From assembly GCF_014635685.1 (NCBI RefSeq), contig NZ_BMDH01000001.1, positions 744,001 through 808,000 on the forward strand: a stretch of 64,000 bases of DNA, in the 5' to 3' direction. The notes under the pieces were generated by a model. The model saw nothing but the letters and a program-made list of their open reading frames with translations, had not been told where the DNA came from and made no database searches. Numbering within the stretch: position 1 is the first letter of the stretch; every line of letters begins with the position of its first letter. A program made the position numbers and the translations under genes. Positions 1-64,000 of the stretch are shown here, in pieces. Source of the DNA: Galliscardovia ingluviei. GTDB lineage: Bacteria; Actinomycetota; Actinomycetes; Actinomycetales; Bifidobacteriaceae.

Positions 1-1143
1 GAGCTGCCACAAGCATTGCGTTCAAGTTGGATAAACCCAAATGTCGATACGCGCATGCTGTTGCTCGCTATTGCTGTACTAACAGTAGTAACTTTGCTGC
101 TACGCTTTATCTGGATGGCAGTTATGTTGCGCACCGCAAAAGATCTCACTACTGGCAAACGCAGAAAAATGACACCAAAGCGTTGGCGCAGTGCTGCTGT
201 AATGACGTTTGGCGGACCAAAAGGAACTATTTCCTTAGCATTGGCATTTACTTTGCCTTATGCTATTGATTTGTCTACACATATTCCGCTACGTGAAGCT
301 TTGCTTTTTATTGTTGCTGGATATATTGTAGTTTCCTTGCTGCTGGCCAATATTATGTTGCCACTTCTAGCCCCGGCAGATGACGATGATCAAGGTTTAG
401 CTTATGCGCATGTCCAAGTAGAAATGCTGCGCAGAACTTTAGCAAAAATTGCCGAGTTGGATACACCACAAAATCATGCAGAACTTCAAGTAATTTTGCA
501 CTCTTATACTGACCGCATTGAGCGTGTACGTCAGGCAGTGCCCAAGGAGCGTATGATACGAGAAAATGCAGTGCGTGCTGATGTATTGCAGTGGGAGCGT
601 GAATGGCTTACCGAATATGTTCACGCGCATCCTGAAGATGCTCCAGCTGCGCAGCCTCTACTTGAGCGCATTGAGCTGTCACTATCTCATTTAGATGCAG
701 CAAGTTTTTCACGCACCAAAGCCCGTATCACGCATCGTCCACATGTTCATCCTCTTGCACGCAATCTCCTGATTCGTTGTCGTGCGCTATGGCATGCGAG
801 CTCAGCAAAATCTGAACAAACTCACCGCATTCAACGTCGCTTATTTGAAGAAGCTATTGCGTATTTGCGTACTCTTGTAGTTGGCGATATTGATAATGCG
901 GAAACTATTGCGCGTCTTATTGGCGAGTATCGAGGAGCACTGGCCACATTGATGCCGCCAGCTAAAGGCTTAGGTCTTGCCACGCTGCCATCAATTCAAG
1001 GCATTGACGAACTGCGTATGCGAGCATTTAGACTAGAGCTTGAGACTATCCGCGATATGCTTGGCGATGATGAATTAACGCGCGCACAAGCTAAAATGCT
1101 GCGACAGAACGTGTATTTAATGCAAGCCGATGCCGCGTTATAA
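1..1143 (+). CDS. Na+/H+ antiporter, CPA1 family (3' part)
   Basis: The reading frame is open from the first base, so this is the C-terminal part of a gene that starts upstream of the window. The first ~120 residues hold two or three hydrophobic segments around the motif TFGGPKGTISLALAF, which resembles the last transmembrane helices of CPA1 (NhaP/NHE-like) sodium/proton exchangers. After them comes a ~250-residue hydrophilic tail with long helices, as seen in the cytoplasmic regulatory tail of bacterial NhaP-type proteins. It would exchange Na+ (or K+) for H+ across the cytoplasmic membrane. The next gene, glnE, converges on it. The family call is good. The ion and the N-terminal half cannot be judged here. 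Confidence 0.8.
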   Translation, partial: ELPQALRSSWINPNVDTRMLLLAIAVLTVVTLLLRFIWMAVMLRTAKDLTTGKRRKMTPKRWRSAAVMTFGGPKGTISLALAFTLPYAIDLSTHIPLREALLFIVAGYIVVSLLLANIMLPLLAPADDDDQGLAYAHVQVEMLRRTLAKIAELDTPQNHAELQVILHSYTDRIERVRQAVPKERMIRENAVRADVLQWEREWLTEYVHAHPEDAPAAQPLLERIELSLSHLDAASFSRTKARITHRPHVHPLARNLLIRCRALWHASSAKSEQTHRIQRRLFEEAIAYLRTLVVGDIDNAETIARLIGEYRGALATLMPPAKGLGLATLPSIQGIDELRMRAFRLELETIRDMLGDDELTRAQAKMLRQNVYLMQADAAL

Positions 1144-1144
1144 C

Positions 1145-1190
1145 GAATACCTCAAGTATTTCGATACCCTTCATACCAGAAATGTGGTAT
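1145..1190. terminator. Small hairpins between convergent genes
   Basis: The 57-bp gap between the antiporter gene and glnE holds two weak inverted repeats: AATAC/GTATT (1146-1160) and ATACC/GGTAT (1173-1190). They could act as a weak bidirectional terminator, but neither is followed by a clear T run. Confidence 0.25.
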
Positions 1191-1200
1191 ACTCGCATAT

Positions 1201-4200
1201 TTACGAATTGCGAGCATAAAACAGGCGTTCTGTTACTTCCCTACACCGTCGCATGGCACTTAAAATCTCATTCTCAAAATCTTGCCCATGACGAGCCGGA
1301 TATTTCAATACCGCAGCGATACCACCCAAAGAGTATGTGTCGTCTGGCAAAATATCACAACGATTCGCATTGCCTGACCACACATAGTTTGCATTACGCG
1401 CATTGGTAGCTAATATCCAAGCAGTACGCAGAGCTTGCGCATCCGGACCAGTAATACAATCATGTGCCTCTAGGGCATCTAATGCCAATAACGTCGAGGT
1501 CACTTGCACATCGTCATACTGATGTGCAACCTGTAATTGCAACAGCTGAATCGTCCATTCGGCATCTGATAAACCACCTTTGCCAAGCTTCATATGACGA
1601 TCTTTTGCAACACCACGCGGCAAACGTTCTGCTTCCATGCGCGCTTTGAGCGTACGTATTTCAGTTAATTCATTCTCATGAAGAGTACGCGGTAGATAGC
1701 GGAAAGGATTGACTACTTCTTGAATAAACCGCTCGCCTAAATGCTGATCACCTGCCGCAAAACGAGCACGAAGTAGTGCTTGACGTTCCCAAGTGCTCGC
1801 CCAATGATCATAATATTCACGGCAAGATTGCAATGAACGAATAAGCGGGCCATTTTTGCCCTCAGGACGCAAATCAAGATCGAGCTCAATTCTGCCTTCG
1901 GTACTTACTGGTCCCATCAGTATTTTGCGTATATCATCAGTTACTGCTTTTGCAAACTGCTGCGCCTGCACTTCGTCAGCACCTTCATACGGTTCATATA
2001 AAAGCATGACATCGGCATCAGAACAGAAATTCACTTCTGCACCTCCATAGCGTCCAAGCGCAATAACAGCGATATGGGCCAGAGTTTTACCAAACCGAGT
2101 GCGCGTTTGATACTCTATACTCCAGTGCACTGCACTATCGATAATCACATCAATTACATCGCTCATCGCTGTAATGGCTTGACTGTCACTAATAACGCTG
2201 CTCATCCAGCCTAGACCGATACGCTCGATTTCTTGGCGCCGCATAGCTCGCAACACTGTGGCAATCTCTTCAAGCCGATCCGCATAACGCACTAACGCAC
2301 CCGAGGCTTGTGTTTGCAAACTTTCACGCGAGCGGGCTGTAAGTAACTCATTATTGCCTAACCATGTCAGTGATTCCATCGATTTAGCAATAGCATCTGC
2401 TAAGAAGCGTGAATTACTGAGGACATGGCACAATCTGCGCCCTGCGGATTGTGAGTCACGAAGAAAACCTAAATACTCACTGCCTTGACCAAATTGCTCT
2501 TCTAATTTGCGCCAAGCCAGCAATCCCATATCAGGGTTCTGCCCATCAGCAAGCCATTGTAATACTGCTGGCAAAATAATACGATTAATTTTCGCTGCCC
2601 TGCTCACTCCCGCAGTTAGTGCTTGCACATGTCGCATGGCATTATCTGGATCAGCAAAACCGATTGCTTCAAATCTTGCTCGTGTAGCTTCAGGACTAAG
2701 CGATATTTCGTTATCTCCCAGCGTTGCAATATTGGGAAGCATGGGTCGATAATAAATTTCCAAGTGCAAGCGTCGTATGCGCTGGCGCGTGGTATCAAAT
2801 CGTTCAACAAGTTGTTCAGGGTGAACATGTAATGCTCGCGCTAATCTACGTAATTCCACATTGGTGTCAAGACTGCCTGCCTCTATTTGGCGGGGAGACT
2901 CAAGACCGCCGATGGAGCCCTCACCTAAATCTGGGAAGAGGTGCGTGCGATGCAATGACCACATTTGTACACGATGTTCAAGCACACGCTCAAAGCTATA
3001 ATCGCTGGCAAGCTCTATTGCTTGATTCCTTGAAACATAACCTTCAGATGCCAAAGCGCGCAATGCTTCTAATGTGGCGCGCACATGTAACGTAGCGTCA
3101 GTTCTACCGTGTACAAGCTGGAGCATTTGCACAGTAAACTCAACATCGCGCAAGCCACCTTTACCCAGCTTAATTTCGCGGTCTTTGAGCGCTGGCGGTA
3201 TTAAAGACTCCACTCGTTGGCGCATCCTCTGGCAGTCATGCACAAAATTTGGCCGTCCAGAAGCTGACCAGACCAAAGACCGAGTGCGCTGAACAAACTG
3301 ATCGCCTAGGCTAGTATCTCCTGCTGTACATCGAGCTTTAAGCAAGGCTTGGAATTCCCAATTTTCTGCCCAATGCTCATAGTAACCCATATATGAGGTC
3401 AAGGTGCGTACTAGCGGACCATCTTTGCCTTCAGGGCGCAGCGCAGTATCAATCTGCCAAAGCGGTCCTTCATGAACACCCGGCATTGGGGATTGAATAA
3501 TGCGTTGCATCGTAGTGGCAATTTTTGTTCCCAGTCTGGTCAGTGCTTCTCCACGAATTTCACTACCCTCTTTAGGCTCTACCACATACATCAGGTCGAC
3601 ATCAGAGACGTAATTTAATTCCCGAGCTCCAAGTTTGCCCATGCCAATAACGGCAAAAGCACATTCATGTGCATGAGCAACAGTTAATTGTGCCAGCGCC
3701 AGTGCGAAATGGAGGGCACAATCTGCAATATCAGATAATGCCGTAGCAATACTTGGTTGAATTTCAACAATATCGCCTGCTGTTGTATCCACTGCCATAA
3801 TTTCGAGTAGTTGCCTGCGATATTCATACCGCAATGCTGTGGTGGCATGGGCAAGTTGTGTTGCAGTAAGTAATGCATCAGGATGTGTCAGGGAAACATC
3901 ATCATGTTCGTCTGCTGATGCTGATGAAGCTTGTTGCCAATAATCAAGTAAGGTATTGAGTTGTGGAACAGCAGCACAGAGTGCTTGTTTCATTCGAATC
4001 TGTCGATGTTTGATCGAGACAAGTATATCCTCGCGACTTACCCCTAGCCCTTGTAGTAATGCAGGTCTACTGGCAATATATCTGCCCATTGCTTCTGAAG
4101 AGCCAAGCACTGCAATAAGTTGTTGTAGCGCCGTCCTGCTCAACTCACTTAATACCTTTTGCGTATGTTGCTCAACTACAGCTTGAGCAATTTGCACACT

Positions 4201-4389
4201 ATAGTAGAGCGCCGTGTCAGGATCCGCACATGTTGGCAAAAACAGTAACACGTCCTGCGATGTATAGCGATCAATATGCAAACTATCCAGCTGCTCACAC
4301 AGTGTTCGAGCACGCTGTATATCTGCTAGTCCTGCTCGAATTAGTGTTCGTGCTGATAATGATGCTTGCGGCTCTACTGGCATAGTCAT
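1201..4389 (-). CDS. glnE: Bifunctional glutamine synthetase adenylyltransferase/deadenylase
   Basis: GlnE attaches AMP to a tyrosine of glutamine synthetase to lower its activity and removes it again when nitrogen is short. The 1062-residue protein has the family's two nucleotidyltransferase halves. The first carries GMGKLGARELNY...SDVD (about residues 249-265). The second carries ALGRYGGAEVNF...SDAD (about residues 775-793). Both keep the metal-binding Asp-x-Asp pair. The length is normal for actinobacterial GlnE (~1000 residues). Two in-frame ATGs (codons 1 and 3) compete, and neither has a good Shine-Dalgarno sequence. glnA is not in the window. Functionally it pairs with gltBD, which lies 10 kb away. 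Confidence 0.95.
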   Translation of the reverse strand: MTMPVEPQASLSARTLIRAGLADIQRARTLCEQLDSLHIDRYTSQDVLLFLPTCADPDTALYYSVQIAQAVVEQHTQKVLSELSRTALQQLIAVLGSSEAMGRYIASRPALLQGLGVSREDILVSIKHRQIRMKQALCAAVPQLNTLLDYWQQASSASADEHDDVSLTHPDALLTATQLAHATTALRYEYRRQLLEIMAVDTTAGDIVEIQPSIATALSDIADCALHFALALAQLTVAHAHECAFAVIGMGKLGARELNYVSDVDLMYVVEPKEGSEIRGEALTRLGTKIATTMQRIIQSPMPGVHEGPLWQIDTALRPEGKDGPLVRTLTSYMGYYEHWAENWEFQALLKARCTAGDTSLGDQFVQRTRSLVWSASGRPNFVHDCQRMRQRVESLIPPALKDREIKLGKGGLRDVEFTVQMLQLVHGRTDATLHVRATLEALRALASEGYVSRNQAIELASDYSFERVLEHRVQMWSLHRTHLFPDLGEGSIGGLESPRQIEAGSLDTNVELRRLARALHVHPEQLVERFDTTRQRIRRLHLEIYYRPMLPNIATLGDNEISLSPEATRARFEAIGFADPDNAMRHVQALTAGVSRAAKINRIILPAVLQWLADGQNPDMGLLAWRKLEEQFGQGSEYLGFLRDSQSAGRRLCHVLSNSRFLADAIAKSMESLTWLGNNELLTARSRESLQTQASGALVRYADRLEEIATVLRAMRRQEIERIGLGWMSSVISDSQAITAMSDVIDVIIDSAVHWSIEYQTRTRFGKTLAHIAVIALGRYGGAEVNFCSDADVMLLYEPYEGADEVQAQQFAKAVTDDIRKILMGPVSTEGRIELDLDLRPEGKNGPLIRSLQSCREYYDHWASTWERQALLRARFAAGDQHLGERFIQEVVNPFRYLPRTLHENELTEIRTLKARMEAERLPRGVAKDRHMKLGKGGLSDAEWTIQLLQLQVAHQYDDVQVTSTLLALDALEAHDCITGPDAQALRTAWILATNARNANYVWSGNANRCDILPDDTYSLGGIAAVLKYPARHGQDFENEILSAMRRCREVTERLFYARNS

Positions 4390-4460
4390 AGCACTATCAT
4401 ACCTGTTCTATGCTAATTCAGTATTACAAGTATTACAGCAACCTAGTATGTGCAACAGTG

Positions 4461-5024
4461 TTAATCCGCTAAATCTTTTGGTCTTAATACTGCAAGCACA
4501 TCAGCTGAGCGCACACTCCACTGACTAATTGGCTGTTTGGATCCAAGTACTACCACCGATCCTGTAGATAAACCTATGCCAAGCATGCCCTCAGCATCCG
4601 AACTTGTTTTTGGATTGGCAATCCATTGACATGCCATAGAAACTATAGGCTCATGTCCAATAATCATCAAGGTATGCGTACTTTGGCGAGCCTGCCTCAA
4701 TTGCTGCATGATCGCGTCAATACCACCATCGTATAAGTCTTTATCAAGATCAACACGCGGTTTATCCCCGAATCGTTTCAGCAATCGATCCATAGTCTGA
4801 CTTGCGCGTTTGGCTGGCGAACACACAATAGCATCAGGAATAATATTGCAGTGATCAAGTCCCTTAGCAACACGTTTCGCTTGTTTTTTGCCCTTTTCAG
4901 AAAGCTCTCGATCGAAGTCACCATGCTTGCCTCTGTCTTGAGCCTCACCATGGCGCATTACCAGCACAATATAAGGATATTCTTTCACTCGTGAACTCAA
5001 CATTTTTCGCGCCGAATGTGCCAT
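4461..5024 (-). CDS. SixA-like histidine phosphatase family protein
   Basis: A 187-residue member of the histidine phosphatase (phosphoglycerate mutase-like) superfamily. It has the N-terminal catalytic RHGEA motif (Arg24-His25-Gly26) and the second catalytic histidine in IIGHEP (His124). Size and motif spacing resemble SixA phosphohistidine phosphatases rather than glycolytic mutases, so it probably removes phosphate from a phosphohistidine or small-molecule substrate in the cytoplasm. The start is set by GAGG four bases before ATG 5024. It lies between trmI and glnE, all on the minus strand with short gaps, so the three may be co-transcribed. The substrate cannot be inferred. Confidence 0.8.
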   Translation of the reverse strand: MAHSARKMLSSRVKEYPYIVLVMRHGEAQDRGKHGDFDRELSEKGKKQAKRVAKGLDHCNIIPDAIVCSPAKRASQTMDRLLKRFGDKPRVDLDKDLYDGGIDAIMQQLRQARQSTHTLMIIGHEPIVSMACQWIANPKTSSDAEGMLGIGLSTGSVVVLGSKQPISQWSVRSADVLAVLRPKDLAD

Positions 5025-5080
5025 ATTGCCTCATTACTCTATGACGGACTATGCCGATACTCCTCCAGTGTAGCGTGAGA

Positions 5081-6235
5081 TTAAGGCAAATATGAGATTT
5101 GCGTCTCTAAATCATGCAGCACTTTACGTAATTTCCTATCAGAAATATCACGCAATGTCAGCTCTTCTAACCGCTTTTGCTGTTCCTCAGGTGATAGTGA
5201 ATCAATATCGGTAACGCTATCCTTAGTGCTGCGCTCTTTTCGAGTCAGAGCATTCACTCCTGATGCCATCATGCGTGAGACCACTAAAAATCCTGTATGG
5301 CCAATCATGTCATGCTGTGGTCGTACCGCAAGCGCATCAACTTTCCATTGGCGTTCTAATAATTCGCTCACTTGTGGATCAGTAAATGAGCCAGAAGCGC
5401 GTAATGTTTCGGCAAAACGAGACACTTGTGTAGTGGTAGTCACGTAAGCGACAACAATACCGCCCGGAACTAGCACGCGTTGTAAGCCTTCAACACGATT
5501 CCATGGATCGAGCATATCAAGAACCACTCGGTCATAGTATTGTTCGGGTAGTTCTTGTGCCACTTCATCAAATTGTCCAACACGAATATTCCACCATGAT
5601 GGGAACTGCCCAAACCACACAGTCGCGTTGCCCTCACAAACTTTGGCAAATTCAGGACGCATTTCGATAGTAGTAAGCTCGCCAGCTTCTCCAACAGCTT
5701 CTAGGATATGCAAGCTCATAGCTCCTGATCCGCCACCAGATTCCAACACGCGCATACCTGGACGAATGTCTGCAAGTTCAAGAACTTGGGCAATATCTTT
5801 CGGGTACATAATTTGCGCACCACGAGGCATGGAGAGAATAAAATCCATCAAACGAGGACGCATCACCGTATACTGCCAGCCGCCAATAGCACGCGAGCGC
5901 TTCCACGGCTTTTTCTCATCGGCACCTGCGAATACGTCTGCTATACCTGTTGTCTCTGTTGTATCTGTTGTATCTGCTGTGCTCATTGCATCTGTGCTCT
6001 CTTGAGGCGACACGGCATCAGCAGTAGCATCAGTATCTGCACTACTGCGTGCAGAAAGTCCATGGCTATGCGTGGTGATAACACTTCCTTCAACGTTGCC
6101 AATAATATCGTCATGTGCTATAACACCACGCTGCGTATCAGTGCTTCCACCGGTGACGAGCTGGATGGTAATGAATTTACCTTTGCGATCGGTAAGTTGA
6201 ACTTTTTCGCCAGCTTGCAATACTCCTCGACGCAT
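5081..6235 (-). CDS. trmI: tRNA (adenine-58-N1)-methyltransferase TrmI
   Basis: Makes m1A58 (and often m1A57) in the T-loop of tRNAs using S-adenosylmethionine. The N-terminal ~60 residues form the small beta domain. The Rossmann methyltransferase domain has its SAM motif ESGGGSG at residues 165-171 and the later motif RVVLDMLDPW. At 384 residues it is longer than most TrmI enzymes (~280-340). The extra length is mainly a Thr/Asp/Ala/Ser-rich insertion at about residues 63-108, encoded partly by a 9-bp tandem repeat. ATG 6235 follows GAGGTTCA. In actinobacteria trmI usually sits beside the proteasome/ARC genes, which are not visible here. Confidence 0.92.
   Translation of the reverse strand: MRRGVLQAGEKVQLTDRKGKFITIQLVTGGSTDTQRGVIAHDDIIGNVEGSVITTHSHGLSARSSADTDATADAVSPQESTDAMSTADTTDTTETTGIADVFAGADEKKPWKRSRAIGGWQYTVMRPRLMDFILSMPRGAQIMYPKDIAQVLELADIRPGMRVLESGGGSGAMSLHILEAVGEAGELTTIEMRPEFAKVCEGNATVWFGQFPSWWNIRVGQFDEVAQELPEQYYDRVVLDMLDPWNRVEGLQRVLVPGGIVVAYVTTTTQVSRFAETLRASGSFTDPQVSELLERQWKVDALAVRPQHDMIGHTGFLVVSRMMASGVNALTRKERSTKDSVTDIDSLSPEEQQKRLEELTLRDISDRKLRKVLHDLETQISYLP
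5947..5982. repeat. 9-bp tandem repeat inside trmI
   Basis: About four units of CTGTTGTAT-like sequence run end to end: CTGTTGTCT, CTGTTGTAT, CTGTTGTAT, CTGCTGTGC. They encode the Thr/Asp-rich linker of TrmI. Because the unit is three codons long, gain or loss of a copy keeps the frame. Confidence 0.8.
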
Positions 6236-6300
6236 TGAACCTCACTTTGTAATCCTGTGCGCTCTTAGTATACATATAAGAAAGCACAGTATACATAATA

Positions 6301-6336
6301 AAGGGGCACAGTTCATATGTATGAACCGCACCCCTT
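6301..6336 (-). terminator. Terminator after the ABC exporter operon
   Basis: A 16-pair stem (AAGGGG...GTTCAT, loop ATGT, ATGAAC...CCCCTT, with G-T wobbles in the middle). On the minus strand it is followed by TTTATTATG. It sits just past the stop of the second exporter gene and before trmI. Confidence 0.75.
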
Positions 6337-6354
6337 AATCGCCGTATGGCTCCG

Positions 6355-8265
6355 CTAGTCTTCAACCGCTCCAGCAAACTGTGCCCGATACAGTTCAGCG
6401 TAAGCGCCTTGCTTAGCTAGGAGTTCATCATGTGTACCCTGTTCCACAATTGCACCATGATTGACCACTAAGATGCGATCGGCATCGCGAATAGTAGACA
6501 ATCGGTGTGCGATAACGAAACTCGTTCGACCTTTACGCAATTCGTTCATCGCATGCTGTACTAAGGTTTCAGTACGTGTATCTACCGAGCTTGTTGCCTC
6601 ATCGAGAATCAAAATATCTGGCTGAGACAAGAACGCTCGGCAAATCGTAAGCAGCTGACGTTCACCAAGTGATAACTCACTGGAATCTTGCGTAAGTATG
6701 GTGTCATACCCTTGAGGCAGTCGGCGCACGAAATCATCCACGTGGGTAGCGCGTGCAGCTTCAAGCAAACGCTCTTCACTGACTTCTTCATGAGTACCGT
6801 AAACAAGATTTTCACGAATAGTACCGTCAAAAAGCCATGTATCTTGCAATACCATGCCAAAGTGACGACGCAGTTGAGCACGGGTAAGATCGCGTGTACT
6901 GACACCATCAATAGCAATGGTGCCACCTTGGATCTCGTAGAAACGCATCAGTAAATTAACCAGCGTGGTTTTTCCAGCTCCTGTAGGCCCAACAATGGCA
7001 ATGGTTTGATCAGGCTGAGCGGTAAAGGAAAGATCTTCAATCAAAGGCTTATGCACATCATAGCTGAACTTCACATGATCAAATTGCACTAAGCCTTGCA
7101 TACGACCAGCCAATACATCAGGCTGTGATTCTGATTCGGATTCTTCTTCTGGCTCATCAAGGAATTCAAAAATACGTTCTGCGCTCGCTAAGCAACCTTG
7201 TAGCATGGTGGCCATAGAACTCAGCTGTCCTAGTGGTTGGTTCATTTGACGCACATACTGGCTAAAGGCTTGTAAATCACCAAGTGTCATAGTGCCATGT
7301 AGTACCTTGATACCGCCAAAAATAACCACCATGACGAAATTCACATTACCGAAGAATTGCGTTAATGGCATAGTAGCTCCAGAGAGCGCTTGAGCTTTGA
7401 ACGAGGCTTGCGCTAGTTCACGATTGCGCTTATCAAATTCTTCAATAACATGGGATTCCTGCCCGTATGCACGAACTACCATATGACCGGTAAACATTTC
7501 TTCTACATGGGCATTTACCGTTCCGGTTGCACTCCATTGCTTAAAGAAATGTGGCTGTGCTGCACGAATAACTAAGTATGCTGCAAGCAAAATAACTGGG
7601 ATTACAATCAACGACACTGCGGTAAGCACTGGCGCAATAGTGAGCATCATAATGATGACGCCCACTACGGTAAATACAGAGAAAATAAACTCACCAAGCA
7701 CTTGTTGCAAAGTTTGACCGATATTATCCACATCATTGGTTGTGCGGCTCATCACTTCGCCGCGTGGCACTCGGTCAAAATAGCTCAGTGGCAGGCGGTC
7801 CAGTTTTTCCTCAATTTGCTTACGCATGCGGTGTACTGCATTGGATACCAATCTGGTCAAAGACCAGCCCTGAATCCAGCGCAACAATACTGTGCAGATG
7901 AATACAGCACCGGCGAGCGCCAAAATTTGTGCAACATGAGTAAAATCAACACCACTACCAGGATGAACATCCATAGACGCAACCATATCTACCATGGATT
8001 CATGCCCTGATGCTTTAAGACCTTCAATAGCCTGCTCTTTAGTAACACCAGCAGGTAGCATTTTTGAAATAAGGCCTTCAAAAATAGCTGTGGTAGCTTG
8101 TCCTAAAATTTTCGGACCCAGTACCATGGTGTAGGTTGCTAGTCCAGCAGCGATAATTACTGCCCAGAGACGGATTTTATCCTGCAAAATGTAGGCAATA
8201 AGTCGTTTAAGTGTGTGCCTGCGTGGCTTACTTGTTACTGGAGCTGTAGAAGTATTCCTAGCCAT
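6355..8265 (-). CDS. ABC exporter half-transporter, canonical-Walker-B subunit
   Basis: A 636-residue type-IV ABC exporter half: six membrane helices (about residues 25-330), then an ATPase domain. Walker A is GPTGAGKTT (near 425). The signature is degenerate, LSLGE instead of LSGGQ (near 528). Walker B has a normal catalytic glutamate, ILILDEAT (near 550), and the switch histidine is present (IAHRLS). Its ATG overlaps the stop of the preceding half-transporter (TAATG), with the ribosome site inside that gene's last codons, so the two are translationally coupled and almost certainly form a heterodimer. It resembles multidrug exporters of the LmrCD/BmrCD/TM287-288 type. The substrate is unknown, though the linked TetR suggests induction by a toxic compound. 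Confidence 0.9.
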   Translation of the reverse strand: MARNTSTAPVTSKPRRHTLKRLIAYILQDKIRLWAVIIAAGLATYTMVLGPKILGQATTAIFEGLISKMLPAGVTKEQAIEGLKASGHESMVDMVASMDVHPGSGVDFTHVAQILALAGAVFICTVLLRWIQGWSLTRLVSNAVHRMRKQIEEKLDRLPLSYFDRVPRGEVMSRTTNDVDNIGQTLQQVLGEFIFSVFTVVGVIIMMLTIAPVLTAVSLIVIPVILLAAYLVIRAAQPHFFKQWSATGTVNAHVEEMFTGHMVVRAYGQESHVIEEFDKRNRELAQASFKAQALSGATMPLTQFFGNVNFVMVVIFGGIKVLHGTMTLGDLQAFSQYVRQMNQPLGQLSSMATMLQGCLASAERIFEFLDEPEEESESESQPDVLAGRMQGLVQFDHVKFSYDVHKPLIEDLSFTAQPDQTIAIVGPTGAGKTTLVNLLMRFYEIQGGTIAIDGVSTRDLTRAQLRRHFGMVLQDTWLFDGTIRENLVYGTHEEVSEERLLEAARATHVDDFVRRLPQGYDTILTQDSSELSLGERQLLTICRAFLSQPDILILDEATSSVDTRTETLVQHAMNELRKGRTSFVIAHRLSTIRDADRILVVNHGAIVEQGTHDELLAKQGAYAELYRAQFAGAVED

Positions 8266-9992
8266 TACTGCTCCTCCTGATTAAGTTGTGAATCCGCAAT
8301 TTGGCGATAGGTTGGGCAATTTGCCAAAAGTTCTTGGTGTTTGCCAATGCCGACCATGCGTCCATTGTCCATTACGATGATGGTGTCTGCGTCCATTACT
8401 GTAGAGATACGTTGCGCCACAATAATGACTGATGTTTGTCTGGTAATTGGCTTAAGCGCGGTACGTAATGCTTTATCCGTGGCGAAATCAAGCGCTGAGA
8501 ATGAGTCATCAAAGGTGAATACTGCTGGTTTTCTCATAATGGCTCGCGCAATGCATAGTCGTTGTCGCTGTCCGCCGGAGAAATTAGTACCCCCTTGAGC
8601 TACTGGGGCGTCTAATCCTTCTGGCAACTCACGCACGAAATCTTCTGCCTGTGCAATGCGTAGCGCTTGCCACATATCTTCTTCAGTAGCATGAGGGTTG
8701 CCAAACTTCAAATTACTGGCAATAGTGCCACTAAAAAGCAGTGAGCGCTGTGGAACAGTACCAAAGAGTGAAGCCAGCTCATGTGGATCATATTCTCGTA
8801 CATCATGCCCATCAACTAATACCTGTCCTTGAGAGACATCAAACATGCGTTGTGCTACACGGATAATGCTTGATTTACCGGAGCCTGTTGAACCGATAAT
8901 CGCTGTTGTAGTGCCTGGCGCAATGGTAAAGCTCAGATCGTCAAGCACTGGGTCTTGTGCTCCAGGATATTGGAAACTGACATGCTTAAATTCGATAACG
9001 CCTTTTGGATCTGTAGGATGGTACGGCTGCTCAGGGGCTTGAATAGCGCATGGTGTATCGCGCACTTCTACAACGCGCTTAGCTGAAACCACAGCACGTG
9101 GCAGCATCACCATCATCATGGATGCCATCATGAGGGAGATCAAGATCATCATCAAATATTGAATGAATGCCTGCAAGTTACCAATTGGCATACCACCGGA
9201 GTCAATACGATGTGCACCAAACCACATAATAGCGATGTTGGAAATATTCATAATCAACATCATCAGTGGCATCATTAAACTCATCAGTCGGCCAACTGCA
9301 ACCATTACTGTGCGCATACGATCATTAGCCTCACCAAAGCGCTGTGCCTCGGTAGCTTCACGAGTAAATGCTCGAATAACGCGCACACCGGTAATTTGCT
9401 CACGGATAATGAGGTTTAAGGTATCCAAACGCGCTTGCAACTTCTTGAAGAGCGGACCCATAGTCCCCATCAGTGCACCAGCAACGATAATAATAATTGG
9501 AATAATTACTGCCAGTGTCCATGTCAACGGACCATCTTGTCGAGAGGCGAGTATGATGCCGCCAATAAACATAATTGGTGCCTGTAATACAATGTTAAGC
9601 CCTTGGAAGAGCATCATCTGTACTTGCTGCACATCGTTTGTCGCGCGAGTAATCAAGGAGCCCGCAGAGAAATGCTCCACTTCTTGTAGGGAGAACTGCT
9701 CTACTGCCCCAAAATAGTCACGGCGCAATTCGTAGGCAATATCGGTTGCCACGCGAGAAGCACTCCATGTTGCAGCAATAGCCACAATAACTTGAATAAC
9801 ACTTAAGCCCAGCATTTGCCAGCCATAATGCCAGATTTGACTTTCTTGACCAGAGGCTACGCCTTCATTGATAATATCTGCATTCAGATTTGGTAGATAG
9901 AGCATCAGTGCGGCTTGAACACACTGCAATACCAACAGCAACAAAACTTGCCACAGTCGGCTTTTCATATAATCATGAATAACTTTTCCCAT
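8265..9992 (-). CDS. ABC exporter half-transporter, degenerate-site subunit
   Basis: A 575-residue half-transporter: six membrane helices in about residues 10-300, then an ATPase domain. Walker A is GSTGSGKSS (near 365) and the signature is a good FSGGQ (near 468). Walker B reads FTFDDS (near 490), so aspartate replaces the catalytic glutamate, and the switch histidine is glutamine (VAQRIS, near 525). These are the changes seen in the non-hydrolysing site of heterodimeric exporters, and they match the weak signature of the partner gene. The start ATG has only a modest GAAAG upstream. It lies 43 bp after the TetR gene, so the order tetR-ABC-ABC looks like one operon. Confidence 0.9.
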   Translation of the reverse strand: MGKVIHDYMKSRLWQVLLLLVLQCVQAALMLYLPNLNADIINEGVASGQESQIWHYGWQMLGLSVIQVIVAIAATWSASRVATDIAYELRRDYFGAVEQFSLQEVEHFSAGSLITRATNDVQQVQMMLFQGLNIVLQAPIMFIGGIILASRQDGPLTWTLAVIIPIIIIVAGALMGTMGPLFKKLQARLDTLNLIIREQITGVRVIRAFTREATEAQRFGEANDRMRTVMVAVGRLMSLMMPLMMLIMNISNIAIMWFGAHRIDSGGMPIGNLQAFIQYLMMILISLMMASMMMVMLPRAVVSAKRVVEVRDTPCAIQAPEQPYHPTDPKGVIEFKHVSFQYPGAQDPVLDDLSFTIAPGTTTAIIGSTGSGKSSIIRVAQRMFDVSQGQVLVDGHDVREYDPHELASLFGTVPQRSLLFSGTIASNLKFGNPHATEEDMWQALRIAQAEDFVRELPEGLDAPVAQGGTNFSGGQRQRLCIARAIMRKPAVFTFDDSFSALDFATDKALRTALKPITRQTSVIIVAQRISTVMDADTIIVMDNGRMVGIGKHQELLANCPTYRQIADSQLNQEEQ

Positions 9993-10035
9993 ACTATTCT
10001 TTCATATCTATCGTGGTAGTACTATTCACTTCGAC

Positions 10036-10761
10036 TTAGCGTGCGATGCCATGAACAATGGTGCGTGCAAGTTGATGTGTAGTTAATCCCGTGTTTTGGT
10101 GATGTAGTGTTGCCAATGATTGCGCTGTCATCATCATATGAATAAAGGCTGCTGCTTGTTCAACAGGAACACTTAATTGGTCAGCAACTGGTTGAAGTTG
10201 ATGCTGTAACTCTTGATTTACGCGAAGCATAAGGCGTTGATAGAGCTGTGCCATAGACGTATGATCCGTTGCATGAGTCGCCTGCTCATCATGATGCGAA
10301 GCATTATAACGATGTTGATGTTGTTGCGTCAGCATGGTTTGTCGCATGGTGATAATAATCGCTGACCAGTCGTCAAAGAGTTCGAGCAATACGGTTAAGC
10401 ATGCCTCGACGCGATCTTGTACATCAGTTGAGGACTGCACTTTTGCTAAACGCTTTTCCCATGCATCATCTTCAATCATGCGTTCAAGTTCACTGTGAAA
10501 TGCTTGTTGGAGTAAATCCTGTTTATCTTTGAATACTCGAAACAGCGTGCCTTCGGCTACCCCAGCGTACTGCGCAAGTTCTCGTGTGGAAAGTTTCATT
10601 TGAGCATTCACTACATGAGGGCCAACAGCACGTAATATCGCCTCTCGACGCTCATCGACGCTCATCGATGGCGCGCGTTTGCGATGTGCTGGTTGTTCTT
10701 GCTGACTGAAATCTTGAATCACATCGTGTACTGTATCATAAGTGAGTGAGCGCTCACTCAC
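10036..10761 (-). CDS. TetR family transcriptional regulator
   Basis: A helix-turn-helix of the TetR type is visible about residues 33-80 (STRELAQYAGVAEGTLFRVF), followed by an all-helical ligand domain. It probably represses itself and the ABC exporter genes just downstream, in the usual TetR/drug-exporter arrangement. The longest frame opens with GTG at 10761. That codon and the next seven lie within a perfect palindromic operator, and a TATGAT box (plus-strand 10735-10740) falls inside the frame. The true start may therefore be further in, for example ATG 10665 before MSVDERREAIL, although that site has no clear ribosome site either. The regulator call is firm. The N-terminus is not. Confidence 0.87.
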   Translation of the reverse strand: MSERSLTYDTVHDVIQDFSQQEQPAHRKRAPSMSVDERREAILRAVGPHVVNAQMKLSTRELAQYAGVAEGTLFRVFKDKQDLLQQAFHSELERMIEDDAWEKRLAKVQSSTDVQDRVEACLTVLLELFDDWSAIIITMRQTMLTQQHQHRYNASHHDEQATHATDHTSMAQLYQRLMLRVNQELQHQLQPVADQLSVPVEQAAAFIHMMMTAQSLATLHHQNTGLTTHQLARTIVHGIAR

Positions 10762-10763
10762 TT
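10740..10763. promoter_or_regulatory. 24-bp perfect palindrome, likely TetR operator
   Basis: The half-site AAGTGAGTGAGC is followed directly by its exact reverse complement. The palindrome covers the first codons of the longest TetR reading frame and abuts a TATGAT -10-like box on the minus strand. Size and symmetry fit a TetR dimer (or pair of dimers) operator with autoregulation. Confidence 0.85.
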
Positions 10764-10816
10764 GTAAGCCATCAACGAATCATCTTCACCAAATACCCAC
10801 AAATTAACGCATGAGA

Positions 10817-11770
10817 TTACCGAGCAAACGCCTGCCAACGTCCATCATGATTGAACACATGCATCGGCATGCCAAACAGCTGCGAAATATGGGTGTCCGT
10901 TAACCCATGATTAAGATCCCCAGTATAGAGAATGGACCCTGGAGCTGGATCTACTCCAAATGCACTATGGCGAGGCTCCTCAAGTTCTTCCTCAAGATGG
11001 GTATCCAAACGCCCCATCAAAGCAATATGATCAAAACCTTGTGGAATCTCTTCTAAGCGATGTGTTACCACAATAACAGCACGAGAAGAATGCTCACGCC
11101 CTAACCCACTTAACGCACGAACCACTAACTCACGACCACCCAAATCCAAACCAGTAGTCGGCTCATCAAGAATTACCAAATCAGGATCAGGCATTAACGC
11201 CCTACAAATCAGCACGCGAGTGCGCTCCCCCTCAGAAAGACGACCCATAGTTTTACCCGCTAAATAGCCAATACCAAAGCGTTGCATCAGCATACGCGCA
11301 CGATCATATTCTTCCGAAGAGTAATGGTCACGCCAACGACCGGTTGTAGCTGTAAGCGCCGTCACTACAGCATCTAATGGATCTTCAAATGGAGGAAAAG
11401 CACGAGAAAGTTCTGCAGAAGAAAGACCAATACGATGTCGGTAAGAAAACACATTGACCTTACCAAGCCTATTACCAAGAATTTCAACTACACCACTACT
11501 TGGATGAGCGCGCGTAGCCATCATAGCGATAATCGTTGATTTACCAATACCATTAGGGCCAAATACAATCCAATGCTCACCAGGCTTAACATGCAAATTG
11601 ACGTGCTCAACAATCCGTCTCGACTGACGGCGAAATGATACATCTGCTAATCGCAAGGCATACTGCTCAGCTTGTATATCCTCAATACGCTGATCGACCT
11701 GATTGCTGTGAAGCGCCTGACCGCCTTGATTGGTCTGATCATTCAATTGCTGTAGCTCATATTGTCCCAT
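10817..11770 (-). CDS. Stand-alone ABC ATPase (ModF/YlmA-like)
   Basis: A 317-residue protein with one ATP-binding cassette and no membrane segment. Walker A is GPNGIGKST (71-79), the signature is LSEGE (178-182), Walker B is LVILDEPT (198-205), and the switch is VVTHRLEEIP. The layout resembles YlmA/ModF-type soluble ATPases. The first ~35 residues are Gln/Asn-rich. The last ~60 residues follow the cassette and are not recognisable. No permease gene adjoins it, so its partner must be elsewhere or it may not transport at all. The ATG lacks a good ribosome site, so the start could be later. The glgA gene upstream is separated from it by a hairpin. Confidence 0.82.
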   Translation of the reverse strand: MGQYELQQLNDQTNQGGQALHSNQVDQRIEDIQAEQYALRLADVSFRRQSRRIVEHVNLHVKPGEHWIVFGPNGIGKSTIIAMMATRAHPSSGVVEILGNRLGKVNVFSYRHRIGLSSAELSRAFPPFEDPLDAVVTALTATTGRWRDHYSSEEYDRARMLMQRFGIGYLAGKTMGRLSEGERTRVLICRALMPDPDLVILDEPTTGLDLGGRELVVRALSGLGREHSSRAVIVVTHRLEEIPQGFDHIALMGRLDTHLEEELEEPRHSAFGVDPAPGSILYTGDLNHGLTDTHISQLFGMPMHVFNHDGRWQAFAR

Positions 11771-11842
11771 ACGCTAACTGTACGAGTAAGCACACAAGCA
11801 TTTACCAAAATGTCCAAATTATGCAAACAGCACCGAGAATAA

Positions 11843-11873
11843 TTATCCATTGAGCCAATAGCCCAATGGATAA
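11843..11873 (-). terminator. Hairpin after glgA
   Basis: The stem TTATCCATTG / CAATGGATAA has ten perfect pairs with an 11-base loop. On the minus strand it is followed by TTATTCT. It lies 48 bp past the glgA stop and probably terminates that transcript. Confidence 0.6.
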
Positions 11874-11921
11874 TAGGTACAGCAGTTCAAGCACGACTTG
11901 CTGCTCTATAGGATGCCCTAT

Positions 11922-13163
11922 CTAGTGCTCTTGGCGCTTAGCAAGCACATCCTGATACACTGCCAAAGTGCGGTCGGCAATAGATTCCCAACTAAAATGA
12001 TCTCGAGCACGCTCAAAACCAGCCTGACCCATAGCACGAGCACGCTCAGGATCTTCCATGATACGATTGATTGCATCAGCCATAGCCTGCACAAAACGTT
12101 CAGGATCAGTTGGCGTACCAGTACCATCATGCACTTGGTCAACATGCACTAAATAGCCGGTTTCACCATCAACAACAACCTCAGGAATACCACCCGTAGC
12201 ACTTGCAACTACTGGCAATCCACAAGCCATCGCCTCCAAATTCACAATACCAAGCGGCTCATAAATACTTGGGCACACAAAAGCGTCACAGCCATGCTCC
12301 AGCGCATTAAGCTCAGCTTTTGGCAACATCTCCTCAATCCAAATAATATTGCCGCGCTCACGATCGAGTGCCGCAAAGGCAGATTTTACTTCTTCCATAA
12401 TTTCAGGAGTATCAGGAGCACCAGCACACAGCACTACCTGAATAGCCGGGTCAACTTTATGCAATGCCTGCAATAAATATGGCAGACCTTTTTGCCGAGT
12501 AATACGACCTACAAACAGTAACGTTGGCTTACTGCGGTCAATATGATACCGTTCAAACACTGACCAACCAGGATCGTCATCTGCTGGAGTGGCAAAATCA
12601 GCCATCGTAATGCCATTATGCACAGTGTATACGCGCTCAGGATCAACATGAGGATATGCCGTAAGAATATCCTGCTTCATGCCATCAGAAACAGCAATAA
12701 TACCGTCGGCATGCTCATAAGCATCACGCTCAGCCCAAGAACTCAGCTCATACCCACCGCCAAGCTGTTCACGCTTCCAAGGACGAAATGGTTCAAGACT
12801 GTGCGCAGTAATTACTAGCGGAATATTATGCAGCTGCTGCGCCAAGCGTCCAGCAAGGCAGGCATACCATGTATGAGCATGAATAATATCACCATCAACA
12901 TCACCAGCCATGGCCAAGTCAGTACCAAAAGTACGTAATGCCGCATTCGCGTTGGCAAGTTCTGCAGGAGTATCATATCCCACTACTTGCAAGCTACCGC
13001 TTCCTGTAACTGTTGGAATATCTTCTGGATTGCGCTTGCCATCAAATGCACGAACAGTGACATCAACACGCTCAGCTAATACTTTTGACAATTCCTCTGC
13101 ATGCACACCAGCGCCGCCATAAACATGAGGTGGGTATTCTCTGGTCAGTAGTTCAACTTTCAT
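11922..13163 (-). CDS. glgA: Glycogen synthase / maltose-1-phosphate synthase, GT4 type
   Basis: A 413-residue retaining glycosyltransferase of the GT-B fold. The N-terminal loop YGGAGVHAEELS binds the donor, and the GT4 motif EPLGIVNLEA (near residues 302-311) contributes the conserved glutamates. It matches the short actinobacterial glycogen synthase, which uses ADP-glucose (supplied by GlgC, 32 kb away). In Mycobacterium the orthologous type (GlgM) makes maltose-1-phosphate rather than extending glycogen directly, so the product here is uncertain. ATG 13163 has a very strong AAGGAGGGG site. The 160-bp leader holds two short hairpins (13203-13220 and 13239-13255). Confidence 0.88.
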   Translation of the reverse strand: MKVELLTREYPPHVYGGAGVHAEELSKVLAERVDVTVRAFDGKRNPEDIPTVTGSGSLQVVGYDTPAELANANAALRTFGTDLAMAGDVDGDIIHAHTWYACLAGRLAQQLHNIPLVITAHSLEPFRPWKREQLGGGYELSSWAERDAYEHADGIIAVSDGMKQDILTAYPHVDPERVYTVHNGITMADFATPADDDPGWSVFERYHIDRSKPTLLFVGRITRQKGLPYLLQALHKVDPAIQVVLCAGAPDTPEIMEEVKSAFAALDRERGNIIWIEEMLPKAELNALEHGCDAFVCPSIYEPLGIVNLEAMACGLPVVASATGGIPEVVVDGETGYLVHVDQVHDGTGTPTDPERFVQAMADAINRIMEDPERARAMGQAGFERARDHFSWESIADRTLAVYQDVLAKRQEH

Positions 13164-13324
13164 TTCCCCTCCTTGGGCAAACCTAGAGTTTGAGCAACAG
13201 CTGCTACTTGATACTGTAGCTTACATTCGACGGTTTCGGATTGTGTTTTACAATCGAGTGTTGTGCAATGTAATGTTGCTTCGCTAGATTTTGCACTATA
13301 CGAATGCTTGGAATTTGATACAAG

Positions 13325-13352
13325 TATGGCCCGTGTCAACACACAGGCCATA
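13325..13352 (-). terminator. Terminator after the small membrane protein gene
   Basis: Inverted repeat TATGGCC / GGCCATA with an inner GTGT / ACAC pair and loop CAAC. It starts 12 bp past the stop of the 13364-13825 gene. On the minus strand it is followed by CTTGTAT. Confidence 0.65.
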
Positions 13353-13363
13353 GTTCAAACACA

Positions 13364-13825
13364 TTACACAGCAGTACCGTGATCATCCAAATGCGGATTA
13401 CGTGTTGGATCTCCCGAAGTAAAGAACAGTGAAAGCACACCAACACCAAATACACATGCCACAGTAATAATTAACCACAGTGGCAGTCCAGGAATCCACA
13501 TCACTGCCAAAAAAGCGATAGCAGCAACCACAATCAGCACCCATGAGCACAAGCGAGCCCAACCACGCACACCACGAGGCGCACGAACAGGAGCAGGATT
13601 TTTTATCGAAAGCGTCTCAGTATCGACAGCTTCCACATGGTTTTCCGTCTCCACTTGACCAGTACTGGCTGTTGGCTTCCATTGAGCAGAACCTCCATCT
13701 TGCAAGCGAATGGACTGCTGCTGCAACGCATACTCATCGCTTAATCCTTGGCGCGAGCGAGCGCGGAACTCTGTTTCCTGAGAATTGCGACGCGCATTGG
13801 CTCGTCGTTGTGCACGGTTTGGCAT
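13364..13825 (-). CDS. Small membrane protein of unknown function
   Basis: A 153-residue protein not recognised as a named family. The first ~95 residues are hydrophilic, start with the basic segment MPNRAQRRANARR, and are rich in Gln, Ser and Glu. Two hydrophobic helices follow (about residues 95-117 and 119-138), and the tail is short and charged. The positive N-terminus suggests it stays inside the cell with a hairpin in the membrane. ATG 13825 follows AAGGAGAGGC, and the gene has its own downstream terminator, so it looks expressed. It lies between gltD and glgA with 100-200 bp gaps. No function can be inferred. Confidence 0.7.
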   Translation of the reverse strand: MPNRAQRRANARRNSQETEFRARSRQGLSDEYALQQQSIRLQDGGSAQWKPTASTGQVETENHVEAVDTETLSIKNPAPVRAPRGVRGWARLCSWVLIVVAAIAFLAVMWIPGLPLWLIITVACVFGVGVLSLFFTSGDPTRNPHLDDHGTAV

Positions 13826-13951
13826 TGCCTCTCCTTGGAAATACGCATATCACTGATAACGCATTCTAGTGTACCGCAGTTTCTACTCTTATCGAGCAAT
13901 ACTAAGATTCAGCGTGCCACACGCGTCACCCATATGGTATGCATGTAGCTC

Positions 13952-15484
13952 CTAGCGCCTTGGCAACACCATGGGCTTTTGATCAGGGGTAATCGGCGCT
14001 GGTAGCTCTGTAGCACCAGTAAGGTAAGCATCAACATGTGATGCACATGCCCGTCCTTCAGCAATTGCCCACACTACAAGGCTCTGCCCACGACCGGCAT
14101 CACCACAAACAAACATGCCATCTTGTGTGGTAGCAAAATGCGTATCGCGCTCAATATTGCCTCTACTATCCAGTTTCACTGGAAGCTGCTTAAGCAGTTC
14201 CAGCGTTTCGGGATGAGCAAAACCAATCGAGATCAAGACTAAATCAGCTGGAATGGTGCGCTCAGACCCTGCAATTCGTGCTTGCTCACCGCGTTGACCT
14301 GGTTCCACTTCGCAAATGGTTACACCTGTAACATGCCCCTGCTCATTAGCTGTGAATCCAAGTGGCTCACTGCTATCAAGTACTTGAGTATGCTCTGGCT
14401 GAATATCGCCTTCAAAGCGCACTGAATCAGTGTTATACAAATACTGTCCGCCCTCCTGCATAGAGCTGCTCTTTTGATAGAGTCGCGCATAGGTAGGCCA
14501 AGGCTGATCAGCAGGACGCTGCTCAGGTTCTTTACTATTGATCTGCAACACAGTTACTGATTTTGCACCCTGACGTAGTGCTGTGCCAAGACAGTCAGAA
14601 CCAGTATCACCGCCGCCGATAATAACCACGTGTTTATCTTGGGCAGTAATATCGTGTACCGGCTGAACACCATAGAGCCTTCTGGTGGCATCTGGCAAAT
14701 AATCCATAGCAAAATGAATACCGTGTAAATCGCGCCCTTCGATAGCGACATCACGAGGAACTGTAGAACCAATGGCTACTACTACGGCATCATAGCGAGC
14801 GCGTAGCTCATCCCAAGTAATATCAGTACCAATATTGACACCTGTATGGAATACTGTGCCTTCTGCACGCATTTGTTCGATACGGCGATCTACCAAATGC
14901 TTTTCAAGTTTGAAGTTTGGAATACCATAGCGCATCAAACCACCCAAAGCATCATCACGCTCGTAGACAACCACCGTATGTCCTGCGCGAGTAAGCTGTT
15001 GAGCGCAAGCCAATCCTGCAGGTCCAGACCCTACTACCGCTACGGTTTGGTCTGTAAGCCGCTGTGGTTTCATCGGCTCTACTATATCGAGTCCCCATGC
15101 TTGATCAATAATAGTTTGCTCACTGAGTTTAATCATAGTTGCCGGCTGATGGATACTCAGTACGCAAGCCATTTCGCAAGGCGCTGGGCAGATTCTGCCT
15201 GTCACTTCTGGGAAATTGTTTGTACTTGATAAGCGATGGTAGGCTTCTTCCCATTTGCCACGACTGACTAAATCATTAAATTCGGGAATAAGATTACCCA
15301 ACGGGCAGCCAGTCATACAAAATGGTGTACCGCAATCCATACAGCGTAGAGCCTGCTCTTTGGTCCAAGGTTGCAGTCCTGACTCACTATGCACATCGTT
15401 ATAATCATGAATACGCTGCGCAACTGGACGTTCAGCTAATTCATGACGCTGACGAACTTTCAAAAATCCGCGTGGATCTGACAT
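13952..15484 (-). CDS. gltD: Glutamate synthase small (beta) subunit
   Basis: The 510-residue NADPH-oxidising subunit of GOGAT passes electrons to GltB for reductive transfer of the glutamine amide to 2-oxoglutarate. The N-terminal cysteines CMDCGTPFCMTGC (48-60) and CPAPCEMAC (about 102-110) bind the Fe-S clusters. The FAD motif is VVGSGPAGLACAQ, and the NADPH motif is VIIGGGDTGSDC. I chose ATG 15484 (MSDPRGFLKV) rather than the longer in-frame opening at 15526 because it overlaps the gltB stop as TAATG, a coupled start, and matches the usual GltD N-terminus. It depends on iron-sulfur supply, for which the SUF operon is the obvious source. Confidence 0.95.
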   Translation of the reverse strand: MSDPRGFLKVRQRHELAERPVAQRIHDYNDVHSESGLQPWTKEQALRCMDCGTPFCMTGCPLGNLIPEFNDLVSRGKWEEAYHRLSSTNNFPEVTGRICPAPCEMACVLSIHQPATMIKLSEQTIIDQAWGLDIVEPMKPQRLTDQTVAVVGSGPAGLACAQQLTRAGHTVVVYERDDALGGLMRYGIPNFKLEKHLVDRRIEQMRAEGTVFHTGVNIGTDITWDELRARYDAVVVAIGSTVPRDVAIEGRDLHGIHFAMDYLPDATRRLYGVQPVHDITAQDKHVVIIGGGDTGSDCLGTALRQGAKSVTVLQINSKEPEQRPADQPWPTYARLYQKSSSMQEGGQYLYNTDSVRFEGDIQPEHTQVLDSSEPLGFTANEQGHVTGVTICEVEPGQRGEQARIAGSERTIPADLVLISIGFAHPETLELLKQLPVKLDSRGNIERDTHFATTQDGMFVCGDAGRGQSLVVWAIAEGRACASHVDAYLTGATELPAPITPDQKPMVLPRR

Positions 15485-18400
15485 TAGTGCTTCCCTTCCA
15501 TAACGCTTTCGTATACTTGCTCCCAAGTGCCAGGAGTTTCAAAATCAAGATGGTCACGCTCAGCTTGCTCCATAGCTCGACTCATTTGCACGAATTGTGC
15601 TGGAACAACATGCGTGAATCTACGCACACTCTCCTGCCAGTGATCAAGTAGACTTGCAGCAAACTGAGAATTCGTGTAGCGAACATGTTCCTCGATCAGT
15701 GCCCGTAAGTCCTGAGCATCCTGACCTTCACATGGCAGGAACAGCAAGGAATCATGAGCCAGCGCTTGTGGATTGACTTGTTGCATATCAAGGTCAAGCA
15801 CGTATGCATTGCCGCCAGAGAACCCTGCACCAAAATTTCTACCTGTTGCCCCGAGCACCACAACAGTGCCGCCGGTCATATATTCCAAACCGTGATCGCC
15901 AACACCTTCTACTACAAATGTTGCGCCGCCGTTGCGCACTGCAAAACGCTCTCCTGCTCGCCCTGCAATAAACATGCGACCAGATGTTGCGCCAAAGCCA
16001 GTTACATTGCCTGCAATCACATTGGTGTGTGTATCAAACTTGGCTCGGCTGTCTGCTTGTACACTGATAATGCCTCCAGACAATCCCTTACCGGCATAAT
16101 CGTTGACTTCTCCCTGTACCCGTAGCGTTAAGCCACGAGGGATAAAGGCACCGCATGACTGCCCAGCCGTACCTTGCAACATAATATCAATGGTATGGTC
16201 TGGTAACCCTTCTTCGCCATAGCGTTTGGTAATTTCATAGCCGACCATAGTGCCAATAGTGCGATGAATATTGCGAATAGGCACTTGCAATACTGTGCGT
16301 TCACCGTGCTCTAATGCATCATCTAGTTTAGTAATCAACACGCTGTCTAGTGATGTATCAAGATCGTGTTTCTGCTCAATAGTTTTGTGCAAAATTGTGC
16401 CAGGAACAGGCCCAGATTGACGAAGCACATTACGTAAATCAATACCTTGAGCTTTCCAGTGGTCAAGCGCTTGACGCTGATCTAAACACTCAACATGACC
16501 AACAGCTTCTTCTAACGTCCTGAAGCCAAGACTTGCGAGCAATTCTCGAACTTCTTGTGCAATAAACATGAAGAAATTCACCACGTGCTCAGGCTTGCCA
16601 GTAAAGCGCGCGCGAAGCTCTGGATCTTGTGTTGCAATACCCTGCGGACACGTGTTTTTATGGCATACACGCATCATCACACAGCCTTCGACGATAAGAG
16701 CTGCTGTAGCAAAACCAAATTCTTCTGCGCCGAGCAAGGCTGCAATCATTACATCGCGCCCCGTTTTCAACTCGCCGTCACATTGCACGGTTACGCGAGA
16801 GCGCAAACCGTTTAAAATAAGAGTTTGCTGTGTTTCTGATAAGCCAATCTCCCATGGAGTACCAGCATGCTTAATTGCATTCAACGGAGCTGCACCAGTA
16901 CCACCATCATATCCAGAAATCAACACCACATCGGCATGGCATTTGGCCACACCAGCAGCAATAGTGCCCACACCAAACTCAGACACCAGTTTGACATGGA
17001 TACGCGCTTGAGGATTTGCCATTTTTGCATCATGAATAAGCTGCTTCAAGTCCTCAATAGAGTAGATATCATGATGCGGTGGCGGAGATATCAACTCCAC
17101 ACCAGGGGTTGCATGACGCACTTTTGCAATCCAAGGTGGTACTTTAGCCCCAGGCAAATGTCCACCCTCACCCGGCTTGGCGCCTTGTGCCAGCTTAATT
17201 TGCAAATCAGTTGCGTGTACTAAGTAGTTACTAGTCACACCAAAACGTGCAGATGCAATCTGCTTAATACGACTCACACGCTGAGGGTCGTTTAATCGCT
17301 CGGGAGACTCTCCACCTTCTCCAGAGTTTGAACGCGCTCCAAGAGCGTTCATAGCAAGTGCGAGCGTCTCATGAGCTTCTTGAGAGATGGAACCATAGCT
17401 CATGGCGCCAGTAGAGAAGCGCTTCACAATAGATTCAGCAGGCTCTACTTCACTAATATCAATAGGCGGCCTATTTGATTTGAGTTGCATCAAGCCACGA
17501 AGCGTCATTAAACGATTTGACGTGTTATTAATATGCTCAGTGTAGCGCTTAAACATGTGATAATCGCCACGTTGCGTGGACTGTTGTAGCAAGAAAATGG
17601 CTTCAGGATCATTCAAATGATCTTCACCAGTCCTACGCCACTTGTAATCGCCACCAACTGCCAAATCAACATGTGGAGTAGCCGTCCATTGATTAGGATA
17701 TGCCACACGATGATGCAATGCCACTTCTTGTGCGATCTCTTCAACACCAATACCACCTACTTGCGAGGTAGTGCCAGTAAAGTAGCGTTCAATAAGTTCT
17801 TCACCTAAACCAATGGCTTCAAACAATTGAGCACCACGATAGCTCATAATGGTAGAAACGCCCATTTTGCTCATAATTTTGAGTACGCCAGTAGAAAGTG
17901 CTTGTACTACATTGCGTACTGCTTGAGTACCATCAACTGCAAGCTCACCACGATTCGCTAGTTCTTCGACGGTTTCCAGAGCCAAGTATGGATTAACACA
18001 GGCTGCACCATAGGCAATTAGCAAAGCGACATGGTGAATTTCTCGAACATCACCTGCTTCAACAGCCAATGATACTTGTGTGCGTGTAGCTTTGCGCAAC
18101 AAGTGATGTTGTACAGCACTGGTAAGCAGTAATGATGGAATTGGCCCCCACGTATGATCTGAATCACGGTCTGAAAGCACAATAAAGTTACTGCCCTGAG
18201 CAATAGCCGTATCAACTTCCTCAAAAATCTCTTCAAGCCGCTGTTCTAAGGCCTGACCACCGCCAGCAACTTGGTACAATCCTTTGACCACATATGGTCG
18301 ATAATGTCCTTCTAGAATTGGCGCGCGATCCAATCGCTTTAACTGCGCCATGCTATCTGAGTCAATAACAGGCAGTGGAATTACAATTTTCTTAGCATGT

Positions 18401-20052
18401 TCAGGGCTATCTTCCAGTAAGTTCGGCTCAGGGCCAATCGCAGACGACAGCGAGGTAACAATCGATTCTCGTTCCCAATCCAGCGGCGGATTCGTCACCT
18501 GAGCAAATTTCTGCGTGAAGTAATCAAAGAGCATGCACGAACGCTTTGACAGTACTGATATTGGGGTGTCGTTACCCATGGACCCTAGCGGCTCTTTACC
18601 AGTATTTGCCATAGGAGTGAGTATCATACGAATATCTTCATGCGTATAACCAAACGCACGCTGACGGCGCTGTACAGAGACACCACTATGGCGCACATGT
18701 TCACGCTCTGGTAATTGTTCTACCGCAATTTCATTACCTTCAAGCCACTTATCCCACGGATGCAATGAGCCAAGCTCTTGCTTAATTTCTTCATCATCAA
18801 TAATGCGTCCCTGAGCAGTATCGACGAGGAACATGCGACCTGGCTCTAAACGCCCCTTGGCAACAACATGTTCCGGCGCAATGCTGTCCAGTACGCCTGC
18901 TTCAGAGGCAAGCACTACAATGCCATCATCACTAACCTGCCAACGCCCTGGTCTAAAACCATTACGATCCAGCACCGCACCAACTTGCGTTCCATCAGTA
19001 AAAACAATGTCAGCCGGTCCATCCCAAGGTTCAATCAAGGTATTGTTATAGGCATAAAATGCGCGTACTTGAGGATCGAGCGCAGTATTGCTTTGCCACG
19101 CTGGAGGCACCATCATAGAAATGGCATGAGGCAGACTTCTTCCAGCTAAATACAGCAATTCCAGGCACTCATCGAAAGTTCCTGAATCTGAATATCCTGG
19201 TACATCAATGGGCAATACTTTGCTTAAATCGCCAAGCACATCACTGGCAAACGTACCTTGACGTGCTTTAAGCCAATTTCGATTGCCTTGAATCGTGTTA
19301 ATTTCGCCATTATGCGCAATAATACGAAATGGTTGCGCTAACGGCCAGCTCGGGAATGTATTCGTTGAAAAACGTGAATGCACAAGAGCAATACACGCTT
19401 TCATACTGGGATCTGACAAATCAAGATAGAATGACGGCAACTGATGCGTAGTAAGCATACCTTTGTAGGTAATAGTGCGTGTAGAAAATGAGGCAAAATA
19501 CACACCAACTTCATGCTCTACGCGCTTGCGAATACGCCAAGCAATCCTATCAAGCGCTCTGTCCCTTGCTTGACCCTGAACATCTGCAATTACTAGTGTG
19601 CGCAGTAATGGCATAGAAGCCAATGCCTGTAGCCCTAAGCCATCCGGATTCGTGGGCACATCGCGCCACGCTAATACCTGTGCGCCCTCGTCAGCAACAA
19701 TATCAGCAATTGCTTGAGCTTGACCGGCGGCAGTTGCCATATCCCTGTCCAAAAAAGCCATACCAGCAGCGTATGCACCTAATGGTGGTAATGCTTGATC
19801 AATACTGGCGCGCATAAATTCATCAGGCATACTCATTACAATGCCAGCACCATCGCCAGTATTTTCCTCAGCACCTACAGCACCGCGGTGATCAAGATTA
19901 TTGAGTACTGTAATAGCATCTTCAATAATGCGATGTTCTGGAGTCTGGCGCAGCGTTGCTACCATGCCCACACCACAGGCGTCATGTTCTGCAGATGGGT
20001 TATACAATCCTGCTGCATGATGCACAGTTAAGTCTAATGGAGCGTACTGCAT
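15484..20052 (-). CDS. gltB: Glutamate synthase large (alpha) subunit
   Basis: GltB hydrolyses glutamine and makes glutamate from the released ammonia and 2-oxoglutarate. From ATG 20052 the protein has 1522 residues. A short propeptide ends before Cys26 (AEHDACGVGMV), the N-terminal amidotransferase nucleophile. The central and FMN-binding synthase domains follow. The 3Fe-4S cysteines are in CVMMRVCHKNTCPQGIAT, and a glycine-rich beta-helix forms the C-terminus. ATG 20052 is preferred over ATG 20073 because AGAGGTAGG stands just before it. gltD follows with a one-base overlap. Upstream are a plausible promoter and an inverted repeat that could be a nitrogen-regulator site. Confidence 0.96.
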   Translation of the reverse strand: MQYAPLDLTVHHAAGLYNPSAEHDACGVGMVATLRQTPEHRIIEDAITVLNNLDHRGAVGAEENTGDGAGIVMSMPDEFMRASIDQALPPLGAYAAGMAFLDRDMATAAGQAQAIADIVADEGAQVLAWRDVPTNPDGLGLQALASMPLLRTLVIADVQGQARDRALDRIAWRIRKRVEHEVGVYFASFSTRTITYKGMLTTHQLPSFYLDLSDPSMKACIALVHSRFSTNTFPSWPLAQPFRIIAHNGEINTIQGNRNWLKARQGTFASDVLGDLSKVLPIDVPGYSDSGTFDECLELLYLAGRSLPHAISMMVPPAWQSNTALDPQVRAFYAYNNTLIEPWDGPADIVFTDGTQVGAVLDRNGFRPGRWQVSDDGIVVLASEAGVLDSIAPEHVVAKGRLEPGRMFLVDTAQGRIIDDEEIKQELGSLHPWDKWLEGNEIAVEQLPEREHVRHSGVSVQRRQRAFGYTHEDIRMILTPMANTGKEPLGSMGNDTPISVLSKRSCMLFDYFTQKFAQVTNPPLDWERESIVTSLSSAIGPEPNLLEDSPEHAKKIVIPLPVIDSDSMAQLKRLDRAPILEGHYRPYVVKGLYQVAGGGQALEQRLEEIFEEVDTAIAQGSNFIVLSDRDSDHTWGPIPSLLLTSAVQHHLLRKATRTQVSLAVEAGDVREIHHVALLIAYGAACVNPYLALETVEELANRGELAVDGTQAVRNVVQALSTGVLKIMSKMGVSTIMSYRGAQLFEAIGLGEELIERYFTGTTSQVGGIGVEEIAQEVALHHRVAYPNQWTATPHVDLAVGGDYKWRRTGEDHLNDPEAIFLLQQSTQRGDYHMFKRYTEHINNTSNRLMTLRGLMQLKSNRPPIDISEVEPAESIVKRFSTGAMSYGSISQEAHETLALAMNALGARSNSGEGGESPERLNDPQRVSRIKQIASARFGVTSNYLVHATDLQIKLAQGAKPGEGGHLPGAKVPPWIAKVRHATPGVELISPPPHHDIYSIEDLKQLIHDAKMANPQARIHVKLVSEFGVGTIAAGVAKCHADVVLISGYDGGTGAAPLNAIKHAGTPWEIGLSETQQTLILNGLRSRVTVQCDGELKTGRDVMIAALLGAEEFGFATAALIVEGCVMMRVCHKNTCPQGIATQDPELRARFTGKPEHVVNFFMFIAQEVRELLASLGFRTLEEAVGHVECLDQRQALDHWKAQGIDLRNVLRQSGPVPGTILHKTIEQKHDLDTSLDSVLITKLDDALEHGERTVLQVPIRNIHRTIGTMVGYEITKRYGEEGLPDHTIDIMLQGTAGQSCGAFIPRGLTLRVQGEVNDYAGKGLSGGIISVQADSRAKFDTHTNVIAGNVTGFGATSGRMFIAGRAGERFAVRNGGATFVVEGVGDHGLEYMTGGTVVVLGATGRNFGAGFSGGNAYVLDLDMQQVNPQALAHDSLLFLPCEGQDAQDLRALIEEHVRYTNSQFAASLLDHWQESVRRFTHVVPAQFVQMSRAMEQAERDHLDFETPGTWEQVYESVMEGKH

Positions 20053-20106
20053 ATGCCTACCTCTTTCAGCCAAAACATGTAAGTTCTGCTACAAGCCTAG
20101 AGGAGG

Positions 20107-20134
20107 TTTATCGTTTGCCACAACTTGCGTCCAA
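20107..20134 (-). promoter_or_regulatory. Possible gltB promoter
   Basis: On the minus strand TTGGAC and GATAAA are 16 bases apart, ending about 55 bp before the gltB start. A reasonable sigma-70-like match, found by eye only. Confidence 0.4.
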
Positions 20135-20184
20135 GAAATAGCACAGTGAGCAAAGCCAATAATTGCAACGGTTGATAGCGATTT

Positions 20185-20201
20185 GTTACATCAATGTGAA
20201 C
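20185..20201. promoter_or_regulatory. Inverted repeat upstream of gltB
   Basis: GTTACATCAATGTGAAC contains ACAT-CA-ATGT. On the minus strand it reads TTCAC, six bases, GTAAC, close to the half-box GTnAC-n6-GAAAC known for Streptomyces/Mycobacterium GlnR. It lies ~50 bp upstream of the -35 candidate, where an activator could sit. Confidence 0.3.
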
Positions 20202-20245
20202 AGTAGATAACGAGTATCGACAAGCATAGAGCCATTATGCCCTAC

Positions 20246-21607
20246 TTACCACAGTCCTACTGCTTGGCATACTTGATCGATAACCGTATCGTTGAGCAAC
20301 CGACCTTTTCTCGTGGGTACTAGGCGAATATCATAGCCTTGTTGTGCAATAGCCGAATTATCAGGAGCAAATGGATGTGGTTTGGATGACGTAGATGTTG
20401 AAAAAGACGCAGCTGCACCATACTCGGTCTGTGACATCGACACGTGTTTATCTTGTGCCTGATGTAAAGCCAGTACTTCCGGACGAATTGGTGTATCAGT
20501 TACCCGCACCGTAACCAAATCATCGTGTACCAGACGCGCAATTACCTGTTGTGGCAACACACGACCTGCAGCCTCTTCTAGATCCTGTACTGAAAGTCCT
20601 TCTCTAATACGCAGCCCCAGCATGGCTACCTCTTCTGCATGAGCATGGTCATCCAACCACTCTTGTGAGGCAACTGGGAGTTTGCCCTGTGCTACTTGCA
20701 CAGCCCAAGGTCTAGGATGTAGCACTTCTGAACCACGCCAATCATGAATCTCGCCATGCGCATCAGTCCACCGATAATGCCCATGAGCGCCAGGACCTAT
20801 ACCAGCCCAATCAGAATTACGCCAATAGTTGAGGTTATGCTGGCTTTCCTGCCCAGGCACTGCCCAATTACTCACCTCATACCATGAAAGACCAGTCTGT
20901 TCAAGCATCGAATCGACGATTTCATATTTATTAGCTTCATCATCGTCATCTGGTTTCGGTAGTTTGCCTTGACGAATAAGCCTGCCCATTTTTGTTGTCG
21001 GCTCAATCGCTAATGCATATGCTGAAATATGTTCTACACCTAAATCAAGTGCTGCCTGTACCGAAGTGCGCCAATCGTCAAGACTTTCTCCTGGAGTGCC
21101 ATAAATTAAGTCAACAGAATGTCGCAATCCTGCCCTTCTCGCACCACGAACGCAAGCCTCAACATTAGCAGGAGTATGCGTGCGATCAAGCGTACGCAAT
21201 ACATGCGGCACAGCAGACTGCATACCAAAGGAAACACGCGTGAAACCACCGTCAGCAAGTCGAGCTAAACCATCGGCATCAATCGTATCCGGGTTCGCCT
21301 CGGTAGTTACTTCTGCATCTGGCTTCAAACCCCAAATGCTGCGCACACCGCCCAGCAAAGAAATTAAATCGTCTACAGGCAGCAAGGTTGGTGTGCCACC
21401 ACCAAAAAACACTGTATCAACAGGACCAACAGCAATACCCTGCTCTTCCTGCCAACGTCGATGCAACTGCATATCTCGTAAAGCAACTTGCGCGAACGTG
21501 GCACGACTAGCTCCCCCGCCTAAATCAAGCGCCGTATAGGTATTAAAATCGCAATACCCACACCGTCGCATACAAAACGGCACATGAATATATACGCTAA
21601 ATGGCAC
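20246..21607 (-). CDS. hemW: Radical SAM heme chaperone HemW
   Basis: A 453-residue radical SAM protein of the HemN/HemW family. The 4Fe-4S motif is CMRRCGYC (Cys12, Cys16, Cys19), followed by GGGTPTLL. Genes in this position next to lepA are HemW-type, which bind heme and pass it to acceptor proteins. They are often misnamed coproporphyrinogen III oxidase. The GTG start overlaps the lepA stop (TAGTG), so translation is coupled. A low-complexity Ser/Thr stretch near residues 395-410 (ASFSTSTSSKP) interrupts the C-terminal domain. The cellular role here is unclear because bifidobacteria make little heme protein. Confidence 0.9.
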   Translation of the reverse strand: MPFSVYIHVPFCMRRCGYCDFNTYTALDLGGGASRATFAQVALRDMQLHRRWQEEQGIAVGPVDTVFFGGGTPTLLPVDDLISLLGGVRSIWGLKPDAEVTTEANPDTIDADGLARLADGGFTRVSFGMQSAVPHVLRTLDRTHTPANVEACVRGARRAGLRHSVDLIYGTPGESLDDWRTSVQAALDLGVEHISAYALAIEPTTKMGRLIRQGKLPKPDDDDEANKYEIVDSMLEQTGLSWYEVSNWAVPGQESQHNLNYWRNSDWAGIGPGAHGHYRWTDAHGEIHDWRGSEVLHPRPWAVQVAQGKLPVASQEWLDDHAHAEEVAMLGLRIREGLSVQDLEEAAGRVLPQQVIARLVHDDLVTVRVTDTPIRPEVLALHQAQDKHVSMSQTEYGAAASFSTSTSSKPHPFAPDNSAIAQQGYDIRLVPTRKGRLLNDTVIDQVCQAVGLW

Positions 21608-23490
21608 TAGCTTGCTTTCTGCGCTGCACGGATTTTATCTTTTGTATCACGATCAGTTGCTTCGCCAGTATTAAGTGCCGCAATAAACGCCTCTTGTGGT
21701 ACTTCAACATGACCAAGCATTTTCATGCGCTTCTTACCAGCTTTTTGCTTTTCCAACAACTTACGTTTACGGGTAATATCGCCACCATAGCATTTTGCCA
21801 ACACATCCTTGCGCAATGCTCGAATAGTTTCGCGGGCAATAATACGTGAACCAATAGCTGCCTGAATAGGAATTTCAAACTGCTGGCGAGGAATAAGCTC
21901 ACGCAGCTTCTTTGTCATCATCACGCCGTAGGAATATGACTTATCGCGGTGCACAATAGCACTAAAAGCATCAACACGATCACCTTGAATTAAGATATCA
22001 ACCTTAACCAAATCTGCGGATTGCTCGCCATCTTCATGATAATCCAATGACGCATAGCCTTTGGTTCGGCTTTTGAGCTGATCAAAGAAATCAAACACGA
22101 TTTCAGCAAGTGGCATACGATAGTGCATTTCCACACGCTCAGGGCTCAAATATTCCATTGTGCCCATAATGCCGCGATGATCTTGGCACAATTCCATGAC
22201 TGAACCAATAAATTCCTTTGGCGTAATAATATCCGCCGCCACCATTGGCTCAACAATAGACTTGATTTTACCTTCTGGGAATTCACTAGGATTCGTCACC
22301 CTATGCATTGTGCCGTCTTCACCAGTAACCTCATATGGAACATTCGGCGCTGTAGAAATCAGATCAAGACCAAATTCACGACTCAAGCGTTCCGAAACAA
22401 TTTCCATATGCAGCAACCCTAAGAAGCCGCAACGGAAACCAAATCCTAATGCCACCGAAGTTTCTGGTTCATAAATCAATGCAGCATCATTGAGCTTTAG
22501 CTTATCAAGCGCCTCACGTAATTCTGGGAATTGCGCATTATCAATGGGGAACAAGCCCGCATACACCATCGGCTGTGGATCTTGGTAACCAGGCAGAGGC
22601 TCTTGTGCTCGACGCGCATCTTCGGTAATAGTATCGCCCACTTTTGATTGGCTGACGTCTTTTACACCAGTAATCACATAGCCTACTTCACCAGCAGCAA
22701 GTGCCTTAGTAGGCTGCATTTCAGGGCTAATAACACCCAATTCAATAGGCTCATGCGTGGTACCCAAGCCCATCATGTGAATGCGCTGTCTGCTTTGCAA
22801 TGAGCCATCAATCATACGAATATAGGTTACGATACCGCGGTAAGAATCGTAGACTGAATCAAAAATCAACGCACGAGCAGGAGCAGTAGGGTCACCCTGA
22901 GGAGCTGGAATATCTGTAACAATACGATCCAGCAGATCAGAGACACCCTCACCAGTTTTGCCAGAAACACGTAGCACATCGCTGATATCACAGCCAATAA
23001 GATTGGCAATTTCTTCAGCATGCTTATCAGATTCTGCGCTGGGCAAATCAATCTTGTTGAGCACAGGAATAATGGTTAGATCATGATCCATAGCCATATA
23101 CAAGTTTGACAAAGTCTGTGCTTCAATACCTTGTGTTGCATCGACTAGCAGTACTGCGCCTTCGCATGCTGCTAGCGCACGTGATACTTCATAAGTGAAA
23201 TCCACATGTCCTGGAGTATCAATCATGCCAAGCGTGTATTCAGTACCATCTACAGTCCAAGGGACGCGAACTGCCTGAGATTTAATAGTAATACCACGCT
23301 CTTGCTCAATATCCATGCGGTCTAAGAAGCGATCGCGCATTTCGCGCTCTTCGATAATGCCACTTAACTGCAAAATACGATCTGCAACAGTCGATTTACC
23401 GTGATCAATATGCGCAATAATACAGAAGTTACGAATGAGTGACTGGTCTGTAGCTCCTGGCTGATTATGCTGCACTGTATTCGCGCTCAA
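21607..23490 (-). CDS. lepA: Elongation factor 4 (LepA), back-translocating GTPase
   Basis: A ribosome-associated GTPase that remodels stalled or mis-translocated ribosomes and helps 30S assembly. The G1 motif AHIDHGKST is at residues 26-34, G3 is DTPGHVDF, and G4 is NKIDLP. The LepA-specific C-terminal domain ends [18 protein letters not shown]. The start is taken as TTG 23490 because AGGGAGG lies five bases upstream and the protein then has the usual ~625 residues. The frame stays open further upstream without a ribosome site. It is divergent from rpsT and overlaps hemW by one base. Confidence 0.95.
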
Positions 23491-23686
23491 CGATTCCTCC
23501 CTAAATAACCTGCCCATTAGTGTAGCATATTCGTACTTACACCAGGACACAGAGCGTGACAAAGTGCATGGAATACACCAAAACTTAATTTTTTTCAAAA
23601 ATCTACAATATGTGTAGTTTTAGTCTAGTGTTATGCTATACTATTCGTTTGTATGTCAGCATACTGTAAGACGTTTGGAGAATATA

Positions 23687-23947
23687 GTGGCAAACATTAA
23701 GTCGCAAAAGAAGCGCGTGCTCACCAACGAGAAAGCACACTTGCGCAACGTAGCTTATAAGAGCGAACTCAAGACTGCTATTCGCAAGGTACGCGAAGCA
23801 ATTGCAGCTGGTGATAAGGAAGCAGCACAGGCTGCATACTTGGTTGCAGCACAGAAGCTCGATAAGGCAGCAGGTCGTGGCGTAATCCACAAGAACCAGG
23901 CTGCAAACCGCAAGTCCGGTATGGCTGTAGCAATTAACGCTTTGTAA
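23687..23947 (+). CDS. rpsT: 30S ribosomal protein S20
   Basis: An 86-residue basic helical protein that binds 16S rRNA early in small-subunit assembly. Recognisable by [10 protein letters not shown] at the N-terminus and [10 protein letters not shown] near the end. The GTG start at 23687 has GGAG six bases upstream. The frame extends 18 codons further upstream, but that part is leader sequence, with a TATACT -10-like box at 23637-23642 and a small hairpin at 23651-23664. A good terminator follows. The placement next to divergent lepA is common in actinobacteria. Confidence 0.96.
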
Positions 23948-23973
23948 ATTCACTCGGGATATACAGTGAGTAC

Positions 23974-24002
23974 ACCGCATGGCTTAGGCTGTGCGGTTTT
24001 TT
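23974..24002 (+). terminator. rpsT terminator
   Basis: Stem ACCGCA / TGCGGT with a 12-base loop that holds a further GGC/GCC-like pairing, followed by TTTTTT. A classic intrinsic terminator 26 bp past the rpsT stop. Confidence 0.85.
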
Positions 24003-24021
24003 AATATAGAGGCAGGTTATC

Positions 24022-24762
24022 ATGGAACTTACCCTTGAAAGCACCCCATTTTTGCTCACTATTGAACTAGCCGCTACCCTATGCTGCGGTATGGTCGGCG
24101 GCTTAAGCGCAGTCAAACGACAGTATGATATGTTCGTCATTATTATTACTGCTTGGCTTACAGCTTTGGGTGGCGGTGTTATTCGTGATGTCCTGCTTGG
24201 AGTACTGCCTCCTGTTAATATTGCAAATCGCATGTTTGTCTTGACTGGACTTGCCGCAGGCATACTTGTTGCCGTCTTACATCCAGAAGTTGATAAATTA
24301 CATAAACCGATGCTAGTGCTTGATGCTCTTGCTCTCGGCTTATTTGCTGTTAATGGCACTGAAAAGGGATTGCTGTACGGTATGTCAGGTATGACTTCAG
24401 TAATTCTTGGTATGGCTACAGCCCTTGGCGGAGGACTGATCCGCGATATGCTGATTAACGAAGTTCCTATGGTTATTCGCGATAGACACTGGTATGCAGT
24501 GCCTTCTGCTATCGGCTGCGTGCTGACTGTGTTAGTAGCTCGAGGAGCGCAGCATCATTGGTATTCGCATAGTGTAGAAATGATTGGCGATCTGTGTATT
24601 GTAGCCCTTGTTGTTGCGTTACGCATTGCCTCGGTGAAGTTTAATTGGCTGGTACCAGGAGCTCTTAAACGCACTCGTGCGCACCTGCCTGAGCTTCCAC
24701 ACAAGCCGATGCGCACAAGTATTAAAAATTCAGATAAGCATATCCACACCAAGGCTAAGTAG
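24022..24762 (+). CDS. TRIC-type (UPF0126) cation channel protein
   Basis: A 246-residue membrane protein with two similar halves of three helices each, the layout of the UPF0126/TRIC family. The repeats are marked by glycine-rich helices: TALGGGVIRDVLLGVLPP in the first half and TALGGGLIRDMLINEVP in the second. Bacterial members form trimeric channels for monovalent cations. The tail after residue ~215 is basic and cytoplasmic. ATG 24022 has only a weak upstream site, AGAGGCAGG, 9-10 bases away. It is separated from rpsT by a terminator and converges on gnd. Confidence 0.82.
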   Translation: MELTLESTPFLLTIELAATLCCGMVGGLSAVKRQYDMFVIIITAWLTALGGGVIRDVLLGVLPPVNIANRMFVLTGLAAGILVAVLHPEVDKLHKPMLVLDALALGLFAVNGTEKGLLYGMSGMTSVILGMATALGGGLIRDMLINEVPMVIRDRHWYAVPSAIGCVLTVLVARGAQHHWYSHSVEMIGDLCIVALVVALRIASVKFNWLVPGALKRTRAHLPELPHKPMRTSIKNSDKHIHTKAK

Positions 24763-24866
24763 CACTAGCATATAAGAGTACAAGGATTGCTATCTTGTGC
24801 CATTACGCTATCCGCATTTGCTACTGTATACACTGTATAAATTTGCTGCTGGTAGCTATCGTACAA

Positions 24867-25742
24867 TTATGCCTTAGTTATATGTCCGCCAAACTGATTA
24901 CGCAATGCTGAAACTACACGCAAAGTGTCAGATCCTGCACCACGAGAAACCTGACGAGCATAGAGTGCAGCAACTGTAGCAGGAACTGGTACACCAAGCT
25001 CTAATGCTGCTTCAACCATCCAGCGAGCTTCACCTGATTCGTCAGCTACAGCTGGCATATCATGCAGTGTCGGATCTTGCTGAGCAGCCAATGCGAAGAG
25101 GTCAAGCAACCAAGAAGCTACTACAGAGCCATCACGCCAAGAAGCCATTACTTCAGCTGGATTATCAATCAAATCAGAGTGAGTCATGGTGTCAAAGCCC
25201 TCACCCATGGCTTGCATCATGCCATATTCAATGCCATTATGCACCATCTTTGCGAAGTGCCCGCCGCCAACAGGACCAGCGTGTACCAAGCCGTTCTCGC
25301 CTTCTGGCTTCAATGCTTCTAAGTATGGGCGCACCCGCTCATAATCTTCTTGAGCACCACCAGCCATCAATGCATAACCACGTTCAGCTCCCCAGACACC
25401 ACCTGAGACACCGACATCAACAAAATGAATACCCTTTTCAGACAGTTCTTGAGCATGACGCGCATCATCGAGGTACTTGGTATTGCCACCATCAATGACG
25501 AGATCGCCTTCGTCGAGCAATCCTTTAAGCTCAGTAATTGTGTCATCAGTTGGAGCTCCTGCAGGAACCATAACCCAAACCACACGTGGGGCTTGTAATT
25601 TCTCAACTAACTCAGCAAGACTTGCTACATCGCGCTTAGACTCTGGGCTACGGTCATATCCCACTACAGTGATGCCATGGTTACGCAAACGCGTTGCCAT
25701 ATTGCCACCCATACGACCGAGACCAATCATACCGATTTCCAT
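24867..25742 (-). CDS. gnd: 6-phosphogluconate dehydrogenase, decarboxylating (short form)
   Basis: Oxidises 6-phosphogluconate to ribulose-5-phosphate, CO2 and reduced nicotinamide cofactor. The 291-residue size fits the short GntZ/YqeC type rather than the ~470-residue Gnd. Visible are the Rossmann motif GLGRMGG (7-13), the substrate loop GVSGGVWGAERGYALMAGG and the catalytic segment KMVHNGIEYG. ATG 25742 follows AAAGGAG. An in-frame opening 75 bases earlier lacks such a site. It is the last gene of a gluconate module after gntK and gntP. A GTGTG/CACAC hairpin (25853-25868) straddles the junction with gntP. Confidence 0.93.
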   Translation of the reverse strand: MEIGMIGLGRMGGNMATRLRNHGITVVGYDRSPESKRDVASLAELVEKLQAPRVVWVMVPAGAPTDDTITELKGLLDEGDLVIDGGNTKYLDDARHAQELSEKGIHFVDVGVSGGVWGAERGYALMAGGAQEDYERVRPYLEALKPEGENGLVHAGPVGGGHFAKMVHNGIEYGMMQAMGEGFDTMTHSDLIDNPAEVMASWRDGSVVASWLLDLFALAAQQDPTLHDMPAVADESGEARWMVEAALELGVPVPATVAALYARQVSRGAGSDTLRVVSALRNQFGGHITKA

Positions 25743-25852
25743 GAGTTCTCCTTTACTCTGCGATTCCACTCGTGTGATTGTATTTGTGATTGTGATTAAT
25801 GTGCATTTCCTCATCACAATGTAAATTAAATTTGTTCAATCCTCAAGTATTT

Positions 25853-25868
25853 GTGTGCTACTACACAC
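25853..25868 (-). promoter_or_regulatory. Short hairpin between gntP and gnd
   Basis: GTGTG and CACAC flank CTACTA. The element starts two bases past the gntP stop and could stabilise or separate the two messages. It lacks a T run, so it is not a convincing terminator. Confidence 0.3.
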
Positions 25869-25869
25869 G

Positions 25870-27213
25870 CTAGAATGCCAAGCTGAGCAACATTACTACT
25901 GCCAATCCAAAGACTGAAAGTACTGTTTCCATCATTGACCATGTTTTAATAGTCTGCCCCACTGATAGGTGGAAGTATTCTTTAATAAGCCAGAATCCCG
26001 CATCGTTGACATGAGAGAAGAATACCGATCCTGCGCCAATAGCAAGTACCAATAGAGAAACCATTGGTGAGCTTAAATCCATAGTCTGTACTAGTGGCGC
26101 CATAATTCCTGCGGCAGTTACTGTTGCAACTGTTGCAGAACCAGTTGCCAATCGGATTAACACTGCAACAAGCCATCCTGCAAATAAAGGTGAGATTGCA
26201 GACTCAGTAATACCATGAGCAATAACATCAGCAATACCAGAATCTACCAGCGTTTGCTTAAAACCTCCACCTGCACCAACAATCAGCAAAATACTAGCAA
26301 TTGGGGCAAGCGAACCGCCAACAATCTTATTCAATTCATCACGTTTAACGCCGCGAGCAGTACCTAGAAGCAGCATGGCAACAACAGTGGTAATGAATAA
26401 TGCAGTAAGCGGCGAGCCAACAAATACCAAGAAACGACCGATAACACTACCAGCAGCACCTGCGATATCGATAATGGATGACATCATCATCAGTATTACT
26501 GGCAGCAAAATAATAAACAAAGACACTGCGAAACTTGGTTTATTATCATTGTCGGTTTGTTGTTGTTCATTTTCGGTTTCTTCTGGAGCTAATACTGGCA
26601 CCCAACGTGCAGCCAGTTTGGCAAACAAAGGACCGGCAACAATTACTGTTGGCACAGCTACCAGTAAGCCGAGCCCAAGAGTTAAACCAAGATTGGCATG
26701 AACTGAGCTAATTGCTGCAAGAGGGCCTGGATGTGGCGGTACAAAAGCATGCAGCGTAGAAAGTCCAGCAAGTGCTGGAATAGCAATAATCATCAATGGC
26801 TGGTGCAAGCGACGTGCAGTATAGATCACCACTGGAATTAAGATCACTACACCAACTTCAAAAAAGAGTGGAATACCGACGCAGAATGCAATTAAGGCCA
26901 TAGCCCATGGCAACGATCGTGATGTTGTTTTTGCAATAATAGTATCTACGATGCGGTCTGCACCACCAGAAGCAACCAGTAAGGTGCCGATCATAGAGCC
27001 AAGCACGATAAGTAAACCAACATTCGCTACTGTCGCACCTAGACCAGTAGTAAAGCTATCCCACGATTTGTCGTATGCTACGCCAGCAAAAATTGCCATA
27101 CCAGCGCTACCGACCATTAGTGAGAGCAGCGGATGTAATTTAACTTGTGTGATAAGCAGAACAATAATAACGATACCTGCAATTGCAGCAAGTACTAAGT
27201 GTAATAACTCCAT
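25870..27213 (-). CDS. gntP: Gluconate/H+ symporter, GntP family
   Basis: A 447-residue integral membrane protein with ~12-14 hydrophobic helices that imports gluconate. Family landmarks include HAFVPPHPGPLAA in the first half and GATGSATVATVTAAGI-like sequence (RLATGSATVATVTAAGI) in the second. It acts with GntK and Gnd, which lie on either side. The start ATG 27213 follows AGGAAAGG at a rather long distance. Upstream is a 166-bp gap with unusual 10-bp phased repeats, so gntP may have its own regulated promoter in addition to read-through from gntK. Confidence 0.93.
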   Translation of the reverse strand: MELLHLVLAAIAGIVIIVLLITQVKLHPLLSLMVGSAGMAIFAGVAYDKSWDSFTTGLGATVANVGLLIVLGSMIGTLLVASGGADRIVDTIIAKTTSRSLPWAMALIAFCVGIPLFFEVGVVILIPVVIYTARRLHQPLMIIAIPALAGLSTLHAFVPPHPGPLAAISSVHANLGLTLGLGLLVAVPTVIVAGPLFAKLAARWVPVLAPEETENEQQQTDNDNKPSFAVSLFIILLPVILMMMSSIIDIAGAAGSVIGRFLVFVGSPLTALFITTVVAMLLLGTARGVKRDELNKIVGGSLAPIASILLIVGAGGGFKQTLVDSGIADVIAHGITESAISPLFAGWLVAVLIRLATGSATVATVTAAGIMAPLVQTMDLSSPMVSLLVLAIGAGSVFFSHVNDAGFWLIKEYFHLSVGQTIKTWSMMETVLSVFGLAVVMLLSLAF

Positions 27214-27266
27214 TGTTATGCACTACCTTTCCTATAGGTTGGGTACTGTTGTGTATTGTGGATATA

Positions 27267-27296
27267 TCTACGTGCCTCTACATGCGTCTACATGTA
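27267..27296. repeat. Three phased 10-bp repeats upstream of gntP
   Basis: TCTACGTGCC, TCTACATGCG and TCTACATGTA follow each other without gaps (consensus TCTACRTG plus two variable bases). One unit equals about one helical turn. An imperfect palindrome, TAGATA...TATCTA, follows at 27321-27338. No coding potential. Confidence 0.7.
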
Positions 27297-27379
27297 TTGC
27301 TATAAATTCCTATGTATTGGTAGATACGTGTATATCTATGCTGTATTGCTACATGAGTAATTAACTATGATCTCATGCA

Positions 27380-27892
27380 TCAGGCTTGGCGCTGATATGC
27401 TTCAACTGCAGCAATAGCTTGGTTAACCACATCTTCTACCGGTTGATTCACATTGATAACAACGCCGCGTTCATCAGCTTCAAGTGGTTGTAAATCAGCG
27501 TATTGGCTTTTGAGCAGAGACACTGGCATAAAGTGATTTTGGCGAGCTTTCATATGTTCATATACTGTATCAAATGCACCATCTAGATGTACAAAAAACA
27601 CATCAACACCTTCGCCAAGCACCTCTCGATAGCTGCGCTTGAGTGCTGAGCTGGACACTACAGAATTGTGATTGATAGCTTCTTTTGCAATCATCCACGT
27701 ATTAATAACGCGCAACCATGGCCAGCGATCTTCGTCAGTTAGCGCAATGCCAGCAGACATTTTGTCGATGTTTTGCTGCGGATGAAAGTCATCACCCTCA
27801 GCCATATCAAATCCGAGCCTGTCTCTAATAGCTTGTGCAACTGTTGATTTTCCAGAACCGGCAACTCCCATTACTACTACATGAATACTCAT
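27380..27892 (-). CDS. gntK: Gluconokinase
   Basis: Phosphorylates gluconate to 6-phosphogluconate with ATP. A 170-residue P-loop kinase with Walker A GVAGSGKST (9-17), the substrate motif EGDDFHPQQNIDKMSAGIAL and the lid region near WPWL. ATG 27892 follows AAGGAGAG. It is the first gene of gntK-gntP-gnd, read from a strong promoter that carries paired operators and faces the divergent GntR-family regulator gene. Gluconate would thus enter metabolism as ribulose-5-phosphate and feed the bifid shunt pentose phosphates. Confidence 0.94.
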   Translation of the reverse strand: MSIHVVVMGVAGSGKSTVAQAIRDRLGFDMAEGDDFHPQQNIDKMSAGIALTDEDRWPWLRVINTWMIAKEAINHNSVVSSSALKRSYREVLGEGVDVFFVHLDGAFDTVYEHMKARQNHFMPVSLLKSQYADLQPLEADERGVVINVNQPVEDVVNQAIAAVEAYQRQA

Positions 27893-27963
27893 ATAACTCT
27901 CCTTGCATCATCGCAATGCTGGTTCAATATAAGAAGTTCAAGCGCTATCGAACTGTTGCCACA

Positions 27964-27992
27964 ATCATAAATTAGAAAGTACTACTTGTCAA
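27964..27992 (-). promoter_or_regulatory. gntK promoter
   Basis: On the minus strand a perfect TTGACA (plus-strand 27987-27992) and TATGAT (27964-27969) are exactly 17 bases apart. They lie 72 bp before the gntK start. One copy of the palindromic operator fills the spacer. Confidence 0.8.
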
Positions 27993-28007
27993 TTTTAAGT
28001 ACTACTT
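27977..28007. promoter_or_regulatory. Paired AAGTACTACTT operators
   Basis: The 11-bp palindrome AAGTA-C-TACTT occurs at 27977-27987 and again at 27997-28007, 20 bp (two helical turns) apart. Its core GTnnnAC fits the FadR-subfamily GntR consensus. Copy 1 lies between the -35 and -10 boxes of gntK. Copy 2 lies at the -35 position of the gntR-side promoter. A partial GTACTACT copy is at 28148-28155. Confidence 0.8.
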
Positions 28008-28033
28008 TTGTGAGATAGATAATATTTTATAAT
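28005..28033 (+). promoter_or_regulatory. Promoter of the divergent GntR-family gene
   Basis: A perfect TATAAT at 28028-28033 on the plus strand has a weak CTTTTG 17 bases upstream, partly inside operator copy 2. The regulator is probably autorepressed from here. The leader to the start codon is ~140 bp. Confidence 0.55.
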
Positions 28034-28175
28034 CTTATCTGATGCCAGTACGAGAAACCGCATAAGCAGGGAAACCACACACCATTGTGTTTACATATCC
28101 ACAGTACAAGACTATTATTTTCTCATTGCATAGCATAGCTTTAAGACGTACTACTACTGATTACACAGGATGACC

Positions 28176-28880
28176 ATGAATACCACACAGCCCATGCAAC
28201 CTACTACCCTGCAATACGATGCCTGCAAAACACTGGCACTCGATATTCTTGAAGGACGCTGGACACCTGGTAATGCAATTACACTTGACGATATTCAAAC
28301 TCGATTCGATACCAGTCGTACGGTAGCAAGAGAAGTGGCAAAAAATCTTGAGAGCTTGAAAGTTGTTGAAATTCGCAAACGTGTTGGTCTCATCGCACAG
28401 GTTCCTTCCACATGGAATGCACTTGATTCCACAGTTATTCATTGGAAACTACAATCCTCGCATCGCATTGAAGAATTAATGCAACTTACACAGTTGCGTC
28501 TTGCTATTGAACCAGAGGCAGCAGCAGCTACAGCACAACATGCTTCTTTAGAATTACGAACCCAATTCATTGCGTGGGCAGCACAATTACGACTCTACGG
28601 ATTAGACAATCAGCTTGAACAGTTCCATGAAATTGATCAAAAGTTTCACTCAACAATTTTGCAAGCAAGCCACAATGATCTCTTTGCAACACTGAGTGAA
28701 ACTATTGATATTGTACTTGCTGGTCGTGTTGAAATTGGACTGTATCCTCCACAACCAAAAGTATCAGCAATAGAAAATCACGAAGCTGTTGCCAATGCTA
28801 TTGCGGAACAAAATCCAGAGCAAGCTCGTATAGCGATGCGGCGTATCGTTGATGAAGTAAGCGAAACACTGTACGCATAA
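28176..28880 (+). CDS. GntR family regulator, FCD (FadR-type) domain
   Basis: A 234-residue regulator with an N-terminal winged helix (about residues 12-75, containing TLDDIQTRFDTSRTVAREVAKNL) and a C-terminal helical FCD effector domain. That domain has conserved acidic and histidine positions (HEIDQKFHSTI; ENHEAVANAI), which usually bind a metal and a carboxylate ligand. It faces gntK-gntP-gnd, and paired GTnnnAC palindromes lie in the shared promoter region, so it very likely represses the gluconate genes until gluconate or 6-phosphogluconate appears. ATG 28176 is preferred over 28170 because AGGA is then five bases away. Confidence 0.9.
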   Translation: MNTTQPMQPTTLQYDACKTLALDILEGRWTPGNAITLDDIQTRFDTSRTVAREVAKNLESLKVVEIRKRVGLIAQVPSTWNALDSTVIHWKLQSSHRIEELMQLTQLRLAIEPEAAAATAQHASLELRTQFIAWAAQLRLYGLDNQLEQFHEIDQKFHSTILQASHNDLFATLSETIDIVLAGRVEIGLYPPQPKVSAIENHEAVANAIAEQNPEQARIAMRRIVDEVSETLYA

Positions 28881-28920
28881 TGTACTGCGCATACCAAGCG
28901 CGGTGTAATACATACACAAA

Positions 28921-28950
28921 AGCGTGGCACACTTTAAGGCATACCACGCT
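28921..28950 (-). terminator. Terminator between convergent gntR and ilvE
   Basis: AGCGTGG / CCACGCT stem with a 16-base loop. On the minus strand it is followed by TTTTGTG, so it mainly ends ilvE transcripts. It may also slow those from the gntR side. Confidence 0.65.
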
Positions 28951-28982
28951 CAACGCACTAGTTATACATAGTCTGTAAGGAC

Positions 28983-30110
28983 TTACATAACCTTCCACAT
29001 CCAGTTATGCGTATCTTCAACTTCACCAAGTTGGATACCAAGCAAAGTATTACGCAAATCCATAGTCAACTCGCCAGGCTGACCATCAGCTACCTGAACA
29101 TCAAACTTTTCGGACTTGAAGCGACCAATTGGAGCAATAATTGCAGCAGTACCACAAGCAAATACTTCAGTAACTTCACCAGAGCGAATATCCTCAAGCA
29201 AATCATCCAAAGCAATCATAGTTTCTACTACATCATGACCCTTGTCACGAGCAAGCTGAATCAAAGAACGACGGGTAACGCCTGGAAGAATATTACCAGT
29301 GAGGCTTGGTGTTTCAATATGACCATCCTTGTGAACAATCATGACGTTCATACCACCAAGCTCTTCCAAGTACGTCTTTGTTGCTGCATCAACAAAGCAC
29401 ACCTGTTCACAACCATGGTCAATACCCTTATACTCACCAAGCAACGATGCTGCGTAATTACCACCGCACTTAGCGAAACCAGTACCGCCAGGACCAGTGC
29501 GGAACCACTTATCCTCAACCCAGATACTCACTGGCTTGCTACCGCCCTTAAAGTATGGACCAGATGGGCTAGCAATAACGCAATACTCCACCTCATGCGG
29601 CGCTCGAACGCCAAGGAATGGCTCAGATGCGAACATAAATGGACGCAAATACAATGTGTACTCACGACGACTTGGTACCCAATTATGATCACTGCGAACC
29701 ATAGCGGCAACTGAGCCTAAGAAATCATCAGTGCTCAATTCTGGCAAATACAAGCGCTTTGCTGAATTTTGGAAGCGCTCTGCATTAGCATCTGGACGGA
29801 AAAGCCAGATGGAATTATCCGCATGACGATATGCCTTCAGCCCTTCAAACACCTCTTGAGCATAGTGCAAAACAGAAGCGCCCGGATCCATTTTCAGCGG
29901 AGCATATGGCTCAATGCGGCGGTCAGACCAACCTTCACCCTTAGTCCATGTCATATGCACCATATTGTCAGAGAAAATCTGACCAAATGCTGGCTTATCA
30001 ATCAGTTCCTGCCTTTTGGCATCACTTGCAGGATTGGGATTATCTAAAACTGTGAATCGCTCAGTCAGCGCTTGCAACGCTGCTGGATCATGATGCGTGG
30101 TCTGTGTCAT
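28983..30110 (-). CDS. ilvE: Branched-chain amino acid aminotransferase
   Basis: A PLP enzyme of fold type IV that interconverts Leu, Ile and Val with their keto acids, using 2-oxoglutarate/glutamate. It has the family motif EVFEGLKAYRH, the PLP-lysine region GGTGFAKCGGNYAAS and the later LEELGGMNV segment. I take ATG 30110 (MTQTTHHDPAALQ, 375 residues, GAAGAAG upstream). The longer in-frame opening at 30266 would lie within the rplY terminator hairpin and adds a tail unlike other BCATs. Three further in-frame ATGs between the two remain possible. Its upstream gap carries three GTnAC elements. Confidence 0.93.
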   Translation of the reverse strand: MTQTTHHDPAALQALTERFTVLDNPNPASDAKRQELIDKPAFGQIFSDNMVHMTWTKGEGWSDRRIEPYAPLKMDPGASVLHYAQEVFEGLKAYRHADNSIWLFRPDANAERFQNSAKRLYLPELSTDDFLGSVAAMVRSDHNWVPSRREYTLYLRPFMFASEPFLGVRAPHEVEYCVIASPSGPYFKGGSKPVSIWVEDKWFRTGPGGTGFAKCGGNYAASLLGEYKGIDHGCEQVCFVDAATKTYLEELGGMNVMIVHKDGHIETPSLTGNILPGVTRRSLIQLARDKGHDVVETMIALDDLLEDIRSGEVTEVFACGTAAIIAPIGRFKSEKFDVQVADGQPGELTMDLRNTLLGIQLGEVEDTHNWMWKVM

Positions 30111-30252
30111 AACAACTTCTTCATTCATTTGCTCAATGCTTACTTGGCGTAAGCTCATGGCTACGTCACCAGTAACTGTGTCACAATTGAGCGATACTAC
30201 GCTGGAACTTTTCACATTGCGAACATGAGTACTGGGTTGAGGGTATATAACA

Positions 30253-30278
30253 AAGCCGACCACCACAGTGATCGGCTT
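30253..30278 (-). terminator. rplY terminator
   Basis: AAGCCGA / TCGGCTT stem with an inner CAC/GTG pairing. On the minus strand it is followed by TTGTTATAT. It lies ~95 bp past the L25 stop and overlaps the longest possible ilvE frame. Confidence 0.75.
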
Positions 30279-30372
30279 ATACTACACAGCATACTGATAA
30301 CTGCTATTCACCTATACAATTGACGCAATATGTATAAAGAGCAGTACACGCATGCTGATACATGGGTTCATA

Positions 30373-30969
30373 TTATTCAGCTGCAGGAGCTTCTGCTGCA
30401 GCTTCAGCAGCTGGAGCTTCATCGGAAGAATCTGCTGGAACAGTTACAGAAACTACAGACTCTTCCAAATCATCGTGAACCAGCTCTACACCTTCAGGAA
30501 GTACAACGTCCTTTGCCAGAACCTTGTCGCCATCCATCAAGCCATCAACATTCACTACAATGCGCTCTGGCAAGTTAGCAACATCTGCCATAACCTTCAA
30601 TACCTGAACGTCAACGAATGCCACAGCAGCACCCTTTGGCTCGCCTTCAGCGAAGACTGGTACTTCAACCTCAATCTTCTCGCCTGCGCGCACTTCATAG
30701 AAATCAACGTGTTCAATGGTCTGCTTTACAGGATTGCGCTGAACATCCTTAACCACTGCGAGCTTGGAGCCCTCACCGAACTTCAACTCGAATAATGCGT
30801 TGGTACGACGCATAGCATTAGTGGTTTCGCGAGCTGGGAACTGCAAGAATACTGGTTCTTCACCGCCAGCATATACAGTTGCAGGAATCTGCTGAGCTAC
30901 GCGCATACGGCGAGCTGCACCCTTACCAAACTCAGTGCGGACTGCACCTTCCAAAGTAATATCTGCCAT
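30373..30969 (-). CDS. rplY: 50S ribosomal protein L25 / general stress protein Ctc
   Basis: A 198-residue, two-domain L25 of the Ctc type that binds 5S rRNA. The N-terminal L25 domain covers about residues 1-90 (GKGAARRMRV...QIPATVYAGG), and the C-terminal TL5 domain covers about 95-180. The last ~20 residues form an Ala/Glu-rich tail (EAPAAEAAAEAPAAE). ATG 30969 follows AAAGGAG. The frame continues upstream, but the extension contains hairpins and no ribosome site. It stands alone between the pnt operon and ilvE and has its own terminator. Confidence 0.95.
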   Translation of the reverse strand: MADITLEGAVRTEFGKGAARRMRVAQQIPATVYAGGEEPVFLQFPARETTNAMRRTNALFELKFGEGSKLAVVKDVQRNPVKQTIEHVDFYEVRAGEKIEVEVPVFAEGEPKGAAVAFVDVQVLKVMADVANLPERIVVNVDGLMDGDKVLAKDVVLPEGVELVHDDLEESVVSVTVPADSSDEAPAAEAAAEAPAAE

Positions 30970-31038
30970 GTTGTCTCCTTTCTCAGTTTGACGCATCGAC
31001 GCGCTTACTGCACAAGCAGACAACGCCCAGTCGATAAC

Positions 31039-31056
31039 GGAATACCCGAGTATTCC
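31039..31056 (-). other. Hairpin in the rplY leader region
   Basis: GGAATAC / GTATTCC with loop CCGA, 70 bp before the rplY start. A perfect 7-pair stem without a T run. It could be a leader structure of the L25 message. Nothing else supports a function. Confidence 0.35.
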
Positions 31057-31086
31057 CTCGCCAAAGCAACAGCACTTAATACTAAT

Positions 31087-31113
31087 GGCTCCTGTGTACA
31101 AAACACAGAAGCC
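31087..31113 (-). terminator. Hairpin after pntB
   Basis: GGCT-CTGTGT / ACACAG-AGCC with a five-base loop and one internal mismatch, 41 bp past the pntB stop. No clear T run follows on the minus strand, so termination may be partial. Confidence 0.45.
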
Positions 31114-31153
31114 ACTTATATATACAGTTAAAACACTGTAATTACTCGTTACA

Positions 31154-32599
31154 TTATGCCAAAAGCTCTTTCACAGCAGCAATAACGGCCTGCAGACCAT
31201 CTTTAGCATCGCCAAAGAGCATTTGTGTATTATCTTGGAAATACAACTCATTTTCGATGCCCGCATAGCCTTTACCACGACCACGCTTCATGACTACCAC
31301 ATGTTGTGCCTTATCAACATCCAAAATTGGCATACCAGAAACAGCTGTTCCCGGACGGCGAGCTGCAGGGTTAGTCACATCATTGGCACCCACTACCAAG
31401 GCAACACTGGTTTGTGGGAATTGGCTATTGATATCGTCCAAATCAACCAGTTGTTCATATGGCACATTTGCTTCTGCAAGGAGCACATTCATATGGCCTG
31501 GCATACGTCCAGCCACTGGGTGAATAGCATACGAAACTTCGACCCCATGCTCTTGTAACATCATACCAAGATCAGCAAGCTCGCGCTGAGCCTGGGCCTG
31601 AGCCAAACCAAATCCAGGAACGAATACCACTTTTTGAGCGTATACCAGCTGCACAGCTACATCATCCGGAGTGGTTTCCTTCATCGTGCCACTCACTCCT
31701 GCATCATCAGCACCAGCAGCATCAGAACCAAAACCACCAGCCAAAACGCTCAGCAGTGGACGGTTCATAGCCTTCGACATCGCAATAGAAAGCGTCACAC
31801 CAGCAGAACCTACCAAAGCACCAGCAACAATCAGTGCAATATTCATAATGGCTAAACCACTCATAGCCACAGCAGTACCAGTGCAAGCGTTGAGCACAGA
31901 AATCACTACTGGCATATCAGCGCCACCAATTGGAATAACAAATACCAAGCCATAGCACAGTGCGAATACGCATGTGAGCAAACTCCATAGCACACGCTGT
32001 TCTGGATTGACACACAGCATTACCAAGCTGGCAAACATGAGCAATGCAAAACCAATATTGAATACATTCTTCGCTGGAATACGCAAATTACGCATCCAAC
32101 GCAAGCCTTGCAACTTCCCTGCGGCAACCAAAGATCCAGAGAAGGTAACGGAGCCAATAAGCATACCAAGACCCGCGGTAATAAGCACGACGATAGTAAG
32201 CGCATCGACTTGAGAATTGAGCACATCATTTAATGCCACTAATGCAGCAGCGCCACCACCCACAGTGTTAAAAATAGACACCAACTGTGGCATATCAGTC
32301 ATCTTGACGCGCTTTGCTGAAATAACGCCTGCGAGCGCACCAAGCACAATACCAGCAACCAGCAAACCAACTGCAGGAGCATGCGCGAATCCCTGTTCGC
32401 TTTCTTTAATCACCAATACAAGTGCAGCCATAGCACATGCCAGTACCATGCCGCCCGCGGAGAGCAAATTGCCCTTACGCGCCGTCTTTGGTGAATTCAT
32501 AAAATGCAGGCCAATAACAAAAATCACTGAGGCTAGCAGATACACCAACCATTCAATTACACCAAGTGGTGTAGCAAGCATTGATTGTAGACTTTCCAT
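31154..32599 (-). CDS. pntB: NAD(P) transhydrogenase beta subunit
   Basis: PntB uses the proton gradient, together with PntA, to drive hydride transfer from NADH to NADP+. The 481-residue protein has about nine membrane helices (residues ~10-290) and then the soluble NADP-binding domain III. That domain shows VIVPGFGLAQAQAQ-like sequence (VFVPGFGLAQAQAQ), GRMPGHMNVLLAEA, VVGANDVTNPAA and the typical C-terminal VMKRGRGKGYAGIEN. AGGGATATT precedes ATG 32599. It is the last gene of a three-gene operon after the two pntA parts, with 42- and 87-bp gaps. Confidence 0.95.
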   Translation of the reverse strand: MESLQSMLATPLGVIEWLVYLLASVIFVIGLHFMNSPKTARKGNLLSAGGMVLACAMAALVLVIKESEQGFAHAPAVGLLVAGIVLGALAGVISAKRVKMTDMPQLVSIFNTVGGGAAALVALNDVLNSQVDALTIVVLITAGLGMLIGSVTFSGSLVAAGKLQGLRWMRNLRIPAKNVFNIGFALLMFASLVMLCVNPEQRVLWSLLTCVFALCYGLVFVIPIGGADMPVVISVLNACTGTAVAMSGLAIMNIALIVAGALVGSAGVTLSIAMSKAMNRPLLSVLAGGFGSDAAGADDAGVSGTMKETTPDDVAVQLVYAQKVVFVPGFGLAQAQAQRELADLGMMLQEHGVEVSYAIHPVAGRMPGHMNVLLAEANVPYEQLVDLDDINSQFPQTSVALVVGANDVTNPAARRPGTAVSGMPILDVDKAQHVVVMKRGRGKGYAGIENELYFQDNTQMLFGDAKDGLQAVIAAVKELLA

Positions 32600-32641
32600 A
32601 ATATCCCTAAGTTCATGTAAGTAACACTACGATGTGTGTAA

Positions 32642-32959
32642 TTATTTGTTTTGCGTATCGCTATCTGATTGCTTTGGCTTAGTGGACTTGAACATTTCCA
32701 GCATGCGATCAGTTACCACATAGCCACCAACTACATTCATCGTGCCAAGCAATGCTGCGAAAAATACGAAAACCCAAGATAGTGGCGTATCAGCATGAGC
32801 AGCCACAATAATTACACCGACAATAACAATGCCGTGAATCGAATTGGCGCCAGACATCAAAGGCGTGTGCAGTGTAGCTGGAACTTTACCAATCACTTCT
32901 ACACCAATGAGCAAAGCTAAAATAAAGAGTGTAATTGCTACAACAATATCAAGTACCAT
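32642..32959 (-). CDS. pntA2: NAD(P) transhydrogenase alpha subunit, membrane part
   Basis: A 105-residue protein with three to four hydrophobic helices that corresponds to the C-terminal membrane part of PntA (domain II start). Family landmark: KVPATLHTPLMSGANSIHGIV. In E. coli this is fused to the NAD-binding part. Here, as in several other bacteria, PntA is split into two genes. AAGGGACAAC precedes the ATG. It lies between the soluble alpha part and pntB. Confidence 0.93.
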   Translation of the reverse strand: MVLDIVVAITLFILALLIGVEVIGKVPATLHTPLMSGANSIHGIVIVGVIIVAAHADTPLSWVFVFFAALLGTMNVVGGYVVTDRMLEMFKSTKPKQSDSDTQNK

Positions 32960-33046
32960 GTTGTCCCTTACTTATTGTTATTTGCGAAAGTATAGTAGTA
33001 CGTTTGCGTAATGTAAGCTCTTATTACTTACTTGAGCTTAGCGCGC

Positions 33047-34171
33047 TTAGTTTGATTGCTCAGTAACAACGAGTGCTTGATCAATCTCATCATCAGCATC
33101 AATGCTCAATTTACCGTCGCGAACCATATGTGCACATACATCTGCAAGATTGCGAGCAAGCAGTGCCGATGCGGTAGTCGCTACTTCACTAGCCAAATAT
33201 GGGGCACCAATAAGCGTTACCCCTTGCGGCGTGATAGTAGTGCCAATACTGGAGCCTTCAACGTTTCCACCAAACTCACTTGCAGCACAATCGACAATAA
33301 CGCTTCCGCGCTTCATTGCTTGTACACCAGCAGCAGTCAGTAGGACTGGAGGCTTGCGCCCAGGAACTTGCGCTGTAGTAATCACGATGTCAAATTGTGC
33401 AGCTTGGCGGTCTACTGCAGCTTGTTGTGCTTGGCGTTCTTCCTCGCTTAGAGCGCGAGCGTATCCACCTTCGCCTTGTCCTTGGGACAAATCAATGCCT
33501 AATTCTAGGAAGTCAGCACCAAGAGATTTGACTTCTTCGCGCGCTGCTGGACGAACATCGTATGCGCTTACTCGTGCGCCGAGGCGCTTCGCTGTACCAA
33601 TGGCTTGCAAACCTGCGATACCTGCACCTAATACCAATACCTTTGCAGGTCGAATAGTGCCTGCAGCGGTAGTCATCATAGGTAAGAATGAGCCATATGC
33701 TTGTGCAGCTACCAGTACTGCCTGATAACCCATTACCGAGTTTTGGGAAGTCATTTCATCCATAGACTGTGCAGCACTTAATTGACGTGGCAAGCGTTCC
33801 ATAGCAATGCCGACTAGTGCACGCTTATTGAGTTCTTGGATGTACGCATCATCGGTAAACGACTGCAACATACCTATTACCCATGTGCCTTCGCGCACTT
33901 GATCGAGGTCGGCTAATGGCAGTCTGGATACGGTAGCAATGCAATCACTGCGTGTCAGCACTGTCGCTTTATCCGCAACTTCAGCTCCTGCAGCACGATA
34001 ATCGTCATCAGTATAATGTGCTGCAAGTCCGGCTCCTGCCTCAATAATGCATTGGACTGCTGATTTACGTAACCGTGTCACAATATCTGGCGTTATAGCA
34101 ACACGATGTTCAAACTCGGTTGTTTCATTGATAACGCCGTAGGTCACAGTGGCATTTGGTTGTTCAGCCAT
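33047..34171 (-). CDS. pntA1: NAD(P) transhydrogenase alpha subunit, NAD-binding part
   Basis: A 374-residue soluble domain I of proton-translocating transhydrogenase, related to alanine dehydrogenase. It has the N-terminal ETTEFEHRVAITP segment, the Rossmann motif VLVLGAGIAGLQAIGTAKRLGA (near 180-200), the mobile loop around QVPGRKPPVLLT and MKRGSVIVDCAA. It is the first gene of the pnt operon. A GGAC element stands eight bases before ATG 34171. The 5' leader has a doubled AAGGTAATA (34188-34205). In a bifid-shunt organism that makes little NADPH from glucose, this enzyme is a likely NADPH source for biosynthesis, including GltBD. Confidence 0.94.
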   Translation of the reverse strand: MAEQPNATVTYGVINETTEFEHRVAITPDIVTRLRKSAVQCIIEAGAGLAAHYTDDDYRAAGAEVADKATVLTRSDCIATVSRLPLADLDQVREGTWVIGMLQSFTDDAYIQELNKRALVGIAMERLPRQLSAAQSMDEMTSQNSVMGYQAVLVAAQAYGSFLPMMTTAAGTIRPAKVLVLGAGIAGLQAIGTAKRLGARVSAYDVRPAAREEVKSLGADFLELGIDLSQGQGEGGYARALSEEERQAQQAAVDRQAAQFDIVITTAQVPGRKPPVLLTAAGVQAMKRGSVIVDCAASEFGGNVEGSSIGTTITPQGVTLIGAPYLASEVATTASALLARNLADVCAHMVRDGKLSIDADDEIDQALVVTEQSN

Positions 34172-34187
34172 GGTTTAGCGTCCTTAC

Positions 34188-34205
34188 TATTACCTTTATT
34201 ACCTT
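34188..34205. repeat. 9-bp direct repeat in the pntA leader
   Basis: TATTACCTT occurs twice in a row. On the coding strand of pntA1 it reads AAGGTAATA twice, just upstream of the real ribosome site. Probably a slippage duplication. Confidence 0.6.
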
Positions 34206-34440
34206 TGCTTCCAGCAAACACCCACATGGTATTTACTGTACTGTTCAACTTTTTCAACTTCGCATATATGTCTTATGAACACACCATGTAAGTTGTATCA
34301 CATACTCTTGCAGCATATTGCATGTCGCCCATATGATGGTCTGTTTGGCATAGATGCACTTCTATCCTTATGGGATACCCACCAACTACACTAGCATTAG
34401 TGGTACGAAATGCGTGCCAGATAAACCGCAAGGAGCATCA

Positions 34441-36513
34441 GTGTCAGTCGTCTCTTCAATGAAGGAACAAGCCAAGAGCCTTACTCGCAAAGCGTTGAGA
34501 ATAGGTAGCGACTTCGTCCACCCTGGTAGCGCTGATTCCAGTGAGCATACACCTGATGTATATAGCAACCAAGGTCCAATGGCTCAGGTTGTGGGTATCG
34601 ACCATGAGATTACACTGCCCTACACCACGCAGTGGGGTCCAGATCGTGATACTACTGTTGCGTTTGATCCGGCAACAGGACTACTCACGGCTTCTACGCA
34701 ATCTATTGCACCGATTGATGATGATTTCACTATTTATCGCCTGTATGAGCAGCGTGCTGAGCGAGCGCCTCAAGATCCGCTCTACACATTCAAGCAGGAC
34801 AATACTTGGGTGACGCTTAATGCTCAAGAAGTGCTTGCTGATATTCGTTTAACAGCCAAAGGTCTGCTTCACTTAGGTCTAGCAAAAGGTGATGGTGTGG
34901 CTTTTATGTGCCGTACTCGCTACGAATGGAATGTTATTGATGCGGCAGTTACGGGCTTAGGTGGTGTGCTTGCCACAATTTACGATACTGATTCTGCTGA
35001 GCAGATTCGCAATATTGTCAATAACTCTGATGCCAAACTGCTAATTGTTGAAACGCTGGATATGCGCGATAAGGCTGAAGAAGCTACAGCTTCAGGTAAA
35101 TGCCCTACTTTAAACCAGACACTGTGCTTGGCAACCGGTGCTTTGGCAGAGATTCAAGCGTATGGCGCTAGCGTCTCTGACACTGAACTTGACGCAGCTT
35201 TTGACGCAGTCCATGCTGACGACTTGTGCTCTATTGTGTACACGTCTGGCTCTACAGCAGCGCCAAAAGGCGTGGAAATGACACATCGCCAGTATTGCAC
35301 TACGGCGCTGAATTTACCGGGATACATGCCTGATTTGTTGCAGCAAGATATGGGCAAAGAATCCGTGCTCCTCTTCCTGCCTCAAGCACACTCATTTGCG
35401 CGTGCTATTAACTATATTGTTGTTGCCAGTAATTTACGCGTGTATATTGCAACTGGTATTAAAACGCTGCTTGCTGATCTGCAGGTAGCTAAGCCAACCG
35501 TAATGATTGTGGTGCCACGTGTACTAGAAAAAGTCTATAACGCTGCTTCGCAAAAAGCAGGGCATGGCGCTAAGGGCATGGTCTTTGCTTCTGCTGTATT
35601 GACTGCACAGCAGTATATGCAAGAAATTGGTGAGTATGGCAAAGCTAAGGCACTCACGAAGTCTCGTCGCTTAGCATTTGACCCTCTGGTCTATGCGTCA
35701 TTACGCCAAGCATTAGGCGGCCGCGCACGCTGGATTGTTGCTGGTGGTGCTCCACTTGACCCAGAGCTTCTCGCCTTCTTCCGTGGCGCAGGAGTACCAG
35801 TCTATGAGGGGTATGGTTTAACAGAAACCACTGCTCCGTGCGCGTTTAATCCGCTTGGTGTGCCATTCCATTCTGGATCCGTCGGTATCCCATTCCCTGG
35901 ATTCTCCTTACGCATTAGCGAAGATGGTGAAATTCAGGTCAAAGGTCCTGGCGTATTCCACGGCTACCATAAAAATGATCAGGCGACAAGCGAATCATTT
36001 ACTTCAGACGGCTGGTATGCTACTGGCGATTTAGGTACGCTTACTCGCGATGGTTTCTTAAGTATTACCGGACGTAAGAAAGATTTGATTATTACTGCCG
36101 GCGGTAAGAATGTTGCCCCTGGACCAATTGAAGAAGTTATTCAGCGCTGTGAGATTGTTTCTCAAGCATTGGTTTTGGGTGATAAGCGTCCGTTTATTTC
36201 CGCGTTAATTACCCTTGATGAGGAATCATTGCGCTTGTGGCTGGAAGCTAAGGGTCTCGATAGTACGATGTCTTTGGAGGATGCGGCACATAATGCTGCT
36301 GTGCGTGCCGAAGTACAAGACTATATTGACCAAGCTAACGAAGGTGTTTCTCGTGCAGAATCTGTACGAAAGTTCATTATTCTTCCTCAGGAATTTAGCC
36401 AAGAAAATGGTCTTATGACCGCCTCGATGAAGATTATCCGCCCTAAAGTTATTCAGCGATATGCAACATTGTTGAATACGCAGATGTACACGTCAAGGAA
36501 ATTACAAGAGTAG
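34441..36513 (+). CDS. Long-chain fatty acid--CoA ligase (AMP-forming)
   Basis: A 690-residue ANL-superfamily enzyme that activates a long-chain fatty acid to acyl-CoA. The P-loop motif is IVYTSGSTAAPKGVEMTH. The adenine motif is GYGLTETTAP, the hinge/ribose motif is GWYATGDLG...GRKKDLIITAGGKNVAP, and the C-terminal acceptor domain is complete. It resembles the COG1022 (FAA1-like) ligases of actinobacteria. GTG 34441 is taken because AAGGAG lies five bases before it. The frame is open upstream but without a site. It is divergent from the pnt operon, across a 268-bp gap in which I see no other gene. In bifidobacteria the enzyme would serve lipid recycling or remodelling rather than beta-oxidation. 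Confidence 0.88.
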   Translation: MSVVSSMKEQAKSLTRKALRIGSDFVHPGSADSSEHTPDVYSNQGPMAQVVGIDHEITLPYTTQWGPDRDTTVAFDPATGLLTASTQSIAPIDDDFTIYRLYEQRAERAPQDPLYTFKQDNTWVTLNAQEVLADIRLTAKGLLHLGLAKGDGVAFMCRTRYEWNVIDAAVTGLGGVLATIYDTDSAEQIRNIVNNSDAKLLIVETLDMRDKAEEATASGKCPTLNQTLCLATGALAEIQAYGASVSDTELDAAFDAVHADDLCSIVYTSGSTAAPKGVEMTHRQYCTTALNLPGYMPDLLQQDMGKESVLLFLPQAHSFARAINYIVVASNLRVYIATGIKTLLADLQVAKPTVMIVVPRVLEKVYNAASQKAGHGAKGMVFASAVLTAQQYMQEIGEYGKAKALTKSRRLAFDPLVYASLRQALGGRARWIVAGGAPLDPELLAFFRGAGVPVYEGYGLTETTAPCAFNPLGVPFHSGSVGIPFPGFSLRISEDGEIQVKGPGVFHGYHKNDQATSESFTSDGWYATGDLGTLTRDGFLSITGRKKDLIITAGGKNVAPGPIEEVIQRCEIVSQALVLGDKRPFISALITLDEESLRLWLEAKGLDSTMSLEDAAHNAAVRAEVQDYIDQANEGVSRAESVRKFIILPQEFSQENGLMTASMKIIRPKVIQRYATLLNTQMYTSRKLQE

Positions 36514-36558
36514 GTAATGCAGTTAGCACCTGCTCGGCGCTACTACAAATTGATACGA

Positions 36559-36592
36559 GTTAAGCCTCTCGCACAATAGCGGGAGGCTTAAC
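36559..36592 (+). terminator. Terminator after the acyl-CoA ligase gene
   Basis: A 14-pair stem GTTAAGCCTCTCGC / GCGGGAGGCTTAAC (one G-T wobble) with loop ACAATA, followed by TTTTATAG on the plus strand. Strong for the ligase gene. On the other strand no T run follows, so it only partly serves the convergent oxidoreductase gene. Confidence 0.85.
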
Positions 36593-36634
36593 TTTTATAG
36601 CTTAAACACACTGCATATTGCGCAGGCGTCAAAA

Positions 36635-37675
36635 TTACTCAGCTGAGTGCTCGAATGGATATACTTCTCCCCAAGCAGCACGCATATTATCCATCATGCC
36701 CATGATGCGCAACGTCTCATCATGAGGCATTGCTGCGCACTCGATCTTGCCATCAAGTAATGCTTTAGCACTGTCAATAACCTGATACTCGTAGCCGGTA
36801 AGCTGCGTTGGTACGTTAATCGTATCAACAAGACGGTGCTCATTATCGTAGATCAAAATACGCTCTGGGTTATTGATATTTTGCACTACCATATAGCCTT
36901 CAGAACCTTGGATAATACCTTGGCGACTACCCACAGCAATCATAGAAGCATCAAGCGTGGCCATCACACCATTATCAAGCCACATGGTTGCAGCCATCTG
37001 CTCATCAACACCACGATCGGTAAACGAGCAGGAGGTTACTGTGCGTACTGGGCTGGCTCCAGGGAATGCCATCATCACAAAATTAATTGGATAAACACCC
37101 AAATCAAGTAACGCGCCACCAGCCATTTCAGGATCAGTCATACGTGGCTTGTCAGAAACAGGATACGACAAATTGGCATACACATGACCAATTTCACCGA
37201 GGCGACCTGATTCAATAATATCTGTAATAGCTTTTCGGCTTGGCATATAGCGCGTCCAAATTGCTTCAGCGCATAGCATATGTGTTTGGCGAGAAACATC
37301 AATCACGCGCTGTGCCTGCTCAACATTTGCGGTGAATGACTTTTCGACGAGTACATTCTTACCAGCCATCATACATGCAATAGCATGATCCGCGTGGAGC
37401 GCATGAGGAGTTGCAATATATACCAAATCAACTTCTGGATCTGCAAGTAATGCCTCATATGACCCATAAGCCTTACGAATACCATATTCGCGAGCAAATG
37501 CCTCAGCACGATCTTGATCATTACGTGTAGCAACAGCATATGGCTCAATTAATGATGAATACCGCTCATCACGATTCATTCTACGAAGCGTATCTGCCAT
37601 ATGATGAGCAATTCGACCAGCACCGAGAATTGCTACATTCACCGTACCTGAATGCGCGCCATTGCGAAGTGACAT
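36635..37675 (-). CDS. Gfo/Idh/MocA family oxidoreductase
   Basis: A 346-residue NAD(P)-dependent oxidoreductase of the glucose-fructose oxidoreductase/inositol dehydrogenase type. The N-terminal Rossmann motif is ILGAGRIAHHMADTLRR (residues ~16-32). EKSFTANVEQA carries the usual Glu-Lys pair of the family (EKP-like; here EKS), followed by the beta-sheet substrate domain. ATG 37675 follows AAAGGA. The substrate is not predictable: members act on sugars, inositols or trans-dihydrodiols. It is flanked by the ligase terminator and by era, with gaps on both sides, so it is probably monocistronic. Confidence 0.85.
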   Translation of the reverse strand: MSLRNGAHSGTVNVAILGAGRIAHHMADTLRRMNRDERYSSLIEPYAVATRNDQDRAEAFAREYGIRKAYGSYEALLADPEVDLVYIATPHALHADHAIACMMAGKNVLVEKSFTANVEQAQRVIDVSRQTHMLCAEAIWTRYMPSRKAITDIIESGRLGEIGHVYANLSYPVSDKPRMTDPEMAGGALLDLGVYPINFVMMAFPGASPVRTVTSCSFTDRGVDEQMAATMWLDNGVMATLDASMIAVGSRQGIIQGSEGYMVVQNINNPERILIYDNEHRLVDTINVPTQLTGYEYQVIDSAKALLDGKIECAAMPHDETLRIMGMMDNMRAAWGEVYPFEHSAE

Positions 37676-37754
37676 AAGGGTTCCTTTCCATATACGTTCA
37701 CTCAATTGACTATCCTACACCCCGAGTAAATACAATGTAGGCGTGTTCACAAAA

Positions 37755-37776
37755 ATGAGATAGGCAGTAAGCTCAT
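37755..37776 (-). terminator. Weak terminator after era
   Basis: ATGAG / CTCAT stem with a 12-base loop, followed on the minus strand by TTTTTG. It ends the rsmE-to-era group, if functional. Confidence 0.4.
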
Positions 37777-37790
37777 GGCATATATGCTGT

Positions 37791-38780
37791 TTAGAAGCCT
37801 AATCGTTCCAATGATTTTGGATTGGACTGCCACTCTTTAGCTACTTTTACATGCAAATCAAGATATGCTTTCGCACCAACAATACGATTAACTGCGGTAC
37901 GCAAACGTTTTTTAACATGCACCAGATGCTCAGCTTTTTTGCCAATAATAATTGGTTTTTGGGAATCACGCTCTACATAAATAGAAACCATCACGCGCGC
38001 TTTGCCAGCAGGACCAGCAACTGGATTGCCGTCATCATCAAGTTCAGGGTCCATAATTTCATCAACTACCACTGCTAACGAATGAGGTAATTCGTCGTGA
38101 AGCTCTTCCAAAAATGCACCACGAATCAATTCGGCAATAGTATCCTCAGGAGTCTCTTCACTAAGCATATCATCAGGATACATTTGTGGACCTTCAGGCA
38201 TCGCAGCCACAAAAACATCCCTAACTTCTTCCAAATTATCCTGTTCAAGCGCTGAAACGGGAACAATCTGTGTAAATTGAGCCAACTGATCAAGCTCAAT
38301 CAATTTCTCAACCATCTGTGTACGGCTGACTTGATCAATTTTAGTAAGCACTGCGATTACTGGAATTTTCCACGCAGAAGAGTCGTGCGTTTGATTGCTA
38401 CGTGCTTGATCGTCGCGTGATTGAATGCCAAACTGCTCACGTAAGCGTTCAAGAATTCTACGATCCCCCGGACCAATAGGCTGATCAGCAGGCAATAAGA
38501 ATGCTACGGCATCGACTTCAGCAAGTGAATCATCGACAACATCATTCAAGCGCTGCCCCAAAAGCGTTCTCGGACGATGAATGCCCGGAGTATCAACAAG
38601 CACAACTTGATAATGTTCCCCAGTCATCACCCCGCGAATTGCCTTACGCGTAGTTTCAGGGCGAGACGAGGTAATTGCAATACGCGCTCCAATAAGCGCA
38701 TTCATTAATGTTGATTTACCAACATTCGGACGTCCAACAACAGCGATAAATCCTGAACGATATGCCACATCTTCTTGCAT
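37791..38780 (-). CDS. era: GTPase Era
   Basis: A 329-residue GTPase that binds the 3' end of 16S rRNA and checks 30S assembly. G1 is GRPNVGKST (16-24), G3 is DTPGIH, G4 is TKID, and the C-terminal KH domain ends with the family-typical VGAKAYLDLHVKVAKEWQ. A short acidic insertion (AGPAGKARVMV context, EIMDPELDDDGNPV) lies in the KH region. It is the last gene of a group with the CNNM gene, ybeY and phoH, the same order as in mycobacteria. The ATG has no strong ribosome site, so it may rely on coupling. Confidence 0.95.
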   Translation of the reverse strand: MQEDVAYRSGFIAVVGRPNVGKSTLMNALIGARIAITSSRPETTRKAIRGVMTGEHYQVVLVDTPGIHRPRTLLGQRLNDVVDDSLAEVDAVAFLLPADQPIGPGDRRILERLREQFGIQSRDDQARSNQTHDSSAWKIPVIAVLTKIDQVSRTQMVEKLIELDQLAQFTQIVPVSALEQDNLEEVRDVFVAAMPEGPQMYPDDMLSEETPEDTIAELIRGAFLEELHDELPHSLAVVVDEIMDPELDDDGNPVAGPAGKARVMVSIYVERDSQKPIIIGKKAEHLVHVKKRLRTAVNRIVGAKAYLDLHVKVAKEWQSNPKSLERLGF

Positions 38781-38844
38781 ACTGTTTACTGTATCGTACT
38801 CGCCCTACTAGGTAGTGCCTCTGGTTAAGCGCTTATGCTATTCG

Positions 38845-40215
38845 CTATTCACTATCTTCATTAGAACGCTGAGCTTGCAATGATTCTACAAGCACTGTTG
38901 ATACTTTTTTACGCCTACCCGCACTATCCACAGCTGTAAAACGCAACCCATGACCCTGAGCACTACTACCTACAATAGGAACACGCCCTAATAGCTTAGT
39001 GAGCAAGCCGTAGACTGTATCGACATCATCTTCGTCAATTGTAATTTCAAAGGCATCTTCAACATCAGCAATCGGCGCTCGTGCTGGAAACTGCCATTGC
39101 CCCGGTCCTAATTGCACAGGTTCTTGACGCTGTGTACGATCATGTTCATCTTCCAGCTCGCCAACAATTTGTTCAATAGCATCTTCAATAGTAACTAAAC
39201 CTGCAATACCACCATATTCATCCACTACAATTGCTGCATGCTGGCGCTGGCGTTGCATTTGGTGGAATAAATCATCAACAGGCTTTGATTCTGGTACCAA
39301 TAATGGTTCACGCACAATTGATGTTACCGAACGAGCATTAGCTTCTGCATTAAAAGCCACTGCCTTTACTGCATCTTTGAGATACACCATGCCCACAAGA
39401 TCATCAACAGACTCGCCAATTACTGGCACACGAGAGAAACCTGAACGCGAAAACATGCGCAGTACCTGTTCCAGTGTGGCATCTTGCGCAATACAAATCA
39501 TATCCGTGCGTGGCACCATAATTTCACGAGTAAGTGTGTCAGAAAGTGTTAATACATTGCGCATCATTTCAGAGACTTCTTTATCAAAATCTCCTGCCTC
39601 AACAAGACGGTCAATAGCAGCTTTACCCTGCTCTCGGTGAATGCGCTCAAGTTCCTCATCGTCAGACAGTGATGCCGTTGTTTTACCAGTTTTAGCCCAA
39701 GCAGCAGCATGCCCAGTAATTTTCGCAAATGGCGTCAGCAAACACACCACCGATACCACTCTGGCCTGACGCAGCATAATATCAAGCGGTTTACTCTCTC
39801 CATTAGCACGAGGACGTACTAATACCGAAACCACGCCAATGCACAAGGCGCTAAGCACTCCCGCTAACACTACAGCCCACAGCGGAGCATCCAGCAAAGT
39901 GCATATCAAACTCACCAGCACGCCATCAAGTACATTGCAGACGATTCGAGCAAAAGCGCAGGAACTTGCTGTAGCGTACCGGTCAATAATGAGCCGTTGT
40001 ACGATATGGATACGATTGAGCTGTTTTAAAGCAACAAATCGACTTTCTGCACTGGTTTGAACATCCAAAATTCGGTTATTGAGGCTAGAGCGTGTTACAC
40101 GAGCTACTGCGCTTTCTGCGGCAGCCATCATCAATGAAAACCACACGAGTACTAAAGCAATAGCACCTAGTGCTACGCATAACCACACTATTTCCCCGCG
40201 TTGCAACGCAATCAT
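38845..40215 (-). CDS. CNNM/CorC-type membrane protein (DUF21, CBS pair, CorC_HlyC)
   Basis: A 456-residue protein. The N-terminal DUF21 region with four hydrophobic segments covers about residues 1-150. A CBS pair follows ([16 protein letters not shown] onward, ~200-330) with the cue [17 protein letters not shown], and the C-terminal CorC_HlyC domain covers ~350-440. Such proteins export Mg2+ or Co2+ or regulate that export, and are often labelled hemolysin-like. ATG 40215 follows AAAAGGA; the longer frame from 40260 has no site. It lies between ybeY and era, as in other actinobacteria. Confidence 0.88.
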
Positions 40216-40334
40216 GATATTCCTTTTACTAGTTGCTGTGCTCTGGATAAGTTGTACCATCTTTGAGCTATATGAATCACATTACCTGTACTTTGCTCAT
40301 CATTAATGCATAACTCATGCCCATGTTGTTGGCA

Positions 40335-40892
40335 TTATTCTTGTTGAGTGCTGCCTGAGCCATTATGTGATGTCTTACTCAATTCATACAGCGCCAACAA
40401 ATCTGGAGCACCATCAGGTAGTGTCACTTCTGCTACACTCCCTACGCGAGTGGCTAAAAATGTTAATAACAGCTGGCGTTGCAAACCAAACATTTGACGT
40501 TCTTCTTCACGCTCAATATGGTCATAGCCAAGTAAATGCAACATACCATGCACGGTAAGCAACATCATTTCTTCAATTGTCGAATGCCCTGCAGCTTGAG
40601 CTTGCGCATGAGCAACATATGGGCAGATTACGATATCTCCTAATATTCCTTCGCTCATTTGTGCTTCTGTGCCCGGACGAAGCTCATCCATAGGAAAGCT
40701 CATTACATCAGTTGGCCCTGCCAAATTCATCCAATGCTCATGTAACACTGCCATTGGTTCTGGATCATTGAACATAATAGTTACGTCAGACTGGCAACTT
40801 ACGCGCATCTGATCCATAACCCACAGTCCGAGTTCGGAAAAGATTTTCGGATCAATATTCCATACTGTTTCATTGGTCACTTCAACACTCAT
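40335..40892 (-). CDS. ybeY: rRNA maturation endoribonuclease YbeY
   Basis: A 185-residue metal-dependent RNase involved in 16S rRNA 3' maturation and 70S quality control. The zinc site H-x3-H-x5-H is intact in [11 protein letters not shown], and the substrate-side MSFPMDE motif is present. Length is slightly above the usual ~155-180. ATG 40892 follows AAGGG and starts 13 bp after the phoH stop, so the two are probably co-transcribed. Confidence 0.95.
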
Positions 40893-40905
40893 AGCACGCC
40901 CTTAT

Positions 40906-42267
40906 TTACGATTCTTTGGCAACAACAGTAGTTTTAGAATGCTTAATCTTACTCGGCTTTTGATTTGAAGCCACACGCTCATAAGCCGTAACAATTTGCC
41001 CAACTAATCTATGTCGTACCACATCCTGAGCTTGTAAATGAACAAAGGCAATATCATCAATACCGCCAAGAATGTGTTCAATATCCACTAACCCAGAGTG
41101 AGGTACAGTGAGATCAACTTGTGTGGCGTCCCCAGTAATAACCATACGTGTGTTAAACCCAAGGCGCGTTAAGAACATTTTCATCTGCTGAGCAGTTGTA
41201 TTCTGCGCTTCATCAAGAATTACCCATGCATCATTTAACGTGCGTCCACGCATATATGCAAGCGGAGCTACCTCAATCGTGCCGTCGGCCATAAGTTTAC
41301 GTAGCCTATCGGTGCCTATCATGTCTGCAAGAGCATCAAAAAGCGGACGCAAATACGGATCTACTTTTTCATGCAGTGTACCGGGTAAAAATCCAAGATT
41401 TTCTCCAGCCTCTACTGCAGGGCGAGTAAGGATAATGCGTCGCACTTGCCCATCTTCAAAAGCTCGCACTGCTTTTGCCACAGCTAAATAGGTTTTGCCA
41501 GTGCCGGCAGGACCTATACCAAATGTGATGGTATGGGTTTCGATGGCATTCACATAGGCGATCTGCCCCGGTGTCTTAGGTCGTACTGGCGCTCCTAAGG
41601 CATGAGTGATTACGCCAGGAACACGCAGTTGTGAACCTTGCCTTGTTAATGGTGTGTGTGCCAAACGTTGAGACTGTGTATCGGTTGCTTGCATATCCGT
41701 TGTTTGTTGGATGGTTATTTGTTGGTTAGCTACTTGTCGATCAGGCTTTTGTATATCTTGCATCTGAGCAATATGCGTTTGCGTAGATACTGTGGCAATA
41801 GCATCTCGTTGAGCATCTTCCTGCTTTATCGCTTCTTGCTGAACTGATCCTGATAACGAAGAATCCTTCTCCACTCGTTCCTCAGATTCAGAATGAGCAT
41901 TATTCTTGTGCTGCCCCTCGCGCAACTGCTCATACATTCGTCGCATATGTGGATCACGAAGCCACTGATTAGCCAGCTGATGAAAACTTGACTGCGAGGA
42001 TCTGCTTAATAAGCGGCGTACCGTATCTGCATCCATAGGAGCAGTAAATGCTGTCTGAATAAGTGTCTCTATTACATCTTGTGCAGCAGAAGCCTCTGAT
42101 TCAGTCTGGGTGTCATGCGATAAAATCGCTATGCGATTACCGCGAACAATAATAGCAAGCTGAGGAAATGCTCGTTCAATCTCCCTAAGCACCTGATCTT
42201 GAGGACCTAAAACGGTTACTGGATCAAGCTGACCTGGAATTGATATTGTTCGTGTTGTTGTTGCCAC
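40906..42267 (-). CDS. phoH: PhoH family ATPase with long Gln/Thr-rich linker
   Basis: A 453-residue PhoH/PhoL-type P-loop ATPase, thought to act in RNA metabolism with YbeY. The N-terminal ~70 residues are the KH-like region of this family. The ATPase core carries GPAGTGKT (252-259) and VILDEAQNT. Between them lies an ~85-residue Gln/Thr/Ser-rich segment (about residues 118-205) that ordinary PhoH proteins (~320-350 residues) lack. I take GTG 42267, which has AGGAG eight bases upstream; ATG 42303 is possible but has no site. The gene follows the HIT gene closely. Confidence 0.9.
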
Positions 42268-42355
42268 AGTGTCTGCTCCTAGCCTTGCTATGTGCACTAA
42301 CACATCAGTACTGCCATATTGTGCAATTGTGCACTACAACGGCAATACTACGTAT

Positions 42356-42703
42356 TTACTCATCCAATACTTCACCGGTGAGTACGTGAGCGTGTGCATG
42401 GAACACCGTCTGCCCTGCATCTTCACCAGTGTTAAATACTAGCCTAAATTGCCCATGATAGGCATCTTGTGCAATCTGATTAGCTACATGAACAATGTGC
42501 GCCAACAGCGAAGCATCATGATCTGCTAATTGCACAACATTAGCTACATGTACTTTTGGCACGATGAGCACATGTACTTTGGCCTGTGGATGAATATCGT
42601 TAAACGCATACACCAAGTCATCTTCATACACTTTGCTACTTGGAATATTTCCGGCAATAATATTGCAAAATAAGCATGACTCTTGAGATTCTTGATTACT
42701 CAT
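42356..42703 (-). CDS. HIT family nucleotide hydrolase (HinT-like)
   Basis: A 115-residue histidine-triad protein with HAHAHVL near the C-terminus and CLFCNIIAGNIPS near the N-terminus, the hallmarks of HinT-type purine nucleoside phosphoramidases. ATG 42703 follows GGGGAG; the ten-codon extension is not needed. It sits between rsmE and phoH, the same order as in other actinobacteria, probably in one transcript. The physiological substrate is unknown. Confidence 0.92.
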   Translation of the reverse strand: MSNQESQESCLFCNIIAGNIPSSKVYEDDLVYAFNDIHPQAKVHVLIVPKVHVANVVQLADHDASLLAHIVHVANQIAQDAYHGQFRLVFNTGEDAGQTVFHAHAHVLTGEVLDE

Positions 42704-42777
42704 AGCTACTCCCCTATACGCAATCGTTTTCAACTTGCACTATGTACTATACGCCAACAATATTACTGCAATATCAT

Positions 42778-43587
42778 TCAGCCGTCGTATCGCCCTAGCA
42801 CACGTGAGAGCAGAGCCACAGCTACCGGGCCTGCTGTCGAGGCGCGCATAATATGAGTACCTAATGCCACAATATGTGCTCCAGCACCAGTTAATGCAGT
42901 TATTTCTTCCTCAGCAATACCGCCTTCGGGACCAACAACAACATGCACAGTGCGCGCTTTACCATCCTCACACGAACGCTGCGCCATATCGAGCACAAGC
43001 TGTTCGACACTATCCCAAGTATCAGTTGCATCCTGATGAAGCACAATAATAAGATCACCATGCACATTAGCGCGTAAGCACCACTGCACAAGCTGTTGTG
43101 TAGTAATACTGTGGTGTAACTGAGGACACCATGACCTACGCGACTGCTCTGTAGCACGGTTAAGCACTTGCTGCCACTTACTCAGTGCTTTTTCTTGCTT
43201 ATTGCCCTTCCATTGCACAATAGAGCGGTGTGCTTGCCACGGAGTTACTTCATCAACACCAATCTCACATGACGCTTCAATAGCCTGCTCATCTCTACCC
43301 TGTTTCGCGAGCGCTTGAATTAACCCAATACGTGTCATCACCTCCGGCTGTCTACCTACGGCGGTAATACGCACAGTATTCGCTTGCACATCATCTACCA
43401 CAGCCTGCACGCGCAATCCCTGCCCATCGCTAAGCATTAACTCATCACCAGCAGCAAGGCGCATAGACTTTAATGCGTGACGGGCAACAGTATCAGGTAA
43501 GGTCACCACCCATCCATCACGAAGTTCATCACTAGATAGCGGGCTTTCATCGTTTGTTGGGTCGATTAAGAACAAAGGGCTAGTCAT
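42778..43587 (-). CDS. rsmE: 16S rRNA m3U1498 methyltransferase RsmE
   Basis: A 269-residue SPOUT methyltransferase that methylates N3 of U1498 in 16S rRNA. The N-terminal PUA-like domain (about 1-80, HALKSMRLAAGDELMLSDG) is followed by the knotted SAM domain with VVGPEGGIAEEEI and LGTHIMRASTAGPVAVALL near the end. The ATG has no obvious ribosome site. It is the first gene of the minus-strand group that continues with HIT, phoH, ybeY, CNNM and era. The divergent tRNA-Leu promoter lies ~75 bp away. Confidence 0.94.
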   Translation of the reverse strand: MTSPLFLIDPTNDESPLSSDELRDGWVVTLPDTVARHALKSMRLAAGDELMLSDGQGLRVQAVVDDVQANTVRITAVGRQPEVMTRIGLIQALAKQGRDEQAIEASCEIGVDEVTPWQAHRSIVQWKGNKQEKALSKWQQVLNRATEQSRRSWCPQLHHSITTQQLVQWCLRANVHGDLIIVLHQDATDTWDSVEQLVLDMAQRSCEDGKARTVHVVVGPEGGIAEEEITALTGAGAHIVALGTHIMRASTAGPVAVALLSRVLGRYDG

Positions 43588-43660
43588 AGCAGATACTGTA
43601 CTGGATACGGATTACCTCTTAAAGCATCTACGTGATTACGACACGCCGAATGGCTATTAT

Positions 43661-43689
43661 TTGACAGTGACACAAAGAATGCGTATATT
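43661..43689 (+). promoter_or_regulatory. tRNA-Leu promoter
   Basis: TTGACA (43661-43666) and TATATT (43684-43689) are 17 bases apart, 24 bp before the tRNA. A near-consensus vegetative promoter. Confidence 0.8.
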
Positions 43690-43713
43690 TCTTTTCTGTT
43701 GCTACGGCACCCT

Positions 43714-43801
43714 GTCCGGGTGGCGGAATGGTAGACGCGCTAGCTTGAGGTGCTAGTGGTTATTTTATACAACCGTGCGGGTTCAAGTCCCGCTCCGGAC
43801 A
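43714..43801 (+). tRNA. tRNA-Leu (anticodon GAG)
   Basis: An 88-base type II tRNA. The acceptor stem GTCCGGG pairs with TCCGGAC (one G-T), the D-arm is TGGCGGAATGGTAGACG, and the anticodon stem CTAGC / GCTAG holds loop TTGAGGT with anticodon GAG at 43747-43749. There is a long variable arm and the T-arm CGGGTTCAAGTCCCG. The discriminator is A, as leucine tRNAs require, and the CCA end is not encoded. It has its own promoter and terminator. It reads CUC/CUU codons. Confidence 0.96.
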
Positions 43802-43807
43802 CGATTA

Positions 43808-43827
43808 GGCTCTGAGAAATCAGAGCC
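43808..43827 (+). terminator. tRNA-Leu terminator
   Basis: A perfect stem GGCTCTGA / TCAGAGCC with loop GAAA, followed by TTTATTGTTT. It stands only 40 bp before the start of the RNA methyltransferase gene, which may be fed by read-through. Confidence 0.85.
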
Positions 43828-43866
43828 TTTATTGTTTCTCCCCTCGTGCACGAGTTTGGAATACAT

Positions 43867-44724
43867 ATGCAGTTTCTCGAAGTACACTCATTAGATGATC
43901 CAAGACTAAACGCTTATGTCCATTTAACTGAACTTCAGTTGCGCAACCGCCTAGAGCCTTCTATGGGATTATTTATTGCAGAATCTCATAAAGTTATTGA
44001 CCGCGCGCTTGCAGCCGGTGTAGAGCCTGTTTCTTTGCTTATTGAACGCCCATGGCTAGAAGGCATGCAGGAGACTTTACAAGCAATTGACACACGTTGG
44101 GGAACTGATATTCCTGTATTTGTGTGTGAGCCGGAGCTTCTCGAACAACTTACCGGTTACCGGTTACATCGTGGCGCGCTAGCGGCAATGCGACGATGGG
44201 AGCTCCCTAGTGTTACTCAAGTATGCAAGGATGCAAAGCATATCGCTATTATGGAGAACATTGTTGATCACACCAATGTAGGCGCACTTATGCGTTCAGC
44301 CGCTGCCCTTGGTATGGATGCGGTACTCGTTTCTCCTTCTTGTGCTGACCCGCTATACCGCCGAGCAGTACGTGTGTCTATGGGCACGGTATTTCAAATT
44401 CCATGGACTCGTATTGGCACAGACAAGCATGACTGGCCTGAGCAAAGCCTAGACGCACTGCATGAGCTTGGATTTACTACCGTTGCCATGGCTTTACAAG
44501 ATGATTCCATTGATATGACTGAGCTCGCGCGGCGCACACATCTACCTAGCGAAGATCCTCAGTATATCGATAAGGTTGCGCTTATTTTCGGTACCGAAGG
44601 TGATGGACTAACACAGCGCACACTGCGTACTGTGGATCTTACCGTTCGTATTGCTATGGACTATGGTGTAGACAGTCTTAATGTTGCAGCTTCTAGTGCT
44701 GTAGCGTTTTATGCTATTCGCTAG
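43867..44724 (+). CDS. TrmH/SpoU family RNA 2'-O-methyltransferase
   Basis: A 285-residue SPOUT methyltransferase. The three SpoU motifs are clear: NIVDHTNVGALMRSAAALG, the later IFGTEGDGL, and VDSLNVAASSAVAFY at the end. An N-terminal substrate-binding domain covers ~100 residues. It methylates the 2'-hydroxyl of a ribose in tRNA or rRNA; the target base is not predictable. ATG 43867 has GGA eight bases upstream; the GTG at 43846 is less likely. It follows the tRNA-Leu terminator by ~40 bp and shares its strand. Confidence 0.88.
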   Translation: MQFLEVHSLDDPRLNAYVHLTELQLRNRLEPSMGLFIAESHKVIDRALAAGVEPVSLLIERPWLEGMQETLQAIDTRWGTDIPVFVCEPELLEQLTGYRLHRGALAAMRRWELPSVTQVCKDAKHIAIMENIVDHTNVGALMRSAAALGMDAVLVSPSCADPLYRRAVRVSMGTVFQIPWTRIGTDKHDWPEQSLDALHELGFTTVAMALQDDSIDMTELARRTHLPSEDPQYIDKVALIFGTEGDGLTQRTLRTVDLTVRIAMDYGVDSLNVAASSAVAFYAIR

Positions 44725-44934
44725 TTCTATCCGTTGGTGCTATGCAATAGTGTGTTTCGGCACTGCGATACAGCACTACATTTCGACGTGCCATGCGCCA
44801 GCACCAATCGTCTATCTATAAAAATATTTTGTATTTTTCGCAACACACGATTCCGACACGCTGTATTCGCACTAACTTTATGTCATGATAGAGGCGTTGT
44901 TCAACTCATCGTCGAGGTAAAGGTAGGGATCGGT

Positions 44935-46179
44935 ATGAAGCAGAACCCAAAGATTCTATCAATCGTGCTCGCTGGTGGCGAGGGAACCCGTCTCATGCCT
45001 TTAACACGAGATCGCGCTAAGCCAGCTGTACCTTTTGGTGGTGTGTTCCGTTTAGTAGACTTTCCACTGAGTAATCTCGTAAATTCTGATATGCGTCAAG
45101 TTATTGTACTCACTCAGTACAAGTCGCATTCGCTAGACCGTCATATTTCGCGAGTATGGCGCTTCTCTGCATTACTTGGTAATTATGTCACCCCTGTGCC
45201 AGCACAGCAACGTTTAGGTAAGCACTGGTACTTGGGCTCAGCAGACGCTATTTTGCAAACTATTAATATTATTGAAGATGTGCAGCCTGATATTGTTGTT
45301 ATCGTAGGCGCAGATCACGTCTATCGTATGGACTTTAGGCAAATGGTGCAGTCCCATATTGACTCTGGAGCTGAGTTTACAGTTGCTGGCATTCGTCAAC
45401 CAGTAAGCCAGTCCAATCAATTTGGCGTGATTAACACTGACCCGGCACACCCACAAGTTATTACCCATTTTGAAGAAAAACCAGAAACCACGGCTGGTCT
45501 TGCTGACGATCCTTCTATGATGCTGGCTTCTATGGGCAATTATGTAGCTAATACGGATGCTCTCTTCAACGCGCTGCGTCAGGATGAGAAAGCAGCTGAT
45601 ACCAAGCATGATATGGGCGGCGATATTGCTCCATTCTTTGCTGCACGTGGTGAAGCAGGCGTGTATGACTTCACGCTCAATGATGTGCCTGGATCTACTG
45701 AAAAAGACCGCGCATACTGGCGTGATGTGGGTACAATTAAGCAGTTCTATGATGCACATATGGATTTGATCGCCTATGTGCCAGACTTTAATTTATACAA
45801 TGAGCAGTGGCCTATTTACACGAATTCTGGCTCACTCCCACCTGCCAAGTTCGTGCATGCCGGTCGCGATCGCTTAGGTCACGCAACTGACTCTATTGTC
45901 TCGCCTGGTACCATTGTTTCTGGTGGTGAAGTGCACCACTCTGTGATTTCACCAAATGTGCGTATTCATTCATGGTCTCAGGTTGTTGACTCAGTGCTCT
46001 TTGATGGCGTAGTTATCAATCGTCGTGCGCGTGTGTATAAGGCAATCCTCGATAAGAATGTGGTCTTAACAGAGAACGCCACCGTCGGTATTGATACTGA
46101 ACGTGATATAAAACGAGGATTTACCATTACTCCAGAGGGTATTACCGTAGTACCAAAGGGAACAGTAGTTTCTGATTAA
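44935..46179 (+). CDS. glgC: Glucose-1-phosphate adenylyltransferase
   Basis: Makes ADP-glucose, the glucosyl donor for glycogen, from glucose-1-phosphate and ATP. The 414-residue protein has the nucleotide motif [23 protein letters not shown]-like sequence ([20 protein letters not shown]), the catalytic segment [11 protein letters not shown] and a C-terminal left-handed beta-helix with the allosteric site. ATG 44935 is preceded by GGTAGGG. The frame is open 67 codons upstream, but that part has no site and no similarity to the family. The 210-bp upstream gap shows no other gene. GlgA at 11.9-13.2 kb would use the product. Confidence 0.95.
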
Positions 46180-46210
46180 CTTTGAATAAGTGAGACTAAC
46201 TGCTGTCAAA

Positions 46211-46253
46211 TACTAATAGGGGCTTCTAGAAATTCTAAAAGCCCCTATTAGTA
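46211..46253. terminator. Long hairpin between convergent glgC and sufT
   Basis: A 15-pair perfect stem TACTAATAGGGGCTT / AAGCCCCTATTAGTA with a further TAGAA/TTCTA pairing inside. It lies in the 127-bp gap where glgC and sufT converge. No strong T run follows on either side, but the stem is very stable and likely serves both directions. Confidence 0.65.
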
Positions 46254-46277
46254 AAGTATCGGTTCTTGCTGATTAAG

Positions 46278-46311
46278 TAGTACTGTGATTTAGATAGTAC
46301 TGTGATTTAGT
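46278..46311. repeat. 17-bp tandem duplication over the sufT stop
   Basis: TAGTACTGTGATTTAG occurs at 46278-46293 and 46295-46310, one base apart (unit 17 bp). The second copy includes the sufT stop codon (46307-46309), so a duplicate stop region lies just downstream of the gene. Confidence 0.8.
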
Positions 46312-46825
46312 ATCGCGGCAAATTACCCATATTAAAGCCAAGCACAGCAAGCTGCTCCTGACCAGAAGGCGTAATTTTATCAATCGTCCAAGGCGGAGTC
46401 CATGTCCAGTCAATACGGAATTCTTCAACAAGCCCTGCAAGCACTGATGCCGTTTCGTCCTCAATAAGATCAGTTAATGGGCATGCAGGTGTAGTCAAAG
46501 TCATAGTAATAATAGCGCGACCAAGCTCATCAATTTCAATACCGTATACCAAGCCTAAATCAACAACATTGATGCCCAGCTCCGGATCGACAACCTGATA
46601 CATAGCTTCCCGAACATCGCGCGCAGTGGCACGTCCGATGTCGTCGAGTGCAACTAAAGGGATATCATCAGCGTCCCCATCTCCTGCCTCCCCCTGCGCC
46701 CCAGTTAATGCAGAAGTAAACTGAGGATTGGCAACAACTTGACGCGCTAACTCTTCATCTCCTAGAGCCGACTGCACCGAGGCAAGAATCGAATCCTCAG
46801 GCTCAGGTACCAAGCTACTTGTCAT
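46307..46825 (-). CDS. sufT: Fe-S assembly factor SufT (DUF59/MIP18 family)
   Basis: A 172-residue protein whose core DUF59 domain (about residues 68-160) contains VREAMYQVVDPELGINVVDLGLVYG and the metal-linked TTPACPLTDLIEDE with its conserved Cys. The domain aids iron-sulfur cluster maturation or transfer. An acidic, low-complexity extension of ~60 residues precedes it. AAGGAGG stands before ATG 46825. It is the last gene of the suf operon, as in mycobacteria. The C-terminus (NMGNLPRY) ends within a tandem DNA duplication. Confidence 0.9.
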   Translation of the reverse strand: MTSSLVPEPEDSILASVQSALGDEELARQVVANPQFTSALTGAQGEAGDGDADDIPLVALDDIGRATARDVREAMYQVVDPELGINVVDLGLVYGIEIDELGRAIITMTLTTPACPLTDLIEDETASVLAGLVEEFRIDWTWTPPWTIDKITPSGQEQLAVLGFNMGNLPRY

Positions 46826-46929
46826 AGCGCCTCCTTTTCAACGATTACACTGTAGCGTATTAGGACACAACTTGCTAGAGCACTCCCAACTTTCAGCTAT
46901 TAGAGGGTATGCCATTATTATCTGTCGCA

Positions 46930-47550
46930 TTATAACCGTGTCATCGCCTGAGCTGCAGAATCCTTAAAACCCTCCCAGCCGAGTAGAGCACATTTAATGC
47001 GCATAGGATATTTTGATACCCCTTGAAAGACAATAGCATCGTCTAAACGCTCAGCTGCCGCGTCGTCAATTCCAGCTCCTCGAGAATTCATCAGCGCATG
47101 AAAATCGCGGAATAAAGCCATAGCCTCATCAACACTCTTGCCAACAATCAAATCAACCATTATGGAAAGACTTGCCTGAGAAATAGAACAGCCTTGGCCA
47201 TCCCACACCACCTGCTCGATAACAGGAGAGCTGCCATCGTGCATCTCGCGCAATTCTACACGTACGGTAACTTCATCGCCGCATGTTGGATTAAACTGGT
47301 GTGACTGACCTATCTCACATCCCTCATGCTGGGCATGCACCTGGCTTAATCCTGATGCCAGCGCACCAATAGTGTTAGCTGTATTACCATCTTGGCTCGC
47401 GCTCTGTGTGCCATTTTCGCTTGGCGCCGCACCAGCATCAGATTGTGAAAGAAATGATTGCTTACCATGAGCCTGCTTGGATGCTTCAAGAATTACTTCT
47501 TGATACATCTGCTCTAATTCATTACCAGTTGCAAAACCGAAACTTGCCAT
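46930..47550 (-). CDS. sufU: Fe-S scaffold/sulfur acceptor SufU
   Basis: SufU accepts sulfur from SufS via a zinc-dependent ligand swap and feeds the SufBCD scaffold. Cys90 (NPTCGDEV), Cys121 (GQGCSISQAS) and a third Cys near residue 186 (RIKCALLGWEGF) match the family's zinc/sulfur ligands. At 206 residues it exceeds the usual ~145-155. The extra part is a Ser/Gln/Ala-rich insertion at about residues 31-78, between the first helix and the first Cys. The ATG has only a weak ribosome site. It lies between sufS and sufT. Confidence 0.92.
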   Translation of the reverse strand: MASFGFATGNELEQMYQEVILEASKQAHGKQSFLSQSDAGAAPSENGTQSASQDGNTANTIGALASGLSQVHAQHEGCEIGQSHQFNPTCGDEVTVRVELREMHDGSSPVIEQVVWDGQGCSISQASLSIMVDLIVGKSVDEAMALFRDFHALMNSRGAGIDDAAAERLDDAIVFQGVSKYPMRIKCALLGWEGFKDSAAQAMTRL

Positions 47551-47714
47551 ACGCTGAATAGTATCCTTGCCCTACTACTTAAGACCATGCTCATGTGACT
47601 TACGTTTATTTGACTACGTTTTACTTAACTATGCCCATTCGCCATCGGCGCATACACCTAAAACACCAATACCAGTGTCCTATGCCCCGCATTAAGCGCA
47701 AGTATTACTCGCTA

Positions 47715-48998
47715 CTAGGCTTTGAAAAACGCCCGAACACCACTAACTGCATCAACTAACGCATCGATATCACTAAGCGTATTATATACGCCCACAGAAG
47801 CCCTGTTGGAAGCAAATACTCCAAAATGTCGATGTATAGGCTGTGCGCAATGATGCCCTACTCTAATAGCTACACCCTGCGCATCAACAAATTGTCCAAC
47901 ATCATGCGGGTGAACGCCTTCAACTTCAAAAGCCACAGTGCCAATACGTTGGGTGTTTTCAGTAGGACCTAAAATGCGAACTCCTGGAATGCTATCAAGC
48001 TGCAAAAGACGTTCAGTTAAAGCGTGCTCATGCTGCTCAATCGCTGCAAAACCAATATGGTCAAGAAATTCGGCAGCAACACCTGATGCAACAACTTGTG
48101 CAATTGGCTGAGTACCTGCTTCAAAACGTGCTGGAGGTGCCATATATTGTGCCGGCTTATCCAACCAAGCAAGCTCAACCATAGAACCGCCAAATGTTGC
48201 TGCAGGGAGTGCTTCTAGTAGTTCACGCTTGCCATAAAGGAATCCTACACCAGTCGGCCCATACATTTTATGTGCACTAAATGCTGCAAAATCAACATCA
48301 AGCGCATGCATATCCAAGGCAAGATGAGGCGCTGCTTGGCATGCGTCGAGAATAACCACAGCACCAACTTGATGAGCTGCCTGAACAATTGGCGCAACGT
48401 CAGTAATCGAGCCAGTCACATTAGTAACATAGGTTACTGCTACTATGCGCGTGCGCGCAGTAATCACCTCATGAGCGCGCGTCACATCAATGCGACCATC
48501 TTGCGTCACCGGTATCCAACGCAATGTAGCCCCAGTTCGCGCAGCCAACTCCTGCATAGGCAGCAATACTGAATGGTGTTCTGCCTCAGATACTACAATT
48601 TCATCACCTTCATGGAGTGCAAATCGTGTAGCTGCACTACCACCTCGACCAAGGCTGGCATATCCGAAAGCTGTTGCCAGCAAATTCAGTCCTGCAGTAG
48701 CTCCTGCAGTTACTACTACTTCTTCTTCGCCCTCTTGCCATGAAGCACCAATAAACTTAGCGATGCGCTCACGAGCTTGTTCAAAAGCCACCGTTGAGCG
48801 TGCGGCTAGTTCGTGCGCTCCCCTATGCACTCCCGCATTAATAGTGGAATAAAACTGTGATTCAGCATCAATAACACATTGTGGCTTTTGAGCAGTTGCT
48901 GCACTATCCAAATACACTAATGGTTTGCCATGCACTGTTTGTTGCAAAATAGGAAATTGTGCGCGAATTGCATCCCATGAATGTTCCTGCTGTTCCAT
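47715..48998 (-). CDS. sufS: Cysteine desulfurase SufS
   Basis: A PLP enzyme (427 residues, class II desulfurase) that takes sulfur from cysteine as a persulfide. The PLP lysine is in AFSAHKMYGPTGVGFLYG (near residue 245), and the catalytic Cys is in RVGHHCAQPIHRHFG (near 383). EAEHHSVLLP and the DACQ motif (VILDACQAAPH) are also present. GAAGGTGG precedes ATG 48998. It is separated from sufC by a 156-bp spacer with a hairpin and a tandem repeat, unlike the tight sufB-sufD junction. Confidence 0.95.
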   Translation of the reverse strand: MEQQEHSWDAIRAQFPILQQTVHGKPLVYLDSAATAQKPQCVIDAESQFYSTINAGVHRGAHELAARSTVAFEQARERIAKFIGASWQEGEEEVVVTAGATAGLNLLATAFGYASLGRGGSAATRFALHEGDEIVVSEAEHHSVLLPMQELAARTGATLRWIPVTQDGRIDVTRAHEVITARTRIVAVTYVTNVTGSITDVAPIVQAAHQVGAVVILDACQAAPHLALDMHALDVDFAAFSAHKMYGPTGVGFLYGKRELLEALPAATFGGSMVELAWLDKPAQYMAPPARFEAGTQPIAQVVASGVAAEFLDHIGFAAIEQHEHALTERLLQLDSIPGVRILGPTENTQRIGTVAFEVEGVHPHDVGQFVDAQGVAIRVGHHCAQPIHRHFGVFASNRASVGVYNTLSDIDALVDAVSGVRAFFKA

Positions 48999-49075
48999 AT
49001 GCCACCTTCGTGTGTATCAGACGGTTCAAGTGTTCGTACGGTTGCACCGAGCATCTGAAAATGAGTTCTGTATAA

Positions 49076-49109
49076 TTCGGTTCTATATATAATTCGGTTC
49101 TATATATAA
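49076..49109. repeat. 17-bp tandem duplication between sufC and sufS
   Basis: TTCGGTTCTATATATAA is repeated exactly twice, with TATAA before and TTC after as partial further units. It lies in the sufC-sufS spacer, next to a stable hairpin, and is AT-rich. Confidence 0.85.
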
Positions 49110-49114
49110 TTCAA

Positions 49115-49136
49115 GGCGGTACCTTTCGATACCGCC
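49115..49136 (-). other. Hairpin in the sufC-sufS spacer
   Basis: GGCGGTA / TACCGCC, seven perfect pairs with an eight-base loop, starting 18 bp past the sufC stop. On the minus strand it is followed by TTGAATTATATATAG, a poor T run. It may attenuate transcription into sufS-U-T or protect the sufB-D-C message. Confidence 0.55.
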
Positions 49137-49154
49137 ACCATAAATGCTATAGCC

Positions 49155-49934
49155 TTATGCCAAAGCAGACTCAGATTCTGCGCCCTGTGGCAAATACTGA
49201 TCATAGCCGTGCTCTTCGAGCTCATCAGCTAATTCAGGACCACCAGTGCGCACAAAATGTCCGTCAGCAAATACGTGCACAATATCTGGCTTAATATACT
49301 TCAAAATACGGGTATAGTGAGTTACCATCAAAATACCCATACCGGTATTATCTTTAGCACGGTTCACACCCTCAGACACAATGCGTAACGCATCAACGTC
49401 AAGACCAGAATCCGTCTCATCAAGCACTGCAAACTTTGGCTTCAACAACTCTAGCTGCAATACTTCAGCACGCTTTTTCTCACCGCCGGAGAAGCCTTCA
49501 TTGACGGAGCGCTGAGCAAACTTAGGATCCATTTTCAAACGGGTCATTGCCTCAGACAAATCCTTGACCCACTGACGAATCTGTGGCGCTTCACCATCAA
49601 CCTCTGTCTTTGCAGTACGCAAAAAGTTCGTCATAGAAACACCAGGAACTTCAACTGGGTACTGCATAGCCAAGAATAGACCAGCCTTAGCACGCTCATC
49701 AGGGGTCATTGTCAAAATGTCTTGACCATCGAGCAAAGCCTGACCGGAATCCACTTCATACTTTGGATGTCCTGCCAGAGTATAAGCCAAGGTTGATTTA
49801 CCGGAACCGTTAGGACCCATAATAGCGTGAGTTTCGCCGGAATCTACAGTTAAATTCACGCCTTTAAGAATCTGCTTACGTCCCTCTTTGGTCTCAACAG
49901 ATGCGTACAAATCCTTAATTTCTAATGTAGACAT
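49155..49934 (-). CDS. sufC: Fe-S assembly ATPase SufC
   Basis: A 259-residue soluble ABC ATPase that powers the SufBCD scaffold. Walker A is GPNGSGKST (40-48), the signature is FSGGEKKRAEVLQL, Walker B is FAVLDETDSGLD, and the switch is VTHYTRILKYI. The ETDSGLD form is characteristic of SufC. AAGGTGGAG precedes ATG 49934. It follows sufD after 117 bp and is followed by a hairpin before sufS. Confidence 0.96.
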   Translation of the reverse strand: MSTLEIKDLYASVETKEGRKQILKGVNLTVDSGETHAIMGPNGSGKSTLAYTLAGHPKYEVDSGQALLDGQDILTMTPDERAKAGLFLAMQYPVEVPGVSMTNFLRTAKTEVDGEAPQIRQWVKDLSEAMTRLKMDPKFAQRSVNEGFSGGEKKRAEVLQLELLKPKFAVLDETDSGLDVDALRIVSEGVNRAKDNTGMGILMVTHYTRILKYIKPDIVHVFADGHFVRTGGPELADELEEHGYDQYLPQGAESESALA

Positions 49935-50051
49935 CGTCTCTCCACCTTATCCATGTATCGTTTCTCTACCGTTGTACTAGCAATACACTGATTTCAGCAT
50001 ATACCAGCAATTACCTCATGTGCTAGCGCGAACTGTTTTGCTTGCAACTTC

Positions 50052-51260
50052 TTATTTGCCAGCAACAGCCTCAGTGCGAGCCAAACGCCTATTGATTGCC
50101 GTCATCAAATGATCAGCAATAGCTGGAATACCAATCTGATCAATCAACTCTGCAAAGAAGCCACGAACCACAAGTTTGCGTGCTTCAACTTCGCCAATAC
50201 CACGCGACTGCAAGTAGAAGAGCTCTTCATCATCAAAACGACCGACTGAGCTTGCATGGCCTGCACCCACAATATTGCCGTTTTCAATCTCCAGATTTGG
50301 TTCAGAATCAGCAACAGCACCAGGAGTAAGTACCAAATTACGATTCAACTCGTAAGAATCAGTACCAGGAGCGGTTGGCTCAATCAACGCATTGCCTACC
50401 CATGTAGCATGTGCATCTTTACCGTCAAGTGCACCCTTATAAATCACACGAGACTTGCATTCTGGGTGATTGTGCACCACCATTGTACGATGCTCTATAT
50501 GTTCACCTGGATCAACAAAATAAATACCAAGCATAAGCACATCAGACTGTGCGCCACCAAAATCCTGATCCATACGCAAACGCACCACATCGCCGCCAAG
50601 CGTAACTACCGAATGACGTAGTGTCGCTCCTTCACCGACGCGAATGCGATGATTACCGACCATCTTGGAACCTTCGTCCCACTCTTGAATAAAGGTGGTC
50701 GAGACATGGGAATCCTTACCCGTAATAATCTCAACACCTTCAGCAAGTAGGGCTGGACCGTCATGTTCAACTACCACATCTGCATGTGCTCGATCTGCGG
50801 CTTTGATCACGAGGTGGAAAGCATCCAACTGCATTCCGGCGCCATGAACGGCCACAAGAATTGGCTTGTCAATTTCGCCAGCCACTTCAAGTACTGTGGA
50901 CGTTGTGCCAGAATTCCATTCAACAGCAGATACGCGATCATTTGGCTTACCTACTGTTGCGCTATCTTCGCTCAGCTTGGTTTGATACAGTGAAATCAAG
51001 TCTGCTGGAACTGCAGTGCCATCAATCATAGAAACTTCAACAGTGGTTTTACCGCTTGGTGTGAAAACATGGTAAAACTCTTCGAGACGTTCTACTGGAG
51101 TAAAGCGCCAATCATCCTGCTTACGATCTGGGACTGCAAAATCATCAACCGAAAAACTACGTGGAGACTTATCTGCACTCGAAGGCATAGCAGCAGGAAG
51201 CGCATATGGATCTTGTGGATTCGCCACTGGGATTTGAATTTCTTGCTCAACCTGTGCCAT
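50052..51260 (-). CDS. sufD: Fe-S assembly protein SufD
   Basis: A 402-residue SufB/SufD-family protein with a central right-handed beta-helix that forms the heterodimeric scaffold with SufB and binds SufC. Recognisable by HASSVGRFDDEELFYLQSRGIGEVEARKLVV in the C-terminal domain, the usual SufD ending with the histidine region GAGHASSVG. Its ATG overlaps the sufB stop (TAATG), so SufB and SufD are made together. Confidence 0.95.
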   Translation of the reverse strand: MAQVEQEIQIPVANPQDPYALPAAMPSSADKSPRSFSVDDFAVPDRKQDDWRFTPVERLEEFYHVFTPSGKTTVEVSMIDGTAVPADLISLYQTKLSEDSATVGKPNDRVSAVEWNSGTTSTVLEVAGEIDKPILVAVHGAGMQLDAFHLVIKAADRAHADVVVEHDGPALLAEGVEIITGKDSHVSTTFIQEWDEGSKMVGNHRIRVGEGATLRHSVVTLGGDVVRLRMDQDFGGAQSDVLMLGIYFVDPGEHIEHRTMVVHNHPECKSRVIYKGALDGKDAHATWVGNALIEPTAPGTDSYELNRNLVLTPGAVADSEPNLEIENGNIVGAGHASSVGRFDDEELFYLQSRGIGEVEARKLVVRGFFAELIDQIGIPAIADHLMTAINRRLARTEAVAGK

Positions 51261-52750
51261 TAGCCAACTGATCCTTCCATTTGTAGTTCTACCAAACGAT
51301 TAAGCTCAAGCGCATATTCCATTGGCAACTCACGGCTGATTGGCTCCACGAAACCACGCACAATCATGCCCATAGCCTCATCTTCGCTCAAGCCACGACT
51401 CATCAAATAGAACAACTGCTCTTCAGAAACCTTAGAAACAGTAGCCTCATGAGCCATCGAAACATCATCTTCACGCACATCCACATGAGGATACGTATCA
51501 GAACGCGAGTAATCGTCTACAAGCAGAGCATCGCAAACCACGTTTGAGCTAGAGCCCTCAGCACCCTTAATAATCTTTACCAGTCCACGGTATGCAGAAC
51601 GTCCACCCGCACGAGAAATCGACTTAGCAACAATAGTCGAGCTGGTATGAGGTGCCAAATGAATCATCTTAGCGCCGGTATCTTGATACTGACCCTTGCC
51701 TGCAAAACCAAGCGACATAGTTTCAGCCTTAGCATATGGTTCAGCCAAAATGCAAGCAGGATACTTCATCGTAGCCTTAGAACCGATATTGCCATCGACC
51801 CATTCCATGGTGCCACCCTCGCGCACATAAGCACGCTGAGTAACCAAGTTATACACGTTATTCGACCAGTTTTGTACGGTGGTGTAGCGCACGCGAGCAT
51901 GCTTTTCTACAATAATCTCCACATTAGCCGCATGCAATGAGTCAGTAGAATAAATAGGTGCTGTACATCCTTCTACATAATGCACATACGAGCCTTCGTC
52001 TGCAATAATCAACGTGCGCTCAAACTGACCCATATTTGGCGTATTGATACGGAAGTATGCCTGCAAAGGAATATCAACATGCACACCCTTAGGCACGTAT
52101 ACAAATGAACCGCCAGACCATGCAGCAGTATTTAATGCAGCAAACTTGTTATCATCCGCTGGAATAACAGTGGCAAAATACTTCTTTACTAATTCAGGAT
52201 ATTCGCGAACTGCAGTATCGGTATCAACGAAAATAACACCCTGCTTCTTCAAATCTTCCTGAATAGAGTTATAAATAACCTCAGACTCATACTGTGCTGC
52301 AACACCAGCAACTAGACGATTCTTCTCTGCTTCTGGAATACCGAGCCTGTCATAGGTATTGCGAATATCATCAGGCAAATCATCCCAAGTATTGGCCTGC
52401 TTATCAAGCGGTTTTACATAATACTTAAAATCGTCAGCATTAAATCCTGAAAGATCTACACCCCAATCAGGCATTGGCTTTTCGACAAACGCACGATAAC
52501 CTGCAAGACGATATTCAAGCATCCACTCTGGCTCACCTTTGCTTGCAGAAATCTCGCGTACTACTGACTCGTCAATACCCTTTTTGGCTGCTTCACCTGC
52601 GGCATCGGAATCATGCCAACCATATTCATACTCACCAAATTGGCTGATGATTTCCTCATCTTGTTTAATCTTATCCGTATTCACACGGCCTCGATCAGCA
52701 AGATATTGATTCATCTCAACATCAGCTGCGAGTGATTGTGCTTCAGTCAC
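51260..52750 (-). CDS. sufB: Fe-S assembly scaffold SufB
   Basis: A 496-residue scaffold subunit on which new Fe-S clusters form. Family landmarks are [33 protein letters not shown] with the conserved Cys, and [22 protein letters not shown] at the C-terminal end. The GTG start at 52750 has AAAGGAGG nine bases upstream. It is the first gene of the suf operon. No sufR repressor gene lies upstream, where mycobacteria have one. A CRP-type palindrome stands ~94 bp before the start. Confidence 0.96.
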
Positions 52751-52843
52751 TGTACGCCGCCTCCTTTACGATTGTTCGTTCCTTAAAGTAACAGAAACCT
52801 TGCCATATCGCTAGTGTTTACAACAAGTCTATCATCGTACGGA

Positions 52844-52859
52844 TGTGAGCTTTCTCACA
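52844..52859. promoter_or_regulatory. CRP/FNR-type palindrome upstream of sufB
   Basis: TGTGAGCTTTCTCACA: the two half-sites TGTGA and TCACA are perfect and six bases apart, the exact CRP-type consensus. It lies in the pyrG-sufB gap, downstream of the pyrG terminator and upstream of sufB, so it would act on the suf operon. Confidence 0.55.
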
Positions 52860-52900
52860 CTTCGCATGTACTTGAACGTATCGCAACATCAGAAATACAA

Positions 52901-52926
52901 AAGCGGGCACCCAAAGGCACCCGCTT
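52901..52926 (-). terminator. pyrG terminator
   Basis: AAGCGGG / CCCGCTT stem extended by wobble and CC/GG pairs to about eleven pairs, followed on the minus strand by TTGTATTTC. It lies 46 bp past the pyrG stop. Confidence 0.8.
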
Positions 52927-52971
52927 GCTCCTAGTGTTTAAAAACCACTAAGCCTCAAACTGAGCCGTAGT

Positions 52972-54630
52972 CTACTCAGCTTGGTATGCAATAGCAGCCT
53001 TGACCAAACCAGCAAACAAAGGATGTGGCTTAGTTGGACGGCTCTTGAACTCAGGATGAGCCTGTGTAGCAATATAGAATGGGTGAACATTCTGAGGAAG
53101 CTCCACAAACTCAGTAAGCTCACCATCAGGGCTCTGACCACTAATACGCAAACCACCTTCACGCAGCGCATCCTTATACGCCACATTCACCTCATAACGG
53201 TGACGGTGACGCTCGGTAATCTCCGTACTGCCGTAGAGTTGCGCCGCCAAAGAGCCCTCTTGCAAAGTTGCAGGATATGAGCCTAAACGCATGGTATGAC
53301 CCATATCACCCTTACCGGCAACAATATCCTCCTGCTCTTCCATAGTAGCAATAACTGGATTAGCGCAATCAGGCTCGAACTCTGTGGAATTGGCGTCTTC
53401 AATACCAAGCACATTGCGAGCATACTCAATAACCATAGACTGCAACCCCAGGCACAAACCAAGAGTTGGCAAACCATGTTCGCGAGCGTAACGCAAAGCG
53501 CCAATCTTGCCATCGATACCGCGAATACCAAAACCGCCAGGAATAACAATACCGTCTACCTGATCGAGAGCAGCTTCTGCACCCTGCTGAGTTTCGCACT
53601 TATCAGCAGCAACCCACTTCACATTTACCTTAGCCCAGTTAGCGAAACCGCCAGCCTTAATAGCCTCAGTTACAGAAAGGTATGCGTCTGGCAAATCAAT
53701 ATACTTACCAACAATAGCGATATTGACTTCGTGCTTTGGATGATGCACGCGCTCAAGTAGATCAGCCCACTCATCCCAATCGACATCATGGAATGGCAAA
53801 CCAAGTTCACGCACAACATACGCATCTAAGCCCTCATCAAAGAGTGCTTTTGGTACATCATAAATACTTGGAGCGTCCACGCAGTTGACTACGCCTTCTG
53901 CATCCACATCGCACATCAAGGAAATCTTATCCTTAATAGCCTGTCCTAGTGGACGGTCAGAACGCAAAACAAGCGCGTCTGGAGAAATACCAAGCTGGCG
54001 CAGCATCATCACGGAATGCTGCGTAGGCTTCGTCTTCAACTCATGAGCAGCGGAAATATATGGAACCAAAGAAACATGCACAAACATGCAGTTTTCTGGA
54101 CCTAAATCACGACGCACTTCACGTGCTGCTTCCAGGAACGGCTGGGATTCAATATCACCTACAGTGCCGCCAATCTCAGTGATAATAATATCTACATCAT
54201 CACTTGCTTGGGCACGCATGCGACTCTTAATTTCATTAGTAATATGAGGAATAACCTGCACACACTGACCAAGATATTCACCAGCGCGCTCCTTACGAAG
54301 CACTTCCTGATAAATCTGACCAGTAGTGACATTAGCCTTCTGGCTTAAGAACACATCCAAAAAGCGCTCATAGTGACCAATATCCAGATCAGTTTCTGCA
54401 CCATCTTCAGTCACATATACCTCACCATGCTGGAATGGGTTCATGGTGCCTGGATCAACGTTAATATACGGATCAAGTTTTTGCTGGAGTACACGAATAC
54501 CGCGTGAACGAAGAAGTCTACCGAGTGACGATGCCGTAAGGCCCTTACCAAGAGAAGAAACAACGCCACCAGTGACGAAAATATGCTTGGTGACATGCTC
54601 TAAATTATTGCCATGTTGTCTTCTAACCAT
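52972..54630 (-). CDS. pyrG: CTP synthase
   Basis: Makes CTP from UTP, ATP and glutamine. The 552-residue enzyme has the synthetase domain with [16 protein letters not shown] near the N-terminus, the linker, and a class I glutamine amidotransferase domain. The catalytic Cys is in LGLCLGLQS (near 393) and the His-Glu pair in AHPEF. ATG 54630 follows GGAATTCC. The frame is open for 41 further codons, but these run through the upstream gene's terminator hairpin, so they are not coding. It has its own terminator. Confidence 0.96.
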
Positions 54631-54699
54631 GGAATTCCAGCCTACCAGTTTGCCAAGACTCAGCGTGTTCAATAATGGCGCAATACAATGAATATACAA

Positions 54700-54719
54700 A
54701 AGGCGGCCGAAGCCGCCTT
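54700..54719 (-). terminator. Terminator with UUCG-type loop
   Basis: AAGGCGGC / GCCGCCTT, eight perfect pairs; the minus-strand loop is TTCG, followed by TTGTATATTC. It ends the LTA-synthase-like gene's transcript before pyrG. Confidence 0.88.
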
Positions 54720-54770
54720 CACCACAATGCACAATGCTTAAGTAATCGCTCAAAACTTAAAGCGAGCTAT

Positions 54771-56636
54771 TTACACCCGACTGTGAACAGTCCTACCGGA
54801 ACGATCAAGTCCCGCATTAGGCATTTCCAGCAAATCCTTCGCATAATACTCGGAGTACAGCGAGAGCTGGTAATCAACATGCTTTAACCCATCGCGCTCA
54901 ATAAGCGTTGGAGTATTTGATGCCAGATTCGTACCAAGACCTAAACGATCACCGGTAATTTTGACGCCCAGAGAAGCCATAATTGTTGGGAAATAATCAA
55001 ACGGCGCATATTGACGCTGATGCATCTTAATATTCATATCGCCTGCCTCATCAAAGGCAGGATTGATAAACATATTGAAGGTCGTGCGTTCATAGCTTGG
55101 ATCCCAGCCAACAAAGAACTTCTTATCCATGGAAAGATGATCGCCGGTTACCACAATTGACGTGTTCCTATAGAACGGCTGTGCTTGAATCCAACGAATA
55201 AACTGCGTAATCTGCTTCTGCGAATGGAAAATCACATTAGCATACTGCTGCTCAAACTTATGCTCAGTCTCAGGTTCCATATAACCATCAGGGAAATGAG
55301 AATCAGCATTCTCCATAATAAAGGCAAATGGCTTACCCTCTCCCGCTAAGCGAGTCAGTTCGGTTTTCGCATATTCGTAGAGCTTATTATCCTCGTAACC
55401 CCACCACACTTTGTAGTTTGGAGGAATTAACCCCTGCTTAATAGCATACTGATGATCGAAAATTTTCTGTGTGCCGTGCGTACTATAAAAAGCAGTCAAC
55501 CCACCAAAATCAGCATCAGCACCAAACATTACCGTCTCGTTATAGCCTTGTTTATGCAGCAAATCCGTATATCCTATAGCACCCGGCAAGTACCTGCCAT
55601 CCAAACCATAAGAGTTACCATCAGTTGGTACTTTCAGTGGCACACCAAAATTCATATTGGTCATACCAGCCGTTGACCAACTCGAACCATAAATCTGGTG
55701 AGGCCCGCCAAATGTATCAGTATGTGAAAAATGAACAGCACCCTCGTCTGCGAACGCCATTAAATCAGGCATAAGATTTTCATCCATATACCCGCCATTG
55801 GCTTTATCAAGATAGGAATTTTCTGCAGACTCAAAATAAATATGAATCAAATTGCGCTTCTGCTGTGGAAAATGCACATTCTTAGTTGAAGGTCGCACAT
55901 AATTATCTGCAATATACGTAGATTTCACATTATATGCATCCCATACTTTCTTCAAATGCATGCTATTCCAAGAATATACAGCACCTGCAATCAGCACTGC
56001 AATTGCCAGCATAGAAGCAATAGTTTTTACCCAAGTATTGCGAATAATAGTGCGTTCACGCCAAGTAACGGTAATAGGTGCCAGCATCAAAAAAGCAAGG
56101 AAGGCAACAACACATACCGCTAGTAACACTGGACGAGCAAAAATATCATTGACAGCGCCGTTCTCTCCACCAGAAATTGGAGAGAAGAAATTGAACATCA
56201 TTTGTTCAGGAGTAAGCGCCCCAATGAAATCACGATACCACCATGATCCAAAGCCCAATACTGCACCAAGAGTTGCGGCGATGAGCGAGCAAACTATCGC
56301 GATAATGCGCCAAACCGTATACTTTGATCCTTCAGCATCAATACGTAGCACGCCACGGAATGCAAACTTAAAGACCAGCAAGATAGCGCCGACAATAAGG
56401 GCAGTAGCCATAAATTGTGCTACAAACCATGTACGATACGATGCTACAACAAAATATCCATCATTGTTGAACACGAATCGAGTAATCAGCATGGTCAGAA
56501 GATCGACCGCAATAGTATCAACAATTATTGAGCCAATAGTACGCACACGATTGGGTCTGCGCATGGCAAGATTATCAAGGACCCCGATAATGCATCCAGG
56601 AATAAGCCAAGAAAACAGCAAACCTAAGACTGCCAT
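54771..56636 (-). CDS. LTA synthase family membrane phosphoglycerol transferase
   Basis: A 621-residue protein with five to six N-terminal membrane helices (about residues 1-235) and an extracellular sulfatase-fold domain. Metal and catalytic features include IHIYFESAENSYLD, SSWSTAGMTNM with the likely nucleophilic Thr near residue 322, MFGADADFGG and VVTGDHLSMD. These match LtaS/MdoB-type enzymes, which move glycerol-phosphate from phosphatidylglycerol onto a teichoic acid chain or a glycan. The acceptor here cannot be read from the sequence. GAGAGGAA precedes ATG 56636. It follows aroQ after ~90 bp but has its own strong terminator. Confidence 0.87.
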   Translation of the reverse strand: MAVLGLLFSWLIPGCIIGVLDNLAMRRPNRVRTIGSIIVDTIAVDLLTMLITRFVFNNDGYFVVASYRTWFVAQFMATALIVGAILLVFKFAFRGVLRIDAEGSKYTVWRIIAIVCSLIAATLGAVLGFGSWWYRDFIGALTPEQMMFNFFSPISGGENGAVNDIFARPVLLAVCVVAFLAFLMLAPITVTWRERTIIRNTWVKTIASMLAIAVLIAGAVYSWNSMHLKKVWDAYNVKSTYIADNYVRPSTKNVHFPQQKRNLIHIYFESAENSYLDKANGGYMDENLMPDLMAFADEGAVHFSHTDTFGGPHQIYGSSWSTAGMTNMNFGVPLKVPTDGNSYGLDGRYLPGAIGYTDLLHKQGYNETVMFGADADFGGLTAFYSTHGTQKIFDHQYAIKQGLIPPNYKVWWGYEDNKLYEYAKTELTRLAGEGKPFAFIMENADSHFPDGYMEPETEHKFEQQYANVIFHSQKQITQFIRWIQAQPFYRNTSIVVTGDHLSMDKKFFVGWDPSYERTTFNMFINPAFDEAGDMNIKMHQRQYAPFDYFPTIMASLGVKITGDRLGLGTNLASNTPTLIERDGLKHVDYQLSLYSEYYAKDLLEMPNAGLDRSGRTVHSRV

Positions 56637-56726
56637 AGTATTCCTCTCTTTTGATTCGGCTTAACTTTATCAGAAGAGAGGAATAGTAAAAGAAGAGCAA
56701 TAGCAGGTATGGCGAAATAAGGCAGT

Positions 56727-57173
56727 CTACTGTGCTAAACAGTGTGCTACAGCTTCAAGTGCCAACTTGTACCCGTAAAAGCCCATACCAGTAATCGTTG
56801 CTGTTGCCACTGGAGAAATTACAGAATGCCTGCGGAATGATTCTCGCGCAGCAGGATTGGAAATATGCACTTCGATCAATGGTAAGCCGGCATCACCAAG
56901 CATATGAGCCGCATCAGCTAAACCATATGAATAATGAGTAAATGCAGCTGGATTCATCACCACTGGCGTGCCTTCGTCCGCAGCTTGGTGCATCCAGCCA
57001 ATCATCGTTGCCTCGTCATCAGTTTGTCGAACTTCAACATCAAGCCCAAGTTCTTGTCCCCATGCACGGCAATCGGCACGCAGTGTGTCAAGATCTTGAT
57101 GCCCATACACATCTGGTTCTCGAACCCCGAGCCTGCCTAAATTAGGTCCATTAACCACAATAACTCGCGTCAT
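56727..57173 (-). CDS. aroQ: Type II 3-dehydroquinate dehydratase
   Basis: Third step of the shikimate pathway: dehydrates 3-dehydroquinate. A 148-residue flavodoxin-like subunit (dodecamer in this family) with VVNGPNLGRLGVREPDVYG at the N-terminus (catalytic Tyr), NPAAFTHYSYGL and EVHISNPAARESFRRHSVISP. ATG 57173 has AGGAG upstream and starts eight bases after the aroKB stop codon, so the two are coupled. It ends the aroC-aroKB-aroQ group. Confidence 0.95.
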   Translation of the reverse strand: MTRVIVVNGPNLGRLGVREPDVYGHQDLDTLRADCRAWGQELGLDVEVRQTDDEATMIGWMHQAADEGTPVVMNPAAFTHYSYGLADAAHMLGDAGLPLIEVHISNPAARESFRRHSVISPVATATITGMGFYGYKLALEAVAHCLAQ

Positions 57174-57181
57174 TATCACTC

Positions 57182-58807
57182 CTATGCTTGAATTTTCTTA
57201 AATGCTTCCGCTACCGCATCAGCTGGAGGATTTTCCACATGCTGCACAGAGCCAATACCATCGATCAGCACAAAGCGCAACATGTTGCCACGAGCTTTCT
57301 TATCTTTATGCATGAGTGCCAACACATCGTCGAAATTATCATGCTTCCAGCTGATAGGCAATCCAAGTGAAGTAAGCAAGCTGCGATGCATGTCGACCAA
57401 ATCTTGATCAATCATACCAAGTAGATGTGCAAGCTCAGCAGCGTACACCATACCTACTGCCACCGCATTACCATGACGCCAACTGAAATGCTCTAACGCC
57501 TCAATTGCATGCGCCAAGGTATGCCCATAGTTAAGGAATTCGCGCAATCCTTGCTCTGTAAAATCCGCATTCACGTGATGCACCTTCACACGAACAGTAC
57601 GCTCAATAAGTTCGCATACAACCGGCTGTAGCTCCTCAAGCGAAGTTTCAGGCTGCCACTGGCGTAATTGGTCTGCATGATTTTGCAAAATATGCAAGAT
57701 TTCTGCATCCATAATAAAACCAGATTTAGCAACTTCGCCTAAGCCTTCGATGAAAATATCATTCGGCAAGCTGATCAATGTAGAGGTATCAGCCAGTACG
57801 CCAGATGGCATATAGAACGAGCCTACAAGATTCTTTCCAGCCGCGGTGTTAATACCAGTTTTGCCTCCTGTAGAAGCATCCACCATTGCCAGTAACGAAG
57901 TCGGGCAGTTCACGTAGCGAATTCCACGCATCCACGTGGCAGCAATAAAACCTGCCACATCAGTAGCCGCACCACCGCCAACACCGACAATAGCATCCGA
58001 ACGAGTGAAGCCATCATCGCCAAGTCTGCGCCATACTCCATCAGCAACTTGCACAGTTTTACCTGCTTCTGCATCTGGAATAGTAATATCGCTAACTTGG
58101 TATCCTGCTTTTCGCAATAACGTGCGAACACGATCCGAGTGACGCTGTACAGGCTGCGTATGAATAAGCGCCACACGCACAGGTTGCTTACCCAACATGT
58201 GCTCTAACGATGTCAATACCCCATCGCCAATACACACATCATATGGTTGTGCTCCAGCGCTTGAGACGTGAACTATACGTTGGTCGATCATATGCTGTAC
58301 CTTCTTTGCTGCTATTGTTGGCGTTAATCCATGCGTACTCACGAGCACATTCGCAACTTGGCGAAATACTGGATCACGCTGCTCATACAGTGCCATCCAT
58401 CGAGCGTCGGCATCTCCATTAAGCATGGGTCGTCCTCCGCCGCGTCGAGCACGTTCCATCGCTTCCTCAGGAGCAGCCATCAAATATAAAACTTTACCAC
58501 CCTGCGCCTTGTATGTTTCTAGAAGCTGTTGCACGCGCTCAGTCATAGGAGCCCCACCACCAAGCGAAAACACTCCAGGATGTGTAGCAAGGGTATGCTC
58601 AATTACATCAGCTTCGATCCGACGAAACTCTGGCTCACCAAACTGCTCAAAAAACTCAGGAATAGTCATTCCAATCTGATGTTCGATAGCAATATCAGCA
58701 TCAACAAAAGGAATATCCATCAAATGAGCCACTTCTCGACCAACACGAGTTTTGCCAGCACCCATCATGCCAATAATCACTGCACACGGTGCAGCTGAGC
58801 TACACAT
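57182..58807 (-). CDS. aroKB: Fused shikimate kinase / 3-dehydroquinate synthase
   Basis: One 541-residue polypeptide for two shikimate-pathway steps. Residues ~1-175 are shikimate kinase, with P-loop GMMGAGKT, the shikimate-binding DADIAIE and SLGGGAP. Residues ~185-541 are dehydroquinate synthase, with [19 protein letters not shown] and the zinc ligands ([32 protein letters not shown]). The fusion order AroK-AroB is known from bifidobacteria; in mycobacteria the two are separate neighbours. ATG 58807 follows GGTGG; the ATG 24 bases earlier has no site. Confidence 0.94.
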
Positions 58808-58870
58808 ATTCCACCCACCTACTACTCTCATTACGCATTTGCCCGTAGCCTTACAGCCTTGACATACAGC

Positions 58871-58908
58871 ATTGCTTAAGGATACGAGTTCACATATCCC
58901 TAAGCAAT
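58871..58908 (-). other. Hairpin between aroC and aroKB
   Basis: ATTGCTTA-GGATA / TATCC-TAAGCAAT: 13 pairs and one mismatch around a ten-base loop, filling much of the 125-bp spacer. No T run follows. It could be a processing site or an attenuator for aroKB-aroQ. Confidence 0.5.
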
Positions 58909-58932
58909 TGCTCGCTTGACATCCTTACATCC

Positions 58933-60120
58933 TTAGCGCATATGCTCAGGCCAGGAATTAAGGTATCCTGCTACGTTGCGCTGGATTTCAGCAACACTAT
59001 CGCCACCGAATTTATCAAGCGCATACTGAGCAAGTACTAACCGTGTCATTGCCTCCACCACAATGGATGCCGCTGGCACCGCTGTCGTATCTGAACGCTG
59101 GTTAATTGCCTGAGCTGCCTCACCAGTGAGTACGTCAACAGTACGCAGCGCACGAGGGATAGAAGGAATTGGTTTCATTGCAGCACGTACGCGAATAACT
59201 TGACCATTGGAAGTACCACCTTCGATACCACCCGCACGATTACTCAGCCGCGTAATCTTACCGTCATCACCTACCACGATTTCATCATGAGCTGCAGAAC
59301 CAGGACGCTCTGCTTCTAAGAATCCATCACCAATTTCCACGCCTTTAATGGCTTGAATACCCATCACGGCACCGGCGAGCGCCGCATCAAGACGACGATC
59401 TGCCTCTACATGTGTACCGATACCAGCAGGAACACCATAGGCTAATACTTCTACTACGCCGCCCGCTGTGTCTCCGGACTTTTTAATCTCATCAATACGT
59501 TCCATAATGCGCTTAGCACCCTCTTCATCCAAGGTACGTACTGAAGAAGCATCAAGAGCAGGAACATCATCTGGAGTAGGAAGCGGCAAATCTGGGTTAG
59601 TATGTACGCCACCTAACGCTACAACATGCGCAACGGTGCGCACACCCAAAGTTTGCTCAAGCATAGCGGCAGCAACTGCGCCTAAAGCTACACGCGAAGC
59701 AGTTTCACGCGCACTAGAGCGCTCAAGCACAGGACGGGCATCAGTAAACCCGTATTTGCGCATACCCGTTAAATCAGCATGACCCGGACGTGGACGGGAT
59801 AAATGTGCATTACGTCCCGAATCCTCTAATTCATGGTCAAGCGGGTCAGCACTCATAATCTCAGTCCACTTTGGCCATTCTGTATTTGCAATTTCAATAG
59901 CAATTGGTGAGCCAAGAGTCACACCATGACGCACACCGGTTAGCAAACGTACACGATCCTCTTCAAATTTCATACGTGCACCACGACCATAGCCTAAACG
60001 ACGACGTGCAAGTGCTGCTCGAATGTCATCGGTCGTAATATGTACTCCAGCTGGAACGCCTTCAATCATAGCTACTAGTGCTTCACCATGAGATTCTCCA
60101 GCAGTCTGCCAACGGATCAT
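58933..60120 (-). CDS. aroC: Chorismate synthase
   Basis: Last step of the shikimate pathway: makes chorismate from EPSP with reduced FMN. The 395-residue protein has the three family signatures: [18 protein letters not shown] near the N-terminus, [17 protein letters not shown] in the middle and the C-terminal [18 protein letters not shown] precedes ATG 60120. It is the first gene of aroC-aroKB-aroQ. The divergent neighbour is an A24 peptidase gene across a 159-bp gap. Confidence 0.96.
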
Positions 60121-60279
60121 GCGTACTCCTCTTCCTTCATTTGTGCCTATTAGTAGTGCTGCTGCAAGCGTCTATTCCTAGTGCCTGTTACACAGCCTAA
60201 TGCTAGTGCCATTGTAACGATAAACTCTTATTCGCAAAACACCGTGTCCACGAATACCAAACAGGCGTAGAGTGCAATT

Positions 60280-60735
60280 ATGGAGGATTTTATTCTTATC
60301 CCAACATTTCTTGCCCTACTTGTTGTAACATACACGGATATTCGTTATAGACGAGTACCGCGTATTGTTATTGGTGCAGGCTTGGGAACCCAATTGGTAT
60401 GTCTTATTGTGCTATCAACAATCACTCAATATTGGGATAACCTCATTATGTCCATAGTTTGTATGCTTGTGTGTACCGCAATACAATATATACTTGCTCT
60501 TATTCGACCCGGTGCACTTGGTCTTGGAGACGTAACAGCAGCGGCATTAATCACTTTTGCATTGGGATGGTTAGGTTTCATCCCCATACTGTTGTGGTGG
60601 TTATACAGTGGCATATGCGGGCTTATACAGTTAGCCGTAGCTCACATACGCCACCACACATCAATACCATTTATACCAGCAATGACATTAAGTTTTTGTG
60701 CAAGTGTAGCCACCCAAATGCTTATACTCACATAG
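60280..60735 (+). CDS. Stand-alone A24 prepilin-type peptidase
   Basis: A 151-residue membrane protein with about five helices. It has the two aspartates of GxGD aspartyl proteases of the prepilin peptidase family: Asp20 in YTDIRYRRVPR and Asp84 in GLGDV. It lacks the N-terminal methyltransferase domain of full PilD, like TadV/CpaA or the small mycobacterial homologue near aroE/aroC. It would cleave the leader of type IV/Flp-type pilins. No pilin or Tad gene is in the window. It is transcribed opposite to its neighbours mltG and aroC and has a poor ribosome site. Confidence 0.82.
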   Translation: MEDFILIPTFLALLVVTYTDIRYRRVPRIVIGAGLGTQLVCLIVLSTITQYWDNLIMSIVCMLVCTAIQYILALIRPGALGLGDVTAAALITFALGWLGFIPILLWWLYSGICGLIQLAVAHIRHHTSIPFIPAMTLSFCASVATQMLILT

Positions 60736-60768
60736 CATGTTACACAACGACAGTTATGTCATGACAAG

Positions 60769-61941
60769 CTAGTTATTGGCATGCTGCTGCTCATACGCTT
60801 TATATTCAGCAACATATTCCTCGAACTGATCTTTATCCGCTGTAAACTTTGTTTCGCCAGTTTGCAAATTCACCGTCACAAAGTAAATCCAATCTCCTGC
60901 TGGAGGGTCCATAGCTGCCTGAATAGCATTATCTCCAGGCATACTAATTGGTGTCGGCGGTAAACCAGCATTAACACGCGTATTATATGGATTTGTAGCA
61001 TCTTGTAATTGCGCATTCGTCAAATCAAGTGTCTGGATACCAAGTCCATAAGCAACCGTGGAATCCATACCCAAGGTCATGTTCTGCGTCAATCGGTTTT
61101 CAATAACACGAGCGACCTTACCGTAATATTCTGCCTTATTTACCTCTGCTTCTGCGATAGAGGCAATAATAAGAATACGCTCACGATCAGTACCTGCAGG
61201 CACACCAAGTTTATCCAGTTTGGCGATACGTGCGTGCACCATCTCTTGCAAAATCTCAGAGGCTGAATGCTTGGATTTCACATTGTAGCTTCCAGGCTCA
61301 ATCCAACCCTCGAACTTGCCTTGTGCTTCTTCAGGAAGAATTCCCTGTCCACCTTGGTCAACAATATTTTGGAATTCCTCACTATCGATGCCGGAAATTT
61401 GGGCAGCCTGCTTAATAATCTTGCTCATGCGCTCGCCAGGAGTCACAACCAAATAGCCACTCGCTTTGGTTGGATCGGTAAGAATAGCAACTACACTTGC
61501 TGCACTCATATGATATTTAAGATCAAACGTACCTGGCTGAATAGCAACATCTTTTTTGGAAGCAGCTAATGCCTGAGTAAAGGCACCAACTGACTTAACA
61601 ATACCTTCTTTTACCAGATTTTGCGCAACTTCACTTGACGATTGCCCAGATTCAATAGTAAAGGATACCGAACCATCTCCCGGTCCCTCATAATCTTCTG
61701 CTGTGGTACGTTGCACTTCAACTGTATTGATATTGCCAAGAGTGCGTACTACAGCGTATCCTCCACCAATCACACATGCAAGAACGATAATCGTGGTAAT
61801 AATAATGCGCATTCGTTTACGATTTTTAGCTTTACGCTGCTTCCTTTTTTCCCTTCGTGAGGGTTGCCCACTTGGTGGCTCAGGTATTGGACCTGTCCAT
61901 TGGGCATGATCATCAAAGAAATCGTGTAAACTTTCTGCCAT
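60769..61941 (-). CDS. mltG: Endolytic murein transglycosylase MltG
   Basis: Cuts nascent glycan strands in peptidoglycan. The 390-residue protein has a very basic cytoplasmic N-terminus (residues 1-43), one membrane helix (44-65), a LysM-like subdomain and the YceG catalytic domain. The catalytic Glu is near residue 263 in ASIAEAEV, followed by YGKVARVIENRL and ATNPYNTRVNAGLPPTPI. Its ATG overlaps the ruvX stop (TAATG). It converges on the A24 peptidase gene with 33 bp between stops. Confidence 0.93.
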   Translation of the reverse strand: MAESLHDFFDDHAQWTGPIPEPPSGQPSRREKRKQRKAKNRKRMRIIITTIIVLACVIGGGYAVVRTLGNINTVEVQRTTAEDYEGPGDGSVSFTIESGQSSSEVAQNLVKEGIVKSVGAFTQALAASKKDVAIQPGTFDLKYHMSAASVVAILTDPTKASGYLVVTPGERMSKIIKQAAQISGIDSEEFQNIVDQGGQGILPEEAQGKFEGWIEPGSYNVKSKHSASEILQEMVHARIAKLDKLGVPAGTDRERILIIASIAEAEVNKAEYYGKVARVIENRLTQNMTLGMDSTVAYGLGIQTLDLTNAQLQDATNPYNTRVNAGLPPTPISMPGDNAIQAAMDPPAGDWIYFVTVNLQTGETKFTADKDQFEEYVAEYKAYEQQHANN

Positions 61942-62528
61942 TATTCCTCCGTGTAAGCGGGGGTCACCGACTCGCTCCCAGCATACTGAGCCTGATACTC
62001 ATCTAACGCCGATTGCAATAAAACGACTGCTGACTGTTGATCTACTCCTGAACGGTGTTTTCTCATAGACAGTCCCGACTGGCTCATCTGATGATGTGCG
62101 GTAACTGTGGTTAAACGTTCATCTCGTAATATTATTGTTAGCTCCTGCAAGGTAGCAAGCGCTTGTTCTACAGATTGGTCGGCCTGTACAGATTCGGCAA
62201 ATTTGTCAGTTCCAGCAAAATTGTCGAATATGCCTTCTCCATCTTGTATTTGTGTGATGCGTTCTTCAATAGTGCGATGTAATGCTTTAACCCATCGTTG
62301 GGCTTTTTTCGCACTCGCACCCACGGTACCATCTAGTTGTAAGGGTAATCCAACAACCACCACACGCACATGATGTTCAAGAATAGTATCAACGACTTCA
62401 TCAAGCACATGAAAATAGTCACCATATGCTTGTAAGTTTCCAGCAGGGTGAGCTAATACCATGTTAGGGTCACTTAATGCCAAACCTACTCGTGCTTGAC
62501 CTAAATCAATACCTAACCAAATGCTCAC
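61941..62528 (-). CDS. ruvX: Putative pre-16S rRNA nuclease / Holliday junction resolvase YqgF
   Basis: A 195-residue RNase H-fold protein; family members mature the 16S rRNA 5' end or act as resolvases. It has GIDLGQARVGLALSD at the start, VVVVGLPLQLDGT in the middle and LRDERLTTVTA, then SMRKHRSGVDQQSAVVLLQ. It is ~45 residues longer than usual because of an acidic insertion at about 88-131. The GTG start has GAGG five bases upstream. It lies between alaS and mltG, as in most actinobacteria. Confidence 0.92.
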   Translation of the reverse strand: MSIWLGIDLGQARVGLALSDPNMVLAHPAGNLQAYGDYFHVLDEVVDTILEHHVRVVVVGLPLQLDGTVGASAKKAQRWVKALHRTIEERITQIQDGEGIFDNFAGTDKFAESVQADQSVEQALATLQELTIILRDERLTTVTAHHQMSQSGLSMRKHRSGVDQQSAVVLLQSALDEYQAQYAGSESVTPAYTEE

Positions 62529-62544
62529 ACTAACCTCACTTATA

Positions 62545-62587
62545 AACCCTATTGGCTTATAGTCATACGCTACATGCCAATAGGGTT
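62545..62587 (-). terminator. Hairpin between alaS and ruvX
   Basis: AACCCTATTGGC / GCCAATAGGGTT, twelve perfect pairs with a 19-base loop. On the minus strand it is followed by TATAAG. It probably ends part of the alaS transcripts and leaves ruvX-mltG at a lower level. Confidence 0.55.
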
Positions 62588-62599
62588 ATTGTACAATAC

Positions 62600-64000
62600 C
62601 TATGCCCTTGCCTGAGCTGTGAGCTGAGCAAGTGCTTCATCAATCTTGGTCACATCTTGACCGCCGCCTTGTGCAAAATCAGGACGACCACCACCGCCAC
62701 CGCCAAGTACCTTGGAAGCAGTGCGTACCAAGTCACCAGCCTTAAGACCAGCATCGCGTCCTGCATTATTAACAGCAACAATAATAACAGGCTTACCACT
62801 TTCGCTTTCACCGCACAATGCCACAACCGTTGGCTTTGCTTCTCCTAAGCGATCGCGCATATCTTGTACGGCCTTGCGCAAGGCATCATCAGATCCGTAA
62901 CGACCAACATTTGCTGTAGCGACAATAACAGCTTCTTGCTGCGTGCGAGCTTGGTCAAACAGTGATGCAACTTTATCTAACAACGCCTGCTCATGCAACT
63001 GTGCCAAGCGATGATCAGATTCCTTCAACTTAGCAAGCAAGGCATCCACACGTGCTGCAAGCTCGTCTGGACGAGCACCTAATACATCAGAAAGCTGAGA
63101 CACTAGCGCATGCTCGCGAGCATTAAACTCATAGGCACCTTGACCTACAACAGCATCAACACGGCGCACACCAGAGCCGATTGAAGATTCGCTCATAATG
63201 CTCACGGCACCAATCTTGCCGACATGATCGACGTGAGTACCACCGCACAGCTCGCGGCTCCAGCCATCTTCACCAATAGAAACTACACGTACAATATCGC
63301 CGTATTTCTCACCAAACAAATGCATTGCCCCAAGAGCAATAGCATCATCAAATTTCATTTCCGTTGTAGTTACTGCAAGATTGTCACGCAAGCGATCATT
63401 AACACGCTCTTCAACAGCATTGATCGCATCCTTAGAGGGAGCAGACGACCACTGGAAGTCAAAACGCAAGCGATTTGGTGCATCTTCAGAACCACGCTGG
63501 GTAGCCTGTGGACCAAGTTCTTCTTGCAAAGCCTTATGTACCATATGCGTTGCGGTATGAGAACGAGCAATAGCACCACGGCGAGCCAAATCAATATTGG
63601 CACTTGCTTCGCTACCAACAACCAGTGTACCTTCAGTGAGACGGCATTGATGCACAATAAGATCTTTAATAGGCTTCTGCACATCATCAACTTCAAGAAC
63701 AGCGCCGTCGTCAGTTAAAATCTCACCTTGATCAGCAAGCTGACCGCCTGCCTCTGCGTAGAATGGTGTGCGATCCAAAATAACTTCTACAGTAGCAGGG
63801 GCACTTACTGCGCTCACAGCGCCCTTACCCTCTTGCATAATGCCAATCACACGAGCGCGTGAAGACATCTGTGTATAGCCAAGGAAGTCGATTGGAGCTT
63901 CCAAAGTCTTCTTAAAGTCATCATAAACCGACAGATCCACGTTATGACGCTTCTTTAACGCATCTTGACGTGCACGAGACTTTTGCTCAGCCATCAGCTC
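62600..64000 (-). CDS. alaS: Alanyl-tRNA synthetase (C-terminal part)
   Basis: The frame stays open to the last base of the window, so the gene starts beyond it; about 466 residues are present. They comprise the end of the catalytic/tRNA-recognition part, the editing domain with zinc ligands HTATH and CGGTH (in [12 protein letters not shown]), and the C-terminal DHHA1 domain with [15 protein letters not shown]. This charges tRNA-Ala and removes mischarged Ser/Gly. It leads the conserved alaS-ruvX-mltG group. Confidence 0.96.

What the first reader, a model, noticed from the sequence alone, without database searches (positions are those of the whole stretch)
27964..28033. Complete divergent gluconate switch: two palindromic operators on two facing promoters
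AAGTA-C-TACTT occurs twice, 20 bp apart. One copy fills the spacer of a TTGACA-17-TATGAT promoter for gntK. The other covers the -35 position of a TATAAT promoter for the divergent GntR/FCD gene. The core GTnnnAC fits the FadR-type GntR consensus. The layout predicts simultaneous repression of both directions and a loop-free, same-face binding of two dimers.
Basis: partly seen in the sequence, partly recalled or inferred. Interest (0 to 1): 0.6.

Follow-up and report, generated by a model that had tools for sequence, protein, structure and literature searches.

The report
Phased operators between gluconate genes
The spot is the control region of an ordinary gluconate-use gene cluster in a bifidobacterium relative, where two or three evenly spaced copies of a repressor-binding site sit on the gene switch; the layout is conserved in related bacteria and is a good example of a known kind of switch.

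Summary
The two perfect palindromes AAGTACTACTT (27977-27987 and 27997-28007, centres 20 bp apart) are real. They lie between gntK-gntP-gnd (minus strand) and a divergent GntR/FCD regulator gene (plus strand). A matrix built only from relatives ranks them 1st and 3rd among all positions of the 64-kb window. It also finds a weaker third site, centre 28022, exactly 20 bp further on, overlapping the proposed gntR -10. In 31 Bifidobacteriaceae gntR/gntK divergons two sites flank the gntK -35; the commonest best distance is 21 bp (25 of 31), and only the window has 20. The spelling of the site changes with the regulator clade; the window's own genus carries a different spelling at the same place. 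The gntK promoter is confirmed and conserved. The gntR promoter is not settled: TATAAT 28028-28033 has no usable -35, and a better match lies at 28090-28118. Repression of gntK by the adjacent GntR is likely. Simultaneous repression of gntR is not shown; the Streptomyces counterpart activates its own gene. No second gluconate-related target was found among the other genome sites inspected. New member of a known kind: a FadR-type divergon with multiple operators.

The parts
27977..27987 (.). Operator A, perfect palindrome AAGTACTACTT, in the spacer of the gntK promoter
   Evidence: rank 3 in 64 kb with a matrix from relatives only
27997..28007 (.). Operator B, perfect palindrome AAGTACTACTT, just upstream of the gntK -35
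   Evidence: rank 1 in 64 kb
28015..28029 (.). Probable weak operator C (ATAGATAATATTTTA, centre 28022), 20 bp from B, overlapping the proposed gntR -10
   Evidence: rank 5 in 64 kb; per-position probability about 2e-4 in this composition; a site one period past B also occurs in L023-L027
27964..27992 (-). gntK promoter, TTGACA (27992-27987) - 17 nt - TATGAT (27969-27964)
   Evidence: 11 of 12; TTGACA exact at the same place in 23 of 31 divergons and a close variant in the rest
28028..28033 (+). TATAAT, candidate gntR -10 without a recognisable -35
   Evidence: best -35 has 2 of 6
28090..28118 (+). Alternative gntR promoter TTTACA-17-TATTAT
   Evidence: 10 of 12
28146..28156 (.). Possible extra operator, ACGTACTACTA (core 28148-28154), 22 nt before the gntR start codon; not significant by score
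   Evidence: (6.8 bits)
28170..28880 (+). gntR: GntR HTH + FCD-domain regulator, 236 aa (ATG at 28170 or 28176)
27380..27892 (-). gntK: gluconokinase, GntK/IdnK type
   Evidence: TIGR01313, 185 bits against a cut-off of 114
25870..27213 (-). gntP: gluconate:H+ symporter family
   Evidence: TIGR00791, 447 bits against a cut-off of 293
24867..25817 (-). gnd: short-form 6-phosphogluconate dehydrogenase (profile starts at residue 26, so the real start is probably near 25742)
   Evidence: TIGR00872, 324 bits against a cut-off of 297

Best explanation
The region is the operator/promoter of a gluconate catabolic divergon. Dimers of the adjacent GntR/FCD protein bind AAGTACTACTT sites A and B, and more weakly C, as a phased row on roughly one face of the DNA. 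Without gluconate they cover the -35 and the -35/-10 spacer of the gntK promoter and keep gntK-gntP-gnd off. Gluconate, or a close relative of it, releases the protein and induces the operon. The same row lies close upstream of, or on, the start of gntR and so probably autoregulates it; the sign is open. Shown here: the sequence anatomy, conservation of the promoter and of the site pair, and agreement of operator spelling with regulator clade. Inferred: binding by this regulator, cooperativity, co-transcription of the three genes, gluconate as effector, and the direction of autoregulation.
For: Domain and enzyme assignments. The gntR-gntK divergon occurs in 57 distinct loci, nearly all actinobacterial. 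GT-N3-AC sites 21 bp apart: 13 pairs observed, 0.07 expected in shuffles; 42 bp apart: 8 against 0.05. In 31 Bifidobacteriaceae the similarity of site A to the sequence at each offset peaks at +21 (8.13 of 13) and -21 (6.23), with most other offsets near 4. A relatives-only matrix places B and A at ranks 1 and 3 of 64 kb and adds C at 20 bp. Operator class follows the GntR tree: the GT-N3-AC group is one side of one branch. Precedent: SCO1678 binds the gntR-gntK region (PMC5425828); C. glutamicum GntR1/2 sites agree with TNGTNNNACNA and gluconate inhibits binding (PMC2230225).
Against: No binding or expression data for this protein. The window's regulator sits on a long branch (1.1 changes per column), so its place in the tree is unsure. 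Eight sampled congeneric genomes do not share the AAGTACTACTT spelling. The 20-bp spacing departs from the 21 bp of the relatives. Anchors and operator classes were chosen by eye after seeing the sequences, and related species are not independent.
Confidence: 0.85

Rival explanations
1. The sites repress gntK but activate gntR: B, and perhaps A, serve as activator sites for a gntR promoter that has no -35, as reported for the self-activating Streptomyces GntR.
For: No -35 at TATAAT 28028-28033; with a start near 28040, B is centred about -38 and A about -58. SCO1678 transcription is fivefold higher on glucose in the wild type and the rise is lost in the deletion mutant.
Against: Probable site C overlaps the -10, which favours repression; a better constitutive-looking promoter lies at 28090-28118.
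Confidence: 0.3
2. The array controls only gntK; gntR is transcribed independently from TTTACA-17-TATTAT at 28090-28118, beyond the array.
For: Best plus-strand promoter match, 10 of 12, close to the gntR start.
Against: The scan gave 3 promoter matches against 1.7 expected in shuffles, so this match alone is weak; a possible operator at 28146-28156 would still touch its transcript start region.
Confidence: 0.3
3. The palindromes are bound by another regulator, for example one of carbon catabolite control, and not by the neighbouring GntR.
For: No binding data; identical single sites occur elsewhere in the genome without gluconate genes.
Against: FadR-type core next to a FadR-type gene; operator spelling changes together with the GntR clade; sites lie in conserved gntR/gntK divergons.
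Confidence: 0.06
4. Chance repeats in an AT-rich spacer.
For: The single motif is not clearly enriched genome-wide: 149 places with up to one mismatch against 127 for the reversed control.
Against: Relatives-only matrix ranks and conserved spacing.
Confidence: 0.01

Closest known systems
Streptomyces coelicolor gntR (SCO1678) / gntK-gntP-gntZ divergon (PMC5425828)
   Same: FadR-subfamily GntR divergent from gluconokinase, permease and 6-phosphogluconate dehydrogenase genes; EMSA on the gntR-gntK region; gluconate and gluconolactone examined as effectors
   Different: The parts of that paper read here did not give operator sites; it activates its own gene, which is untested here
Corynebacterium glutamicum GntR1/GntR2 (PMC2230225)
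   Same: FCD-type gluconate regulators; repress gntK, gntP and gnd; sites near TNGTNNNACNA; gluconate inhibits binding
   Different: Genes scattered, regulon wider (ptsG, pentose phosphate genes); here only a local target is indicated
FadR-subfamily divergons with double sites (Suvorova et al. 2015, PMC4494728)
   Same: Two operators between a regulator gene and its target; 29 of 100 such FadR divergons have a near-constant distance between sites, read as cooperative control of both operons
   Different: Here the row probably extends to a third site, and in bifidobacteria the sites straddle the gntK -35; that paper gives 2 nt between GT and AC for GntR, here it is 3
GntR gluconate regulon of Bifidobacterium dentium (PMC4746261)
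   Same: Gluconate GntR regulon predicted in a related species
   Different: Its motif was not readable here, so identity of the sites could not be checked

Membership tests
GntR family, FadR subfamily regulator | GntR winged-helix domain (PF00392) followed by an FCD domain (PF07729) | tested here: met
   37.7 and 73.1 bits, above the gathering scores of 27.0 and 24.3
GntR family, FadR subfamily regulator | Operator with GT-N2/3-AC palindromic core | tested here: met
   GTACTAC in both sites; binding itself untested
Gluconate (gnt) operon under GntR | gluconokinase and gluconate permease genes next to or divergent from gntR | tested here: met
Gluconate (gnt) operon under GntR | Gluconate releases the regulator and induces the operon | not testable with these tools
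   known for relatives only
FadR divergon with common (cooperative) double sites | Near-constant distance between sites across species | tested here: met
   21 bp in most Bifidobacteriaceae (best or joint-best offset in 25 of 31), 20 in the window
FadR divergon with common (cooperative) double sites | Both operons controlled by the pair | not testable with these tools
   gntR promoter not settled

The most novel reading that the evidence does not exclude
In Bifidobacteriaceae the gnt operator is a phased row of two to four dimer sites whose 21-bp period and position on the gntK -35 have been kept while the spelling of the site changed (AAAGTAnTACTTT, AAAGAGTACTTT, AAAGACTCTTT). One residue of the DNA-binding domain goes with the first class: Lys58 in all 16 GT-N3-AC regulators, Arg in the 15 others. 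The window is the one case found with a 20-bp period, and it has the most symmetrical site pair.
Probability: 0.5. Interest if true: 0.4.

Novelty: new member of a known kind. Interest (0 to 1): 0.25.

Why it matters
It gives a concrete, testable operator map for gluconate use in a bifidobacterial lineage. It also gives a small natural series in which operator spelling changes with the regulator while the spacing of the sites stays fixed, which is useful for studying how regulator and operator co-evolve and whether cooperativity fixes the spacing. It does not overturn anything known.

Tried and rejected
Wider regulon: the other exact AAGTAnTACTT places lie in or beside genes unrelated to gluconate, and pairs of GTAnTAC cores 17-25 bp apart are no more frequent than the reversed control, 9 against 11. 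Site at 32998 between the two pntA-type genes (rank 2 by matrix): expected 0.2 per 64 kb and absent from the relatives, where the two genes abut, so treated as chance. GT-N2-AC and GT-N4-AC versions in the divergons: fewer than expected and no preferred spacing. DNA match of the region in the eight congeneric genomes: none. First genome-contig scan with the single protein found nothing; the alignment scan worked.

Full report
OBSERVATION. The sequence holds AAGTACTACTT at 27977-27987 and 27997-28007, centres 27982 and 28002, 20 bp apart. The promoter scan finds TTGACA-17-TATGAT on the minus strand, 27992..27964, with 11 of 12 matches. Copy A sits in its spacer and touches one base of the -35; copy B is just upstream of the -35. 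On the plus strand TATAAT is at 28028-28033, but no -35 at spacings of 15-19 has more than 2 of 6 matches. The better plus-strand match is TTTACA-17-TATTAT at 28090-28118, though the scan as a whole found 3 sites against 1.7 expected.

GENES. Minus strand: gluconokinase (27380-27892), GntP-type gluconate symporter (25870-27213), and a 6-phosphogluconate dehydrogenase of the short form (24867-25817), all above curated cut-offs. Plus strand: a 236-aa protein with GntR and FCD domains, hence a FadR-subfamily regulator. The closest solved chain by profile is 7c7e, a putative DNA-binding regulator. The layout equals the Streptomyces coelicolor SCO1678/gntK-gntP-gntZ divergon (PMC5425828).

CONSERVATION. 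Regulator relatives were taken from whole genomes of the family and from named genomes. Fifty-seven distinct loci have gntK divergent from the regulator. In these spacers GT-N3-AC cores occur 87 times against 50 expected. Pairs 21 bp apart occur 13 times against 0.07 expected, and 42 bp apart 8 times against 0.05. Aligned on the gntK -35, 31 Bifidobacteriaceae show site A, then TGTCAA (or a close variant), then site B. Similarity of A to the sequence at each offset peaks at +21 (8.13 of 13) and -21 (6.23), most other offsets lying near 4; 21 is the best or joint-best offset between 14 and 30 in 25 of the 31, and 20 is the best only in the window (11 of 13). In five others (L004, L007, L055, L016, L029) site A is degenerate and another offset scores higher. 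TTGACA is exact in 23 of the 31 and a close variant in the other 8.

BLIND TEST AND THIRD SITE. A matrix made from sites A and B of 13 relatives, window left out, ranks B first and A third among all positions of the 64-kb window. Rank 5 is ATAGATAATATTTTA, centre 28022, exactly 20 bp beyond B. The per-position chance of such a score in this composition is about 2e-4. It overlaps the proposed gntR -10. In L023-L027 a GT-N3-AC core also lies 21 bp beyond B. So the window's row is probably A-B-C with a 20-bp period. A fourth possible site at 28146-28156, next to the gntR start codon, is not significant by score.

SPELLING AND CLADE. The window's eight sampled congeners lack AAGTACTACTT and mostly carry AAAGAGTACTTT-like sites at the same place; Alloscardovia has AAAGACTCTTT-like sites. 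On a GntR tree the GT-N3-AC group, window included, is one side of one branch (support 94/85), but the window's branch is long and its place unsure. In the printed HTH alignment all 16 GT-N3-AC regulators have Lys where the other 15 Bifidobacteriaceae have Arg (window residue 58). This is one evolutionary change, so it is a correlation only.

MECHANISM. The simplest reading is repression of gntK-gntP-gnd by GntR dimers placed on and beside the -35, released by gluconate. Double sites at near-constant distance in FadR divergons are a described class, read as cooperative control (PMC4494728). Gluconate inhibits DNA binding of C. glutamicum GntR1/2 (PMC2230225). The effect on gntR is open: site C on the -10 favours repression, whereas the missing -35, the position of B near -38 and the self-activation of SCO1678 favour activation.

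LIMITS. No wet data; classes and anchors were picked by eye; related species are not independent; the published bifidobacterial gluconate motif (PMC4746261) was not readable. The other exact genome sites that were inspected are not near gluconate genes, so a local regulon is the best guess, not a proof.

Noticed in passing
32991-33005: TATAGTAGTACGTTT, second-best matrix match in the window, in an 87-bp gap between the two pntA-type transhydrogenase genes; in the relatives examined these genes abut and no such site was seen.
   Followed up: yes
28141-28155: TTAAGACGTACTACT, 80% identical to the stretch 27972-27986, ends 14 nt before the gntR ATG; several congeners have a GGTAATCTTTTT-like stretch directly before their gntR start.
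   Followed up: partly
24867-25817: The gnd reading frame starts about 25 residues before the region that matches the 6-phosphogluconate dehydrogenase profiles; the true start is probably near 25742.
   Followed up: no
27214-27379: 166-bp gap between gntP and gntK rich in variants of CTACATGTATTG / TATATCTA; nature unknown.
   Followed up: no
L028, L042, L044, L013, L034: Relatives in which the regulator gene is present but no gntK lies divergent beside it; their spacers were not studied.
   Followed up: no
window 28170-28880: The window's GntR lies on a much longer branch than the other bifidobacterial orthologues and carries the operator class of another genus group than its own congeners; fast evolution or transfer not separated.
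   Followed up: partly
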